A stretch of 52,753 bases of DNA from a virus, in IMG/VR virus record IMGVR_UViG_3300033153_007861, positions 1-52,753 of that record; one strand, 5' to 3'. The position numbers were made by a program, and so were the translations under genes. The stretch's first letter is position 1. Every line of letters begins with the position of its first letter. Below are positions 1 through 52,753 of the stretch, piece by piece. The notes beneath the pieces were generated by a model. That model saw nothing but the letters and a program-made list of their open reading frames with translations, did not search any database and was not told the DNA's origin.

Positions 1-1076
1 CCGTCAACTTGTAAATCATCATCAAAAGTCTTTTTCCCATAGAACTTCTGTATTCCATCGTCTACATGTCCCCACTCAACTCCAGCTCCTGCTTTTTGCA
101 AATCACTCAAATTATTATGAATTGAAATTGGAGAAGTAGTAAATGTCTCCTTAAACACACTTTGTATATTACCCTCATTAGCTAATTCACTTTTCTTAAC
201 AATAATTCTACCTACTAATATACAATGGCTCGTTATTAGTATTGGCAAATTAGATGGTTCGGAACTATCTCTTGCAGCGTCTTCATCCGAATACTCCTCA
301 CCAAGTACTGAATAAATATGTGCATCTTCCTCCACACCTCTATACATCCAATTAACAGTCCATTTCTGATTGCCTAGTGTTGTCAATCCTGTAGCATCTT
401 GGTATTGAGTGTTATTGTATGTAGTTCCAAGTATTTGACTCCACACACTGCCATTGTAAGACATTTGATAGAAATCATCAGTAGCAGTATTTACTGCATC
501 AAGAGTAAGTGGCTCTACGTATGCTTTATATACAATACCTGTCGTTAGTAAAACATTCCTACTAGCATTACCAGATATTACAAGACCTGTGTATCGTGTA
601 AATCTATTTAGCCTACTTAGAGTTTCCAATACTTTATTCATAGCACCAGACCCCATATTGCCAAAATCAATAGGATGTATTGTAGCACCTTCTAAGTAGA
701 TAGAAAATATAGGAATCTTATTAGAACTATTTAAATTATCCTTATTAGTGGTTGTAGCATATATAGGTGTTCCAGAATTATAATCGATGTGAACATAATT
801 AAGGTCTCCATCTACCAATGCTAAGTTATTTATGATAGCTATTGTGTAATTAACAGGAACTCCTGTATAGTTAGCATTATCATACAATGAAGCATTACAG
901 GTTGCTATATTAATTGTACCATCACCATTATTAGTAAGAGCCGGTAAAGTTGACCCAGTTATACCTGCCGTAATGAACTCCGTAGAACCTTGACTGTATG
1001 TATCATCAAAGTTTGAATTTATTTTTGCTCTTATAGCACCCATTGTTTCTAAATTATTTAATACTTGCTTTGCCAT
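1..1076 (-). CDS. Tail fibre protein, N-terminal part (runs off the window)
   Basis: The ATG at 1076 (MAKQVLNNLETMGAIRAKIN) opens a frame that stays open for 358 codons to the window edge. The start resembles phage fibre or baseplate-adaptor proteins that begin with a short helix followed by an 'AKINSNFDD' stretch. The visible C-terminal end (FYGKKTFDDDLQVDG) resembles the repetitive 'KTFxxDLxVDG' shaft of tail fibres. It follows the small 40-residue gene on the same strand. The function (host recognition at the tail tip) is inferred from position and low-complexity beta-rich composition; the receptor-binding end is not visible. Confidence 0.7.
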   Translation of the reverse strand, partial: MAKQVLNNLETMGAIRAKINSNFDDTYSQGSTEFITAGITGSTLPALTNNGDGTINIATCNASLYDNANYTGVPVNYTIAIINNLALVDGDLNYVHIDYNSGTPIYATTTNKDNLNSSNKIPIFSIYLEGATIHPIDFGNMGSGAMNKVLETLSRLNRFTRYTGLVISGNASRNVLLTTGIVYKAYVEPLTLDAVNTATDDFYQMSYNGSVWSQILGTTYNNTQYQDATGLTTLGNQKWTVNWMYRGVEEDAHIYSVLGEEYSDEDAARDSSEPSNLPILITSHCILVGRIIVKKSELANEGNIQSVFKETFTTSPISIHNNLSDLQKAGAGVEWGHVDDGIQKFYGKKTFDDDLQVD

Positions 1077-1199
1077 TTAATCCTCCCAAATTTCAGTATC
1101 GTTCCAAGTTTCAGTATCTATCCAATAATTAATGGTGTCTATAATCTTTTGATTTAACATAATTAAACTCCTAAGTGATAAATCTAATGAAAAATACAT
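1077..1199 (-). CDS. Small hypothetical tail-region protein (40 aa)
   Basis: A short frame between the 91-residue tail gene and the fibre gene. The ATG at 1199 follows a GGGGG site; a second in-frame ATG at 1160 follows AGGAG and would give 27 residues. The stop abuts the fibre start, and the last codons carry the fibre gene's GGAGG site, which suggests translational coupling. The C-terminal half is acidic and Trp/Thr-rich (WIDTETWNDTEIWED). Function unknown. Confidence 0.5.
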   Translation of the reverse strand: MYFSLDLSLRSLIMLNQKIIDTINYWIDTETWNDTEIWED

Positions 1200-1208
1200 A
1201 TTACCCCC

Positions 1209-1481
1209 TTAATGTTTATCATAATGAGCATATATAGTGCCACTAGCGAGTTGTATTTGTGAAGCAGGGAATATTATCACCTGTCCAGTTGCAAAGCTGT
1301 CAGAGGTTAATCCCATAACATTACCGTCAATATCTAAACAACCTGCACCCAACACACAGTCTGATATTACCGTAAAAGCTTGTATATTTCCTTCAAATGC
1401 TGTAGTATTACTAATCTTCTCAATATAGTCTGCATTTGATTGATTAAATTTGTCTCTTTTATTTCTACCTTCATTACTCAT
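1209..1481 (-). CDS. Hypothetical tail protein (90 aa)
   Basis: Small protein in the distal-tail gene cluster with a GGGGGTT site upstream of GTGATG; the ATG at 1481 has the better spacing. The sequence has a charged N-terminus and a beta-rich, glycine-containing second half. Position between the 153-residue tail protein and the fibre suggests a tail-tip or fibre-attachment part. No family recognised. Confidence 0.6.
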   Translation of the reverse strand: MSNEGRNKRDKFNQSNADYIEKISNTTAFEGNIQAFTVISDCVLGAGCLDIDGNVMGLTSDSFATGQVIIFPASQIQLASGTIYAHYDKH

Positions 1482-1491
1482 CACAACCCCC

Positions 1492-1953
1492 TTAATCTTC
1501 TATTCTAAATGTAATTAACTTCTTTTCAGTTGCTGTAAACTTTATTTTCATATAACTATAATCCCTATTCAAAGGCTTGTATTCAACCACCTCTGCGATC
1601 CCTTCTATATATACGTATTTGTCAGGATTAGGTGATATAAAGCAACGTGTACTTAATAATACTTGATCTATAACTACCGCTATATCTTCATTGACAGCAT
1701 TGAGTTCGATCTCAAAATTCCAAAACACACCGTCTTCTTCTTTTGCAGTAGAGCCATCTAGTAATGTGTCATTACTGTAAAGATATTTAACTTTCCTGTC
1801 TATCTTTAAATCAATAGCTATTTCGCCTTCTATTTCAAGTTCGGATACTCCACCATAAATAATCTTATCTTGCTGTATCCTAACAAGATAATATCCATAA
1901 TCTATATCCTGCATATCTTCGCCAAAACTTATTCCAGCTGTATAATCAAACAT
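1492..1953 (-). CDS. Hypothetical distal tail protein (153 aa)
   Basis: Beta-rich protein directly after the large 836-residue tail protein in the same operon (gap 16 bp, AGGAGG site). No transmembrane segment or enzyme motif is visible. In siphophage gene order, proteins of this size after the tape measure and the distal tail protein are often baseplate or tip components. That is an inference from position only. Confidence 0.65.
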   Translation of the reverse strand: MFDYTAGISFGEDMQDIDYGYYLVRIQQDKIIYGGVSELEIEGEIAIDLKIDRKVKYLYSNDTLLDGSTAKEEDGVFWNFEIELNAVNEDIAVVIDQVLLSTRCFISPNPDKYVYIEGIAEVVEYKPLNRDYSYMKIKFTATEKKLITFRIED

Positions 1954-1969
1954 CTAACCTCCTTTTTTC

Positions 1970-4480
1970 CTATAATAAAGTTCCAATTCCATTATTATAA
2001 ACATTACTTCTCTCATTTGAATCTAAATTATAATTAAAAACTCTAAAGTCTTCCAGATATAATCCTGTAGTTCCATCGGAATATATATTAAAAAACTGAC
2101 TTGTATTATCACCTTTAATGTTAAGTCGCCCTATTTGTGAATCAACAACAGTATTGTCCACATATAGCCTTATAAATTCCTGTGTACTATCTATTGATAA
2201 GATTATATGTTTCCATGACCCCATAGGTGTAGCATGTATTACATTTGTAGTTGTATTACTATTAGAAATCTCACAATTCAATTCATTGCCTTTAAACTGT
2301 ATTGCCATATAGTCTAGTGAACTTGTTTTAAATAAAATGTTAATTTTAGTAGTACTAAGTGCAGAATAATAGTTCATCCAAAAAGCAACAGTAATATTGT
2401 TAGAATTTATACTAAATTGTTCAGAAGCTATTAATGACGATGAACTTCCGTATGGCAGATAATAACTATTTCTTATCTTACCAGTTTGATTAATAGTAGT
2501 GCCTGTGTTTGTTAAGTTTTGCTTCTCTGTGCCAAAATTATTAACAACTACTCCTGTCTCCTCTTGTAATTTGTAGTGTAAAATAGGTATGTTTTGAGTT
2601 ATATACTCTTGATATGATTCAAGCTCAATAACTTCTTTGTGTTTAGTCATTTTAGTGATTATACCATAACTAACACCATCTTTAATTAAATTATTGCCTA
2701 TTCTAATATCTTGATTCTTATTCTTGATTTTAACTTTGTAATATATCACATTATTAAATTTATCGTAATACCGTTGCAAAACATAATCGTTTAATAAAAA
2801 ATAATTATCAGGACTTAATAAATTCAACTTGTAATCCTTATTATCAAGCTCCCTTAGATTTAAAGTTATATCCGAAACATCCACATTGCCCAATCCTGCA
2901 TTAGTGATAATATTAATATCTGAATTGAAGAAATTAGATTTTAAACCACTTTGCTTCAGTATATCTGATAAGTAATTGAATATGTTGTAATTCTCCTCAG
3001 TATTATATAATAGATTATCAGAATATGACGAAGACTCCCACCTAGAAGTATATAAATCAGCAGGAACAAGCCCTATAACATCCACGATTATTATTCCTGT
3101 ATAATCAAATATTGTACCATTGCTAATATTTAACCTACCACCACTGTAATTTCTAGTACTAAGAAAGTAATTAGTATTAATATAATCAAATGAATATAAT
3201 CCAAGAGTTATCGTGTCTCCATAATCAGATTTTTGATAACTAGATGTAAAATCTAAAATATTCCACTTATAACCTAATGCTCCATGAATACCGCTTCTTT
3301 GTAATTCAAGCATTATTGTTTCAGTATTGGCACCTAAAAATGTACCAACTGGAATACAACAACCAATAAATTTGTTTCCACCCGAGCTAACTACTGAAAA
3401 ATGCGGGAATATGAATATTTGTTTAGGACTACCTATGACATCATGTATATCAACAGTTCCTACCATATCGTAAGCTCCAAATCCGTTAATTTGTATTAAA
3501 TGAACGAATCTATAGCGTTCTGATGGAGTTTCAGGATCAGTATAATCTCTCTCTGCAACAACTGCTATAGCACCTATATGCCTTTCATCTAAACTAGCTT
3601 GATTTAACGCATTACTAACTTGTGTCGATGTTGGAGAAACTGGCAATTCATCATAGGTATAAACCGTGTCAGCAATTTCATTATACAGGAAATTACTACT
3701 AATCACATCACAAACAACAAACCTATCATCCAATTGACCACTAAGGTTGTTCATGTTTAACCTACTTTGCAAGTCTATCTCTTGCCATTTACTATAACCT
3801 ATAGCTATATCTTTGTTTTGGATAGTAATATTATGCGGAAATCCTTTTGCTTCCAATAACTCATTAGCCCTATGTTCAATAAATGAAAGTACACTACGGC
3901 TATTTGCAGTAGATTGATTTTCCCTAGCTACCTCATTAACATACATACCATTATCACGCAACTTTATTTGACCATAATAAGTAAAATCCATGTTTTCATA
4001 ATCTACTGCGGTATTGAAGTATGTTTTTGCTTTATCTTTTTCAGGTTGTGACAAATTATCATATACATTGTCGGTCACATATTGATACTGATCATTACCT
4101 ACATCTTTAAACTTATAACCCATATTTAAATTTTTAGCAAAATAAAATATACTAACAAATGTTATTGTCATTGTTTTTGTTTTGTAATCGTATGATACTA
4201 AGTTGGAATTTTGCTCAACTGGTATATACATAGAAAAACTACTACTACTAATGAAATCTAAGTTAAGATCACACTGTATAAGCGTCTTGCGATTAACTAT
4301 AGCTGTTTTAATGTAATCCAATTCATCAGTATTAATCATAAAATTTAATGTTAAGTTATCTATTGTTCCGATAAACTTCACGGTATCATTACCAGTAGTG
4401 AATGATATATTATTATCCTTAACTTTATCAGTCAAATCATATTCTACACCATCTATATTTATTTTAATATAATTAGACAT
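1970..4480 (-). CDS. Large distal tail / tip protein with C-terminal LamG-like domain (836 aa)
   Basis: Follows the tape measure gene with an 8-bp overlap, the usual place for the tail tip or hub protein. The first ~620 residues are beta-rich with no clear motif. The last ~190 form a LamG / concanavalin-like jelly roll: 'LHYKLQEETG' opening, 'NITVAFWMNYYSA' core strand, 'WKHIILSIDSTQEFIRLYVDN' and a closing 'EDFRVFNYNLDSNE' strand. Such domains usually bind carbohydrate. The ATG at 4480 is preferred over the GTG just before it. Role in surface adhesion is inferred. Confidence 0.75.
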   Translation of the reverse strand: MSNYIKINIDGVEYDLTDKVKDNNISFTTGNDTVKFIGTIDNLTLNFMINTDELDYIKTAIVNRKTLIQCDLNLDFISSSSFSMYIPVEQNSNLVSYDYKTKTMTITFVSIFYFAKNLNMGYKFKDVGNDQYQYVTDNVYDNLSQPEKDKAKTYFNTAVDYENMDFTYYGQIKLRDNGMYVNEVARENQSTANSRSVLSFIEHRANELLEAKGFPHNITIQNKDIAIGYSKWQEIDLQSRLNMNNLSGQLDDRFVVCDVISSNFLYNEIADTVYTYDELPVSPTSTQVSNALNQASLDERHIGAIAVVAERDYTDPETPSERYRFVHLIQINGFGAYDMVGTVDIHDVIGSPKQIFIFPHFSVVSSGGNKFIGCCIPVGTFLGANTETIMLELQRSGIHGALGYKWNILDFTSSYQKSDYGDTITLGLYSFDYINTNYFLSTRNYSGGRLNISNGTIFDYTGIIIVDVIGLVPADLYTSRWESSSYSDNLLYNTEENYNIFNYLSDILKQSGLKSNFFNSDINIITNAGLGNVDVSDITLNLRELDNKDYKLNLLSPDNYFLLNDYVLQRYYDKFNNVIYYKVKIKNKNQDIRIGNNLIKDGVSYGIITKMTKHKEVIELESYQEYITQNIPILHYKLQEETGVVVNNFGTEKQNLTNTGTTINQTGKIRNSYYLPYGSSSSLIASEQFSINSNNITVAFWMNYYSALSTTKINILFKTSSLDYMAIQFKGNELNCEISNSNTTTNVIHATPMGSWKHIILSIDSTQEFIRLYVDNTVVDSQIGRLNIKGDNTSQFFNIYSDGTTGLYLEDFRVFNYNLDSNERSNVYNNGIGTLL

Positions 4481-7400
4481 CACTAAACTCCAATGTACTT
4501 AATTGTTGATTATATTTACTAGTAGATGGCTCTAAATTAATTGCCATTACATCAGTATTCATAGTCATTGTTCCGCCTATAACCACTGGTGATTTCTCTT
4601 TATTTACCGCAATCAATACTTTATTCATGACATTCACTAACTCGCCTGTTTGGAAAATATTAGGTTGAACATATCCACCATTAGCATAACTTGTTGTGTT
4701 TAAGTTTTTCGGGATTGTTATTGAACCTATTGATCCTGCTTGCATTAGATCTTTAAGTTTAGCACCTTTTTTTGTTAATTCAAGAAGCTTTAACCAATCT
4801 CCAACTTGCCCCTTAACACTTTCTTGGGGAGCTACTATTTCACCACTATGAACAATACCTGCTGGTTGATACTTGCCTCCATCACCAGTATATCCACCTA
4901 CTGCAAAACTTGGTTTAGTCGCCTGTATTTGAGCAACATTAGCCATTCCCTTAGCAACAACACTGGCCATTAATACATAATTTAAAGGTGGTACTGTAGA
5001 AGCAAGAGCTTTGTTTGCCGCTGAAAATGTACTTATAATAGCTTCGGCAGTAGAAAGAGCCTTCCAAATTCCAAATTGTTTTTTACCCATAGATTTAGCT
5101 ACATCTGCAAAATTACCTAATGCTGTGATAGAGGCATTAATAGCTTGATCTTCTAACTTTATAATAGCTATTCTATCATTAGCAGCTTTCTCTTTAATCG
5201 CCGTTAATGCAGATTCGTATTGTTCGCCTAGTAATAGTTTTTGCTCATTAGCTAACTCTATAGCATCTATCTCTCTTTGATCAATTTCCATCGTGGCTTC
5301 TATTCCAGCTAGTGTAGCAGGTACTCTCTCATCCACACCACCAATGCCAACTCTTTTTAGCAATATGTCTTTAGTTCTCAACTCTCGTATTTTAATATTT
5401 TCAATTTCTTCATCAGTATGCTTTTTTAACAAATTTAACTTAGCTTGATAATATTGCTGGTCATTGGCTAATTTTCTCTTATTTGCCTCAACCTCAGTAA
5501 TTTCCTCTCTGTCTGCAGCTTGACTAATAACTACTTGTGCATCAGCCTGATATTTTTTAAGCAAATTAAGATCATCTACATAACCTTTAGTTTTCTCTAT
5601 ATATTGCTTGACAATTAACTCTTTTGTTTTACCAAGTATTTCACCGATCAATAAAGCATTTGAATTTTTCTGTATCTTCATTTCTTCCTGAAGAGTTACT
5701 CTTCTTAATTGTGCTAATCTCGTTAAATTCTCTTGCTCTTTCTTTCGTGCATCTCTTAAATACTTATTACGAATACTACTTTTGAGTTGATTAGTTTTCG
5801 CTAATATCATTACATCAGTTTTACTATTATGTTTTAAATCTTCTTTCCAACTTGCTATAAACTTTTCAGCTTCCTTGAGTTCATTTTGCATTGCATTAGT
5901 ATCTAAAAACACGGACAATCTTTCTAATTCAGAAACCTTACCTGATGCTTGCGACAACTCCTTATTAAACTCTTTTGTGAATTCTAACATAGATCTAAAA
6001 CTATCACTTGATCGCTTAGAAACCAGTCCAAGCTCGTCCATTTGTGCATTAATAGATTTTTGTGCATTAACACCAGATCTTAATGATAAATTTATTTCAT
6101 CTTGTATTATTTTTTGTTGCTCAAGGTTTTTTTTATGATTAGTAAGTGCATATTGTATATTACCATGCTGCCGCATACTCATTTCTCCAGCAAGAAACAA
6201 TTCCTTCATTTGATTTCTCAAAGCATCTACATTTTCTATGTTTGTCAATTTAGACACATCTATGTCTGGAGTTTCGCCCTTAAAAATGTCAAATCTTCCT
6301 GTATCAAATGCTTTTTTTACATCAACAACTAATTTGCTAAAGGATTTTTCGTCTAACAATTTTAACTCAAACTCTTTACCTAATACAATTAATTCTTTAA
6401 GTTTTTGAACCTTCATGTCCAAACCAACCTGCTCGACCTTGTTAAGTTTTTCAGTATCAGTTATTAGTTCGTCAAGATTCATCATTCCAAATGCTTCAGG
6501 AGACAATTTTTTTAGTTTTTCAAATATATCCGTTATACCTTCTGTTTTAACTCCGCCACTTTGCTGTATGAGTTTTTTGAGAACAGAAGTATATATCTTA
6601 ATAGACTCAATATTCTTATCTATATCTTTAATTTCCAAATTTACTACTTTTTCTCGAACAACACTTCTCATTCTGTCAAGTATCTTGTTTAGAAGCTCAC
6701 TCTTTTCAATAACTTTACCTATTCCAGCAAACCAATCACTAGTGAAATTAACTATTTGTTTCATCTTACCTAATGTAGTTTCAAGTTCCGTAGCTGCTAA
6801 ATCACCTACTTGTCCTTCTACAATATCAAGAATCATCTCTTGAGCTTTCAATAATTCATTCATCTCTGCATATTGTTTAATCTGTTTAGTTTGCTCTTTC
6901 GTGAATGATACACCAGCTCTATTCATTGCACCTAGGTTTCGTACTGGATCCTGCAATACTTTCCCAAGTTGTTTAGATGAGTTTTGTAAGCCACCAAATA
7001 CTGCGTCTAAATCTAATGCTAGCTGATTAGCCCTAACAAATACCGTATCTAATCCTTTTTCTCTTGCAGATTCAGACATTTCATGCTTAAGTTCCATAAA
7101 GGTTAATAATATGTTTGTTGACTGCTTAAGTATCTCTTCATCAGCCATAATTGTATTATCTTGAAGTTTCTTTACCAATACAGCTATATCAGAGGCGTTT
7201 ATATTAGCATACCTACCTGTAGCCTTAATTAACTCTTGGGACTTCCTGAGTGCCACATTTTGTTCATTATATATACTTAATAATTTATATGCACCTGCTA
7301 TCATTGGCAAAAAAACAAATACCATTTCCATCAATGCCCTACGAACCATTCTTATGGCTTTAATTGCACCTTGTGTTGCATTTTGTACTTTTTTCCAAGC

Positions 7401-7619
7401 TGGAACTTGTTTGTTTATAGTATTAATCATATTATTTATTTCTTGTTCTATTTTTTTTGCATTAGCTACAGCTTTTTGAGCTGCCTCATTGCTTATTATA
7501 TCAGCCCTAGCAGTTTTCTCAATCTTCTTATTTAATTTATCTATCTTTTGAGTTAGTTTTTCTAATTTGTCTATTGCTTTTTTAGCGCTAATATCAACAC
7601 CAATTTTAATATCTGCCAT
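4473..7619 (-). CDS. Tape measure protein (1048 aa)
   Basis: The longest gene in the window; it sits right after the frameshifted tail chaperone and before the tip genes, the hallmark place of the tape measure. The N-terminus is lysine-rich coiled coil (repeated KxxxKLxxKIxKL). A hydrophobic segment follows near residues 95-115 (ALMEMVFVFLPMIAGAYKLL), then long helical heptads. The C-terminal part has Gly/Ala-rich hydrophobic stretches and a 'FAVGGYTGDGGKYQPAGIVHSGEIVAP' region seen in many tape measures. It sets tail length and is ejected at infection. Its length fits a tail of roughly 150 nm by the usual ratio, an estimate only. Confidence 0.92.
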   Translation of the reverse strand: MADIKIGVDISAKKAIDKLEKLTQKIDKLNKKIEKTARADIISNEAAQKAVANAKKIEQEINNMINTINKQVPAWKKVQNATQGAIKAIRMVRRALMEMVFVFLPMIAGAYKLLSIYNEQNVALRKSQELIKATGRYANINASDIAVLVKKLQDNTIMADEEILKQSTNILLTFMELKHEMSESAREKGLDTVFVRANQLALDLDAVFGGLQNSSKQLGKVLQDPVRNLGAMNRAGVSFTKEQTKQIKQYAEMNELLKAQEMILDIVEGQVGDLAATELETTLGKMKQIVNFTSDWFAGIGKVIEKSELLNKILDRMRSVVREKVVNLEIKDIDKNIESIKIYTSVLKKLIQQSGGVKTEGITDIFEKLKKLSPEAFGMMNLDELITDTEKLNKVEQVGLDMKVQKLKELIVLGKEFELKLLDEKSFSKLVVDVKKAFDTGRFDIFKGETPDIDVSKLTNIENVDALRNQMKELFLAGEMSMRQHGNIQYALTNHKKNLEQQKIIQDEINLSLRSGVNAQKSINAQMDELGLVSKRSSDSFRSMLEFTKEFNKELSQASGKVSELERLSVFLDTNAMQNELKEAEKFIASWKEDLKHNSKTDVMILAKTNQLKSSIRNKYLRDARKKEQENLTRLAQLRRVTLQEEMKIQKNSNALLIGEILGKTKELIVKQYIEKTKGYVDDLNLLKKYQADAQVVISQAADREEITEVEANKRKLANDQQYYQAKLNLLKKHTDEEIENIKIRELRTKDILLKRVGIGGVDERVPATLAGIEATMEIDQREIDAIELANEQKLLLGEQYESALTAIKEKAANDRIAIIKLEDQAINASITALGNFADVAKSMGKKQFGIWKALSTAEAIISTFSAANKALASTVPPLNYVLMASVVAKGMANVAQIQATKPSFAVGGYTGDGGKYQPAGIVHSGEIVAPQESVKGQVGDWLKLLELTKKGAKLKDLMQAGSIGSITIPKNLNTTSYANGGYVQPNIFQTGELVNVMNKVLIAVNKEKSPVVIGGTMTMNTDVMAINLEPSTSKYNQQLSTLEFSDV

Positions 7620-7633
7620 ACAACCCCCTTTTG

Positions 7634-7966
7634 TTAATTATTTAACACATTATTACAATCTCTATATATAGATAATCTAAAAGCCTCCATAAAATCCATT
7701 TCAAGCAAAGCATTATAGTGTAAAGGGTTGCCATTACTCCACATAATTAAACTATTATCAATAAAACTTTTTAAATTATCAATATTGAACTTTAATTCCG
7801 TACCAAGAAGACTACTGATACTATCCCTTGCATCACTCTTGATACGGTTTATTTTTTGTGTCAACTTATCATTAGATCCTAATTGTTTGTACTGCCGTCC
7901 AATCCGCTCAGTAATTCCGTTAAGACTGTTCCGTATTTTGGATATTTCGATAATGTCTTCTTGTAT
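7634..7966 (-). CDS. Tail assembly chaperone, C-terminal extension made by -1 frameshift
   Basis: This frame is open from the A10 run at 7966-7975 to its stop at 7634 (110 codons) and lies in the -1 frame of the upstream gene. It has no well-placed start of its own: the only early candidate is a TTG at 7864 without a ribosome site. Read after a -1 slip it continues the upstream protein (83 residues + 110 = 193) with a helical, charged sequence. This is the G/GT arrangement known from lambda and most siphophages, where the longer form helps load the tape measure. Confidence 0.8.
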   Translation of the reverse strand: MQEDIIEISKIRNSLNGITERIGRQYKQLGSNDKLTQKINRIKSDARDSISSLLGTELKFNIDNLKSFIDNSLIMWSNGNPLHYNALLEMDFMEAFRLSIYRDCNNVLNN

Positions 7967-8214
7967 TTTTTTTTTAATTCCTCTATCAATTCCAAGATCT
8001 TACCAAAATCACCATCAGAACCTTCTTTATTATCAATGTCACTTGCCGTCACAGCATTTTTATTTCTATCAGTTAATATTAACGCAAGTAATTCACTCTC
8101 ATTCTTACAAACCCCATTATCGTCCCATAAACCAGCAAGTATTCTAAGCTCTTTGAATTTCAAGGATGATTTTACTAAAAAAGGTTCTCCGAATAATGTA
8201 ATATCATTTTTCAT
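7879..8214 (-). CDS. Tail assembly chaperone, short form (111 aa)
   Basis: Lies between the tail-tube genes and the tape measure, the fixed place of the short tail chaperone. The N-terminus is beta-like ('ITLFGEPFLVKSSLKFKELRILAG'), followed by acidic helices. Codons 80-83 (Leu-Lys-Lys-Lys) are read from TTA AAA AAA AAA, a run of ten A that forms the slip site. Translation in frame 0 goes on for 28 more residues to a TAG at 7879. The short product is expected to be made in excess over the frameshifted product. Confidence 0.8.
   Translation of the reverse strand: MKNDITLFGEPFLVKSSLKFKELRILAGLWDDNGVCKNESELLALILTDRNKNAVTASDIDNKEGSDGDFGKILELIEELKKKYKKTLSKYPKYGTVLTELLSGLDGSTNN
7966..7975 (-). promoter_or_regulatory. 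Programmed -1 frameshift slip site (A10)
   Basis: Ten consecutive A on the coding strand inside TTA AAA AAA AAA TAC. A -1 slip changes the reading to ATA CAA GAA and joins the short chaperone to the 110-codon downstream frame. No strong downstream pseudoknot was seen by eye. An A-run this long also risks slippage during transcription. Confidence 0.75.
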
Positions 8215-8226
8215 AATTATATTCCT

Positions 8227-8904
8227 TTATCTATTATTTATAATACCGCCGTTTGTTTGTATTAAAGCTATATCAGATTCTGATAACATTCTATTTTTAT
8301 AATATCCAAATTCCTGTACTTTCATATTATAAGCACCAAGCAATTCGTACCCACCTAACGAAATATGACCATCAAACGAACTTAAATCTGTACCACCAAC
8401 ATCAGTAGTTTGTTTCACGCCATCTATCCAAACTTCCAATATCGATGAATCCCAACGACATATAACTATATACCACTCCCCAACATTCATAGGATTTGTG
8501 TAAGTATATTCTCGTTGAGGATATACAGAACTACGAAAAATAACCGCTGCATTAGAAATGCCAATCAAGCTACTTGGTACTTCGGCTTCTAACCTAGATA
8601 TAAAAAGTTGTGCATCTACATCATCCCTTTTTACAACTAAAACAAATGATCCCTCATTTATTGTTTCTGTAACAACATCTGCTAATATTGTATTATTACC
8701 ACTAGACAATTGATAAGCTCTATTATTATTGCCTTTATTATCAGGAATTAACACAGGATTTGTTCCTGCATCCCCAAAACTACCATCATTACCGTTCCCA
8801 CTTTCATCATAAACGACCGTATCGCTTGTTTCAGTGAATGCAAACAGTTGATACAGTCCATCTTGAAGTTGTGTTGGAATAGGGTCAATTGTCCCCGCAG
8901 TAAC
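8227..8904 (-). CDS. LamG-like domain joined to the tail-tube protein through an in-frame UGA (readthrough extension)
   Basis: From the codon after the TGA at 8905-8907 the same frame stays open for 225 codons. It starts with a short linker, then a LamG-type opening ('YDESGNGNDGSFG') and continues as a jelly-roll domain (WYIVICRWDSSILEVWIDG, FGYYKNRMLSESD). It has no ribosome site; the first usable start is a GTG at 8754 that would cut off the first strand of the domain. So it is best read as a C-terminal extension of the upstream tail-tube protein (417 residues in all) made by UGA readthrough. A sequencing error or a recent nonsense mutation are the alternatives. Confidence 0.7.
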   Translation of the reverse strand, partial: VTAGTIDPIPTQLQDGLYQLFAFTETSDTVVYDESGNGNDGSFGDAGTNPVLIPDNKGNNNRAYQLSSGNNTILADVVTETINEGSFVLVVKRDDVDAQLFISRLEAEVPSSLIGISNAAVIFRSSVYPQREYTYTNPMNVGEWYIVICRWDSSILEVWIDGVKQTTDVGGTDLSSFDGHISLGGYELLGAYNMKVQEFGYYKNRMLSESDIALIQTNGGIINNR

Positions 8905-9480
8905 TCAGGTCAAATCAATACGCTCGTAAGGATTCGATTTACCCGGCACTTTACGACCAGTGATTGTTAGATCTTCTGCCATAAGTAGAACCTTACCACC
9001 TATGTTAGATGTATAACCACCCATATCACCTTTATACATGAAGTATAAATCAGAAGGATCACTCTCGTTACTATCCTCGTACCTAATCATAATGTAAGGA
9101 AAGTTTTCTTCCGCCATTACTTCTAAAGCCTTGCTTAACTTGCTTGTTTTCATTTCAATAAAGTTAATGCCACTAAAAGTAGACGACTTGGTCTTTATAG
9201 ATGCCACCACTTCACTAAATCCACTATATTTAGGTTCTTTGTCAACATTATATCCAAATTGAAATGGATTCTCATCTGTATTACCTAGACAAGAATACGA
9301 ATCACTTGGTAAGACGAATTGTTTCGTGGTTGTATTATAATAATCAGCTATATCATAACTTGGTACACCAGCATTATATACTTGTTCACAAACATATACA
9401 ATACCAGCACCTTTTGTTGTACTTGTGGCAGTGATGTCCCTAGTATTATTTAGAGCTGCTACTTCCGCAGGTAATGCCAT
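8905..9480 (-). CDS. Tail tube protein 2, short form (191 aa)
   Basis: Similar to the C-terminal half of the neighbour at 9501-10787: shared 'KGAG[IL][VI]YV', 'C[LF]GN', 'GF/INFIE', and 'TSN[IV]GxKVLL...[IL]TI.G.K.P'. Both precede the tail chaperone, so both are taken as tail-tube (major tail) proteins produced by duplication. The ATG at 9480 has an AAAGAGAGG-type site. The frame ends at TGA and continues open for 225 codons beyond it, coding a LamG-like domain. Confidence 0.75.
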   Translation of the reverse strand: MALPAEVAALNNTRDITATSTTKGAGIVYVCEQVYNAGVPSYDIADYYNTTTKQFVLPSDSYSCLGNTDENPFQFGYNVDKEPKYSGFSEVVASIKTKSSTFSGINFIEMKTSKLSKALEVMAEENFPYIMIRYEDSNESDPSDLYFMYKGDMGGYTSNIGGKVLLMAEDLTITGRKVPGKSNPYERIDLT

Positions 9481-9500
9481 TCTATACCTCTCTTTCTTTA

Positions 9501-10787
9501 TTATTCATATTTAGTTCCATTGTGATCTAATCTTGTAATAACTCTTTTGTAGTCAGGATGCTTCGCACCATTAATTGTAATGCCTTCAACACCTAATAAC
9601 ACTTTATCTCCAACATTACTTGTAATACTACCACTCATAGAACCACTTGGTATGATATATATTCTATCAGGAATAGCACTTGTATCACTATCTTTGTATG
9701 TTGTAATATAAAATGTATATTGATTATCAGTGTCAAGCAAGGAAACAATCGCATCCTCTAAGATAGTCGTCTTGTTTTCAATAAAAGTAAACCCTGAAAT
9801 ATCTACGGTTTTTTCGGTATAAGATTGTTCTATTTCATCCATATTGTTCAAGTAATCTGTTTGCTCTCCACCCTCTGCAATATTTATATCACCATCCATT
9901 AAAATGTTGCCAAAGCATTTTGCATCAGTTATAACCCCAGTAGAATCATTTATAATGCTTGTTATGTTTTGATCAGCACTTAGTAAATCAGATACATATA
10001 TTAATCCAGCACCTTTATATGTGAAATCAGTACCAGTCGCTCTAGTAATACCCAAATCAAGCATAAATACTTCTTTAGGTGTCCATTCAGAATATATTCT
10101 AGTAGCATAATTAGAGAATGTTTCAGTAAATGCACTTGTCTTATGCTTTAATTCAAAATAATCTAATGTTGCTGAATAAGGCTCTCCCAATGCTCCGCCA
10201 CCGACATATTGTGTAGTCCCTGTTCCAGTAATAGTAAGAGCTACAGGCCCGTCAAATGCACCACCGTTTAAAATCACTCCAACATCTCCATCATATAAAA
10301 GCTCAAATCCAACACTACAATTATCTTTATATACATAACCATCAACATACGATTTAGCAACACCGTCATATATAAAAATTTTCACTTGTCCTTTTGGATC
10401 AGCATTCCATGTAGCTAACTCACCAGCAGAACTGATTTGCGAACCATCTATATGAGCTTCAAATCCAATTGAGCAATTATATAACAAGCTCGCACCATCA
10501 AATAAAAATTGATCTACACTGTGATCGTCAACTGTATTAATAGTCCAATTCAAAGCTAATCTAGTGAAATCACCTGCGGTATAACTTTTTACAAATGCTA
10601 AACTTGTATTTGCATCTGCACCCCAACTAGCATTACCCTCGTATCCTGCAAATGCTTCATCATTTTTGTTTGATTTAAAACTCTTGCCAGCTTCATCAGT
10701 AATACTTACTGTCTCTCCGTCACTAATTAAATTACCAATTCCGTATTTAGGACTTATAACAACACTTGAGTCCGTAAAAACTCCCAT
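9501..10787 (-). CDS. Tail tube protein 1 with extra N-terminal domain (428 aa)
   Basis: The C-terminal ~200 residues match the 191-residue neighbour. The N-terminal ~220 residues are an added beta-rich region with an internal near-repeat ('YNCSIGFEAHIDG' and 'DNCSVGFELLYDG'). It follows the major capsid gene after an intrinsic terminator. A tail-tube protein carrying an outward-facing extra domain would decorate the tube. Which of the two paralogs builds most of the tube cannot be told from sequence. Confidence 0.65.
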   Translation of the reverse strand: MGVFTDSSVVISPKYGIGNLISDGETVSITDEAGKSFKSNKNDEAFAGYEGNASWGADANTSLAFVKSYTAGDFTRLALNWTINTVDDHSVDQFLFDGASLLYNCSIGFEAHIDGSQISSAGELATWNADPKGQVKIFIYDGVAKSYVDGYVYKDNCSVGFELLYDGDVGVILNGGAFDGPVALTITGTGTTQYVGGGALGEPYSATLDYFELKHKTSAFTETFSNYATRIYSEWTPKEVFMLDLGITRATGTDFTYKGAGLIYVSDLLSADQNITSIINDSTGVITDAKCFGNILMDGDINIAEGGEQTDYLNNMDEIEQSYTEKTVDISGFTFIENKTTILEDAIVSLLDTDNQYTFYITTYKDSDTSAIPDRIYIIPSGSMSGSITSNVGDKVLLGVEGITINGAKHPDYKRVITRLDHNGTKYE

Positions 10788-10815
10788 TTAATACTCCCTT
10801 CCTTGATTTAAATAT

Positions 10816-10840
10816 AAAAAAAAGGGGTATTACCCCCTTT
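10816..10840 (-). terminator. Intrinsic terminator after the major capsid gene
   Basis: On the minus strand AAAGGGG, loop of six, CCCCTTT, then a T-tract of eight. It lies 10 bp after the capsid stop, upstream of the tail-tube genes, and may lower tail transcription relative to capsid. Confidence 0.85.
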
Positions 10841-10848
10841 ATAACTAT

Positions 10849-11805
10849 CTATGCTATTACGCCTTCAAGAACCAAAATATTTAATGGGTTCTTAATTAAA
10901 AATCCATAAGAAGCATCCATCCATATTTTGTAATCACCTAAGGCTCTATCTACTGTGTGGTTTTCTGTCACCAAATCCCTCATCACAAAAGGAATTGTAC
11001 CTGTTTTCCATTTAGACCAAGTAAGATGATTCATGCCGTCTCTGTTTCTAATAGACACATTCGGTGATTTGTGCATGATATACATATTCTTGTCACCAGT
11101 CCATACATTACCGATACTATCCTTATTACTATCAGGAGTATCAAATATAACTACTTTAGATACCATATTGCCAAATACTTTATCTCTAATCATGTTTTCC
11201 AGAGCATTACCGTTAACATCCCATTTATAATTAAGCATGTCAGTAAAATCAAATCTTGTTCTCAAGACTGCAACTACATCTCTTGGAACACCAACAATAA
11301 GATTATCCCTATTTACTAACTTGTCTAAATATGCAGTATATACCCCAAGAATATTATCCGCAGTATCTAATCTGTCAGCACTCGCAACAGTTTGTGTATT
11401 AGTTATTCCAGCCAATGCAGTTTTAAATGCTACTTCATTTTTGAAATCATAGGCATCAATCAAAGTTTTACTTAAAAATATTTTCTCATCTCTTTGTTCC
11501 TTACTGTCCATCTCGTCCCATTCTAAAGCATCGATTTTTTCACCATCATCAAATATTGAAAGAGAGTATTCTAAACTATCTTTCTCTACTGTACCAAACA
11601 CTCTTGAGTTAGTTCCAGAAGATTTTAAATCTGCAACACGAGCTGCTTGTAATTTTCTCACTGCTTGTTTCAATTTACCCTTTCTATCCTTAACAGATAG
11701 TGAAGATAAAAAATTATTGTAAGCAAAGTTGTTATTAAAATACCCTATTGATCCCAGGTATTCAGGCAACCATTTTATTGGTCTTGCTATGTTATTTGTA
11801 CTCAT
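10849..11805 (-). CDS. Major capsid protein (318 aa)
   Basis: Placed after the protease/scaffold and decoration genes and followed by a terminator, as expected for the most expressed head gene. It has a helical N-terminal arm, then alternating alpha/beta content typical of the HK97 fold, ending in 'DRALGDYKIWMDASYGFLIKNP'. The start has an uninterrupted GGGGGGG site. No exact family is recognised from the sequence; identity rests mainly on position, size and partners. Confidence 0.8.
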   Translation of the reverse strand: MSTNNIARPIKWLPEYLGSIGYFNNNFAYNNFLSSLSVKDRKGKLKQAVRKLQAARVADLKSSGTNSRVFGTVEKDSLEYSLSIFDDGEKIDALEWDEMDSKEQRDEKIFLSKTLIDAYDFKNEVAFKTALAGITNTQTVASADRLDTADNILGVYTAYLDKLVNRDNLIVGVPRDVVAVLRTRFDFTDMLNYKWDVNGNALENMIRDKVFGNMVSKVVIFDTPDSNKDSIGNVWTGDKNMYIMHKSPNVSIRNRDGMNHLTWSKWKTGTIPFVMRDLVTENHTVDRALGDYKIWMDASYGFLIKNPLNILVLEGVIA

Positions 11806-11813
11806 TTCCCCCC

Positions 11814-12227
11814 CTATGTAAGCTTATATGCTAATTGACAAAAATATTCAGTGTATAATGTGTCATCTTGATACCAACTGTGTGATTCAGGTAAAGATGT
11901 TATTGTTCCAACTTCAATAGTACCTGCATCAGTTGTCCCCTTATCAACTATTAAACCGTTTTCATCAATAACAGCTTTTGTACCAACTGTCACATCAGTA
12001 GATTTACAATGAACCATAACGAGCATTCCATCCTCTGTTAATACAGATAATGTCTCGGCAGTAAGATAAGTGTGTTTATCTCTATTTAGTGCATCAACAC
12101 CAGTTTCATCAGCAACAGTTACTTTTCCTGCAGCAGTATATTTTACAAATTGTCTTGCTTTGATACCACCATCGCTTATATACGCTGGAGCTTCCTTTGT
12201 AGTTTGTGCGCTTTCTTTCCAAGCCAT
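11814..12227 (-). CDS. Head decoration / stabilisation protein (137 aa)
   Basis: Small beta-rich, Thr/Val/Gly-rich protein between the protease-scaffold gene and the major capsid, the usual slot of gpD-like or DUF2190-like capsid stabilisers. It contains 'GGIKARQFVKYTAAGKVTVAD', a common pattern in such proteins. Of two adjacent ATGs the second (12227) lies 5 bp from GGAGG and is preferred. Confidence 0.7.
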   Translation of the reverse strand: MAWKESAQTTKEAPAYISDGGIKARQFVKYTAAGKVTVADETGVDALNRDKHTYLTAETLSVLTEDGMLVMVHCKSTDVTVGTKAVIDENGLIVDKGTTDAGTIEVGTITSLPESHSWYQDDTLYTEYFCQLAYKLT

Positions 12228-12237
12228 CATATCCTCC

Positions 12238-12696
12238 TTATTTATCCTCTACTTTGTCTAATATTTCCATTGCTTCTTCATGATCAGGTTTCCTATTATG
12301 TTTCTTTATAAAAGCATTATATAAACCCGAATATGTATTTTCACTAAACTCTTCTTTTTCAATATCCTGATTCTTCATTTCTCTTGCAGAAAATCCATCA
12401 AGTATTAAATCAACAACCTCAAGACCCATTGAATTGCGAGCATTAATCAAGTTTTCTAATTCTTTTTCAGTACCATCTTCTTCTGTTTTAAGTGTAATAC
12501 CACGAGCGTTAACTAAAGCTTGCACTTCATTTCTAACTCTTAATTCATTAGCAACTTTAAGATCTTTCTTTACTGCAACATACTTCTCGGCAATTTCCTT
12601 ATTTGTCAATTCAAGCTCTCTTACTCTCGCTTGAGCTACTTCTAGTACATTTGTTGGTTTATCAACATTACCATCTTCCTTCTTTCCTTTAGGCAT
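12238..12696 (-). CDS. Nested scaffolding protein, internal start (152 aa)
   Basis: Inside the protease gene the in-frame ATG at 12696 is preceded by AAAAGGGGGATTTA, a ribosome site as good as that of any gene here. It falls exactly at the junction between the protease domain and the charged coiled-coil tail. The product starts 'MPKGKKEDGNVDKP'. This matches the known pattern of scaffolds made from an internal start of the protease gene. Confidence 0.65.
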   Translation of the reverse strand: MPKGKKEDGNVDKPTNVLEVAQARVRELELTNKEIAEKYVAVKKDLKVANELRVRNEVQALVNARGITLKTEEDGTEKELENLINARNSMGLEVVDLILDGFSAREMKNQDIEKEEFSENTYSGLYNAFIKKHNRKPDHEEAMEILDKVEDK

Positions 12697-13302
12697 TAAA
12701 TCCCCCTTTTGTATTTTTGTTACACCACGATTCTGTAACATATTAGTATGACGCACTTTTGAAAAATTAGTATTATCACTTTCATTCATTATTCCAGTTA
12801 TTATACCTAACTCTAGTGCTTCATTTGTATTCAAGAACCAGTTTTTACCTTTAACATGATCCAATAATTCCTGACCGTTCATTTTAGTGTTTTCAGAAAG
12901 CAAGTCAAACAATTTACTTTGTAGTACTTCTGCTCTTTCAATACTATCTTTTTGCTCGCTTACAGTTCCGTAATTACCACCTGATACTTCATGTATCATT
13001 ATACTTGTTGAATTAGTCATGTATCTTTCATCCCCAAGAGAGAGAAGTACTGATCCAGCCGACATTGCAACCCCAAAAGCTACCGTCACCAATTTGTTAT
13101 CCATAGCTTTAAGTGCATCAACAAAACCAAACATTGGTTCAATATAACCACCATACGAATTAATGACCAAGTACACATCGTCTTTATAACCGTTATCAAG
13201 TATTTCACCAAGCCTATTCGTAGCCTCTTTCACCGAGTATTCATCTACATTATCAAAAAATAATATTGACTTATCCATATTAATATCCGTGAACTTTAAC
13301 AA
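12238..13302 (-). CDS. Head maturation protease (ClpP/S49-like) with C-terminal scaffold domain (354 aa)
   Basis: Residues ~13-190 form a ClpP-fold serine protease: 'YLVINSYGGYIEPMFGFVDAL', catalytic Ser in 'VAMSAGS' (about 81) and His in 'IMIHEVSGG' (about 104). The last ~150 residues are charged coiled coil, fitting a scaffold. The TTG at 13302 has GGGGG seven bases upstream; the ATG at 13323 overlaps the previous gene and has no site. As in lambda C/Nu3, protease and scaffold share a frame. It cuts the scaffold and head proteins during head maturation. Confidence 0.85.
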   Translation of the reverse strand: MLKFTDINMDKSILFFDNVDEYSVKEATNRLGEILDNGYKDDVYLVINSYGGYIEPMFGFVDALKAMDNKLVTVAFGVAMSAGSVLLSLGDERYMTNSTSIMIHEVSGGNYGTVSEQKDSIERAEVLQSKLFDLLSENTKMNGQELLDHVKGKNWFLNTNEALELGIITGIMNESDNTNFSKVRHTNMLQNRGVTKIQKGDLMPKGKKEDGNVDKPTNVLEVAQARVRELELTNKEIAEKYVAVKKDLKVANELRVRNEVQALVNARGITLKTEEDGTEKELENLINARNSMGLEVVDLILDGFSAREMKNQDIEKEEFSENTYSGLYNAFIKKHNRKPDHEEAMEILDKVEDK

Positions 13303-13313
13303 TTTTACACCCC

Positions 13314-13811
13314 CTAACTCCATACTTTATTTAATTTTACACCATCACCCACCAATTTCGGACTAGCATTGTCTGGGTAATTATTTTTACCCAATGCTTT
13401 AATCATACCAATAGCTTCATTTCTATCTATTATAATCAATGAATTAACCTCTGATATATCACTTAATGTAGCCCATCCACTCAAACTAATTTCAGCCATG
13501 GCAATTTTTAATACTAATGTTTTAAATATGTCACTACTGCTAGCTAAAGATGATTTAATATACTGATACATATAAGCATGAGCATCATTAATCCCTGCTT
13601 GTGTCCTGCTCGCTATAATATTCAATAACCTAATCTGTTCAGCTGTTAAATCACCATCTAAAGGCTCACTATTAAATATTTTTCGTAAATTAGAATCTAT
13701 TTTCTCTATAGTTATATCCCCAAGATCCTCATAAGCCAATAGGCAAAAATTAGATATGGTTTGAGTAGAATATTTATCTAGTACATTTATACCTGTTATT
13801 ATCATATCCAT
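13314..13811 (-). CDS. Hypothetical head-region protein (165 aa)
   Basis: First gene after the tRNA terminator, with AAGGAG before ATG. Largely helical, with no recognised motif. Its stop overlaps the sequence preceding the protease start. Position between the tRNAs and the protease suggests a head or connector protein; function unknown. Confidence 0.65.
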   Translation of the reverse strand: MDMIITGINVLDKYSTQTISNFCLLAYEDLGDITIEKIDSNLRKIFNSEPLDGDLTAEQIRLLNIIASRTQAGINDAHAYMYQYIKSSLASSSDIFKTLVLKIAMAEISLSGWATLSDISEVNSLIIIDRNEAIGMIKALGKNNYPDNASPKLVGDGVKLNKVWS

Positions 13812-13835
13812 AACTTACTCCTTAAAAATTTGCAT

Positions 13836-13872
13836 AAAAAAAATAGCAAGATTAAATTAATAACCTTGCTAT
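13836..13872 (-). terminator. Intrinsic terminator after the tRNA cluster
   Basis: Minus strand ATAGCAAG stem pairing with CTTGCTAT across an AT loop, followed by eight T. It ends a transcript carrying the three tRNAs, just before the head gene at 13811. Confidence 0.9.
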
Positions 13873-13934
13873 ATATATTATTACCAATCTCTATTACACT
13901 TCCACGATAGGTACGATTAGTTAGTCTTATTACA

Positions 13935-14009
13935 TGGTTGAGGTATCAGGATTCGAACCTGAAAATACTGGAATCAAAGTCCAGTGCCTTGCCGTTTGGC
14001 GATACCTCA
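13935..14009 (-). tRNA. tRNA-Gln (anticodon TTG)
   Basis: 75 nt. Acceptor stem TGAGGTA/TACCTCA, discriminator A and encoded CCA; anticodon arm CTGGA-CTTTGAT-TCCAG gives TTG; T-arm with GGTTCGAATCC. The fold is complete, so the gene should be functional. It reads CAA, a preferred Gln codon in this AT-rich genome. Confidence 0.95.
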
Positions 14010-14023
14010 ATTTATATATAAAA

Positions 14024-14100
14024 TGGAGACGATACCCAGAATCGAACTGGGAAAAATAGATTTTGCAGATCCACGCCTTTACCAATTTAGCCATATCGCC
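14024..14100 (-). tRNA. tRNA-Cys (anticodon GCA)
   Basis: 77 nt including encoded CCA. Acceptor GGCGATA pairs with TATCGTC (one G-T), discriminator T as usual for Cys. Anticodon loop CTGCAAA gives GCA. T-arm GTTCGATTC is present. Lies 14 bp from the Gln gene. Confidence 0.95.
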
Positions 14101-14111
14101 GTATATAAAAA

Positions 14112-14197
14112 TGGCGGAGAGTATAGGACTCGAACCTATAAGAGTGATTAGCTCGGTAGTTTTCAAGACTACTGACTTACCATTAGCCTAACTCTCC
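14112..14197 (-). tRNA. tRNA-Ser (anticodon TGA)
   Basis: 86 nt with a long variable arm typical of class II tRNAs. Acceptor GGAGAGT pairs with ACTCTCC, discriminator G, encoded CCA. Anticodon loop CTTGAAA gives TGA, reading TCA/TCN. First of three tandem tRNAs. Confidence 0.95.
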
Positions 14198-14211
14198 GAA
14201 TATACTGTTGA

Positions 14212-14266
14212 TTTAAAACAAAAGCCTACGAGTAAGTTTTATTCATATTTCTTACTCGTAGGCTTT
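14212..14266 (-). terminator. Strong hairpin at the transcript start (terminator or 5' stabiliser)
   Basis: A perfect 16-bp stem (AAAGCCTACGAGTAAG at 14221-14236 with its complement at 14251-14266), followed on the minus strand by TGTTTT. It begins only about 3 nt after the predicted start of the promoter at 14276-14304 and precedes the tRNAs. If it terminates, the tRNAs need readthrough; if not, it may protect the RNA 5' end. Confidence 0.8.
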
Positions 14267-14275
14267 GTCAATATA

Positions 14276-14304
14276 AATATAATACTTACCTACTTGAAAG
14301 TCAA
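14276..14304 (-). promoter_or_regulatory. Promoter of the AGGTAAGTATTATATT class (tRNA/head operon)
   Basis: TTGACT, 17 bp, TATATT. The spacer end and -10 form AGGTAAGTATTATATT, identical to two other promoters at 20059-20087 and 22566-22594. Confidence 0.8.
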
Positions 14305-14312
14305 GTATTATT

Positions 14313-14693
14313 TTAGGTTGTTTCTAATTCCATTACAAATACAACTTGATTTCCTTCATTGTTCGGATATATTGATACTATTTCCGCAAATAAATTCTTG
14401 TTTATTTCACCTTTAATTTTCGCCACAATTCCCATGGCATCCGCTGTTGTTTTTTCTACATTCGCATTTACATTCATAACAATACTAATACTAGCATTAG
14501 CACTCATAACAAAATTATTATTATTTAATTTCGATACATTAATATTAACAGAGTTGCTTGTATAGCTATGTAATATTTCTAATAATTTATTCTCGTCATA
14601 ATAGGTTTGCTTTAGCTTGACTGACTTACTCTCAATCACAGGCTTTATCATATTGTAAATTTTATTACTAAATGCTTTCATGTCCATTTCCAT
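14313..14693 (-). CDS. Hypothetical head-tail connector region protein (126 aa)
   Basis: Follows the gpG-like gene closely. The ATG at 14693 has GGGGTG upstream and is preferred over the GTG at 14699. The middle is Asn/Val-rich beta ('ANASISIVMNVNANVE'). No family recognised; the place next to a gpG-like gene suggests a tail-completion or head-tail joining role. Confidence 0.6.
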   Translation of the reverse strand: MEMDMKAFSNKIYNMIKPVIESKSVKLKQTYYDENKLLEILHSYTSNSVNINVSKLNNNNFVMSANASISIVMNVNANVEKTTADAMGIVAKIKGEINKNLFAEIVSIYPNNEGNQVVFVMELETT

Positions 14694-14695
14694 AA

Positions 14696-15172
14696 TCACC
14701 CCTTCATAATACCTTTAAACTCTATTTCTAAAAATGTACCTAATTCTTGAACAATAATATCTTCGATCTTCTTTTGTTCATGTGTCGTTAAATAATAAAA
14801 TTCTCTTTTAGGTACTACACTTTTTTTTGAAAACACTGTTTTTCCAGCTAATTCATACCTCAATACCTTTTTTCTTACAGGTTTAACCGTATAACCTTTA
14901 TGGTGAGCCAATGCTCTTTTCATAGTAGATCCAATCACAACACCATATCTTCGCTTATACCATTTAATATTATTGTACATTTTACCCGTATCGTACAGTG
15001 TGGTACCACCAGTTAATTTTGCACGAATAGATTTTGTCCAAGGATATCTACTTCCACGACCCTCGTAATCAATATGTCTACGAATCCTACCCTGTACATA
15101 TACACCTAGTTTCTCACTCAATATACCCATAATGAACTTTTTATTTCGCTTAGTTTGTCGCATAAAGCTCAT
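14696..15172 (-). CDS. Mu gpG-like virion morphogenesis / tail completion protein (158 aa)
   Basis: Carries the family pattern: 'TLYDTGKMYNNI' (L.DTG.L..SI), 'GVVIGSTMKRALAHHKGY' (V.IGT...YA..H..G) and 'VPKREFYYLT' (P.R.FL.L). Lys/Arg-rich. In Mu-like phages gpG lies after the MuF (gp30) gene, as here, and acts in head or tail joining. Start ATG has GGGGGAAAT upstream. Confidence 0.8.
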   Translation of the reverse strand: MSFMRQTKRNKKFIMGILSEKLGVYVQGRIRRHIDYEGRGSRYPWTKSIRAKLTGGTTLYDTGKMYNNIKWYKRRYGVVIGSTMKRALAHHKGYTVKPVRKKVLRYELAGKTVFSKKSVVPKREFYYLTTHEQKKIEDIIVQELGTFLEIEFKGIMKG

Positions 15173-15180
15173 ATTTCCCC

Positions 15181-16020
15181 CTAAAAATCACTCAACTTCT
15201 TATCATACATATACTTATAATTATCAACTAAAGATTCCATGTTTTCTAATTTGAAGTCAAAACCTATATCTGGTAAAATAAATACGGATTGCTTTGATAA
15301 TAATGTTTCTTGAATATCACTTTCGTTAAACTCGCCTTGCTCTAGTGGTTCAAGATAAGACCTACAGTTAAAATGATTAGGCGGTGCTATTAATTCAGTA
15401 ATACTATCACCAACTCTAAATATCTTTCCATTATAACTTCTACAAAATTCAGTAGTTCTATTGTCTAAAGTAGCAGTGTACCTAACTGCTGGATATTTAT
15501 CTTTATTTTGTACAATCTCAAAATAATAAGCAGCTTGAAACAACTTGACAGCATTCGAATCAACAATGCCTAATAACTGCCTTTTATCAATAGCATACTT
15601 TTCTAATTCTTGTCGCACAACATCCCAACCTTCTGGTATTGACTCTGAAATCTTTTCGACATTGTCCAATAATGTCATCTTTGACACTTGGGAACTATGC
15701 TTAGACATATCTTTAATTTGCTTATGAATTTTCTTAAATTTACTCTCGGTTATCAAATCATTATCTATAGCGATATTCTTTAAGGTATTGTAATTTCCAT
15801 TAAGATTAAATTTCTTTACAGATAATCCATAAACCATCAATAAAGCATATAGATACGAATTTATCATTATATTTTCTATCTCAGTATCTAAACTATCGTC
15901 TAACTCGTCAAGCAAATATTCTTTATTAAATTCAGACTTATTGGATATAAGCTCAATATACCTGTCCATTATTTTCTCTATATTATCCAGCGGATATTTA
16001 TCTACAATTAAGTAAAACAC
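15181..16020 (-). CDS. MuF-like head morphogenesis protein (Mu gp30 family, 279 aa)
   Basis: The C-terminal third holds the MuF signature 'YTATLDNRTTEFCRSYNGKIF' and 'IAPPNHFNCRSYLEPL', with the conserved Cys residues and the PP.H..CRS motif. The N-terminal part is helical. GTG start after AAGGAA, 5 bp after the portal stop. MuF proteins are minor head proteins that accompany the portal and help capsid assembly or DNA ejection. Confidence 0.88.
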   Translation of the reverse strand: MFYLIVDKYPLDNIEKIMDRYIELISNKSEFNKEYLLDELDDSLDTEIENIMINSYLYALLMVYGLSVKKFNLNGNYNTLKNIAIDNDLITESKFKKIHKQIKDMSKHSSQVSKMTLLDNVEKISESIPEGWDVVRQELEKYAIDKRQLLGIVDSNAVKLFQAAYYFEIVQNKDKYPAVRYTATLDNRTTEFCRSYNGKIFRVGDSITELIAPPNHFNCRSYLEPLEQGEFNESDIQETLLSKQSVFILPDIGFDFKLENMESLVDNYKYMYDKKLSDF

Positions 16021-16025
16021 TTTCC

Positions 16026-17348
16026 TTAACGAGGCAATCTTTTTTTTTTAAGCAACTCATCAGAAGCATTTCTTAAACCTAAATTAACTTGTTCAGTATT
16101 TAAATCCTCTTCAATGGATATATCTTCAATATCGCTCTCGTCCTCAACAAGACTTGCAATATCAATATTAAACTCATCTGCCACATACTGTTTATTAACC
16201 TTTATCCCAGTAGCCTCATAAACTCCCTTCAATAACAAAGCTTTCTCATGTAGATCTTTTGGCATTTCCAACATAAAATAATCATTCGGAACTTCAAAAG
16301 ATGTATTGAAATTAGCATGAATGAACTTATTAATCAAGCTATTTAAAATATTATTTACAAATCTCATGTCGTCCTTGACCTTATTCTCACCTACCATAGA
16401 CAATTTAGCTGTAGCTGTAGATCTCGTCCCATATCTCTCTTGTTCAGTACCTGCTCCAGTCCCTAAAATTAATTGAGCTAATTGATCATAATTGAATCTC
16501 AAAAACTTCTCAAAACTATCAGTAGGTCTCGTGTCATTAGGTATAGATTTAATGGGGAACTTTTTGTCATCACTACTTGGTGCACTAACAATAGCTATTC
16601 TATCATTCACATATTGATCTAAAGCCTTAACAGCATTTTTATAATCCTCTGAATTTTCGTCTGTATTCCCACTGGTTAATACATAAAAAATGCTTGGTTT
16701 ACCATATAGTTGATTCTTATTAATCCAATCTCCTATTGTCCAATAATTTGCAATAATAAGTTTAAGAGCAGGTGTCAATAATATTCTATCATTTATTAAA
16801 TCCTCTATTATCAATATATTATCACCGTCAATCTTATTTTTTACCTCATACTTATACGCATTTTGTCTATATATATAATATTGATCATTTTCAGGATTTT
16901 TTTCGAAAAATCTCTGATCATGCTCATTAAATGCACCAACAGGATATAATTTACCGTTTATTCTCTGAATATTCATTTCAGCGACACTAAAGCTTCTTAA
17001 TCTTGCATTAATAATTATATCTATTAAATCAGGCAAATATATCTTTTTGATAAAATCCTTAACATAACTCTTTATGCTACTAGGTGTATTATCGGGCGGA
17101 TTCAATGTGAAATTCAAACTCTTAATAGCACTCTTTCTATTCTGAATAAGAGATGAAACTTTCAAGTCATTATCTGCTATAGATGCAAATAGTGACTGCA
17201 ACTGTATAGAATGTCCATAAATATATTTATCGCTATCCGCCCTCATAGCATCGTCTACTTTCTTGGGTGTAATGTCTGATTGTAAATAATATAACATTTC
17301 ATCCAATAACTTCTTCTCATTCCTCTTTATCTTCTTGCTTATATCCAC
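16026..17348 (-). CDS. Portal protein (Mu gp29 / DUF935-like, 440 aa)
   Basis: Lies between terminase and MuF. Features of the Mu-type portal: 'VSSLIQNRKSAIKSLNFTLNP' near residue 60, 'RSFSVAEMNIQRINGKLYPVGAF', 'NYWTIGDWINKNQLYGKPSIF' (the W..F...YG.P motif) and 'LILGTGAG' later. GTG start 6 bp after GGAGG. It forms the dodecameric vertex ring for DNA passage. The C-terminus is acidic, then basic. Confidence 0.88.
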   Translation of the reverse strand: MDISKKIKRNEKKLLDEMLYYLQSDITPKKVDDAMRADSDKYIYGHSIQLQSLFASIADNDLKVSSLIQNRKSAIKSLNFTLNPPDNTPSSIKSYVKDFIKKIYLPDLIDIIINARLRSFSVAEMNIQRINGKLYPVGAFNEHDQRFFEKNPENDQYYIYRQNAYKYEVKNKIDGDNILIIEDLINDRILLTPALKLIIANYWTIGDWINKNQLYGKPSIFYVLTSGNTDENSEDYKNAVKALDQYVNDRIAIVSAPSSDDKKFPIKSIPNDTRPTDSFEKFLRFNYDQLAQLILGTGAGTEQERYGTRSTATAKLSMVGENKVKDDMRFVNNILNSLINKFIHANFNTSFEVPNDYFMLEMPKDLHEKALLLKGVYEATGIKVNKQYVADEFNIDIASLVEDESDIEDISIEEDLNTEQVNLGLRNASDELLKKKRLPR

Positions 17349-17357
17349 TTAAGCCTC

Positions 17358-18923
17358 CTATCCAAATTTTCGATTCCTCAATAAACTATTTTTAGGTAAA
17401 TCATATACTTTTGTAATCATATTCATTGATGCCAACATATCAACAAGCCCTACAACACTATCGGGAGCATCATCATGCTTAGCCTTACCTATCCTTGTAA
17501 TAGCCTGCATATTCTTATAAAATGTAGCATATTGCCCGTATCGATCATACCCCTTGTCAGATTCATCAATAAACCAACAAGTTCTCTTCACTTCTCCAGC
17601 AGCCATAATGATTCTACCTAATTTATTACCCATATTCTTTACGGTATCAACTTGACAAAAGTGAGTTGCCTTGCCTTTATTTTTTGAAAGCATATTAATT
17701 ACATCTATTGCTCGCCTTAATTCAATTACAAATCTTGACCCATCATTATTTTCTTCAACTACAATATTTTTTATTTTATGCTCAAATATTTTATCAACAA
17801 TAACAGGAATCGTGTCTTCTATAGGGTCTTGTGTGAACACCACATCATGAATATATAATTGTATATGATTAAACACCGACCCTTCTTTAGGGACTACCAT
17901 CTTGGCTATAGGCATACTTAAATAATCAATACCTTTATCAGCAACATCAATATAAGCAACATTCCTGCCGTCTTTTGGCATACGATGTAAAAGAAATTTG
18001 TTTAAACTTTCGTCAGGAAAAATCTTACTTAAAGCATCTATAGGTTTCTGCATATATTCTGCTGCCCATACCACTGGATCAATAGTGTCTTGTAGTTCTA
18101 TGTATTGTTCAGTGGTTCTACTGTACTCACAATAGCTTTTTCCGTTTTCATCCAATGCAGGTATAATTATTTCTTTATCGTAATAAGGTACTCCTTTTTC
18201 ATTTCTAACTCTACGGGATAATGTCCCTATTAAATCTTCCTTGTGCCATCTTGTACCAATATCAATACGCCTAACATTAGGATTGCCAAATCTACTTGTG
18301 TGAGAACCATCAAACCATGTTATAACATTCTCTCTTACACTATCTGAACTTGCTTTAATGAAATCAGGAAAAACATCATCAGTAATTGCATAAGCATTAG
18401 CACCGAACCCAATAATATTACCACCTACACCATTACCAAAGTAATAACCTTGACTTACATCACCATCTAATTCACCATTTTGCTTGTATTTAATAACTCT
18501 CCAATTTGCTAATCCCTGCTGATTTGGATCTAATCGCACCAACGGAAATACTTCTTGAAATCTCTTTGATCTTACTATATTCCTAATGTCTCTTGCAAAT
18601 TTATTATACAAATCTGAATTACAAGTATTTCTCATTATTGCCAAATCAGGATTTATACCAAAAGACCTACTTACAAATATTGAAATAATATAAGATTTGC
18701 CAGCTCTAGGAGGTAATGATAATGCTATTCTCTCCCATTCACCATCTTCCATCTTCTGTAGTGCTTCTATAACTTCAACCAAATATGGTCTTTTTATTAA
18801 ATCAAAGAAATCACTATCCATATATTGCACATATCCTAAAACGGATTCCCTAGCTTTTTGAAGTTTTAATTCTTTAGTGAGTTTTTTCAATCTAACAACA
18901 GTGCTTTTATTCATCTTGTTCAA
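17358..18923 (-). CDS. Terminase large subunit (521 aa)
   Basis: ATPase domain with Walker A-like 'ALSLPPRAGKSY' and Walker B 'AYAITDD', followed by 'RRIDIGTRWHKEDLIG' (motif III region). The C-terminal RNase H-like nuclease shows 'NVAYIDVADKGIDYLS', 'KNIVVEENNDGSRF' and 'HDDAPDSVVGLV', matching the three acidic motifs. The TTG at 18923 is 8 bp from AAGGAGG; an ATG at 18914 is also possible, and an upstream ATG at 18956 has no site. It packages DNA with the portal. Confidence 0.93.
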   Translation of the reverse strand: MNKMNKSTVVRLKKLTKELKLQKARESVLGYVQYMDSDFFDLIKRPYLVEVIEALQKMEDGEWERIALSLPPRAGKSYIISIFVSRSFGINPDLAIMRNTCNSDLYNKFARDIRNIVRSKRFQEVFPLVRLDPNQQGLANWRVIKYKQNGELDGDVSQGYYFGNGVGGNIIGFGANAYAITDDVFPDFIKASSDSVRENVITWFDGSHTSRFGNPNVRRIDIGTRWHKEDLIGTLSRRVRNEKGVPYYDKEIIIPALDENGKSYCEYSRTTEQYIELQDTIDPVVWAAEYMQKPIDALSKIFPDESLNKFLLHRMPKDGRNVAYIDVADKGIDYLSMPIAKMVVPKEGSVFNHIQLYIHDVVFTQDPIEDTIPVIVDKIFEHKIKNIVVEENNDGSRFVIELRRAIDVINMLSKNKGKATHFCQVDTVKNMGNKLGRIIMAAGEVKRTCWFIDESDKGYDRYGQYATFYKNMQAITRIGKAKHDDAPDSVVGLVDMLASMNMITKVYDLPKNSLLRNRKFG

Positions 18924-19347
18924 TTGAAGCACCTCCTTCTTGGATGATTTTTCCATTCGTAAGAGAAGCTATTTCTTTCAGTAGCGAATCAATATCGCCA
19001 TCTGCTTCACTTAATACAATATCTTTATCCTTTGTTGACCACCCTTGTTGAATTAACTCCAATTTAACCATTGATTGGGGTATAGTATTATCTAAGCCAC
19101 CTCTTTCAACTCCAGACTCTTTCTTGTTGTGACATAATAAGATTAAATTCTGCAATGCTGGAACTCTCATAAATTCATCAAATGAAATGCCACTAAGAGA
19201 TGTAAATTCCTTAATAATTGGAATAGGGGTTTCCTGAATGTACTTATAAAAGTTTTTTCCTAAGTCATCGATGTCATCGTTCGTAATAAACTGCTTACCT
19301 ATTTGACCCCATTCACTTACCTTTGGTAGACTTACCATTCTCTTCAT
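18907..19347 (-). CDS. Probable terminase small subunit (146 aa)
   Basis: Directly upstream of the large subunit with overlapping ends, the usual place for the DNA-recognising small subunit. Contains a helical N-terminus and 'GISFDEFMRVPALQNLILLCHN'. Acidic C-terminus. No family pattern is clear, so the call rests on position and size. Confidence 0.6.
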   Translation of the reverse strand: MKRMVSLPKVSEWGQIGKQFITNDDIDDLGKNFYKYIQETPIPIIKEFTSLSGISFDEFMRVPALQNLILLCHNKKESGVERGGLDNTIPQSMVKLELIQQGWSTKDKDIVLSEADGDIDSLLKEIASLTNGKIIQEGGASIEQDE

Positions 19348-19981
19348 TTTTACCTTCCTTTTTAAATAAACTATCTGTCTTATTTAAATTTCTCGCTATC
19401 CTCCCAGTCAATTCTTCTTGTTCTTTAATATAATCTTCAATTTCTTCTCGTGTCATCTCGCCTTTTCTGTATCGTTCAACAAAACTTAATGGAACAAATA
19501 TACTATCAGGATACGGTACATCACCCAATCGTAATGTATTGTTATGTTCACGCCTTGTCTCTTTCCTCATTTCACCCCTAAATTGATCTGTGGATAAAAA
19601 ATAAGCCTTATAAAAATAAGGCACAAACTCTTCATCAGGATAATGTTTCTCATTCAACTCTCTTGTCCACGAGTTGTCAGCTTTTGGTATTGGTCTTAAA
19701 AACAACTTCCCGATACCTGGTATCCGAACCATACCTTCCTTTATGATTTTCTGTTTCATTAACTCGAAATACCTATCCATTAACTCGTTAAATTCCAATC
19801 TGCCAATATCGATACCAGTCATATTCATATTACTATAATTTATCTTGGTTGGAGCACAATTTGATATGTAATTCTTCTGCTTCCTACTAATTTTTAAACT
19901 AAAAGGATCTCTCATTACACCTACTACATAACCTTGCTTTTCCTCATATTCAGATCTTTTTTTTGCTTTGTCATCTGACAT
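19313..19981 (-). CDS. Hypothetical protein upstream of terminase (222 aa)
   Basis: First gene after the promoter-terminator leader at 20008-20087. The ATG at 19981 is 5 bp from GGAGG; the ATG at 19993 precedes the site. Residues ~70-105 read 'FNELMDRYFELMKQKIIKEGMVRIPGIGKLFLRP', vaguely like a DNA-binding 'G..V.IPG.G' strand pair, but this is weak. The C-terminus is charged (Lys/Glu). Its 3' end overlaps the next gene by 35 bp. Function unknown; a role in packaging or late control is possible. Confidence 0.6.
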   Translation of the reverse strand: MSDDKAKKRSEYEEKQGYVVGVMRDPFSLKISRKQKNYISNCAPTKINYSNMNMTGIDIGRLEFNELMDRYFELMKQKIIKEGMVRIPGIGKLFLRPIPKADNSWTRELNEKHYPDEEFVPYFYKAYFLSTDQFRGEMRKETRREHNNTLRLGDVPYPDSIFVPLSFVERYRKGEMTREEIEDYIKEQEELTGRIARNLNKTDSLFKKEGKNEENGKSTKGK

Positions 19982-20007
19982 TACAACCTCCATTTATTTG
20001 TAGATAC

Positions 20008-20044
20008 AAAAAAAATACACACCAACTTTACTTGATATGTATTT
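20008..20044 (-). terminator. Intrinsic terminator in the late leader at 20 kb
   Basis: A 13-bp stem (AAATACACACCAA at 20013-20025 with 20032-20044, two G-T pairs), 6-nt loop, then eight T on the minus strand. It lies about 8 nt after the predicted start site and before the first gene at 19981. Confidence 0.85.
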
Positions 20045-20058
20045 GTCGAACCTCTTAT

Positions 20059-20087
20059 AATATAATACTTACCTGCTGCTTTGTCAA
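20059..20087 (-). promoter_or_regulatory. Promoter of the AGGTAAGTATTATATT class (terminase operon)
   Basis: TTGACA, 17 bp, TATATT, with AGGTAAGTATTATATT shared with two other promoters. It overlaps the end of the RecB-like nuclease gene. Confidence 0.85.
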
Positions 20088-20842
20088 CCTTTTAATATTT
20101 TTCTTATATCATCGCTAAAATCAATACAAGTTATAACCTCGTATTCTGCATTCTTTTTATTAAACCACACTATCTCTAATGTATCCACATTTATATCAGC
20201 GACATCCTTCAGTAGTACCTTGTATAAGCTTAATTGAATACTGTACTTTACGAAATTACATTCTTGATATTTATTAAACGGATACAACATTTCATTACCA
20301 TATTTACTATATGTATTTATATCCTTGCTAGTTTTATAATCAATCAATACTACTTTCCCATTACGATCCATTGCTAACAGGTCACCAGAACCAGCAACCT
20401 CATAATCAAGCGACCCTAACACTACTTCTGGAGCAATTGCTGTATATTTCCCACTTTTAAAATAATTGTTCCAATAACTATCGGCTTGCTGTCTTAATAC
20501 TTCATCGTCACCTTCATAGATTGCATCAACACCATATCCCTTTTGCTCCATATACTCGTGAACATAATTACCTCTCACACATGAAGCATCAGCTTTCCTT
20601 TGCCACCTATCTTGTATATCCTGAATACTCACACGCTCCCTATTAGCCACCGCAGCAACTATATGTCCAGTAGGGTCAAATGGCTTATGATACTTCTTAA
20701 TCCATCCCGTGCCACTTATTGGAAATGTATAATTAATTATTGGTATCGTATAGGTGTGTGATTTCTCATGAAATACGATATTGTCAAAATTATAAAGCTT
20801 CATTTTAATTATCCCTAGCTTATTCTTGAATGTATCAATCAT
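20084..20842 (-). CDS. RecB/Cas4-like PD-(D/E)XK exonuclease (252 aa)
   Basis: The nuclease core shows His in 'YVHEYME' (about 95), Glu in 'APEVVL' (129), Asp in 'GSGDLLA' (144), 'VVLIDYKTSK' (165-174, the D..(D/E)xK motif) and 'YSIQLSLYK' (the QxxxY motif). This is the signature of RecB-type nucleases found in phage recombination. ATG at 20842 overlaps the stop of the upstream membrane gene (TAATG) and has AAGGAG upstream. Likely 5'-3' resection in phage recombination or replication. Confidence 0.85.
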   Translation of the reverse strand: MIDTFKNKLGIIKMKLYNFDNIVFHEKSHTYTIPIINYTFPISGTGWIKKYHKPFDPTGHIVAAVANRERVSIQDIQDRWQRKADASCVRGNYVHEYMEQKGYGVDAIYEGDDEVLRQQADSYWNNYFKSGKYTAIAPEVVLGSLDYEVAGSGDLLAMDRNGKVVLIDYKTSKDINTYSKYGNEMLYPFNKYQECNFVKYSIQLSLYKVLLKDVADINVDTLEIVWFNKKNAEYEVITCIDFSDDIRKILKG

Positions 20843-21042
20843 TACCCAACTCCTTTTCTTAACATATCTATATACTTGTCAGTAGTTTTCTCGCACAAAT
20901 CCATATTGTATTGTACTTTATTTATGCCAGTTATAATCCAAAACAACACTTCTAACATCATTGCCCATAAACTTAAACCTGCCCACGCAATCAAAAATAC
21001 ACTCACTGGTACAACACTCAATCTCCACAAAAATCTTCTCAT
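20842..21042 (-). CDS. Small membrane protein (66 aa)
   Basis: Basic start (MRRFLWR), then about 30 hydrophobic residues (residues 9-40) that span the membrane once or as a hairpin, then a charged cytoplasmic tail. GGAGG site before ATG. Translationally coupled to the nuclease gene. Function unknown. Confidence 0.65.
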   Translation of the reverse strand: MRRFLWRLSVVPVSVFLIAWAGLSLWAMMLEVLFWIITGINKVQYNMDLCEKTTDKYIDMLRKGVG

Positions 21043-21050
21043 TACTCCTC

Positions 21051-21380
21051 CTATTTATCCATCAATATTACAAACAACCCTACCTTATCACAAAAAAACC
21101 TCTTGTCTATATGACTATTTGGCTGTGAAACATGACTCTTTAATTTATCTAACTCAATATCAAGTGCTGATTTACTATTTAGTAATATTGCTTTATTATC
21201 TTGACGAAGATATAAATTGAAACAATATCGCTCACACGAAGGAAAACCATCACTTTCCTTATCTTCTACCGCTTTAATAAAAAACTTAAAGCCATCATAT
21301 TCAAAATACACTACCCATGACTTAACCTTGGTAATTTTAAGTTTTGACAAATCCGTAATAATTGTCGACACTCCACTCAT
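21051..21380 (-). CDS. Hypothetical protein (109 aa)
   Basis: The ATG at 21380 (MSGVSTIITDLSKLKITK) is 4 bp from GGGAGGAG. A longer reading from a TTG at 21437 would start inside the promoter and is rejected. Mixed alpha/beta, no motif. First gene after the promoter at 21409-21437; followed by the small membrane gene. Confidence 0.65.
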   Translation of the reverse strand: MSGVSTIITDLSKLKITKVKSWVVYFEYDGFKFFIKAVEDKESDGFPSCERYCFNLYLRQDNKAILLNSKSALDIELDKLKSHVSQPNSHIDKRFFCDKVGLFVILMDK

Positions 21381-21408
21381 GACTCCTCCCTTTAACTGTA
21401 TTACAACT

Positions 21409-21437
21409 AATATACTATCATCAATATTAAATGTCAA
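21409..21437 (-). promoter_or_regulatory. Promoter for the 21.0-21.4 kb genes
   Basis: TTGACA, 17 bp (ending GATGATAG), TATATT on the minus strand. It sits inside the last codons of the methyltransferase relic. Confidence 0.8.
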
Positions 21438-21566
21438 GCTTATTAAATAAGTTTTTAAAAATAACCTCTAATACATTGACTACTATTGAATTTCCCGCTT
21501 GCTTGTATAGTTGTGTGCTTGTGTTTGTGATCCTATACCAGCAAATGCTTCAAATACTTTTAGCAT
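21427..21566 (-). pseudogene. Relic of a C5-cytosine DNA methyltransferase (motif I joined to motif X)
   Basis: From ATG 21566, with AAGGAG upstream, the frame reads 'MLKVFEAFAGIGSQTQAHNY' and stops after 27 codons. 'EAFAGIGSQ' is motif I (SAM binding) of C5 methyltransferases. In a different frame the sequence that follows reads 'QLYKQAGNSIVVNVLEVIF', the conserved motif X near the end of the same family, and ends at 21427. A full gene has about 300 residues between these motifs, so an internal deletion that also changed frame has removed the enzyme core, including the PC and ENV motifs. Confidence 0.85.
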
Positions 21567-21732
21567 ATTTTTCTCCTTATTGTTTTTTGTTTAAATTTAC
21601 ACTACTCACGGCATTTTATTAATCTTGTATATAAGTTATAGTAGAAATCAATTTGACAGCTACAGCACCCCTAGAATCGCCTAATTTTAGTATATTCGGA
21701 ATGAGCTTTCTTTTCAGTACGATTAATCAGTC

Positions 21733-21870
21733 TTATCTCTTAGAATTTTCAATGTATGTCCAAAGATATAAATCAATATCTATATTTATAAATTTCTTCA
21801 ATCTCCCTATTGTTAGCAAATCAACTAATGAATATTTTACATCAAATCCGTAATCATCATCGCCATACAT
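21733..21870 (-). CDS. Short frame overlapping the end of the HTH protein gene (45 aa)
   Basis: Begins at ATG 21870 inside the last codons of the 184-residue gene, in another frame, and reads as plausible protein ('YGFDVKYSLVDLLTIGRLKKFIN...LYLWTYIENSKR'). It has no clear ribosome site. It may be the former C-terminus of the upstream protein, displaced by a frameshift, or a separate small gene. From here to 21567 only broken short frames are seen. Confidence 0.4.
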   Translation of the reverse strand: MYGDDDYGFDVKYSLVDLLTIGRLKKFINIDIDLYLWTYIENSKR

Positions 21871-22391
21871 TGTGCAGTAGTTCTCAATTCAGTATCAATT
21901 CCAACTAATGATAAATTATGTACGAGTTCGTCAATTAGATTCAATACTGTATTATCAATCGATACTGACTCTTTTTCCTCACTTGTAGATACGGTCGATT
22001 GCTTGCAGTCGACTATGTTATGTTTTGATCTATCTTGTGTATTACTAACTGTATTACTAACTGTATTACTATAATACTTGCTTTCAGGGATAGGTAAAAT
22101 AGGGTGTTTTATGATTTTCAAGTACCTCTTACTTATTTCTTGTGAATCGTAAATATGTTCAATTCTTGATGAAACATATCCTTTTTTAACAAGATTATTA
22201 ATAATAACACTAACTCTTTTTTTAGATAAGCATAGAAATGTTGCAAAATGCTTGTTTCCAGCAAAGCATCCTTCTCCGTTATCTAAACTATCTATCTCTA
22301 CATATAGTATTTTCTCCTGTAAAGTTAAATTATTACTCAACCATACTTCTTTTGGAATCCAAACACCTTTAAAATCTCTATGCAAACCCAT
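21837..22391 (-). CDS. Winged-helix replication-type protein (184 aa)
   Basis: Residues 1-85 resemble the N-terminal helix-turn-helix of phage replication initiators: 'GVWIPKEVWLSNNLTLQEKILYVEIDSLDN' then 'GNKHFATFLCLSKKRVSVIINNLVKKGYV'. The rest is a low-complexity Ser/Thr-rich linker with 'SNTVSNT' repeats. No C-terminal helicase-loader domain is present in this frame; the gene may be truncated (see the overlapping 45-residue frame). First gene of the late transcript from the promoter at 22566. Confidence 0.65.
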   Translation of the reverse strand: MGLHRDFKGVWIPKEVWLSNNLTLQEKILYVEIDSLDNGEGCFAGNKHFATFLCLSKKRVSVIINNLVKKGYVSSRIEHIYDSQEISKRYLKIIKHPILPIPESKYYSNTVSNTVSNTQDRSKHNIVDCKQSTVSTSEEKESVSIDNTVLNLIDELVHNLSLVGIDTELRTTAQCMAMMITDLM

Positions 22392-22413
22392 TGCATCCTC
22401 CTAATTTTAGTTA

Positions 22414-22504
22414 TAAAAAAAGCCCTTAACCTTGCAAGGAAAGTGAGAATCCCATAATTGCTGACACTGACAATTATAGAAATTTCCTTGCAGAGTTAAA
22501 GACT
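22414..22504 (-). terminator. Long intrinsic terminator in the leader of the 22-kb late promoter
   Basis: Arms 22483-22504 and 22421-22442 form a 22-position stem with one mismatch. An inner 7-bp stem (22454-22460 with 22471-22477) lies in the loop, and seven T follow on the minus strand. It is placed between the promoter at 22566 and the first gene at 22391. Reading through it requires antitermination or leakiness. Confidence 0.85.
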
Positions 22505-22565
22505 GTTTTGTGTTTTTTAGTGCAACGCCATTGTATTGTATCAGCTTCTCACGACCGACAATTAC

Positions 22566-22594
22566 AATATAATACTTACCTACTGATAATACAA
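22566..22594 (-). promoter_or_regulatory. Promoter of the AGGTAAGTATTATATT class (leftward, 22.6 kb)
   Basis: TTGTAT, 17 bp, TATATT on the minus strand, with TAGGTAAGTATTATATT as at 14.3 kb. Divergent from the rightward promoter 39 bp away. Confidence 0.8.
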
Positions 22595-22632
22595 GACAAT
22601 TCACATAATTATGATTGAAAACAATAAAAACC

Positions 22633-22661
22633 TTGATTTACAGGGGCTTATGTGTTATATT
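22633..22661 (+). promoter_or_regulatory. Rightward promoter for the 22.7-25.9 kb operon
   Basis: TTGATT, 17 bp, TATATT. The leader carries AAGTTCTTTTAAATGT at 22679-22694, repeated after the promoter at 26204. Confidence 0.75.
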
Positions 22662-22734
22662 TAAGTATGATTAAATGCAAGTTCTTTTAAATGTATAACA
22701 TAGAAAACAATAATAAATAACAAGGAGAATAATA

Positions 22735-23148
22735 ATGAGAAAAGTATTTTTAGGCGGAACTTGTGCGGAAAGTATCTGGAGAGAAGAGTTAATTGGAAAA
22801 TTAAAGATAGATTACTTTGATCCAGTTGTTGAAGATTGGAATGAGGAAGCACAGGAAAAAGAGATTGAACAGAGAGAAGCCTGCGATTATGTTTTATATA
22901 CGATAACTCCACAAATGAAAGGCGTGTATTCTATTGCGGAAGTTGTGGATGATAGCAATAAGAGACCTGATAAAACTATATTCTGTTTACTTGGTTTTTA
23001 TGATGGTGGTAAGTTTACGGCAAGGGAATTAATGTCCCTGTATGCAGTGTTAAAATTAGTAAGTAGTAATGGCGGAAGAGTGTTTACTGATTTAGATAGT
23101 GTAGCTAATTACTTAAACAAGGAGAATAACAATGTCACCATTAATTAG
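22735..23148 (+). CDS. Nucleoside 2-deoxyribosyltransferase-like protein (137 aa)
   Basis: Starts 'MRKVFLGGTCAESIWREELI', the Rossmann-like opening of the NDT-like family (PF15891 type), followed by 'YFDPVVEDWNEEAQEKEIEQREACDYVLYTITPQMKGVYSIAEVVDDS' with the family's NP/DPVV-W and E...D.VLY.I.P pattern and Y-SIAE. Members act on nucleotide sugar bonds or are of unknown activity. First gene after the promoter at 22633; AAGGAG site. Confidence 0.8.
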   Translation: MRKVFLGGTCAESIWREELIGKLKIDYFDPVVEDWNEEAQEKEIEQREACDYVLYTITPQMKGVYSIAEVVDDSNKRPDKTIFCLLGFYDGGKFTARELMSLYAVLKLVSSNGGRVFTDLDSVANYLNKENNNVTIN

Positions 23149-23716
23149 ATTGCACAGTAAAATATTAAATAATGTATCAGGATTAGTCAAAGAGAACTTA
23201 GGTGTGAAATTACAGACAGGTTGGGAATACGCAATGTTTCCTGACTTAGCATTAGGTTCGCATGGGTATGATGTTAATACAGGTAATGGAAGTATTGTTA
23301 AGGAGATTATGTGTTGTGCAAATCCTATCTATTCAAACATTGTTTTTAATCAATCAAATATGGTTCACTATATTGCCGATGCACTAAGTATTGGTCAGAT
23401 AAGCTCTGATTTTTGGGGATTTAAAGACAATATGATTGATTTTAAAATGGAGTTTCATAAATATCCCAAAGTAGAATTTGCAGATGTGATTAAGTATCAG
23501 GATAGAGAAGGTATTGAGAATTTAGCTGATTTAGAGTATCAAATTAAATATGAAATGAGAGAAGTGTATAAGTTTAACCAAGAACTACTGAATAATAGTG
23601 TATGGAAATACTTATGGTCAAATAAGTTTGAAGTAATGAGATTGAACTTATATCGCAAAGCAGTGATATTAAGCTATATTGGTATATGGTTAAGTGAAAA
23701 AGGAGAATTAGAATGA
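23132..23716 (+). CDS. Hypothetical protein (194 aa)
   Basis: Starts at an ATG after AAGGAG, overlapping the previous gene by 17 bp, and ends in an ATGA overlap with the methyltransferase. Mixed alpha/beta with a helical, aromatic C-terminal half. No family recognised. The coupling to neighbours suggests a shared early role. Confidence 0.65.
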   Translation: MSPLIRLHSKILNNVSGLVKENLGVKLQTGWEYAMFPDLALGSHGYDVNTGNGSIVKEIMCCANPIYSNIVFNQSNMVHYIADALSIGQISSDFWGFKDNMIDFKMEFHKYPKVEFADVIKYQDREGIENLADLEYQIKYEMREVYKFNQELLNNSVWKYLWSNKFEVMRLNLYRKAVILSYIGIWLSEKGELE

Positions 23717-24441
23717 ATGATATAGAATTAATTAAGGGTGATTGCTTAGGTGTTATGGATGAATTAATAGATAAAGGCATTGAAGTAGATGCTATAATAA
23801 CCGATCCACCTTTTGGAATATCAAGAGAAAATAATATCTCTACTATGAAAAATAAATACGGAAAATTAGCATACGGAACAGGAATTGATTTTGGCGAGTG
23901 GGATAAAAATGTTGATTTGTATTCTTGGATCAATAAAGGTGTGAAATTGTTAAATAAAAACGGCTGTATGTTTATATTTAATGATTGGAAGAATCTTGGT
24001 AATATTGCCAAATACGCCGAATCATTAGGGATGGATATAAAAGACTGTTTTCGTTGGGAAAAAACAAACCCAATGCCAAGAAATAGAGACAGGAGATATA
24101 TAACTGACTTTGAAATGGGTGTTTGGTTAGTAAAAAAGAAATCTAAATGGGTGTTTAATAGACAAGATGATAAGTTTCAAAGACCTAAATTTGTGAGCAA
24201 CTCAGTTTCAGGCAAGGAGAAAACAAAACATCCCACTCAAAAACCAATAAACTTAATGGAGCTTTTAATAAAAATACACACAAATGAAAATGATATAATT
24301 TTAGATCCATTTATGGGTTCAGGTACAACAGGTGTTGCTTGTAAGAATTTAAATAGGAAATTTATAGGTATTGAGAAGGATGAAGCATATTTTAATATAG
24401 CAAAAGATAGGATTGTAAATTATAAAGGAGGTTTAAAGTGA
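23713..24441 (+). CDS. Site-specific DNA methyltransferase, beta class (N6-adenine or N4-cytosine, 242 aa)
   Basis: 'DAIITDPPFG' (motif IV, residues 26-35) lies near the N-terminus and 'ILDPFMGSGTTGVACKNLNRKFIGIEKDEAYF' (motifs I-III) near the C-terminus, the beta order. 'HPTQKPINLMELLIKI' is motif X-like. No restriction enzyme gene is next to it, so it is an orphan methylase that may shield phage DNA. The recognition site cannot be read from sequence. Confidence 0.92.
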   Translation: MNDIELIKGDCLGVMDELIDKGIEVDAIITDPPFGISRENNISTMKNKYGKLAYGTGIDFGEWDKNVDLYSWINKGVKLLNKNGCMFIFNDWKNLGNIAKYAESLGMDIKDCFRWEKTNPMPRNRDRRYITDFEMGVWLVKKKSKWVFNRQDDKFQRPKFVSNSVSGKEKTKHPTQKPINLMELLIKIHTNENDIILDPFMGSGTTGVACKNLNRKFIGIEKDEAYFNIAKDRIVNYKGGLK

Positions 24442-25064
24442 GCGAAGTTTTAAAAAATGATGATGGGTTTTTAAATGTAAATAACGAGATATTAATTAGT
24501 AGTAAAGTAGTTGCAGAACAATTAGGTAGAAGACACGATGATGTTGTGAAGTTTTTATTAACTAAAATAAATGACCGAACTAGATCGGATATCTTTTTAG
24601 GTGATTATCAAGACAGCATGAATAGGTGTCAAAAAGAAATACTTTTAACCAAAAGAGGATTTACTTTATATATGTTTAGCATTAATGGACACGATGAGTT
24701 CAAGCTAAAATATATCGATAAGTTCGATAAAATGGAAAGAGCTTTAAGGGATATTCGATATATCAAGTTCAGTAGGAAACAACAGGTTGAGCAAATGAGT
24801 ATACTGCAAGATTTATTACCTGAGGAGTTAAAGAAAGATAAGATTCCGTATATTAAGGCAAATATGGTTTCAAATAAAGCTACATCTAATTACTTTGGAT
24901 TTCCTAAAATGATCAAAAAGGGAGATATGAATATTGATATGTTAGAATTAAGAGATAAGATATTAGATGACTACTTGAAACTATATGATATTGCTGGCAC
25001 TACTGATGGATTGAAAGAAATTATCTACAATAAATATAAACAGTTATCTATAAAGGAGAGTTAG
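24438..25064 (+). CDS. Rha-family phage regulatory protein (208 aa)
   Basis: 'ILISSKVVAEQLGRRHDDVVKFL' (residues 18-40) and 'EILLTKRGFTLYMFSINGHDEFKLKYIDKFDKME' are the Rha signature. GTG start after AAGGAGG, 4-bp overlap with the methyltransferase stop. Rha proteins act in phage gene control; some block growth in hosts lacking IHF. The C-terminal ~80 residues lack a recognised domain. Confidence 0.85.
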   Translation: MSEVLKNDDGFLNVNNEILISSKVVAEQLGRRHDDVVKFLLTKINDRTRSDIFLGDYQDSMNRCQKEILLTKRGFTLYMFSINGHDEFKLKYIDKFDKMERALRDIRYIKFSRKQQVEQMSILQDLLPEELKKDKIPYIKANMVSNKATSNYFGFPKMIKKGDMNIDMLELRDKILDDYLKLYDIAGTTDGLKEIIYNKYKQLSIKES

Positions 25065-25877
25065 ATGTTTGAGTTAAAAAACAAAGGTGAAACAAGAGAA
25101 TGTGCCAAATGTAATCACACTTGGTTTAAACAGTATCACTTATGGAATAATGGAGAGGAACAATATATATGTTTTCACTGTGGCACATTAACACCTATTG
25201 ATATGACGGAAACAATAATAAATGTTAGATTTAGAAGGTTACAATATGAAGAGAATGAGCGTGCAACAGTGAATAATCAAGGACTATTATTAGCAAGTAA
25301 GTTTGATTTATATAATACACAAGACAGCACTGGTGAGATATATCAATTAGAATTAAATGGAAATATTATAGGTGAAACTTCACGAGTTAAAACATTAAGA
25401 ATGATGACTAGGATTCTGCCTAAGAAGTGTCAATTAACAATAAGGGTTCAAAGTTATTCAGAATATAATACACTTAAAAATAGAATATATGCTATATTTG
25501 AGGGAGATGCACTTAGAGTTATTACACAAAGCACAAGTAATATTAGGGAGCTGACTGGAATGTCAGATACAACCTTGAATACTTTGAATAAATCAAATAA
25601 AACAACATTTAAATACAAACAATTCAAAATACACAATATGCGATTACATGACACTTACACGGTAAAGTCTAATGAAGAAGAGATATTTAAGTCAAATGTG
25701 CTGAAAGATGTTCAGAGTAGATATTTTCCTGATAAATCAGTAGATACATTAGGCAGAGCAATCAAAAATGAAAGTTTAAATGATACTGAATATACTTTGG
25801 AGGTAAATACTAACATAAGTGAAAGTAATTGTAGTATAATTCGATTAGGACTTATGAGTAAAAAGAGTGATAAGTGA
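25065..25877 (+). CDS. Hypothetical protein with N-terminal zinc ribbon (270 aa)
   Basis: Residues 13-40 hold C..C (ECAKCNHTW) and a second C..C (CFHCG) about 20 residues later, a zinc ribbon. The rest is beta-rich with no known motif. Only 0-1 bp after the Rha stop with AAGGAG in the Rha coding end. Nucleic-acid binding is inferred from the ribbon. Confidence 0.65.
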   Translation: MFELKNKGETRECAKCNHTWFKQYHLWNNGEEQYICFHCGTLTPIDMTETIINVRFRRLQYEENERATVNNQGLLLASKFDLYNTQDSTGEIYQLELNGNIIGETSRVKTLRMMTRILPKKCQLTIRVQSYSEYNTLKNRIYAIFEGDALRVITQSTSNIRELTGMSDTTLNTLNKSNKTTFKYKQFKIHNMRLHDTYTVKSNEEEIFKSNVLKDVQSRYFPDKSVDTLGRAIKNESLNDTEYTLEVNTNISESNCSIIRLGLMSKKSDK

Positions 25878-25986
25878 AGTATGATAAAAGCAATAGGTTT
25901 TAGTGACAAGTCGAGATTTAAATGTAGGGATTATTTTAAATAGCGGCACATCATCTATAATAGAATATATGTGAAAGGAGATGATT

Positions 25987-26181
25987 ATGTTTGAGCAAAA
26001 ACACGGTATGGGTGGATACACAGGATGCAAAAGTTTTAATAGTGATATTGTAAGTTATAGACTTCCTAATGAAATATACGCAACGGAAGAACAAGTGTTA
26101 TTAGAAGAAATTAAGTGGAGGATATTTCTGGAAAACATGGACAACTTAATGAAACAATTAAAAAGTGATTACTTTGAATAA
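25987..26181 (+). CDS. Hypothetical small protein (64 aa)
   Basis: ATG at 25987 is 6 bp from AAAGGAG; an ATG at 25981 overlaps the site. The N-terminus is Gly-rich, the C-terminal half helical ('EEIKWRIFLENMDNLMKQL'). A TATAAT-like box lies about 30 bp upstream. Function unknown. Confidence 0.6.
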   Translation: MFEQKHGMGGYTGCKSFNSDIVSYRLPNEIYATEEQVLLEEIKWRIFLENMDNLMKQLKSDYFE

Positions 26182-26203
26182 TAAGAAAAAAACAAAAAAG
26201 AAC

Positions 26204-26232
26204 TTGACAACGCAATATTGATGTAGTATATT
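26204..26232 (+). promoter_or_regulatory. Rightward promoter for the 26.3-30.8 kb operon
   Basis: TTGACA, 17 bp ending ATGTAG, TATATT. AAGTTCTTTTAAATGT follows at 26250-26265, identical to the leader at 22679. Confidence 0.85.
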
Positions 26233-26283
26233 AGGGTAGTGGTTAAGCTAAGTTCTTTTAAATGTTATAATTATGGAGGTATT

Positions 26284-26334
26284 ATGTGTCATAGAGTGGA
26301 TTTTAGGGCAAGCAAACAAAGCAGAAAAAATTAA
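26284..26334 (+). CDS. Mini-ORF / possible leader peptide (16 aa)
   Basis: ATG 5 bp after GGAGG encodes MCHRVDFRASKQSRKN, then stop, 15 bp before the next gene. It is the first frame on the transcript from 26204. The basic peptide has a strong ribosome site, so it is probably translated; a leader-peptide role is only a guess. Confidence 0.45.
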   Translation: MCHRVDFRASKQSRKN

Positions 26335-26349
26335 TAAATTGGAGGAGAT

Positions 26350-26718
26350 ATGAATTTATATGCAGTAATTTTTATACATCATGCACCAAAAGGTAACGAA
26401 AAAGGAATAAAAGAATATGTTTTGGCTGAAAGTGATGAGCAAATGTATGATTATATTGATAGTAAATACATGAGTTGGGATTGGAGTGATAAAGATGAAG
26501 ACCCAGAAGATTATTATATGGATGATGACGAGTGTCGTACATATAAAGACTATTTAGTTAAAATAAAAGGCGAAATGTATTCGGAACCTGATTTGGATGA
26601 TTTATTTTACGGCAGGACACTTTTTGGGTGGAAGATGATACAACAGGATTATAATGATGATTGTGCAAGTTTAATAGAATTAGGAGTGATAAGCACAATA
26701 AACAAGGAGGAAAAGTGA
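26350..26718 (+). CDS. Acidic hypothetical protein (122 aa)
   Basis: Very Asp/Glu-rich ('DKDEDPEDYYMDDDEC'). GGAGGAG site before ATG; its stop overlaps the GTG start of the NTPase by 4 bp. Acidic small phage proteins sometimes mimic DNA or inhibit host factors, but nothing here shows that directly. Confidence 0.65.
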   Translation: MNLYAVIFIHHAPKGNEKGIKEYVLAESDEQMYDYIDSKYMSWDWSDKDEDPEDYYMDDDECRTYKDYLVKIKGEMYSEPDLDDLFYGRTLFGWKMIQQDYNDDCASLIELGVISTINKEEK

Positions 26719-27431
26719 GTATATTTACAAAGAGAATAGAGGCTAGAGAGCCTGAAACACTAATGATTATAGGAAAACCCAAGTGTGGAAAAACATCCAT
26801 AGTTAGTAAATTACCTAATAGTGTTATAATAGACTATGAGGGTGGAACTAAATACATAAATCATGACCATGTGATAGATGTGGTTAATTCAGATTTCAGT
26901 ATGTGGGGAGAGTTATCTAAAATAAAAGGTCAATATGAGTTTGGGATTATAGATACTGCGACATACATGGAACAATACCTAATGACACAAATAGTTAATA
27001 GTTATAATAGTATCAGGACACCAGATAAACACATTGCTACAATAGGGGATATACCGCATGGTGGAGGATATGGAATATTGAGGCAGAAAACTGCTGCACA
27101 TATAGATTTTTTAAAATCTATCTTTAATAAATTAATAATATTGGGTCACACAAAGAGTAGGGTTATTGATAGTGACGAGATAGCATTAGATTTGGCATTA
27201 ACTGGAAAAAATGTAGACTTAGTTTTATCCGGTATGGATACTATAGCTTATATGCACAGGGATAAGGAGAATGGCGTATTGTCATTTGAAGCAAGTAGCA
27301 AAATTGTAGCTGGTTCACGAGTTAGTGCATTAGATAGGCGTAAAATCATAATATCTATTAAAAAAGAAGATAGTATCGATACTTTCTGGAGTGAAATATA
27401 TCCTGATACTTTAAAACCCAAGGAGAGATAA
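26715..27431 (+). CDS. RecA-like NTP-binding protein (AAA_24 type, 238 aa)
   Basis: Walker A 'GKPKCGKTS' (residues 20-28), Walker B-like 'EFGIIDTATYMEQ', and 'IILGHTKSR' further on: the pattern of AAA_24 phage NTPases. GTG at 26715 follows AAGGAGG; a TTG farther upstream has no site. Such proteins usually serve in phage DNA recombination or repair. Confidence 0.82.
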   Translation: MSIFTKRIEAREPETLMIIGKPKCGKTSIVSKLPNSVIIDYEGGTKYINHDHVIDVVNSDFSMWGELSKIKGQYEFGIIDTATYMEQYLMTQIVNSYNSIRTPDKHIATIGDIPHGGGYGILRQKTAAHIDFLKSIFNKLIILGHTKSRVIDSDEIALDLALTGKNVDLVLSGMDTIAYMHRDKENGVLSFEASSKIVAGSRVSALDRRKIIISIKKEDSIDTFWSEIYPDTLKPKER

Positions 27432-27433
27432 TT

Positions 27434-28108
27434 ATGGATATTACATTAATTAATTGGACAACAAACGAAATAGATACAGTGTATTCTGCTGCTAAATTAT
27501 GTACTAATAAATTGGATTACTGGGAAAACATTGTAGAATCGATAAAAATAAGTGATAAAATTAAAAAGAAATTGATACAAATAATTGTAGAAAGTGGTCA
27601 CCATTCAGTACTGGAGCATATAAATCTTACATTCGGCATAAGCGGGATAAGTAGAGCAAGTGGTAGGCAATTATTAAGATCAAGGATAGCATCCTTTACA
27701 GAGAAATCTCAAAGGTATGTAGAAATGGATGATATATGCTTCATTAAACCTGAATCTATATCTAGGAATAGTAAAACCAATCTGGCATTTGATAAACTTA
27801 TGGCTGATATTCAGAATATGTATGATGAAATGATCGAGCTAGGAATACCAAAAGAGGATGCTAGGTTTATTCTACCTAATGCAACACCTACTGACATGGT
27901 TATAACTCTTAATTTTAGGGAATTAATGCACATTTGTAGTGGTAGATTGTGTACAAAAGCTCAATGGGAAATACGGGGGGTCGTAGAAGCCATGAAAGAA
28001 GAAGTTGAGAAGTGTCTGGGGAAATTCTGGAGTGATATGTTAGTACCTAAATGTGTGTCACTAGGGAAATGTAATGAAAAAAAGAGTTGTGGATATATAA
28101 ACAAGTAA
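27434..28108 (+). CDS. thyX: Flavin-dependent thymidylate synthase (224 aa)
   Basis: 'GHHSVLEH' (residues 55-62), 'RQLLRSRIASFTEKSQRYVE' (the RHRxxSxNxxSxRY motif at about 82-95, with His replaced by Ser in the second position) and 'ATPTDMVITLNFRELMHICSGRLCTKAQWEIR' near the C-terminus identify ThyX. It makes dTMP from dUMP with FAD and methylene-tetrahydrofolate. Length is normal. AAGGAGAG site, 2 bp after the NTPase. Confidence 0.93.
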   Translation: MDITLINWTTNEIDTVYSAAKLCTNKLDYWENIVESIKISDKIKKKLIQIIVESGHHSVLEHINLTFGISGISRASGRQLLRSRIASFTEKSQRYVEMDDICFIKPESISRNSKTNLAFDKLMADIQNMYDEMIELGIPKEDARFILPNATPTDMVITLNFRELMHICSGRLCTKAQWEIRGVVEAMKEEVEKCLGKFWSDMLVPKCVSLGKCNEKKSCGYINK

Positions 28109-28120
28109 ATGAGATGTGAT

Positions 28121-28285
28121 ATGGGAGTTTTAACAATAGTTTCATTGATACTTATGACATTAAAATTAATGAGTATTACAAGTGTGAGTTGGGTAGTAGT
28201 AATCTTACCTTTTATGGTAGAATTTATAGTCGCATTGGTGGTTTTATTTATTACAGTATACATTGGAATGAAATCTAAGAAATAA
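28121..28285 (+). CDS. Small membrane protein (54-58 aa)
   Basis: An unbroken frame right after thyX; ATG at 28121 or, directly after the thyX stop, ATG at 28109. Two hydrophobic stretches ('VLTIVSLILMTLKLM' and 'WVVVILPFMVEFIVALVVLFITVYIGM') with a basic tail (KSKK). Ribosome site is weak. Unknown function. Confidence 0.5.
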   Translation: MGVLTIVSLILMTLKLMSITSVSWVVVILPFMVEFIVALVVLFITVYIGMKSKK

Positions 28286-28328
28286 TTAACAATAAGGCTT
28301 GCGAAAGTGAGCCTACAAGGAGGTTATA

Positions 28329-28463
28329 ATGAATGAAATGATATTTGTTTACTACGAACCAAGTCCACTTGTATATAAAATGGTATTTTTATTGTCTGCA
28401 TCACCATTCATATATGTAATATTGGCTTTTTTGTGGACTAAAGTTATAAAAAAAATGATTGAC
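28329..28463 (+). CDS. Small membrane protein (44 aa)
   Basis: AAGGAGG 5 bp before ATG 28329. A single membrane span ('MVFLLSASPFIYVILAFLW') follows an aromatic N-terminus; the tail is basic. Unknown function; too short for most gene finders. Confidence 0.55.
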
Positions 28464-28510
28464 AATTATAAATATTGGAAAGACTAACTCTTAAGTAAAG
28501 GAGACTGAAA

Positions 28511-29167
28511 ATGATTAAGTATAAAGTTTGGATCAGAAGTTTTGATATTGAAGAAATAGACATAGTGAAAGAAACCAAGAGTTTTGTATATTGCAATATA
28601 GGTTTTGTCGGCAATTTGGATTTACACAAGGAAAGCAAGAACTCAAAAGAAGGAATTTATTTCGATACTAGAGAAGAGGCGACACAATATGTGTTGTCAG
28701 TAGCAAGTGAAAAACAAGCATTTTATAACAAAGTAATAGAGGATAATAGCCCTAGTTGTGATTACAAGTACACCAAACATGATATAGATATTGCTAAGTT
28801 GATTTACTTTCAAGAGGTAGTAGTTACAAGTATAGTGGAATTGTGTGAGAAGAAAATACAGGTATTAGGTGCGATGAAGAAAAAACCCAAAGCTTTAGAA
28901 TTTTACATCAATTTATTGGATTATTACATGCCAATAGATGAGAAACTAAAAGGTAATACTGACAACAACTCAACTGCACTTCAAGATTCACTAACACCTA
29001 ACCAAATGAATACTTTCGCAAGAGCAGTGTTTACAGCATTAGAATTGATAGAAAAACATGGTCACAACAGATCAATATGGAATAAAATAGAAAATATGTA
29101 TAATTTAGTTCATGCAAATAACTATGTTGCCAACAGGGCAGCATTTAACACAGGATTTGGAGGTTAA
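28511..29167 (+). CDS. Hypothetical protein (218 aa)
   Basis: Good AAAGGAG site. The N-terminus is beta-like; the C-terminal half is helical with 'NQMNTFARAVFTALELIEKHGHNRSIWNKIENMYN'. No family recognised. Followed by the next gene 2 bp later. Confidence 0.65.
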   Translation: MIKYKVWIRSFDIEEIDIVKETKSFVYCNIGFVGNLDLHKESKNSKEGIYFDTREEATQYVLSVASEKQAFYNKVIEDNSPSCDYKYTKHDIDIAKLIYFQEVVVTSIVELCEKKIQVLGAMKKKPKALEFYINLLDYYMPIDEKLKGNTDNNSTALQDSLTPNQMNTFARAVFTALELIEKHGHNRSIWNKIENMYNLVHANNYVANRAAFNTGFGG

Positions 29168-29169
29168 GA

Positions 29170-29685
29170 ATGAAGTGGAAAAAAGGTGATATTTTGGTTA
29201 GTATTGATGGTGAGAAAGAGGTACTTGGGGTGATGGATAATCTATATGTCATGAGCTGTATTGATAATTTTGAACTAGTAGATGGAATGTATCTTGAACA
29301 AGAGTTAATTAATCTTGGTTACGACTTACCAGTTCCAAAGAAAATGCACCTAGGTACTACTGAGAGTTCTCTGTATATCTGGTACGACAATGTGTCAATC
29401 GGATATATTGATGAAGACGGGGAATGTCGCATATTAAATTCAAACTATTCTATCCAAAATCACAATCAATGGAGAAAAGACGGATGTTTGATTGATAGTA
29501 CTATTATTGAATGGAATGATAGTGAATATGAACTAGCAAAATCTAGCATAGGTAGTATAGTACTAAGAAAAGCAGGTGTGATTGATGGAGTTATTTACAA
29601 TTTCCATTACACTCGTTATGAGCATAACTGTAATGACGACAATATTATACGACATAAACATAATAATTGCCCTATAGGGTTTTAA
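29170..29685 (+). CDS. Hypothetical protein, paralog of the C-terminus of the 40.4-kb gene (171 aa)
   Basis: The last ~105 residues match the C-terminus of the minus-strand gene at 40385-41170: shared 'IG.I', 'ILN', 'N.WRKDG', 'W...EY', 'G.IY' and a closing 'NI.RHK.N..PI.F'. So the phage carries two copies of an unnamed ~100-residue domain in opposite operons. AGG-rich site in the end of the previous gene. Confidence 0.65.
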   Translation: MKWKKGDILVSIDGEKEVLGVMDNLYVMSCIDNFELVDGMYLEQELINLGYDLPVPKKMHLGTTESSLYIWYDNVSIGYIDEDGECRILNSNYSIQNHNQWRKDGCLIDSTIIEWNDSEYELAKSSIGSIVLRKAGVIDGVIYNFHYTRYEHNCNDDNIIRHKHNNCPIGF

Positions 29686-29700
29686 AAAAGGGGAATTAAA

Positions 29701-30189
29701 TTGAATAGAATAACGGACAGAGAGTATGTTAGAAATATGAGTGATGCTGATTTTAAGAAATATCACAGGAACTACATGGAAAAGATCAGTGATAGATTAG
29801 AAAGGTGTCGAACCAGCTTTGACAAGGAGCTTTATTCATTCAATTTGCTTGCAATTGGCAATGTGTGTCCTAATTGTAATGAACAGTTTAATTCTAAATG
29901 GTCACACGGTAAACACCAAACCTGTAGTAGTTGTACATCGGAGTTTGGATCTTGGGGAAACGCAGTATGTTTAATGAAAATAACTCAACAAGAAGTTGAT
30001 AATATTTTAATTACGTATTTTTCAGATGTAGAGACACGCAATGTGCAAAGATTATACTTTGATACAGAGTTTGAATCTTGGGGTAGAAATATAAACAATA
30101 ATGATAAATTAGGACTCATATCTGAATTATTAAGAAGACGACAAAATGGTACATTAGATCAATTTATTGTTAATACGAAATCGATATAA
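29701..30189 (+). CDS. Hypothetical protein with zinc ribbon (162 aa)
   Basis: TTG start after AAGGGG. C..C pairs 'CPNC' and 'CSSC' about 20 residues apart form a zinc ribbon near the middle; the C-terminal part is helical and charged. Possibly nucleic-acid binding. No family recognised. Confidence 0.62.
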   Translation: MNRITDREYVRNMSDADFKKYHRNYMEKISDRLERCRTSFDKELYSFNLLAIGNVCPNCNEQFNSKWSHGKHQTCSSCTSEFGSWGNAVCLMKITQQEVDNILITYFSDVETRNVQRLYFDTEFESWGRNINNNDKLGLISELLRRRQNGTLDQFIVNTKSI

Positions 30190-30200
30190 GGAGGATTTAA

Positions 30201-30761
30201 TTGAAAGAAATTAAACAAAATGGAAATACGGTTGAAATAGGCGATAATGGTATGAAAAGAGATAGTAGTGATAGAAAACCAAGATACGACCTTATTTCAG
30301 CAGGTTTCCACAGTACGGTACAGGATTATGTATTTGAGAAGATCGATGTTGATTTATATAATATATCAAATAAGTTATTTCAAGTAGCCAAGGATAGCAA
30401 TATAGAGTTTCTTGGTGAGCTGCTTGGTAATATTATTCAGTATGATATATATGTAAATGGAAACGGTAATTTAGTTGACTACTTAAATGACAACATACTT
30501 TACTATTGGGAATCATTAGCGTTCAGGTTAAGTGATGGTGCTAAGTATTATGGTGCTAATAACTGGAAGAAAGCAAGAGGATTAGAGGAGTACGAGAGGT
30601 TTATTGAAAGTTTTGTAAGGCATAGTTTTGAGGTATTAAGAAACAGCATAGATGAAGAGCATATATCAGGAGTAATGTTTAATTTAATGGGAATACACTA
30701 CATGAGAGAAAACGGGTTTGTGAACTACAAACCAATTATTGAAATAAGCATGGATTTATAA
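30201..30761 (+). CDS. DUF5664-like dNTP pyrophosphohydrolase (186 aa)
   Basis: 'KPRYDLISAG' (residues ~27-36), 'LSDGAKYYGANNWKKA', 'ESFVRHSFEVL' and 'DEEHISGVMFNLMGIHY' follow the DUF5664 pattern (KPRYDLI, GA.KYG..NW, RH, DE..H...A..N). Members include MazZ, a dATP/dGTP pyrophosphohydrolase of Z-genome phages, but no purZ is seen here. TTG start 6 bp after AAGGAGG. Likely dNTP pool control together with ThyX. Confidence 0.75.
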   Translation: MKEIKQNGNTVEIGDNGMKRDSSDRKPRYDLISAGFHSTVQDYVFEKIDVDLYNISNKLFQVAKDSNIEFLGELLGNIIQYDIYVNGNGNLVDYLNDNILYYWESLAFRLSDGAKYYGANNWKKARGLEEYERFIESFVRHSFEVLRNSIDEEHISGVMFNLMGIHYMRENGFVNYKPIIEISMDL

Positions 30762-30768
30762 AAATATT

Positions 30769-30794
30769 TAAGTGGTGTAAAAGCCACTTTTTTA
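30769..30794 (+). terminator. Intrinsic terminator after the 26-30 kb operon
   Basis: AAGTGG, loop TGTAAAAG, CCACTT followed by T-tract. A near copy lies on the minus strand at 46755-46780. Confidence 0.85.
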
Positions 30795-30818
30795 TATTCA
30801 TTTTTTAGTAAAAAACTA

Positions 30819-30847
30819 TTGACAAATGATTCAATATGTATTATATT
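30819..30847 (+). promoter_or_regulatory. Rightward promoter for the 30.9-32.8 kb operon
   Basis: TTGACA, 17 bp, TATATT, directly after the terminator at 30769. Confidence 0.88.
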
Positions 30848-30873
30848 GAGTGTATACTAAAAGGAGGTTCAAT

Positions 30874-31188
30874 ATGAATTTATATAACAAGGTAGCATTG
30901 GTGATAGCAATATCGGGATTATTGATTTTATCAATAACATCACATATAGCAATTATCAACATTGAGAAAGTTCACAGAAGTACAGTGGTAAATTTTGAGA
31001 CCCAAGTAGATAGTTTAGCCAAGCGAGTAGTATCACTTAGTGACAGTTTAAGGGAAACAAATATTACACTCAAGGTATGTAGCGAGCTTACAGTACAAAA
31101 CAGCTTATTAGTACAGAGTAGTAATAGATTAAATGCGGTACATACAAAGGCTCTTAAAGGGATCTTTAAACACCTAGGAGTTAAATAG
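30874..31188 (+). CDS. Membrane-anchored coiled-coil protein (104 aa)
   Basis: ATG at 30874 is 6 bp after AAGGAGG. Residues 7-28 form one membrane span ('VALVIAISGLLILSITSHIAII'); the rest is a soluble helix with heptads ('VDSLAKRVVSLSDSLRETN'). The shape resembles an i-spanin, but it is far from the lysis genes, so this is not called. Confidence 0.65.
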   Translation: MNLYNKVALVIAISGLLILSITSHIAIINIEKVHRSTVVNFETQVDSLAKRVVSLSDSLRETNITLKVCSELTVQNSLLVQSSNRLNAVHTKALKGIFKHLGVK

Positions 31189-31589
31189 TGTATTATGAAA
31201 AGACAATCATGCAAGAGGAAATAGATAAATATAAACTCGGTGAAGTATTAAAGCAAGTAGTGGAAAAAGATTTATCATTACGAGAATTTGCTGACTATAA
31301 ACACAGTACATTATTTATCAATTTCCTAAATATGATTTCAGAAGATATATTACGAGACCAATCATTTTCATTGACATATGAAGAGGAATCGGAAGGTATG
31401 TTCTTTACTACCAAGGGCGATATAGAAGTAGAAATTGAAATATATGCGGATTTTAATCGTGATTATGATATGCCGCCAGATTACATCGTAAATGATAGTA
31501 GGGAAATGATTATAGAAGGCAGTATGATAGCATTAATGGTAAATAAACAAGATGATACTTATTGGTTCAGTATTGATAACTTAACATAA
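31188..31589 (+). CDS. Hypothetical protein (133 aa)
   Basis: GTG start overlapping the previous stop (TAGTG) and 8 bp from AGGAG. Acidic; helical N-terminus, beta C-terminus. Function unknown. Confidence 0.6.
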   Translation: MYYEKTIMQEEIDKYKLGEVLKQVVEKDLSLREFADYKHSTLFINFLNMISEDILRDQSFSLTYEEESEGMFFTTKGDIEVEIEIYADFNRDYDMPPDYIVNDSREMIIEGSMIALMVNKQDDTYWFSIDNLT

Positions 31590-31598
31590 GGAGGTAGT

Positions 31599-31907
31599 AT
31601 GAAAGTTGGTGATATGTTAAATAGAATAGGGACTTCGCAGTATCATAGAGTATGCCTAATAGATATATCTAAAGGGAACGACGGAGCAAATATTACTATA
31701 TATCATCTTAGTGCCGCCAATCATAATTTTCACCTTTATTCAGGACTCAATAGCTATGTAATAGAGGAGATAGAGGAGAAATTTATACTTGTAGATACAA
31801 TACATTTATCAGTAGAGGAAATAGTGAGGGAGTTGGGGTTAAATGTCAATGTTATTGTTTATTCACAGGAGTTAGTTAAAAAAAGGGGTTGTTATGGAAA
31901 AAGCTAG
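31599..31907 (+). CDS. Hypothetical protein (102 aa)
   Basis: AAGGAGG site before ATG. Beta-rich start 'MKVGDMLNRIG...HRVCLIDIS'; overlaps the next gene by 14 bp. No motif. Confidence 0.6.
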   Translation: MKVGDMLNRIGTSQYHRVCLIDISKGNDGANITIYHLSAANHNFHLYSGLNSYVIEEIEEKFILVDTIHLSVEEIVRELGLNVNVIVYSQELVKKRGCYGKS

Positions 31908-32190
31908 ATGGAAGGTAATTAAGGATTACCCAGAATACAAAATTAATCAGTATGGGCAGGTTCGATTAATAGGAGATGATAGTGACATTATTTCCGCAAT
32001 TTATCAGCGTTCATACACAGGATTAGCAGTTAAGCTTAGGAATCATAAAACTAACAAGGCTACATATAAGGCTGTCAGAAGCCTTGTGTATAAGCACTTC
32101 GTAGAGGACAAGGGTGATATAATAATTTCTCATAGGGACAGGGATATACACAACACTTACTATAAAAACTTAGTACACGGGAGGATATAA
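31894..32190 (+). CDS. NUMOD4/HNH-like protein, probably without nuclease activity (98 aa)
   Basis: 'ARWKVIKDYPEYKINQYGQVR' is a NUMOD4-type start of homing endonucleases. The later 'AVRSLVYKHFVEDKGDIIISHRDRDIHNTYYKNLVHG' aligns with the HNH_3 core, but the first catalytic His is missing (R/S at that place) and the protein is shorter than active enzymes. It may be a decayed homing endonuclease or a DNA-binding domestication. Confidence 0.72.
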   Translation: MEKARWKVIKDYPEYKINQYGQVRLIGDDSDIISAIYQRSYTGLAVKLRNHKTNKATYKAVRSLVYKHFVEDKGDIIISHRDRDIHNTYYKNLVHGRI

Positions 32191-32765
32191 TGAGTAATAA
32201 CGAAATAAAACAATTGGAATTGACAGTGGAGATGGCAAAAGAGATGTACGAGACTGCAAGCGAAGCAGTAAAAAAGATGCTGGAAGTTAATTTTACTCCA
32301 GAGGAATTAGGTGTTGATAATAGACCTAGAAAGTTTGGAGATTTAGGATATATAGGTGGTTTTTATTTCCATGATAATAAAATAAAATACAGTCATAACT
32401 TAACTGCTGATCCTATTTTAAATCCATTAGCCGCACCAACAATAGATGATATAGAATCTTATTTGGCGAAGTGTCAACTTCTACAATTAGCAAAGGCTCT
32501 GAATGATGGCGAGGTGAATAAGGAGTGGATTAATAATGCGGAGGAAGTTTTCTTTGTAGATAATGTAAATGGGAGTACTCAATACAAAAAAAACTTCCTG
32601 TATACAGTATGCACATTTTATATAAGCTCACATAGAAAAGATGTATTGTTCAAGAGAGAAGAGGATGCGTTGTTTAGTCTGAAACATCATCGTAAACTTT
32701 GGCTACAGTATTTCATGTTAGATGCGGATGTGACTGACTGGAATAGAGCAACTTATAAAGTGTAA
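32190..32765 (+). CDS. Hypothetical phage protein (191 aa)
   Basis: Starts 'MSNNEIKQLELTVEMAKEMYETASEAVKKMLEVNF' and ends with 'FKREEDALFSLKHHRKLWLQYF', a layout I have seen in unnamed proteins of phages from varied hosts. Function unknown. Overlaps the previous gene by 1 bp. Last gene of the rightward block. Confidence 0.65.
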   Translation: MSNNEIKQLELTVEMAKEMYETASEAVKKMLEVNFTPEELGVDNRPRKFGDLGYIGGFYFHDNKIKYSHNLTADPILNPLAAPTIDDIESYLAKCQLLQLAKALNDGEVNKEWINNAEEVFFVDNVNGSTQYKKNFLYTVCTFYISSHRKDVLFKREEDALFSLKHHRKLWLQYFMLDADVTDWNRATYKV

Positions 32766-33455
32766 TAAAATAGGGTAGCGGGGGAAATTGGTAGGTAAAT
32801 TTGAGGGGGTCGAATAGAAAAGACCCCACCCCTTGCTTAAATAAGTTTATATATATACATAAGTATTTATATACAGTACTAACAATCCCTACTTGACATA
32901 ATGGTTATTATCAGAACCACTTTTTCAACCCCCTAAGGGCGTATTCTGAATTATACCCACCTGTCCCCTCTCCCCCGCCAAAACAAAACAAATAAAAGAT
33001 GCAATCAAAGTTTAATTAATGTAATGAACGAACCCCCTTTACCCCTTAATCCCCCATGCATCCTACTATCCTAATACTTATCCACATAATTACTACTTCC
33101 AAATAACCCCCGCTTATCCCCTCTATATGCACACATTCCAATACTTATCCACATCCTTACTTCCACTTACCCACATCTCCCGATACTTATCCGCATAATA
33201 CACTTATATATATTACTGCACCTATAAATCCCACTATACACAATTAACAAACTCTATATTATCACTTTCGAATATCGAGTATTATAAGCTTCGCAACTAT
33301 TTCGCCTGCATTATCCGTCGTGTCTCGATAATTACGAGTCTCATAAGCCCTATATGCGCATCTTATATTTCGATTTAGAGCACAAAAAAACACTCTCGAA
33401 AGAGTGCTTTAATATGATTAAATAATTATTGTTTTATAGTTTCATCTCTTATATT
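32766..33455 (+). other. Gene-free C-rich region with DnaA boxes, probable replication origin
   Basis: No gene in 690 bp. Two perfect DnaA boxes (TTATCCACA at 33078-33086 and 33145-33153), two near matches (33167-33175, 33187-33195) and a weaker one (33114-33122) lie 20-36 bp apart, three in a longer repeat 'ATACTTATCC(A/G)CAT'. The plus strand is strongly C over G here. The region separates the rightward block from the leftward small-gene block. Also holds a hairpin GGGGTC/GACCCC at about 32806-32828. Confidence 0.65.
33384..33408 (-). terminator. Intrinsic terminator for the small-gene block
   Basis: CACTCT-TTCG-AGAGTG stem followed by seven T on the minus strand, 48 bp after the last small gene. 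Confidence 0.85.
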
Positions 33456-33623
33456 CTAACACTTAATAACTTGATCATACTTGATTATTGATAACTTCTC
33501 GTGCTGTATTGGTACTGTCTCCTGTTTTTTATCTAATACAACTAACAATGCAATCACTGTAAACACTACAAACAATACTATCAATGGTGTTATTATGCCA
33601 GCACTGAATACCTTCTTATTCAT
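33456..33623 (-). CDS. Small membrane protein, last of the small-gene block (55 aa)
   Basis: ATG at 33623 follows a run of ten G (33630-33639) in the ribosome-site position. One strong membrane span ('IITPLIVLFVVFTVIALLVVL'), then a charged tail. A longer frame from upstream overlaps the G-run and is rejected. Confidence 0.6.
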   Translation of the reverse strand: MNKKVFSAGIITPLIVLFVVFTVIALLVVLDKKQETVPIQHEKLSIIKYDQVIKC

Positions 33624-33652
33624 TTGCCACCCCCCCCCCTTTTTATTTACTC

Positions 33653-33865
33653 TCAATCGTTAAAAACTACTTCTTTTCTTAATACATAATCAACAAGCAT
33701 ACCGACCATGAATTCTACATTCCATTTTATTTCTACATGATGATCATGTACTAATACACTACATCTCACCTTTTTATTTTGTTTTTGAAGTGTATCAACA
33801 TACTGCTTTAAATAATATGCATCTTTCATATTGATTATACTTGTCTTTACTAATGCTTCATTCAT
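33653..33865 (-). CDS. Hypothetical small protein (70 aa)
   Basis: Preceded by A8-G5-CTTAAA-ATG. Contains 'YLKQYVDTLQKQNKKVRCSVLVHDHHVEIKWNVEF', alpha-beta. One of about ten short unknown genes with the same ribosome-site layout. Confidence 0.6.
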   Translation of the reverse strand: MNEALVKTSIINMKDAYYLKQYVDTLQKQNKKVRCSVLVHDHHVEIKWNVEFMVGMLVDYVLRKEVVFND

Positions 33866-33866
33866 T

Positions 33867-34154
33867 TTAAGCCCCCTTTTTTTTGCAAGAATCTAAAAAA
33901 CCTATTCTTTTTAGTTGATTTACAATATAATCATCTAAGCTTTCATCTATTATATTTTTATCATAATATTGCGCATTGAATCTAATTATAAAAAATACGC
34001 AGTGTGCTATTTTGCTAAAATATACCTTGTTTATTACTCTTGAAAGATTTATCTTGCAAGGCTTTTTAGTGTGAAGCTCGCAAAGTTCAGAAACAACTTC
34101 CTTTATTGTTAAACCATTTTCTAGCTTGATTGCAATTAGTTCTTTTGTTGTCAT
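33867..34154 (-). CDS. Hypothetical small protein (95 aa)
   Basis: Preceded by A7-GAGG-TTTAAA-ATG. Helical N-terminus ('TTKELIAIKLENGLTIKEVVSELCELHTKK'). No motif; ends 1 bp before the next gene's ATG. Confidence 0.6.
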   Translation of the reverse strand: MTTKELIAIKLENGLTIKEVVSELCELHTKKPCKINLSRVINKVYFSKIAHCVFFIIRFNAQYYDKNIIDESLDDYIVNQLKRIGFLDSCKKKGA

Positions 34155-34169
34155 TTTAAACCTCTTTTT

Positions 34170-34484
34170 TTAAAATAATTGAATACCTGTTTTTATTATT
34201 TCAATAATCTTGCCCGCAATTTCATTCAAAATTGGAATTTTCGACTCATCAACTTGATTATTTTGTATCAAAAATTCCAATTTTTCAAAGTTTGCAAGTT
34301 GTATATCTTGCTTGTTATACTGTTTTTCAAGCTCTTTTAAACCTTTATTTAAAATCATGTCATTATGTTTTGAAATACAATTTCGTACTTCTACTCCAAA
34401 ATCCATCGCTTTTGTTAAATGTCTCGCATGTCTATCTAATAATTTCATTGCTTCGTTCATTTTTATTGCATCCTGTAATTCCAT
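34170..34484 (-). CDS. Hypothetical helical protein (104 aa)
   Basis: Preceded by A6-GGTGG-TTTAAA-ATG. Almost entirely helix-forming, with heptad-like leucines. Function unknown. Confidence 0.6.
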   Translation of the reverse strand: MELQDAIKMNEAMKLLDRHARHLTKAMDFGVEVRNCISKHNDMILNKGLKELEKQYNKQDIQLANFEKLEFLIQNNQVDESKIPILNEIAGKIIEIIKTGIQLF

Positions 34485-34527
34485 TTTAAACCACCTTTTT
34501 TGATTAAAATCATTTTGTACTCATTTT

Positions 34528-34905
34528 TTACTCACACATTAGTTTTTCCATTTTTTCATATGAATCTATTTTAACCCATTTATTTGTGAATTTTATATAC
34601 AAGTAATTGTCATCACATTTCATATGATAATTTATCTTATAGAAAAATAACGTCTTGAACAAGCTTGCTGCATTTAAATTTATAAAATTAGACTCTTCAT
34701 CTACAGACTCATCAATTGTCACATTTTCAAAATTTAGTTTACAATATATGTGCGATTCGTTAATTTCAACAATATATTCTCTATTTTCTATAATATCACT
34801 TTCATTAAACAATTCAATTTTCATTTTAATTTTACTATTTTTAAAATAATGCTCAATAATTTCCTTGATTTCTGTTATTATTATTTCGACACAGATGTCC
34901 TTCAT
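34528..34905 (-). CDS. Hypothetical protein (125 aa)
   Basis: Preceded by A8-GGGG-TTTAAATT-ATG. Mixed alpha/beta and Asn/Ile/Lys-rich; largest gene of the small-gene block. No motif. Confidence 0.6.
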   Translation of the reverse strand: MKDICVEIIITEIKEIIEHYFKNSKIKMKIELFNESDIIENREYIVEINESHIYCKLNFENVTIDESVDEESNFINLNAASLFKTLFFYKINYHMKCDDNYLYIKFTNKWVKIDSYEKMEKLMCE

Positions 34906-34922
34906 AATTTAAACCCCTTTTT

Positions 34923-35180
34923 TTAATTATTTATATATTCATTTACCATTTTTCGCAATTGCTCAAAATCAATAGTATCACTAAATATTATAATATAAAT
35001 ATCTTCTGGTCGAGCAGGTTTTATATTTTTAACTGCAAAAACGGGTTTATTTGCTAATTTCAGATCTAGATTAAACGGATCAATATGTATACGCCCCTTA
35101 CCTACGATCTCATTATCTATTATACTATTATCAATTAACATCATTTTAAACTCACCTCGATTATATACTACTGCTTTCAT
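34923..35180 (-). CDS. Hypothetical small protein (85 aa)
   Basis: Preceded by A6-GGGG-CTTGAA-ATG. Beta-rich with 'VFAVKNIKPARPEDIYIIIFSD'. Function unknown. Confidence 0.6.
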   Translation of the reverse strand: MKAVVYNRGEFKMMLIDNSIIDNEIVGKGRIHIDPFNLDLKLANKPVFAVKNIKPARPEDIYIIIFSDTIDFEQLRKMVNEYINN

Positions 35181-35256
35181 TTCAAGCCCCTTTTTTAATT
35201 TTTAATAATTTATAATTAAAAAACTATTATCGTTAATTTTTGATTATTTTTTCAAA

Positions 35257-35460
35257 TTACCACAAATGCGATTCATTAAACCAAGCATTTTCATTTTCTA
35301 GTTGATATAAGTAAAATTTTTCATCTCTTGATAAAATAACGCATTGTACTTTTCTACTTTCTATATATTCGGCTAATCCGCTAATTTGTCTTAGGTCTTT
35401 AATTTGATTCAAAAATCGCACATTGTCACCAACTTTGAATTTATTTACTAATACCTTCAT
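35257..35460 (-). CDS. Hypothetical small protein (67 aa)
   Basis: Preceded by A7-GGGGG-ATGAC-ATG. Reads 'KFKVGDNVRFLNQIKDLRQISGL', which looks like a small SH3-like barrel start, but this is weak. Confidence 0.6.
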   Translation of the reverse strand: MKVLVNKFKVGDNVRFLNQIKDLRQISGLAEYIESRKVQCVILSRDEKFYLYQLENENAWFNESHLW

Positions 35461-35491
35461 GTCATCCCCCTTTTTTTAATTTAAAATTATT

Positions 35492-35827
35492 TTAATGTGC
35501 ACTAACTAAGAAACTATTATCATTAATTTCAATAAATATTGCTCTGTCTCCTATATAATACCTGATTTCTTGCTTGTCTTCTAAATCACTAACATCATCT
35601 TTAGTTATACCGTGTTCGCTTATATATTCATCATAAGTATACTCGATGTATTCTGCACATAATGAAATTGTATCTAATACTATATCTTGTCCGCTTTCGT
35701 CAGCAGATCGCTCTAAATAATCAAATAAAGCGACTTTTGCATCATAACTAAAATTAGTGTCGTTATATGTATTACTCATTGCATTTACAAACTCATCTTG
35801 ACCTATTCTTTTTATTATTCCCCTCAT
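35492..35827 (-). CDS. Acidic hypothetical protein (111 aa)
   Basis: Preceded by A-rich tract, GGGG-TTTAAA-ATG. Asp/Glu/Tyr-rich. An acidic early phage protein could act against a host nucleic-acid binding protein; nothing in the sequence proves this. Confidence 0.6.
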   Translation of the reverse strand: MRGIIKRIGQDEFVNAMSNTYNDTNFSYDAKVALFDYLERSADESGQDIVLDTISLCAEYIEYTYDEYISEHGITKDDVSDLEDKQEIRYYIGDRAIFIEINDNSFLVSAH

Positions 35828-35845
35828 TTTAAACCCCTTTTCTTT

Positions 35846-36001
35846 TTAATTTACATACCTTTTAATTCTTACATTTTCACTACCAACTAATGACCCGACT
35901 GCTTCACATATCCATTCAATGTCGTCAATATTCCTTTCAGACACATTTAATTTTCTTGTTACTTCTTTGTTTTCATTTAATACTTGTAATTCTATTATCA
36001 T
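35846..36001 (-). CDS. Hypothetical small protein (51 aa)
   Basis: Preceded by A9-GGGGG-TTGAATC-ATG. Unbroken frame of 51 codons, charged with a helical middle ('SERNIDDIEWICEAVG'). Same layout as its neighbours, so taken as a real gene despite its length. Confidence 0.55.
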   Translation of the reverse strand: MIIELQVLNENKEVTRKLNVSERNIDDIEWICEAVGSLVGSENVRIKRYVN

Positions 36002-36030
36002 GATTCAACCCCCTTTTTTTTTATTAATAT

Positions 36031-36237
36031 CTACTTGCAATATGCTCTTTTATATTTCATTTGCGCACATCTGATTTCTCTATAAATTGTATCTTTTAAA
36101 TCTGATAAATCTGAATAATCACTTTTTTTAATCAATATATGCCAGCTTGTCCCGTTCAGTCCTACCCCCCAGCCATTTTTTTCTTTTTGAATATAACACT
36201 TTCCATAATATTGAAATTTTTTTCTCAAATCTATCAT
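36031..36237 (-). CDS. Hypothetical small protein, first of the small-gene block (68 aa)
   Basis: Preceded by A8-GGGGG-CATGTT-ATG and by three tandem promoters. Basic, with 'KFQYYGKCYIQKEKNGWGVGLNGTSWHILIKKSD'. Function unknown; first gene to be made from this block. Confidence 0.6.
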   Translation of the reverse strand: MIDLRKKFQYYGKCYIQKEKNGWGVGLNGTSWHILIKKSDYSDLSDLKDTIYREIRCAQMKYKRAYCK

Positions 36238-36330
36238 AACATGCCCCCTTTTTTTTAGTAAAAAACCAAGATTTGTTTAAAAAAATAGCTTTTTACATTG
36301 ATTGTTTTTTTTCTTGCATCTCATACTTAC

Positions 36331-36359
36331 AATATAACACATTTTTTTCTGTAAGTCAA
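36331..36359 (-). promoter_or_regulatory. Tandem promoter 1 of the small-gene block
   Basis: TTGACT, 17 bp, TATATT. Downstream sequence GTAAGTATGAGATGCAAGA is nearly repeated after promoter 2. Confidence 0.85.
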
Positions 36360-36469
36360 GGAAAAAATAATTTTTTTTCATTTTTCTTACTTGCTACATC
36401 GTATGATTTGCAAGATTGAAACTGTAGCTCGTAACAGTATTTTATATCTCTCTTGCATCTCATACTTAT

Positions 36470-36498
36470 AATATAGTACATCTTACACTATAAGTCAA
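36470..36498 (-). promoter_or_regulatory. Tandem promoter 2 of the small-gene block
   Basis: TTGACT, 17 bp, TATATT, 139 bp upstream of promoter 1, with the same downstream sequence. Confidence 0.85.
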
Positions 36499-36565
36499 GT
36501 AAAAAATAACTTTTTTTTCATTTTTCCAATTTACATTTAAAAGTGTTCTTGTTTCTTACATTTAC

Positions 36566-36594
36566 AAGATAGTATATTTTACAGTGTAAGTCAA
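36566..36594 (-). promoter_or_regulatory. Tandem promoter 3 of the small-gene block
   Basis: TTGACT, 17 bp, TATCTT, 96 bp upstream of promoter 2. All three begin TTGACTTA(C/T)A. Confidence 0.75.
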
Positions 36595-36710
36595 GTAAAA
36601 AATAATTTTTTATGATTTGTCATTATAGCAAATTGCATATAATGAACACATGTATAATACATTTACAGATAAAATGCAAGTATTATTTCAAAAAAACACC
36701 CAATACACCC

Positions 36711-36777
36711 CTCTATATATAGTCTTCTATAGATAGTCTTCTATAGATAGTCTTCTATAGATAATTTCTTATAGATA
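36711..36777 (-). repeat. 14-bp direct repeats with palindromic core, operator- or iteron-like
   Basis: AGTCTTCTATAGAT occurs three times without gap (36721-36762), flanked by degenerate copies. The core TCTATAGA is palindromic. About 120 bp upstream of the outermost tandem promoter. The rest of 36240-36928 is AT-rich with no gene; an ATAGT..ACTAT inverted repeat lies near 36853-36870. Confidence 0.7.
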
Positions 36778-36892
36778 AATTTATATACATACCCTTCTTT
36801 ATAAAGTGTAAATATTTTATAATTGAGATTTTTTCGCTTTTCGTAGTATAGTCAATGTCACTATGGACTTACTTTTTTACGAAAATGAAAAT

Positions 36893-36920
36893 GAAAAACA
36901 CCTTGCGTAAACAATGTGTT
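36893..36920 (-). terminator. Probable terminator after the AntA gene
   Basis: ACACATTG pairs with CAAGGTGT (one mismatch, minus strand), loop of six, then T5. Nine bp beyond the gene. Confidence 0.65.
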
Positions 36921-36928
36921 GAGAAAAA

Positions 36929-37633
36929 TTATTTAATATCAAGAGCGTAAGCCTCGAACCACACTTCCTTATGATAAGAATTTACTGCTCCGTAATTTAC
37001 ATCAGGTACCTTTATTGACAACTCGTAATCTACCTCACTTTGCATATCCCTAACAACCTTAGTAAGTTGTCTCCAATCAAACTTCATTCCATGATATATA
37101 ATCTGCATCTTTTTTACAGTAGCATAATCAAGTGATTTGTCAAGTTCAACCTTAAGCTTCTTGTTTTCTTTAGAGAATTTACTTGCTGTCGCCATCGATG
37201 TAGCTTCTCTCCTACTTCCAATTTCTGCCTTAGTCCTCACTGCTTCATTTCTTTCAAGTAATGCCTGCTCTTTCTTTTCAACTTCATCAGCATAGAGCCT
37301 TAGTGCTTCAGGTAATGATTGTGGTAAACTTGCTTTCAGTTTCTTCTCGCATTCAATGAAATACTTTCTCGCTTGTTTACCTTTATTATTTCTTGCGAGC
37401 ATAGATAATTCTTTAGCCATATCTAAAGAAAGTTGGTATTCTTTTGTCTTCCCACCACTTACTAAATTTTTAGTAAACGATTTATAGTCTTGATTTTCAA
37501 TAAAATCAAAGTCTTTAATTGAGTTATTAATCCAATCGTTAAACCTACTTTTAATTTCCAAAAACAAATACAATTCTCTGCCGTCAACTCTTCTTTCATT
37601 CTCAACCACTTCAATCTTAATTAATTCATTCAT
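36929..37633 (-). CDS. AntA-type antirepressor (234 aa)
   Basis: N-terminal AntA/AntB domain: 'IKIEVVENERRVDGRELYLFLEIKSRFNDWI' then 'EYQLSLDMAKELSMLARNNKGKQARKYFIECEKKL'. The middle is coiled coil, and the C-terminus ends 'YHKEVWFEAYALDIK', a KilAC-like DNA-binding part. ATG at 37633 after AGGTG; an upstream in-frame ATG precedes the site. One of three paralogs in this window. It would counter a repressor, perhaps the XRE protein at 40.1 kb. Confidence 0.85.
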   Translation of the reverse strand: MNELIKIEVVENERRVDGRELYLFLEIKSRFNDWINNSIKDFDFIENQDYKSFTKNLVSGGKTKEYQLSLDMAKELSMLARNNKGKQARKYFIECEKKLKASLPQSLPEALRLYADEVEKKEQALLERNEAVRTKAEIGSRREATSMATASKFSKENKKLKVELDKSLDYATVKKMQIIYHGMKFDWRQLTKVVRDMQSEVDYELSIKVPDVNYGAVNSYHKEVWFEAYALDIK

Positions 37634-37634
37634 C

Positions 37635-37706
37635 TTAAACACACCTTTCATAAGTTAATTGCATAATGCCATCTTTATTTTCAATACCTAAATTCATTAA
37701 TTCCAT
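37635..37706 (-). pseudogene. Remnant of a Rha N-terminus (23 codons)
   Basis: AAGGAGTTTAAA-ATG opens 'MELMNLGIENKDGIMQLTYERCV' and stops one base before the AntA start. The first 13 residues are identical to the Rha-like fragment at 48752. It is the stub of a Rha gene fused to the front of AntA by deletion; it may still work as a coupled leader. Confidence 0.7.
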
Positions 37707-37707
37707 T

Positions 37708-38154
37708 TTAAACTCCTTCATAATAAACCACACAATTCGGTTGTATATCATAAGTCTTTCCATCATATGTTACATTGATAAATTTTCCATAACAATTTCT
37801 CCAAACACGATTAACTTCTACAATTTTACCAATTGGTATTTTTTCATAACGACTATAGTGGACACCTGTTTCACAATAAGCCTCCTTTACAGTATACAAT
37901 AAAGTTCCTTGTGTTACATTGTATGTATCGTCGTTTAAAAACATTAAATTACTATCTTTTTTAACAGATGGTTTCTCAGGTGGTTTCTCAAAAAGAAACG
38001 CATACTCATCTTTTAGAATTGAAACCTTTTTGGATATAGGTTCAGGCACTGACTCTCCTGATTCTACCTTAGTACTTACATCTACTGCATCACCCGTATT
38101 TGTAGCAAGCACTAATATGAGAATTAGTAATACGATTGCAATTAGTACCTCCAT
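37708..38154 (-). CDS. Membrane-anchored hypothetical protein (148 aa)
   Basis: The N-terminus is one hydrophobic span ('VLIAIVLLILILVLATN', residues 3-19), then a Pro/Glu/Lys-rich linker, then a beta-rich C-terminal domain with two Cys ('EAYCETGVHYSRYEKIPIG...NRVWRNCYGKF'). GGGG-TTTAAA-ATG site. Probably exposed outside the inner membrane. Function unknown. Confidence 0.65.
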   Translation of the reverse strand: MEVLIAIVLLILILVLATNTGDAVDVSTKVESGESVPEPISKKVSILKDEYAFLFEKPPEKPSVKKDSNLMFLNDDTYNVTQGTLLYTVKEAYCETGVHYSRYEKIPIGKIVEVNRVWRNCYGKFINVTYDGKTYDIQPNCVVYYEGV

Positions 38155-38155
38155 T

Positions 38156-38701
38156 TTAAACCCCTTTGTGTAATTGTGTATATACTGACAATGCCATGCC
38201 TATTGCATCAGCCTCGTCTTCAGTACTCCACTCAATATTCATACTGTCAAGCTCTGCCTGTGTCATCAATTTATTCTTCTTGCCTTTCCATTCATTAACA
38301 CTAATCATATCTACATACAATCCTAATTTGGTGAATAATGTAAAATAAAACATACTCGCATAGTTAACACTTGTAAATGCCCATGCACTCCTGTGAGCCC
38401 TACAGTTCTTCTTATTAGCAAAACCCTCTATCAATACCACCACTGAATTTTCTTCGTGATAATCCAGTATTAGCTCCATTAAATTAGAGAACCTAATGTC
38501 ATCTTGTACTAATTCCCTAAACCTATTTAATACAGGTATTGTCTTCTTTTTCCGAATACTTTGCATTTTAAAAAAACCACTCTCAATTACATTACCTGTA
38601 GTTAAGTCAAATATACACCACCCATTTTTCCTAGTTGAACCATCAATAGTGAGCAGTATGTTTGCCTGCTTAGCCTTATCTATAACTTCCTGTCTAATCA
38701 A
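38156..38701 (-). CDS. RuvC-like Holliday junction resolvase (181 aa)
   Basis: RNase H fold motifs: 'ILLTIDGSTRKNGWCIFD' (first Asp, about 20), 'VVVLIEGFA' (Glu, about 97) and 'STEDEADAIGMALSVY' (final Asp pair). This is the pattern of phage RuvC-like resolvases. TTG start after AGGAGG. Role: cutting branched DNA before packaging or during replication. Confidence 0.85.
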   Translation of the reverse strand: MIRQEVIDKAKQANILLTIDGSTRKNGWCIFDLTTGNVIESGFFKMQSIRKKKTIPVLNRFRELVQDDIRFSNLMELILDYHEENSVVVLIEGFANKKNCRAHRSAWAFTSVNYASMFYFTLFTKLGLYVDMISVNEWKGKKNKLMTQAELDSMNIEWSTEDEADAIGMALSVYTQLHKGV

Positions 38702-38716
38702 CTATACCTCCTGTTT

Positions 38717-38752
38717 TTATCGCAAACTATCTATCGTTATTACTATACTCAT
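38717..38752 (-). CDS. Mini-ORF upstream of the resolvase (11 aa)
   Basis: AAAGGAGATTTAAA-ATG encodes MSIVITIDSLR then stop, 15 bp before the TTG start of the resolvase. A strong site on a very short frame; may couple translation to the resolvase gene. It echoes the 'LLTIDGSTR' start of the resolvase and could be a stub from duplication. Confidence 0.35.
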   Translation of the reverse strand: MSIVITIDSLR

Positions 38753-38764
38753 TTTAAATCTCCT

Positions 38765-39160
38765 TTAAAGTTTCACTTGCTCCGCAGAATACCTTGCTCT
38801 TTCATCACTTAAAGATATATTAAATATTTTCATTATTGACTCTTCTATCTCCAATACTGTATCCTTATTATAAAGCGTGACAACATCGTATACACACAAA
38901 TCGTTATCCCTCATTTGATCAAGTAAACTTTCCTTGTTATCATAAAAGATAGTTTCGCCTGTGTAATTGTTTTTTATATAATAATAAGGTGCATCCAATA
39001 TCTCTATCTTATTATCACCCCAATAAGGACTATCTTCAACACATATTAACGAGTACCTTAATGATAAAAAGTGTGTTTCAGTAACATAGGAATCGTGATC
39101 AACAAATATATACTTATCTTCATGATGTACCCTTATCGCTATTTTCAACCTCTCAAACAT
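38765..39160 (-). CDS. Hypothetical protein (131 aa)
   Basis: Mixed alpha/beta, acidic, Tyr-rich. AAGGAG site. First gene after the terminator at 39177. No motif. Confidence 0.62.
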   Translation of the reverse strand: MFERLKIAIRVHHEDKYIFVDHDSYVTETHFLSLRYSLICVEDSPYWGDNKIEILDAPYYYIKNNYTGETIFYDNKESLLDQMRDNDLCVYDVVTLYNKDTVLEIEESIMKIFNISLSDERARYSAEQVKL

Positions 39161-39176
39161 TATTATCTCCTTATAT

Positions 39177-39204
39177 AAAAATAGAGCAGGCTTTCACCTA
39201 CTCT
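39177..39204 (-). terminator. Intrinsic terminator after the SSB-like gene
   Basis: AGAGTAGG-TGAAAG-CCTGCTCT stem, then T-tract on the minus strand, between the SSB-like gene and the 131-residue gene. Confidence 0.85.
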
Positions 39205-39242
39205 TATTTGTTATTAATATATATCATCCTTTCAGTTTACTA

Positions 39243-39842
39243 TTAAAACGGTACATCACTACTATTGATTGGTGCTTGCACATTTTTAACTCTTTCATCT
39301 ACTGGTTCCAACTTCCTTGCTATTTCAATATCCTTAGCAGGCTTGTTTTTAATAAACTCACTGAATGTTTTATTATCAGAAACTCTATACGACCCCTTAA
39401 GATCATATTTAAACTTATCCTGACCTTGAGTATTAGTATAATCTACCCTTACCAATCCAATATGCACCTGATTATCCTCAGGTATATTTGTTAAACTAAG
39501 AGCTGTATTATACTGTAGTTGAACCATCGTGGTTTCTAAAACCAAATTTCCTTGACTGTCTAAAGGATGTCCAATATTGTTCATCAATGCCGTAAATATA
39601 CCTATTGCAAATTTGACAGCACCATTTTTACCTTTCGTGTACAATTTACTAAATGTCTTTTTACCACTACTGTTTACAAATGTTATACTTACAATATTTG
39701 TCCCGTTTTCATTCTCGCTAAACATAACCTCTTTAACTGTCACATTCTCATTTAACCCTGTTATAAAACCACTACCAATACTTGCATTTGCCGCTTCTTC
39801 TTTAGCAATTGACCCGCTTAACATACCTATATCGAAACTCAT
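39243..39842 (-). CDS. Single-stranded DNA-binding-like protein (199 aa)
   Basis: A beta-rich body is followed by an unstructured tail ending 'NSSDVPF', like the acidic DDIPF tip of SSB proteins that recruits replication partners. Position between replication genes supports this. The OB-fold itself is not obvious by eye, so the family is inferred. AAGGAG site. Confidence 0.72.
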   Translation of the reverse strand: MSFDIGMLSGSIAKEEAANASIGSGFITGLNENVTVKEVMFSENENGTNIVSITFVNSSGKKTFSKLYTKGKNGAVKFAIGIFTALMNNIGHPLDSQGNLVLETTMVQLQYNTALSLTNIPEDNQVHIGLVRVDYTNTQGQDKFKYDLKGSYRVSDNKTFSEFIKNKPAKDIEIARKLEPVDERVKNVQAPINSSDVPF

Positions 39843-39852
39843 TTTTAACTCC

Positions 39853-40134
39853 TTATTTTACTTTTAATTTAGTGTCTATCCTTAATGGATACTTAAACAC
39901 TTGTGACATTTTATACTTCGCTACACTTAATTTCTTTTCCATCGATATATGAAATTGCTTGTGTCGACTAACCTCCCAATGTATCACTTCGTACATCTTT
40001 ATAAACCTATCGTATATCACGAACCTGATAAACTTCCTAGTGATAACCATATCTTCAATATTGCCCTCGTAACTTCTATGTATTGCATCCACCCATTTGT
40101 TTATTTTTAACCATTCCTCTAATCTATAAAGCAT
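39853..40134 (-). CDS. Hypothetical basic protein (93 aa)
   Basis: Arg/Lys-rich with many aromatics ('FIRFVIYDRFIKMYEVIHWEV'). Its ATG overlaps the stop of the XRE gene by one base. Possibly DNA binding by charge. No family. Confidence 0.6.
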   Translation of the reverse strand: MLYRLEEWLKINKWVDAIHRSYEGNIEDMVITRKFIRFVIYDRFIKMYEVIHWEVSRHKQFHISMEKKLSVAKYKMSQVFKYPLRIDTKLKVK

Positions 40135-40376
40135 TATTCCCTACTTACAGCTACATCAATGATTGGGGCATACAATTCGTCTAATGATAAACCATAAAAC
40201 TTAGCTATCTTAGTCCATATTGATATTTGACCCTGCCCTACATCGTGTTTCTCGTACCTCCTAAGAGTTTTAAGTTGAATACCTATCCCACTACTTGCTT
40301 CTTTTTGAGTCAGATCTTCAATATCCCTTAGAATCCTTAACTTATGCCCAATACTTTTGATCGTTTTAATCCTCAT
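40134..40376 (-). CDS. XRE-family HTH regulator (80 aa)
   Basis: 'HKLRILRDIEDLTQKEASSGIGIQLKTLRRYEKHDVGQGQISIWTKIAKFYGLSLDELY' is a Cro/CI-type helix-turn-helix domain of full length with no extra domain. AGGAGG site. A candidate Cro- or repressor-like switch and a candidate target of the AntA proteins. Likely binds palindromic operators near the early promoters. Confidence 0.85.
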   Translation of the reverse strand: MRIKTIKSIGHKLRILRDIEDLTQKEASSGIGIQLKTLRRYEKHDVGQGQISIWTKIAKFYGLSLDELYAPIIDVAVSRE

Positions 40377-40384
40377 TATACCTC

Positions 40385-41170
40385 CTAGAAAGAAATTGGT
40401 TTTTTGTTGTATTTGTGTCGCATGATATTATAATCACCACACTGTGCTAGATATTCATTGCCTCTTAAATCATATATGTACCCATTAGAAATATCTTTTC
40501 TACTTAAAATACCGAGGTCACTTATTGTATACTCTCCACCTTTCCATTTCATAGAATCTCTATTTACTTGCATTCCGTCTTTTCGCCATTCATTGTATGC
40601 TTTAACCTTGTTCAAGTCATTTAAAATATAGCACCCTCCTTGCTTATTAATATGCCCTATTTGCTCTCCTTTGTATTCGATAATCAACGAACCATCTATA
40701 ATATATAGGTACAATTTGTTGATATGCCCCATTGGATATTCATCACAAGCATTAACTCCTCTTGATTTGCAATTATCAATCATTTCCCGCATCTTCGGAG
40801 TTATGTCACTAGTATATAATTCGTAATTTTCATATATATCATAAGAGAGACCATCATGTGCAAACACTTGTTGTTCTTTAGAATCCCACACATGCAACAT
40901 CATCATAGATAAATCTTCATCATCCCAACACCAAACTAAACTCCTATCTTCCCAGTCTTGCTTTTTGTGAGAAACTTTCCATCTCATGAATTGCCAAACT
41001 CCACCAGTTTGTTTACAGTTAGGTTCAGGGTTGTATTTGATAATAAAGGGAGGATCCGCTCGTTCATCAAAAAAACAATTGTCACCCTCTTCACTTTCCA
41101 ATGTATTACCATCCATCATTAATAGAATCATTTCTTTTTTCGTCATTTCCCTAAATTCATTACCTTTCAT
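40385..41170 (-). CDS. Hypothetical protein with the shared C-terminal domain (261 aa)
   Basis: First gene after the promoter at 41207. The N-terminal ~150 residues are Trp/Asp/Met-rich with no motif; the C-terminal ~105 match the plus-strand protein at 29170-29685 (WRKDG, RHK.N..PI.F). The ATG at 41170 has AAGGAG upstream. Confidence 0.65.
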   Translation of the reverse strand: MKGNEFREMTKKEMILLMMDGNTLESEEGDNCFFDERADPPFIIKYNPEPNCKQTGGVWQFMRWKVSHKKQDWEDRSLVWCWDDEDLSMMMLHVWDSKEQQVFAHDGLSYDIYENYELYTSDITPKMREMIDNCKSRGVNACDEYPMGHINKLYLYIIDGSLIIEYKGEQIGHINKQGGCYILNDLNKVKAYNEWRKDGMQVNRDSMKWKGGEYTISDLGILSRKDISNGYIYDLRGNEYLAQCGDYNIMRHKYNKKPISF

Positions 41171-41206
41171 CACCTTGCTCCTTTTTTAACATTTAAAAGA
41201 TACCTT

Positions 41207-41235
41207 AATATACTACATTGCCATTTACTTGTCAA
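41207..41235 (-). promoter_or_regulatory. Promoter for the 36.9-41.2 kb genes
   Basis: TTGACA, 17 bp ending AATGTAG, TATATT on the minus strand; TCTTTTAAATGT follows at 41189-41200, as in the rightward early leaders. Confidence 0.85.
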
Positions 41236-41240
41236 GTAAA

Positions 41241-41624
41241 TTATAATTTATTTTTATCACACCTCATATTCATAACAGCCAACTCCAAATGCTCGAGACT
41301 TATACTATAAGGAACATCAGTTTTATAATAATGCTCTAATTCAATACTCAACTTATCGCTAATAAAAAAACCTTCTTTACTTTTAATCCACTTGGTAAAT
41401 TTAAGTGCAAAATCTTTACTATCCTTTTTGTCACCAAAACTCACCTTAACTTTTGCTCCGATAGTGATTAGCCACCCTGTTATATACCCACACAGTACCT
41501 CGTATGGTTCCGTGTATTGAAAATCACCCTCTACTGACAATCTTGCAGGATAAGTGTGCAATACACTCCTCTTCTCGTCAAATATAAGCATATGTGTTTT
41601 AAGATAATCCTGAAACTCTAGCAT
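41241..41624 (-). CDS. Hypothetical protein (127 aa)
   Basis: Immediately downstream of the primase-helicase (1 bp). Mixed alpha/beta, with 'VKVSFGDKKDSKDFALKFTKWIKSKEGF'. No motif. Replication link inferred from position only. Confidence 0.62.
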   Translation of the reverse strand: MLEFQDYLKTHMLIFDEKRSVLHTYPARLSVEGDFQYTEPYEVLCGYITGWLITIGAKVKVSFGDKKDSKDFALKFTKWIKSKEGFFISDKLSIELEHYYKTDVPYSISLEHLELAVMNMRCDKNKL

Positions 41625-41625
41625 A

Positions 41626-43416
41626 CTACAATTTCCTCCAGGAGTAATCGTTAATTACATATTTCTCATTAAAATTAATCTCCTTGAACCTTCTTGTTGC
41701 CTTATCAAATATCATTTTTACCTCCCCTAGGTCGCCTGCTTCTCTATTTTTCACTATTTCTAAATTCATGTCATGATCACCACCCTTTTTCATCCTGTGA
41801 ACAATCAATACATTATCTGCCAAATTGGTTATATTTCCTGATCCAGCTATTGATTTCTTGGACACTATTTCAGATTTATTTGGATGTGCTACAAGTATAA
41901 TGTGTACCGGGTACTTCTTTACGAAATTAACCATATCAACTATAGCTTCTGTCTCTTGTTTTAACTCGTTAGCTCCGTAATTACTCTTGCCTAATGTTAA
42001 AAAATTATCTATTACAAAGAACTTTACGCCTAATCTACGATACAGATAACTAAATGATTTCAATACAGCCTTGGTCTCCACAGATGATTTAGTACTATCG
42101 TACAAATAAGCATTATCATCGAACCATTTATCGATTTTCTTTACCGCATAATCTTTTGGTATATACTTTATTTTTCCGTATTTATTTCGATACTCAACAA
42201 GATCACTTTGGTTGCAAGCTTGGCTTAGTATCCATGACTTATACTGATTATGTGATAATTCTGCGGAAAACACCCCTGCCTTATATCCACCCTCTACAAT
42301 ATTTAATAGTATTTGACCTAGAAAAGTTGATTTACCCGACCCATTCTCACCTGTTAAGATAGTTAATTCGTTCAATCTAAACCCTTCCAATATGTGCGAT
42401 AACGAATGAAAACCAGTTGGTATTGATTCCAGTTCTCTGTTTACTTTAATACTAGATAAAGATATAGCACTTTCATTACCAACTAATCTATAGGTTTTAA
42501 TGCACTTCAGTACATTGTCAATACCTTCCGCTACCAACAACTCATTAACATCATTATGCTGCTTAGGCACAGTAGATATAGCCATTTTTTCACTACCATA
42601 GCGGATGATAGTGTTTGCAATAAACTCCTCACCAGCTTTGTCATTGTCTGCTATCAATATAATTAATGGTATTTCTTCCAACCAATCAAAACAATTCTCA
42701 ATCCAACTCAAATCACTTGTGCCAGATGGTATTGACACAACATTAGTATATCCACTTTCATATATACTTAAAGCATCTATCTCGCCTTCACAAATGACCA
42801 GTGTCTGATGTTTATCTATATTGTTCATGCCCCACAATATAGGTTTTGAACCTGACACTCTCCAGCTCTTTTTACCATCACCTTTCTTGTAACCAATAGC
42901 TCTGTATTTACCAAAAACCTCTTCTCCATTGTCATCATAATATGGAAAATAAACAGATGGTATGATACCATCCCTGTAGTAATTCACCTCTCCAATATCA
43001 AAGGCATTTAATGTCTCAGTACTAATACCTCTATCTTTAAATTCCCGTACTGCTTGGTCTCCAAGTTCTTTATGTTTGACATTAGGCTTAGTATACTCTT
43101 TAGGCTTAATATACACCCCGTTGTCTTTCACATTATCCGTAATACTTAACCCCATTTCCTCTTTGACTTTATTAAACGCCTCTTTAAATTCAATATTATA
43201 CTTGTCTTCATAAGCTGAAAATATATCCAACTTTTCACCACATGAAAAACATTTCCAGAAATTACCATCTTTATACCACTTGAAACTTGGTGTTTTATCT
43301 TCATGAAACGGACAAGAAGCATCATTCCCTTTATATGCGAAGCTATACAAACTAGCTATTACATCCTTAGCTCTGTCTCCGTATCGCCCTCTTAAATCAT
43401 CAGTTGTTATTTGCAT
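41626..43416 (-). CDS. Primase-helicase (T7 gp4-like, 596 aa)
   Basis: Zinc-binding domain with 'CPFHEDKTPSF' (about 35) and 'CFSCG' (about 56); TOPRIM core with 'VICEGEIDALS' (about 208) and 'ILIADNDKAG' (about 254); DnaB-like helicase with Walker A 'LTGENGSGKST' (about 355) and Walker B 'KFFVIDNF'. This is the full primase-helicase layout. ATG at 43416 after AGGTGG. Makes primers and unwinds the fork. Confidence 0.94.
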   Translation of the reverse strand: MQITTDDLRGRYGDRAKDVIASLYSFAYKGNDASCPFHEDKTPSFKWYKDGNFWKCFSCGEKLDIFSAYEDKYNIEFKEAFNKVKEEMGLSITDNVKDNGVYIKPKEYTKPNVKHKELGDQAVREFKDRGISTETLNAFDIGEVNYYRDGIIPSVYFPYYDDNGEEVFGKYRAIGYKKGDGKKSWRVSGSKPILWGMNNIDKHQTLVICEGEIDALSIYESGYTNVVSIPSGTSDLSWIENCFDWLEEIPLIILIADNDKAGEEFIANTIIRYGSEKMAISTVPKQHNDVNELLVAEGIDNVLKCIKTYRLVGNESAISLSSIKVNRELESIPTGFHSLSHILEGFRLNELTILTGENGSGKSTFLGQILLNIVEGGYKAGVFSAELSHNQYKSWILSQACNQSDLVEYRNKYGKIKYIPKDYAVKKIDKWFDDNAYLYDSTKSSVETKAVLKSFSYLYRRLGVKFFVIDNFLTLGKSNYGANELKQETEAIVDMVNFVKKYPVHIILVAHPNKSEIVSKKSIAGSGNITNLADNVLIVHRMKKGGDHDMNLEIVKNREAGDLGEVKMIFDKATRRFKEINFNEKYVINDYSWRKL

Positions 43417-43456
43417 TACCACCTCACTTCATACTTGTAATTTACTCCAACTACAT

Positions 43457-44002
43457 CTATGCCTCCATATCTAACTTTGGCTCTTCATAAACCTCTTTTT
43501 CAATATCAGGTTTCGCATTATTATTCACCTTTGGTGTATTCTCTACTGTCTCATCTAAAAACTTCTCCATACCATTTGCCTGTTTAATAAATGCAGTCAG
43601 TTCAAATTTATGTGTATAAAAACATTCGTCATCAATTAATATACCATGATAATTATCCATGGATTCCTTGGCTTGCTCAACAGTATATGTTTTCAATAGC
43701 GTATTAATAGCACTCTTAAGCTTAGGAGATATAACCTTTTTTATCTTAATCCTCTTGCTATTCCAATATTCCACTAAATCTTTAACGACATCCATACTAA
43801 CTGACGGTTTCTTTTTGGGTATCTCCAATACAGCATAATGAGTTATATTCTTAATCAATGCCCATTTAGTCCTGCCAACAACACCATAGGATATATTCCT
43901 AATAATACGAGCTATTTTCCACTCTTTATCCTTGGTAACAACAAGTACTTCTTTTCCTGAATTAATAATCTTATCTTCCTTACCTAGCTTAATCAACTCC
44001 AT
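43457..44002 (-). CDS. Phage replication initiator / helicase-loader-like protein (181 aa)
   Basis: The middle part 'VVKDLVEYWNSKRIKIKKVISPKLKSAINTLLKTYTVEQAKESMDNYHGIL...CFYTHKFELTAFIKQANGMEKFLDE' follows the conserved C-terminal domain of phage replisome organisers. It lacks the usual N-terminal winged helix, but the late-strand gene at 21.8 kb has one, so the two may be complementary parts. Adjacent to the primase-helicase. Confidence 0.7.
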   Translation of the reverse strand: MELIKLGKEDKIINSGKEVLVVTKDKEWKIARIIRNISYGVVGRTKWALIKNITHYAVLEIPKKKPSVSMDVVKDLVEYWNSKRIKIKKVISPKLKSAINTLLKTYTVEQAKESMDNYHGILIDDECFYTHKFELTAFIKQANGMEKFLDETVENTPKVNNNAKPDIEKEVYEEPKLDMEA

Positions 44003-44372
44003 CACATTCCTCCAAAGAATAGTTTTTTAAACAATCATTTAAGTAATTCGCCAACTTCTCAACATCATCTTTGTCCCATACAACAAAAACATCTTTATCG
44101 TCATATAAGCCATCTCTACAAAGGCAGTTCAAGTCAGCTTTGAACTCTTGAAAACTGTCTCTTTTTTTCATAGTACCCCATGACCAAGCGTCATAATCCA
44201 TATCAAACTCAGTCAATAAGTCTTGCTCATGCCAATCATAATCCATATCACTCTTATTGCTTTTTTTACAATACAAACCCTTCATTACCTCAGATCCACT
44301 ATAAATATCTACTCTACTGTAAATAATATTTCTCGGTAAATTCAAAAAATCCTTTCTTTTGTATAATCTCAC
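43989..44372 (-). CDS. Acidic hypothetical protein (127 aa)
   Basis: GTG at 44372 is 4 bp from AGGAGGAG, a leader shared with the two repeat genes next to it; an upstream ATG lies before this site and is rejected. Asp/Trp-rich ('DMDYDWHEQDLLTEFDMDYDAWSWG'). Overlaps the next gene by 14 bp. Function unknown. Confidence 0.62.
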   Translation of the reverse strand: MRLYKRKDFLNLPRNIIYSRVDIYSGSEVMKGLYCKKSNKSDMDYDWHEQDLLTEFDMDYDAWSWGTMKKRDSFQEFKADLNCLCRDGLYDDKDVFVVWDKDDVEKLANYLNDCLKNYSLEECDGVD

Positions 44373-44388
44373 AACTCCTCCTATATAC

Positions 44389-45180
44389 TTAATATTCACT
44401 TATTTTTTGATATCCACCTATTTCTTGTGATCCACTTATTTTTTGATATCCACCTATTTTTTGATATCCACCTATTTCTTGCCATTCACTTATTTTTTGA
44501 TATCCACCTATTTTTTGATATCCACCTATTTCTTGATATCCACCTATTTCTTGATATCCACCTATTTTTTGATATCCACTTATTTCTTGATATCCACCTA
44601 TTTTTTGATATCCACCTATTTCTTGATATCCACTTATTTCTTGATATTCACTTATTTCTTGATATTCACCTATTTCTTGCCATTCACCTATTTCTTGTGA
44701 CCCACTTATTTCTTGATATTCACTTATTTTTTGATATCCACCTATTTCTTGTGATCCAATAACTATTTGATATTCACCTACTATTTGATATCCACCTATT
44801 TCTTGTGATCCACCTACTATTTGGTATTCACATACTTCTTGCCATCCACCTATTTCTTGTGATCCAATAACTATTTGATATCCACCTACTATTTGATATC
44901 CACCTATTTCTTGTGATCCACCTACTATTTGGTATTCACCTATTTCTTGCCATCCACCTATTTCTTGATATTCACTTATTTTTTGATATTCACCTATTTC
45001 TTGCCATCCACCTATTTCTTGATATCCACCTACTATTTGGTATTCACCTATTTTTTGATATCCACCTATTTCTTGTGATCCACTTATTTCTTGATATCCA
45101 CCTATTTCTTGTGATCCAATAACATAATCAAAATATTTAGTAGTATATGATCCTGAAACATAATCCTTTATATTTTTCAT
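44389..45180 (-). CDS. Hexapeptide-repeat protein, copy 1 (263 aa)
   Basis: After a short N-terminus (YVSGSYTTKYFDYVIGSQEIGG) the whole protein is a run of about 40 six-residue units [GES][YSW]Q[EKI][IV][GS]. Ile/Val every six residues points to a beta-solenoid. It lacks the C-terminal domain of copy 2. The strong AGGAGGAG-ATG start 14 codons upstream in copy 2 is out of frame here because of a 14-bp deletion, so translation must start at an internal ATG (45180) without a good site. Role unknown. Confidence 0.75.
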   Translation of the reverse strand: MKNIKDYVSGSYTTKYFDYVIGSQEIGGYQEISGSQEIGGYQKIGEYQIVGGYQEIGGWQEIGEYQKISEYQEIGGWQEIGEYQIVGGSQEIGGYQIVGGYQIVIGSQEIGGWQEVCEYQIVGGSQEIGGYQIVGEYQIVIGSQEIGGYQKISEYQEISGSQEIGEWQEIGEYQEISEYQEISGYQEIGGYQKIGGYQEISGYQKIGGYQEIGGYQEIGGYQKIGGYQKISEWQEIGGYQKIGGYQKISGSQEIGGYQKISEY

Positions 45181-46065
45181 CTATAACTACTTTCATAACT
45201 CCTCCTATATACTTAATATCCATTTTTTATTATCATTCCAAAATTTTAAACCTTTTTTACCATCCATGTCTATTATTTCTTTATCTGTAAATAATTTCCA
45301 TTCTTTTTTTGTATATAATTTACATCCTATTTTTATATGATTATCTAATATGTAAATTACATAAATATTACCAGTTATTCTTTTTATACTTTTTGTACTG
45401 CATTTCATTATACTAATTATTTCACTTACTATTTGTGACCCACCTACTATTTGATATTCACCTATTTCTTGCCATTCACCTATTTCTTGTGACCCACTTA
45501 TTTCTTGATATTCACTTATTTTTTGATATCCACTTACTATTTGATATTCACCTACTATTTGGTATTCACCTATTTTTTGTGATCCAATAATTTCTTGATA
45601 TCCACTTATTTTTTGTGATCCAATAATTTTTTGATATCCACCTATTTCTTGTGATCCAATAACTATTTGATATTCACTTACTATTTGTGACCCACCTATT
45701 TCTTGTGATTCACCTATTTCTTGATATCCACCTATTTCTTGCCATCCACCTATTTCTTGATATTCATTTATTTTTTGATATTCACCTATTTCTTGTGATC
45801 CACTTATTTCTTGATATCCACCTATTTCTTGTGATCCAATAACTATTTGATATTCACTTACTATTTGTGACCCACCTATTTCTTGTGATTCACCTATTTC
45901 TTGATATCCACCTATTTCTTGTGATTCACCTATTTCTTGTGATCCACTTATTTTTTGATATCCACCTATTTCTTGTGATCCACTTATTTTTTGATATCCA
46001 CCTATTTCTTGTGATCCACTTATTTCTTGATATCCACCTATTTCTTGTGATCCAATAACATAATC
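44400..46065 (-). repeat. 18-bp tandem repeat DNA of the twin repeat genes
   Basis: On the plus strand the unit reads about GATATCCACCTATTTCTT, varied at a few fixed positions, at 44400-45120 and 45430-46060. The repeats are coding (six-residue units) and are prone to slippage, deletion and duplication. Confidence 0.9.
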
Positions 46066-46146
46066 AAAATATTTAGTAGTATATGATCCTGAAACATATT
46101 CTACTTTTTCTAATCCTTTATATTTTTCATCTATAACTACTTTCAT
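45205..46146 (-). CDS. Hexapeptide-repeat protein, copy 2, with C-terminal domain (313 aa)
   Basis: AGGAGGAG-TT-ATG start, N-terminus 'MKVVIDEKYKGLEKVEYVSGSY', then about 35 units of the same six-residue repeat, then a non-repeat end 'GNIYVIYILDNHIKIGCKLYTKKEWKLFTDKEIIDMDGKKGLKFWN...'. The IGC..(H)T..EW..F.D.EI..MDG...FW pattern recalls the ends of other phage repeat (beta-helix-like) proteins. Copy 1 next door has the same start but not this end. Confidence 0.78.
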   Translation of the reverse strand: MKVVIDEKYKGLEKVEYVSGSYTTKYFDYVIGSQEIGGYQEISGSQEIGGYQKISGSQEIGGYQKISGSQEIGESQEIGGYQEIGESQEIGGSQIVSEYQIVIGSQEIGGYQEISGSQEIGEYQKINEYQEIGGWQEIGGYQEIGESQEIGGSQIVSEYQIVIGSQEIGGYQKIIGSQKISGYQEIIGSQKIGEYQIVGEYQIVSGYQKISEYQEISGSQEIGEWQEIGEYQIVGGSQIVSEIISIMKCSTKSIKRITGNIYVIYILDNHIKIGCKLYTKKEWKLFTDKEIIDMDGKKGLKFWNDNKKWILSI

Positions 46147-46154
46147 AACTCCTC

Positions 46155-46289
46155 CTATATACTTAACAAAACACTGTTCACGCCTGTTGAATATCCTAAT
46201 TGGTATCGTAGCCTACCTATGTAAAACATCAAGCAGAACGCTAATATAATCAATAATACGATGTATCTTTTTGCATTATACTCTCTCAT
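46155..46289 (-). CDS. Small membrane protein (44 aa)
   Basis: ATG overlaps the previous stop (ATGA) with AAAGGAAA upstream. One membrane span ('YIVLLIILAFCLMFYIG') between basic ends; the stop lies in the AGGAGG leader of the repeat gene. Unknown function. Confidence 0.6.
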   Translation of the reverse strand: MREYNAKRYIVLLIILAFCLMFYIGRLRYQLGYSTGVNSVLLSI

Positions 46290-46486
46290 TTGATTTCCTT
46301 TAATTTAAGCCAAGCAACTATATCTTTAAGATATAGATAATTACCGCCTCTAATCGATGTTGTTTGTGTTCTAAAGGCTAGTATATGCTGCACAGTTGAT
46401 AATGGTACACCGAAATACTCCGCTACATGTCTTTGTTTTAACCCTGCCTTAGCTAGCATTACATCAAACTCTCTTCTTATTTTCAT
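46286..46486 (-). CDS. HTH DNA-binding protein (66 aa)
   Basis: 'FDVMLAKAGLKQRHVAEYFGVPLSTVQHILAFRTQTTS' is a helix-turn-helix domain of XRE/phage regulator type. Coupled to neighbours by 1- and 4-bp overlaps. A local regulator of the operon from 46823 is likely. Confidence 0.7.
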   Translation of the reverse strand: MKIRREFDVMLAKAGLKQRHVAEYFGVPLSTVQHILAFRTQTTSIRGGNYLYLKDIVAWLKLKEIK

Positions 46487-46671
46487 TATTCTTCTCCTTT
46501 CCTATATATCTCATTTAATTCAAGCAATATTAACCCAGTCTGTCTTAATTCAGTTATCAATATCGCATATTCAGTGACATTCATATCGATATTTGCAACC
46601 TTATCTTGCCTATACTTATTTTCATTTTCCAAACGATCAATCACCTTTTTTAGTAATTCTTTAGTTTTCAT
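46486..46671 (-). CDS. Hypothetical helical protein (61 aa)
   Basis: Second of two adjacent ATGs (46671) has the better spacing from AAGGAG. All-helix, charged. First gene after the promoter and terminator at 46755-46851. Unknown. Confidence 0.6.
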   Translation of the reverse strand: MKTKELLKKVIDRLENENKYRQDKVANIDMNVTEYAILITELRQTGLILLELNEIYRKGEE

Positions 46672-46754
46672 CATAATACTCCTTGCTTTAATTTTACTTT
46701 TACTTTAAGATTACACTTTTAAAAGAACTTTAGTTTTTTACTACAACCCTTGGT

Positions 46755-46780
46755 ATAAAAAGTGGGCTTTTACACCCACT
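46755..46780 (-). terminator. Terminator-like hairpin in the leader of the 46.8-kb promoter
   Basis: AGTGGG-TGTAAAAG-CCCACT stem then T5 on the minus strand, about 35 nt after the predicted start of transcription and 80 bp before the first gene. Near copy of the plus-strand terminator at 30769. Confidence 0.8.
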
Positions 46781-46822
46781 GACTTCAAGGAGATGAAGAA
46801 TGAAAACTTTAATTTCTTATTT

Positions 46823-46851
46823 AATATAATACATTGATTACTATTTGTCAA
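46823..46851 (-). promoter_or_regulatory. Promoter for the 43-46.7 kb operon
   Basis: TTGACA, 17 bp, TATATT on the minus strand, at the end of the broken AntA gene. AAAGTTCTTTTAAAAGTG lies farther down at about 46713-46731. Confidence 0.85.
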
Positions 46852-46859
46852 GGATAAAA

Positions 46860-47431
46860 TTAATTTATTTCTAATTGGTATGTTTCGAGCCATACTTCCT
46901 TGTGATATGTGTTTACCTTCCCATAATTAGCATCAAACACCTTATCCATTAATTCAAAATCAAACTCATCCTGCATTTGACGAGCAGTATCCTTAAGTAG
47001 TCTCCAATTGAATTTAATGCCGTGATATTGCAATTGCATTCTCTTTATGCTTGCATAGTCCTTAGATTTATCAAGCTCTATTTTAAGCTTTTTAACTTCT
47101 TTAGATTTTTGTGAAGCTGTGTTCATTGCAGTAGCTGTTTTCTTATCACTTATATAAGATTTGGTTCTAACCGCCTCATCTCTTTGAGTGATAGCTAATT
47201 CTTTTTCCTGCTCTCTAACTATTAATGCTTGCAATGCTTCAATATAAGTTGTTGGTAAATTAGCCTTCAATTTCTTTTCACACTCAATAAAATAATTTCG
47301 TGCTTCCTCACCTTTTTCAGTTCGTGCCATCATAGATAATTTTTTAGCAAAGTCTATTGATAGCTGAAAATCCATAGTCTCATTGCCGTTCGTCTTAATG
47401 ACGAACCCCCTATAATCTTAATTAATTCCAT
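46860..47431 (-). pseudogene. Broken AntA antirepressor, N-terminal part deleted
   Basis: AAGGAGTTTAAA-ATG at 47431 begins 'MELIKI' exactly like the intact AntA genes, then jumps to sequence that in another frame reads 'DYRGFVIKTNGNETMDFQLSIDFAKKLSMMAR', the middle of the AntA domain. About 40 codons are missing and the frame is lost. The remainder (ATG 47375 onward, 171 residues) still holds half of AntA, the coiled coil and the 'YHKEVWLETYQLEIN' end, but its only start has no ribosome site. Confidence 0.8.
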
Positions 47432-47464
47432 TTTAAACTCCTTTTAATTATTATGATTAATTCC

Positions 47465-47493
47465 AATATAATAAAACAAACTCTATATGTCAA
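47465..47493 (-). promoter_or_regulatory. Leftward promoter of the broken AntA gene
   Basis: TTGACA, 17 bp, TATATT on the minus strand, divergent from the rightward promoter at 47518. Confidence 0.82.
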
Positions 47494-47517
47494 TAATTTA
47501 ATTTATCAATTTTATCC

Positions 47518-47546
47518 TTGACATACAACACCAATAATATTATATT
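47518..47546 (+). promoter_or_regulatory. Rightward promoter at 47.5 kb
   Basis: TTGACA, 17 bp, TATATT. The first gene with a ribosome site lies 400 bp downstream (47948). Confidence 0.85.
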
Positions 47547-47552
47547 TACACT

Positions 47553-47940
47553 GTAGATTTTTTCTAATGAATTTATTCAAAGAAAGCTACTCGAATGAAT
47601 CTTATCTGTTTGAAATTACTGTTCGGATTCATCTTAAATAAAGGGGATAGAAGAGTTTAGCATAGCCCCACTGCTGATTGGTGTTAATAACAGGTCGTAA
47701 GCAGGCTAATGAGTGTATATCGCACAATAAACAATACGACATAGGTAGCAATGATATTAAAGCACCCACCTGATTGACAGAGGCTCTATGAAGAATAGAA
47801 TTAGCGGTCAAAGGTAAACACTTTAGGGTATTTTTTTTTAAAATCTTACCCCTAGGATATAGTTTACCTGAAATCAAAAGGATATGAAGAATAGTATTAG
47901 TTATAGTGTATAGTAATAGTAATGTATTTTAATTAAGGAG
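47553..47940 (+). ncRNA. Transcribed gene-free stretch, possible structured RNA
   Basis: No convincing gene in about 390 bp downstream of a strong promoter. Contains ATGAATC/GATTCAT inverted repeat (47595-47631), a nested inverted repeat GGTAAAC..TAGGGTA / TTACCCCTA..GTTTACC (47812-47868) around a T9 tract, and a direct repeat TATGAAGAATAG(A/T)ATTAG (47788, 47883). Could be a regulatory RNA or a long leader. A reverse-strand frame of 82 codons here has no ribosome site and an odd, Cys/Leu-rich composition. Confidence 0.4.
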
Positions 47941-47947
47941 TTAAGTT

Positions 47948-48346
47948 ATGAAGTTTAAACATTTAGTTATGTTAAAGGAAAATGGTTATTGTCTGGTATA
48001 TAAGAAGTATAGAAAAAGGTTAGTTCGTAGAATATTAAACAATTCATATATGGTGGAGCTTATCCCGTTATTTGAAAATACTAAAAAATGGATTGAAATG
48101 TTTAAACACGATAAATATATTAAGCTTTGTATTCACCCATATATAGGAGACTTAATATACGAGAACATACATAAATATAGTAAAGAACAACAAGAGTATA
48201 TTATTGATGCAATATATAAGTATTCATTCACTACGAGTATATACAATACATCTGCAGTTGCACTAATGAAGCACGGCTACTGTATTCAAGAGTATTTAAA
48301 GTGTAATGTTAAAGCATACAGAGAATATGCGATGGATATTAAATAA
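47948..48346 (+). CDS. Hypothetical basic protein (132 aa)
   Basis: AAGGAG site before ATG. Lys/Tyr/Ile-rich, mostly helical, including 'NSYMVELIPLFENTKKWIEMFKHDKYIKLCIHPYIGDLIYENIHKYSKEQQEYI'. No family recognised. Confidence 0.65.
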   Translation: MKFKHLVMLKENGYCLVYKKYRKRLVRRILNNSYMVELIPLFENTKKWIEMFKHDKYIKLCIHPYIGDLIYENIHKYSKEQQEYIIDAIYKYSFTTSIYNTSAVALMKHGYCIQEYLKCNVKAYREYAMDIK

Positions 48347-48350
48347 CTCC

Positions 48351-48379
48351 TTGACTTCAAGGTGTGAATTTATTATCTT
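48351..48379 (+). promoter_or_regulatory. Promoter for the 48.4-49.7 kb genes
   Basis: TTGACT, 17 bp, TATCTT, just after the previous stop. Confidence 0.7.
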
Positions 48380-48419
48380 TAGATAAGGAATTAATCATAA
48401 TAATCAAAAGGAGTTTAAA

Positions 48420-48761
48420 ATGGAACGAAACTTAAGAGAAATTAGTTTTTATGTTAATACAATATGCTCTATACAATTAAGACGAAAATTAAAGGTAGAT
48501 GAAGATGAGATAAGCATATTTGGTATAGTTGTAAATCCTTCTGATTCTATAGAATATATAAACCCAACATTAGCAATAAATACTATTGATGGAAAAGAAT
48601 ATTTGTTTTACTTTAATACTGATGAAGAATTAAACAATGCTTATGAAGATTTTTTAGGAAAAAGTGCAATTTCAAATATAGTCTTAATTTGTGCAACTAC
48701 TACTTGGCAAAATAGTTTTGAAAAAAAGAATATAATTAAAAGGAGTTTAAAATGGAATTAA
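48420..48761 (+). CDS. Hypothetical protein (113 aa)
   Basis: AAAAGGAGTTTAAA-ATG, the same leader as the antirepressor genes. Beta-rich middle; no motif. Its end overlaps the Rha-like fragment by 10 bp. Confidence 0.62.
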   Translation: MERNLREISFYVNTICSIQLRRKLKVDEDEISIFGIVVNPSDSIEYINPTLAINTIDGKEYLFYFNTDEELNNAYEDFLGKSAISNIVLICATTTWQNSFEKKNIIKRSLKWN

Positions 48762-48961
48762 TGAATTTAGGTATTGAAAATAAAGATGGTATGATTTTAG
48801 TGAGTAGTAGGATTGTGGCAGAGAAATTGGAAAAGGAACATAATAAAGTTTTATTAAAAATAAGAGAAGTTTTAACTAAAGCCGAATATGGCTTGAGTGA
48901 ATATAAAGCCACAAGTGGCGACATCTTTTTAAATAAATGTAAAGTAAACAAAGGGGTTTAA
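48752..48961 (+). pseudogene. Truncated Rha-like N-terminal domain (69 aa)
   Basis: 'MELMNLGIENKDGMILVSSRIVAEKLEKEHNKVLLKIREVL' matches the start of Rha proteins (compare the gene at 24438). It stops after ~60 residues of the domain, where full Rha proteins go on for 120 or more. AAAAGGAGTTTAAA leader. It may be a fragment or a domain-only regulator. Confidence 0.65.
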
Positions 48962-48962
48962 A

Positions 48963-49670
48963 ATGGAATTAATCAAGATTGAAGTAGTAGAAAATGAAAG
49001 AAGAGTTGATGGTAGAGAGTTATGGAGATTTTTAGAAATTAAAACCGAGTTTGCGAAATGGGTTGATAGATATATTAAAGACTTTGACTTTATTGATGGA
49101 CAGGACTTTTCGTCATTTTTGGACAAAAGTAAAGGTGGTCGACCAAGTAAGGAATATCAATTATCTTTAGATATGGCAAAAGAATTATCTATGTTAGCAA
49201 GAAATGATAAAGGTAAAGAAGCAAGAAAGTATTTTATTGAGTGTGAAAAGAAATTGAAACAAGCACCACAACAACAAGCACCACAAACAAGATTAGAGTG
49301 GATAAAACTAGCATTACAACAAGAAGAAGAAAAACAACAATTACAAATTGAAAAAGATTATGCTGTTAGAACTAAAGCCGAAATTGGCTCGAGACGGGAA
49401 GCAACATCTATGGCAACCGCAAGCAAATTTTCTAAAGAAAACAAGAAGCTTAAAAGTTATATTGGTGAGTGTGAAGATTATGCAACTATCTTAGCAGTTG
49501 AACGAATTTACAAGGATGGTGGTTTTAAGTGGAGAGAACTAAAGAAGTATTGTATAGCTAATGAACTTGAAGTCAAGGAAGCACCAGATAAGCGATTCGG
49601 CAAGGTGAAATCTTATCCTGCTAAAGCTTGGTTAGAACTGTATGGTGTAGAATTAAGCGAGATATTTTAA
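48963..49670 (+). CDS. AntA-type antirepressor, plus-strand copy (235 aa)
   Basis: 'MELIKIEVVENERRVDGRELWRFLEIKTEFAKWV' and 'EYQLSLDMAKELSMLARNDKGKEARKYF' give the AntA domain; then a Gln-rich linker ('APQQQAPQ'), coiled coil, and a KilAC-like C-terminus ('FKWRELKKYC...KSYPAKAWLELYGVEL'). GGGGTTTAAA-ATG leader. The stretch 'AVRTKAEIGSRREATSMATA' is identical to the copy at 36929, showing recent shared origin. Confidence 0.85.
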   Translation: MELIKIEVVENERRVDGRELWRFLEIKTEFAKWVDRYIKDFDFIDGQDFSSFLDKSKGGRPSKEYQLSLDMAKELSMLARNDKGKEARKYFIECEKKLKQAPQQQAPQTRLEWIKLALQQEEEKQQLQIEKDYAVRTKAEIGSRREATSMATASKFSKENKKLKSYIGECEDYATILAVERIYKDGGFKWRELKKYCIANELEVKEAPDKRFGKVKSYPAKAWLELYGVELSEIF

Positions 49671-49680
49671 TAACAAACAA

Positions 49681-49698
49681 AGCCCTTTAATTAGGGCT
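49681..49698. terminator. Bidirectional terminator between convergent genes
   Basis: AGCCCT-TTAATT-AGGGCT with T-rich flanks on both strands, between the plus-strand antirepressor and the minus-strand lysis operon. Confidence 0.8.
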
Positions 49699-49997
49699 TA
49701 TTTTAGATATTGTTCCAAGCTCGACTTGTCAATAATTATTCTACCATCTACCTTGTATGAACGAACCTTTTTCTTACTAGCAAGATCATATAGGGCATTC
49801 TTTTCAATATTAAACATAACACTAGCTTGCTTAACTCCTATGAAACCATTAAGTTTCCTTACTTCCTCATACTGAACAAGTTTACCTCGTAGATAACCGT
49901 TTGATTGCCTTATACCTCCCATATTGAGTAATAAAGCAAAGATCGTTATTGCCATTACTGCACATATCCCACCCATTAATCTAATATCTTTTAGCAT
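49698..49997 (-). CDS. Membrane-anchored protein with excisionase-like HTH domain (99 aa)
   Basis: Residues 5-25 form a membrane span ('IRLMGGICAVMAITIFALLLNM'). The C-terminal ~50 residues read 'GFIGVKQASVMFNIEKNALYDLASKKKVRSYKVDGRIIIDKSSLEQYL', a MerR/excisionase-type winged helix. This pairing is unusual. It is last in the lysis operon and overlaps the preceding gene by 17 bp. Confidence 0.65.
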   Translation of the reverse strand: MLKDIRLMGGICAVMAITIFALLLNMGGIRQSNGYLRGKLVQYEEVRKLNGFIGVKQASVMFNIEKNALYDLASKKKVRSYKVDGRIIIDKSSLEQYLK

Positions 49998-50673
49998 TTA
50001 TCTTCCTTTCAGCATATTCTATTGCTACTGCATGGCTAATTGTATCATCTATGAAATTTGCAAAGTCAGCATATAGACGATATATTTTATTATTCTCAAT
50101 ATCTTCATATAGAAACTTCAATTCATCCTGAAACTGCTCCGTTCTTTCCTTATGATGCCTATTGAAATCACTACTCCATTTAAACCCGACCATATCAATA
50201 GCCTTGATGATGTATTCCTGTGTTTTGCCATCAATAAGATTCAACCAATACTCCAAATGCTTAACATCAACACCTCTTTGTTGCATACTGTTATGAAGCG
50301 ATATGATTTCTTGGCTTTTATTACTAAGAAACTTCTTGACTACTGTATTGGAGACTAATTGTAGTTTCCTATTGGCTAATGCAGATAATTTGTAATCATA
50401 ATTATGTAGTGTAGCTTGAATATCCCTATTGGTTTCAATAACAGTAGTTAATTCAACAATAACTTCGGTATTCCTGTCAGTATCCTTCCCTATCTTATCA
50501 AGCTTAATATTTATGGAATCTAAGGGTTTATTTTTACTTACACCCACTTTGTAATATGCCCAAATACCAAATGCAACTAATATTGACAGTATAATCTGAA
50601 AATATACTGGTTGACCTTTTGTAATAGTAGTTATTTTACTTATCATGGTACTTATTAATGACACACTTTCCAT
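49981..50673 (-). CDS. Membrane-anchored hypothetical protein in the lysis module (230 aa)
   Basis: One membrane span near residues 22-42 ('YFQIILSILVAFGIWAYYKVGV'), then a long helical, charged region ('LDKIGKDTDRNTEVIVELTTVIETNRDIQATLHNYDYKL'). Directly after the lysozyme gene, where spanins often lie, but no spanin motif is clear. Unknown. Confidence 0.6.
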   Translation of the reverse strand: MESVSLISTMISKITTITKGQPVYFQIILSILVAFGIWAYYKVGVSKNKPLDSINIKLDKIGKDTDRNTEVIVELTTVIETNRDIQATLHNYDYKLSALANRKLQLVSNTVVKKFLSNKSQEIISLHNSMQQRGVDVKHLEYWLNLIDGKTQEYIIKAIDMVGFKWSSDFNRHHKERTEQFQDELKFLYEDIENNKIYRLYADFANFIDDTISHAVAIEYAERKINAKRY

Positions 50674-50677
50674 TCTA

Positions 50678-51172
50678 TTACCCCTTTATCTGTTGCAATA
50701 ACTCCTTGTTTCTCTTAGCCCTATTTGGTGTTTGTTTTGCATACTGACTATCCATTATCTCGTTCCCAGCATCAAAATATCGTTCATCCCTTAAATATGA
50801 AATAGTTTTTTTGAACTTTTTAAAACCATTCAACCCTAACTGGAATATCATATCATAAACCACAAGCATAGCACTCTCACTTAACATGTTGAGACCGAAG
50901 ATAGTTCTGTATTGTATATCTATCTTTCGAATATCATTCATTAACAATGTGTCTATATTTTCATCGGTCAACATGAAATCATCCCAATCATTAGTATAAT
51001 ATGCTTTCATTTGCTCTTTATTTAGCGAATTTACCTCACTCATACTAAAAGGATTTGTTTCAAGGTTTCTACCTACCCCTATGGTTAAATAGCCAGCAGT
51101 ACACTTGTATGCCTTATATTTAATACCCTCTTCCATTTTCAACTTTTCTATTAATTTATCTATAAACATCAT
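50678..51172 (-). CDS. Phage lysozyme, GH24 (T4 gpe-like, 164 aa)
   Basis: 'MEEGIKYKAYKCTAGYLTIGVGRNL' aligns with the T4 lysozyme active site: Glu15 (T4 E11), Cys24 (T4 D20) and Thr30 (T4 T26). So the usual Asp is Cys, a natural variant known in this family. 'LNGFKKFKKTISYLRDERYFDAGNEIMDS' and 'TPNRAKRNKELLQQI' complete the fold. No signal sequence, so a holin is needed. Start overlaps the holin stop. Confidence 0.9.
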   Translation of the reverse strand: MMFIDKLIEKLKMEEGIKYKAYKCTAGYLTIGVGRNLETNPFSMSEVNSLNKEQMKAYYTNDWDDFMLTDENIDTLLMNDIRKIDIQYRTIFGLNMLSESAMLVVYDMIFQLGLNGFKKFKKTISYLRDERYFDAGNEIMDSQYAKQTPNRAKRNKELLQQIKG

Positions 51173-51660
51173 TAAATATCCCTCTTTTCTTTTTGAGTTT
51201 TTTTAGAGTTTCCAAAATAAAACTTTAATACATCGTTTGGATAGTTTGATACATAACCAAGTAAAATCATAGCTATATCTCGATTACCGCCTTCTAATCC
51301 AATATACAAAATTGTAAACATAAACACGAACGATAACACAACTACCATTAAGGCGAGGTATTCGTCAAATCTTCTAATAAATTTATCATTACTTTGATTA
51401 TCACTAATTGCTTTTGATCTCGTATTAGCCAAATCTTCATTTTCTAATCTTATTAACTCAAGCTCATTATTTATCTCTAATTGTTTAAGTTTAAGAATAT
51501 TCTCTGGATTTTTCAAGGCTTTTTCAATATCATTTTCATTACTCAAACCCAAGGTGTTACAAATCAAGTCCGATACAACATTACCACCGATAGGTAAGGT
51601 TTTCCCCAAGAGTTTCAAGCCATTCCTTGCTAACACTTTCCCTATTTTTTTAAAATTCAT
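51172..51660 (-). CDS. Holin, 3TMS-type (162 aa)
   Basis: The N-terminus 'NGLKLLGKTLPIGGNVVSDLICNTLGL' and the 'ALKNPENILKLKQLEINNELELIRLENEDLANTRSKA' helix are typical of the three-TM holin (DUF3154) family. Two membrane spans follow ('YLALMVVVLSFVFMFTILYIGL' and 'IAMILLGYVSNY'). Directly upstream of the lysozyme. It would permeabilise the inner membrane. Confidence 0.8.
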   Translation of the reverse strand: MNFKKIGKVLARNGLKLLGKTLPIGGNVVSDLICNTLGLSNENDIEKALKNPENILKLKQLEINNELELIRLENEDLANTRSKAISDNQSNDKFIRRFDEYLALMVVVLSFVFMFTILYIGLEGGNRDIAMILLGYVSNYPNDVLKFYFGNSKKTQKEKRDI

Positions 51661-51671
51661 AGCTCCATCCT

Positions 51672-51890
51672 TTACATAAAAATTAATGCTATTATAGTTG
51701 AGAATAATAAAATATCACCAAATACAATGATGTAATACAGTATTCTTAATTTCTTATTAAAAATAACCATATTCTCCTTAAAACACCTCCTATAAGCATT
51801 TCTGCTCACCTCATTGATAAGATGAGCAGAATAAAACCCTCCGAAGAGGATCATTATTATTATACTACTGATATTCCAGTTATTGTCCAA
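51672..51890 (-). CDS. Small membrane protein in the lysis module (72 aa or shorter)
   Basis: Two membrane spans ('IIIMILFGGFYSAHLI' and 'YIIVFGDILLFSTIIALIF'). The TTG at 51890 overlaps the fibre gene by 31 bp and has a poor site; an ATG at 51854 is an alternative with 60 residues. Possibly an antiholin or accessory holin, from position only. Confidence 0.55.
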   Translation of the reverse strand: MDNNWNISSIIIMILFGGFYSAHLINEVSRNAYRRCFKENMVIFNKKLRILYYIIVFGDILLFSTIIALIFM

Positions 51891-52753
51891 CCTCGTGCTT
51901 CAAGATTAGTCACTGCAGTATTGCTCGCAGTCGTTCTTGTCATTCCTGTAGCTATGAAATCTCCATTATCTTTAGTGCAGGCTTCATATGCTTCCAATGT
52001 AGCGTCCATATCAGTGCTACTCATAGCAGTGTTTGACAAAATACTGACAAAAGGAACATCATCTCCAGATACATTTACATAAGCTCCTGTTGCATTAACA
52101 CAATTAGTTAAATTTAAACTATTATTTAAATTAGATAAATCTGCCAAATCTCCTGTTATTAGTGAGCAATCAGTTAAGCTTAAATAACTTTTTAAATTAG
52201 GTAAATCTGCCAAATCTCCTGTTATTAGTGAGCATTTAGATAATCCTAAATGCTCAGTCAAATTGGGTAAATCTGATAAATCCCCTGTCATTTCAGTGCA
52301 ATCCATTAATCTGAGATAGTAATTTAAATATTTAAAATCTTTTAAATCACCACGATATAAAGTATTAGTGTCATTATCATTCAACTCAACACCTACACTA
52401 TTAATAAAATCACCTTCTAAAATTACCCTGCCTGCTCTTGTAAGTGTTTTAACAGGTCGTTCTGCTGTCGATGTAGTCCCATCAATGAAATACCATTTTC
52501 TATTAAGTACATTTGTAGCTGAAAAATCAAATACCCCTACTTTTGCGAATAAGGTTATTTGTTGTAAAACTGTATTATTAACCCATTCAGAACCATTATA
52601 AGTATGTTTGCTATGAGTAGTTAAATTATACACTTCGGCACCATCAGTCATTCCAGTTAAAGCATTCATTTCAGTGGTAGTTACTCGTGTTCCGTAACTA
52701 TATGAAGTAGTTGCGATAGTATCAGGAGTTATATCTAATAGTCCGTCAGGTGT
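51860..52753 (-). CDS. Tail fibre protein, C-terminal part with leucine-rich-like repeats (runs off the window)
   Basis: The frame is open from the window edge (28 codons before the first ATG at 52669). Early part 'TTEMNALTGMTDGAEVYNLTTHSKHTYNGSEW' is a common fibre motif. Residues about 140-240 hold three to four ~24-residue repeats ('LSLTDCSLITGDLADLPNLKS') like a leucine-rich solenoid. Then 'AYEACTKDNGDFIATGMTRTTASNTAVTNLEARGWTITG', a module common in phage and bacterial surface proteins. Likely receptor binding. Confidence 0.75.
   Translation of the reverse strand, partial: TPDGLLDITPDTIATTSYSYGTRVTTTEMNALTGMTDGAEVYNLTTHSKHTYNGSEWVNNTVLQQITLFAKVGVFDFSATNVLNRKWYFIDGTTSTAERPVKTLTRAGRVILEGDFINSVGVELNDNDTNTLYRGDLKDFKYLNYYLRLMDCTEMTGDLSDLPNLTEHLGLSKCSLITGDLADLPNLKSYLSLTDCSLITGDLADLSNLNNSLNLTNCVNATGAYVNVSGDDVPFVSILSNTAMSSTDMDATLEAYEACTKDNGDFIATGMTRTTASNTAVTNLEARGWTITGISVV

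Follow-up and report, generated by a model that had tools for sequence, protein, structure and literature searches.

Tail genes around the putative tube gene

The window, a 52,753-base virus record, belongs to a tailed phage with genes for a terminase, a Mu-like portal, MuF, a ClpP-like protease, a tape measure protein and a primase/helicase, and the minus strand carries its structural genes. The order of these genes is MCP, a tandem paralog, the putative tube gene, the G/GT-type chaperones and the tape measure, with the putative tube gene directly preceding the chaperones and the tape measure (Table 1). The putative tube gene is an open reading frame of 191 codons from 9480 to 8905, is preceded by the SD sequence AGAGAGG (-9.2 kcal/mol) and ends with the codons GAT TTG ACC TGA. 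Its product showed no match in Pfam, PHROG, NCBIfam or the PDB. The first-pass annotation had called it a tail-tube protein; gene order, the sole basis for this identity, agrees with that name, and we refer to a putative tube protein. The assignment by gene order is supported by the adjoining chaperone pair, whose frames run from 8214 to 7879 and then down to 7634, where a run of ten A permits a -1 shift. The A10 run and both chaperone parts are conserved in the relative described below. AlphaFold models reached a pLDDT of 30 for the read-through protein and 27 for the tandem paralog, too low for either model to be used.

Table 1. Features of the tail-gene region (positions in the window)
Feature	Position	Strand	Basis
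Tail tape measure protein	4473..7619	-	PHROG 1506 (E 7e-24) and others
G/GT-type tail chaperone pair, -1 frameshift at A10 run (starts 7975)	7634..8214	-	slippery run and frames
LamG-like domain (concanavalin A-like)	8227..8856	-	PF13385 and PF02210 matches; coding score
664-bp insert relative to contig L004	8241..8904	-	blastn breakpoints and junction read-out
16-codon linker VTAGTIDPIPTQLQDG	8857..8904	-	open, coding-like in frame 0, no ATG/GTG/TTG
UGA stop codon	8905..8907	-	same codon position as the relative's UAG
Putative major tail (tube) protein gene, 191 aa	8905..9480	-	ORF; SD AGAGAGG; relative; gene order
Tandem tube paralog, 428 aa, extra N-terminal domain of ~230 aa	9501..10787	-	BLASTP

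The tandem paralog matched the 191-aa protein in BLASTP with an E value of 4e-14 (31%). The additional N-terminal domain that the first-pass annotation had ascribed to it was indeed found, both in the window and in the relative, and the idea that this domain is another LamG received no support. Downstream of the tape measure gene, an 837-aa tail protein (1970-4483, minus strand) carries a C-terminal LamG domain that scores above the Pfam gathering score; its counterpart in the relative has 671 aa, is strongly diverged and has no LamG.

The ends of the record (1-1208 and 51860-52753) showed no terminal overlap, and no open reading frame seems to span the joined ends; the record therefore probably lacks part of a tail-fibre region that contains repeated motifs. 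At 44376-46047, an 18-bp unit is repeated ~93 times (70% matches), and this array encodes two open reading frames of 263 and 313 aa composed of hexapeptide repeats such as YQEIGG. Three similar open reading frames at 36929-37651, 46860-47375 and 48963-49670 share long common stretches by eye and form a paralogous family within the phage.

The in-frame extension beyond the UGA

Past the TGA, a further 225 codons of this frame are free of stops before a TAA at 8226-8224 closes it. The stop probability per codon was 0.082 in shuffled sequences of the same composition, which gives a probability of ~4e-9 for 225 open codons, and none of 20,000 shuffles kept the frame open over the length of the extension. 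The codon-usage score of the extension was 0.244 in frame 0, compared to a median of 0.219 for real genes, and was negative in all five other frames. Shuffles and coding score thus confirm the minus-strand reading of the first-pass annotation, a 191-codon frame ending in TGA and followed by 225 open codons. The annotation had further taken in-frame continuation as the mark of readthrough. However, one other gene in the window is followed by an even longer in-frame run, of 270 codons, which is simply the following gene, begun at an ATG of its own. The telling feature of the extension is therefore the missing start and not the same-frame continuation alone.

No ATG, GTG or TTG occurs in frame 0 within the first 50 codons past the TGA. 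The first candidate start, at codon 51, is a GTG at 8754 that lies inside the domain and has a weak SD pairing of -4.3 kcal/mol, as opposed to a median of -8.5 kcal/mol for the genes of the window, which generally have clear SD sites; the earlier view that the extension lacks a good start or ribosome site is borne out. Between the tube gene and the extension, no promoter-like site exceeded the shuffled expectation and no terminator was found. A frameshift into the LamG-like domain is impossible because the extension lies in frame 0, and a frame-joining site is lacking.

The RNA structure downstream of the UGA was not significant, with a z-score of -0.96 and 29 of 200 shuffles folding equally well, and no Rfam element was found at the site. 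No suppressor or UGA-decoding tRNA was found, the tRNAs of the phage being Gln, Cys (anticodon GCA) and Ser. Some known cases of readthrough need no stimulatory RNA structure.

The extension opens with a short linker whose codon score of 0.314 was reached by 0.5% of 424 out-of-frame open windows, versus 45% of in-frame windows. Because this linker is coding-like in frame 0, linker and complete domain together fit a piece that was excised from a larger protein and set in frame. In the remainder of the extension, Pfam Laminin_G_3 (PF13385) matched residues 126-212, that is, only the C-terminal part, with an E value of 7e-4 and 20.1 bits against a gathering score of 27.6, and PF02210 matched with an E value of 0.009. 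Since the PF13385 match falls below the gathering score, we name the domain LamG-like. AlphaFold predicted strands in the LamG-like half, at a confidence near 50 or below. The well-formed LamG domain of the first-pass annotation is consequently backed by the PF13385 match in its C-terminal part, at a sub-threshold score, and the opening DESGNGNDGS, which had been placed right after the UGA, begins 33 codons past it. The sub-threshold LamG match suggests that the extension may bind carbohydrates or glycans. A duplication of the LamG that ends the 837-aa protein was considered as the source of the extension, and no significant similarity between the two was found.

A related contig without the extension

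We scanned viral contigs with the tube, LamG, capsid and terminase proteins, two alignments and two DNA patterns as queries. Among the viral contigs, genome contigs, and phage and plasmid records scanned, relatives of the tail and capsid genes were found only on contigs of IMG/VR metagenome 3300033155, and the site itself is covered by one 16-kb contig (L004; L002, L006, L008 and L015 are the same contig). The tube-end DNA pattern returned 40 further loci, none of which carried a tube or LamG homolog. MT835752, the best terminase match among named phages, has the terminase as its sole gene in common with the window. An apparent stop within the terminase reading of the relative resulted from an upstream start that had been mis-set by tblastn. 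The tRNA cassettes differ, with Gln, Cys and Ser in the window (13935-14197, minus strand) versus Asn and Asp in the relative (L004:1924-2200). A 5.8-kb contig from the same metagenome (IMGVR_UViG_3300033155_002075) was 99.97% identical to positions 15609-9840 of the window, with 0.035% of sites differing, and ends before the TGA; this is evidence that it and the window come from the same population.

The tube protein of the relative is likewise exactly 191 aa long and 94% identical, and the two genes differ in 49 codons synonymously and in 11 non-synonymously. In the relative the gene ends with ACA TAG TAA, followed directly by the chaperone gene with no LamG between them, as opposed to ACC TGA and the insert in the window. 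The blastn alignment between the two breaks at 8909 and picks up again at 8240. At single-base resolution, the left flank includes the stop codon and the right one restarts at the second stop, TAA, of the relative, and the 664 bp exactly separate what are its two tandem stops (TAG and TAA). The last residues of the LamG-like domain (about INNR) are read from the old spacer. The stop of the LamG-like domain was rejected as the ancestral stop because 664 is not a multiple of 3 and the old second TAA lies out of frame.

Because the relative stops at the same codon and the insert sits between its tandem stops, the TGA most likely represents the conserved stop of the tube gene rather than the product of faulty sequencing or of a recent nonsense mutation in a fusion. 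The extension was seen in one genome only, the relative covering the site without it, and it would represent a lineage-specific domain cassette, either gained in the window or lost in the relative. The first-pass annotation had looked to homologs for the same stop position and had counted absence of the extension from them against readthrough. The stop position is shared and the extension is absent; on these sequences, its absence would mark a lineage-specific gain or loss and would neither prove nor refute a function.

Routes of expression and comparison with known systems

Occasional readthrough of the UGA, giving minor tube-LamG subunits, is tentatively the best explanation for the locus. 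It is favoured because the extension is open throughout, coding-like from its first codons and start-less, with no promoter-like site above chance and no terminator before it, and it is plausibly the simplest route to translating a start-less in-frame domain. Most ribosomes would stop at the UGA and produce the ordinary 191-aa tube protein, while a small fraction would insert an amino acid there, probably from a near-cognate tRNA (Trp or Cys, for example), and go on in the same frame to a tube-LamG protein of 417 aa. These minor subunits would join the tail tube with the LamG facing outward, where it could help the virion to hold surface glycans. We infer all three of readthrough, virion incorporation and glycan binding of the extension. 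The readthrough put forward in the first-pass annotation gains from the start-less in-frame domain and from the stop shared with the relative, and is weakened by the folding result, the lack of a suppressor tRNA and the single extended genome.

The insert could instead be an unexpressed passenger, derived from the coding sequence of another protein and placed after the stop by illegitimate recombination too recently to have decayed. The missing insert in the relative, the chance of 1/3 for an accidental in-frame placement and the fact that no recoding signal was recognised are all in line with this. However, the fragment consists of a complete domain plus linker with a clean end at the domain end, it runs for 225 codons without a second stop or frame break, and late operons of phages are compact, which makes a passenger rather unlikely. 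Reinitiation near a stop is common in phage operons, and the LamG-like domain might be a separate small protein, coupled to tube translation and reinitiated after the UGA at a non-standard start. The best SD-like pairing of the region belongs to an AUU at 8889, 15 nt past the stop and behind GCGGGG, and its -5.7 kcal/mol is close to the -5.6 kcal/mol of the chaperone gene. AUU starts, however, are very rare, the spacing is poor (only 3 nt here, ~12 nt at the next one), and the linker already begins before the AUU and looks coding in frame 0; we consider such a protein unlikely.

If the true product were the full fusion, with the TGA arising from faulty sequencing or assembly or from a recent nonsense mutation, one substitution would connect both parts. 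The record is derived from a metagenome, and variation does exist in the population, as seen in the 5.8-kb contig (0.035% of sites, the TGA site itself lying outside that contig). Against this, the stop falls on exactly the codon of the tube stop in the relative. A total of 68 extension codons and 56 tube codons are one substitution away from a stop, and since a random stop could fall on any of these ~124 codons, a hit at this one would be a coincidence of ~1 in 100, which renders the full fusion improbable. A general reading of UGA as sense in this phage or its host is wholly improbable and excluded in practice, because UGA terminates other genes of the window in the usual way: it ends 9 of the 59 genes counted (the putative tube gene included), several of which overlap the next start, and none of the long structural and replication genes examined is interrupted when read with the standard code.

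In-frame readthrough of a coat-protein stop yields a minor extended virion protein in Q-beta (A1) and in poleroviruses and enamoviruses (CP-RTD). These differ from the present case in being RNA viruses without homology to it, and a comparable readthrough signal was not recognised here. In the literature searched, the coverage of which is incomplete, we found no tailed-phage tube gene that uses readthrough. Phages often equip a share of their tail or coat subunits with additional adhesive domains, in most cases by frameshift. In SPP1, plain and FN3-extended tube subunits (gp17.1 and gp17.1*) are made by frameshift at a ratio of 3:1, and the FN3 extension, which infection does not require, is proposed to contact cell-wall carbohydrate (PMC8718954). 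The proposal made here likewise has a fraction of tube subunits with an extra C-terminal outer domain, whereas in our phage the domain is LamG-like and would be reached in frame 0 across a UGA barrier. In lactococcal 936 phages, the major tail gene is followed by a presence/absence cassette, from which a +1 shift at CCC.UAG adds a carbohydrate-binding domain that has been shown in virions (PMC4759559). The cassette of MTP-TpeX (phage PhiC0139) lies directly past the major tail gene, as here, and in a rearrangement hotspot (PMC4759559). MTP-TpeX is a +1 frameshift product with virion and western evidence, whereas the LamG-like domain could be joined to the tube protein by readthrough alone and not by frameshift. 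In Listeria PSA/A118 and T3, too, recoding extends a minority of the copies of a major virion protein (PMC5009743), there by frameshift and with other domains. The tube proteins of lambda (gpV), T5 (pb6) and YSD1 carry C-terminal Ig-like domains on the tube exterior (PMC8718954); unlike the case here, the domain is present on every subunit, with no intervening stop codon. With an open start-less domain past the tube stop, but lacking a frameshift site, the locus is a putative member of the recoded tube extensions of the SPP1/936 kind.

It is possible, though far from assured, that in this tailed dsDNA phage readthrough of the tube-gene UGA displays a LamG on a minority of subunits, beside the chaperone -1 frameshift, and that the arrangement has been caught soon after capture of the domain. 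According to Atkins et al., mobile Ig-like domains settle either in frame or out of it, and the way the junction is decoded follows from where they landed (PMC5009743); this chance landing is the proposed origin of such extensions. The two close relatives, with the same stop codon and with or without the domain, may show the capture step itself. If readthrough is confirmed, a tailed dsDNA phage would add in-frame suppression of a stop to the known routes, and LamG would fill a role usually played by Ig-like domains.
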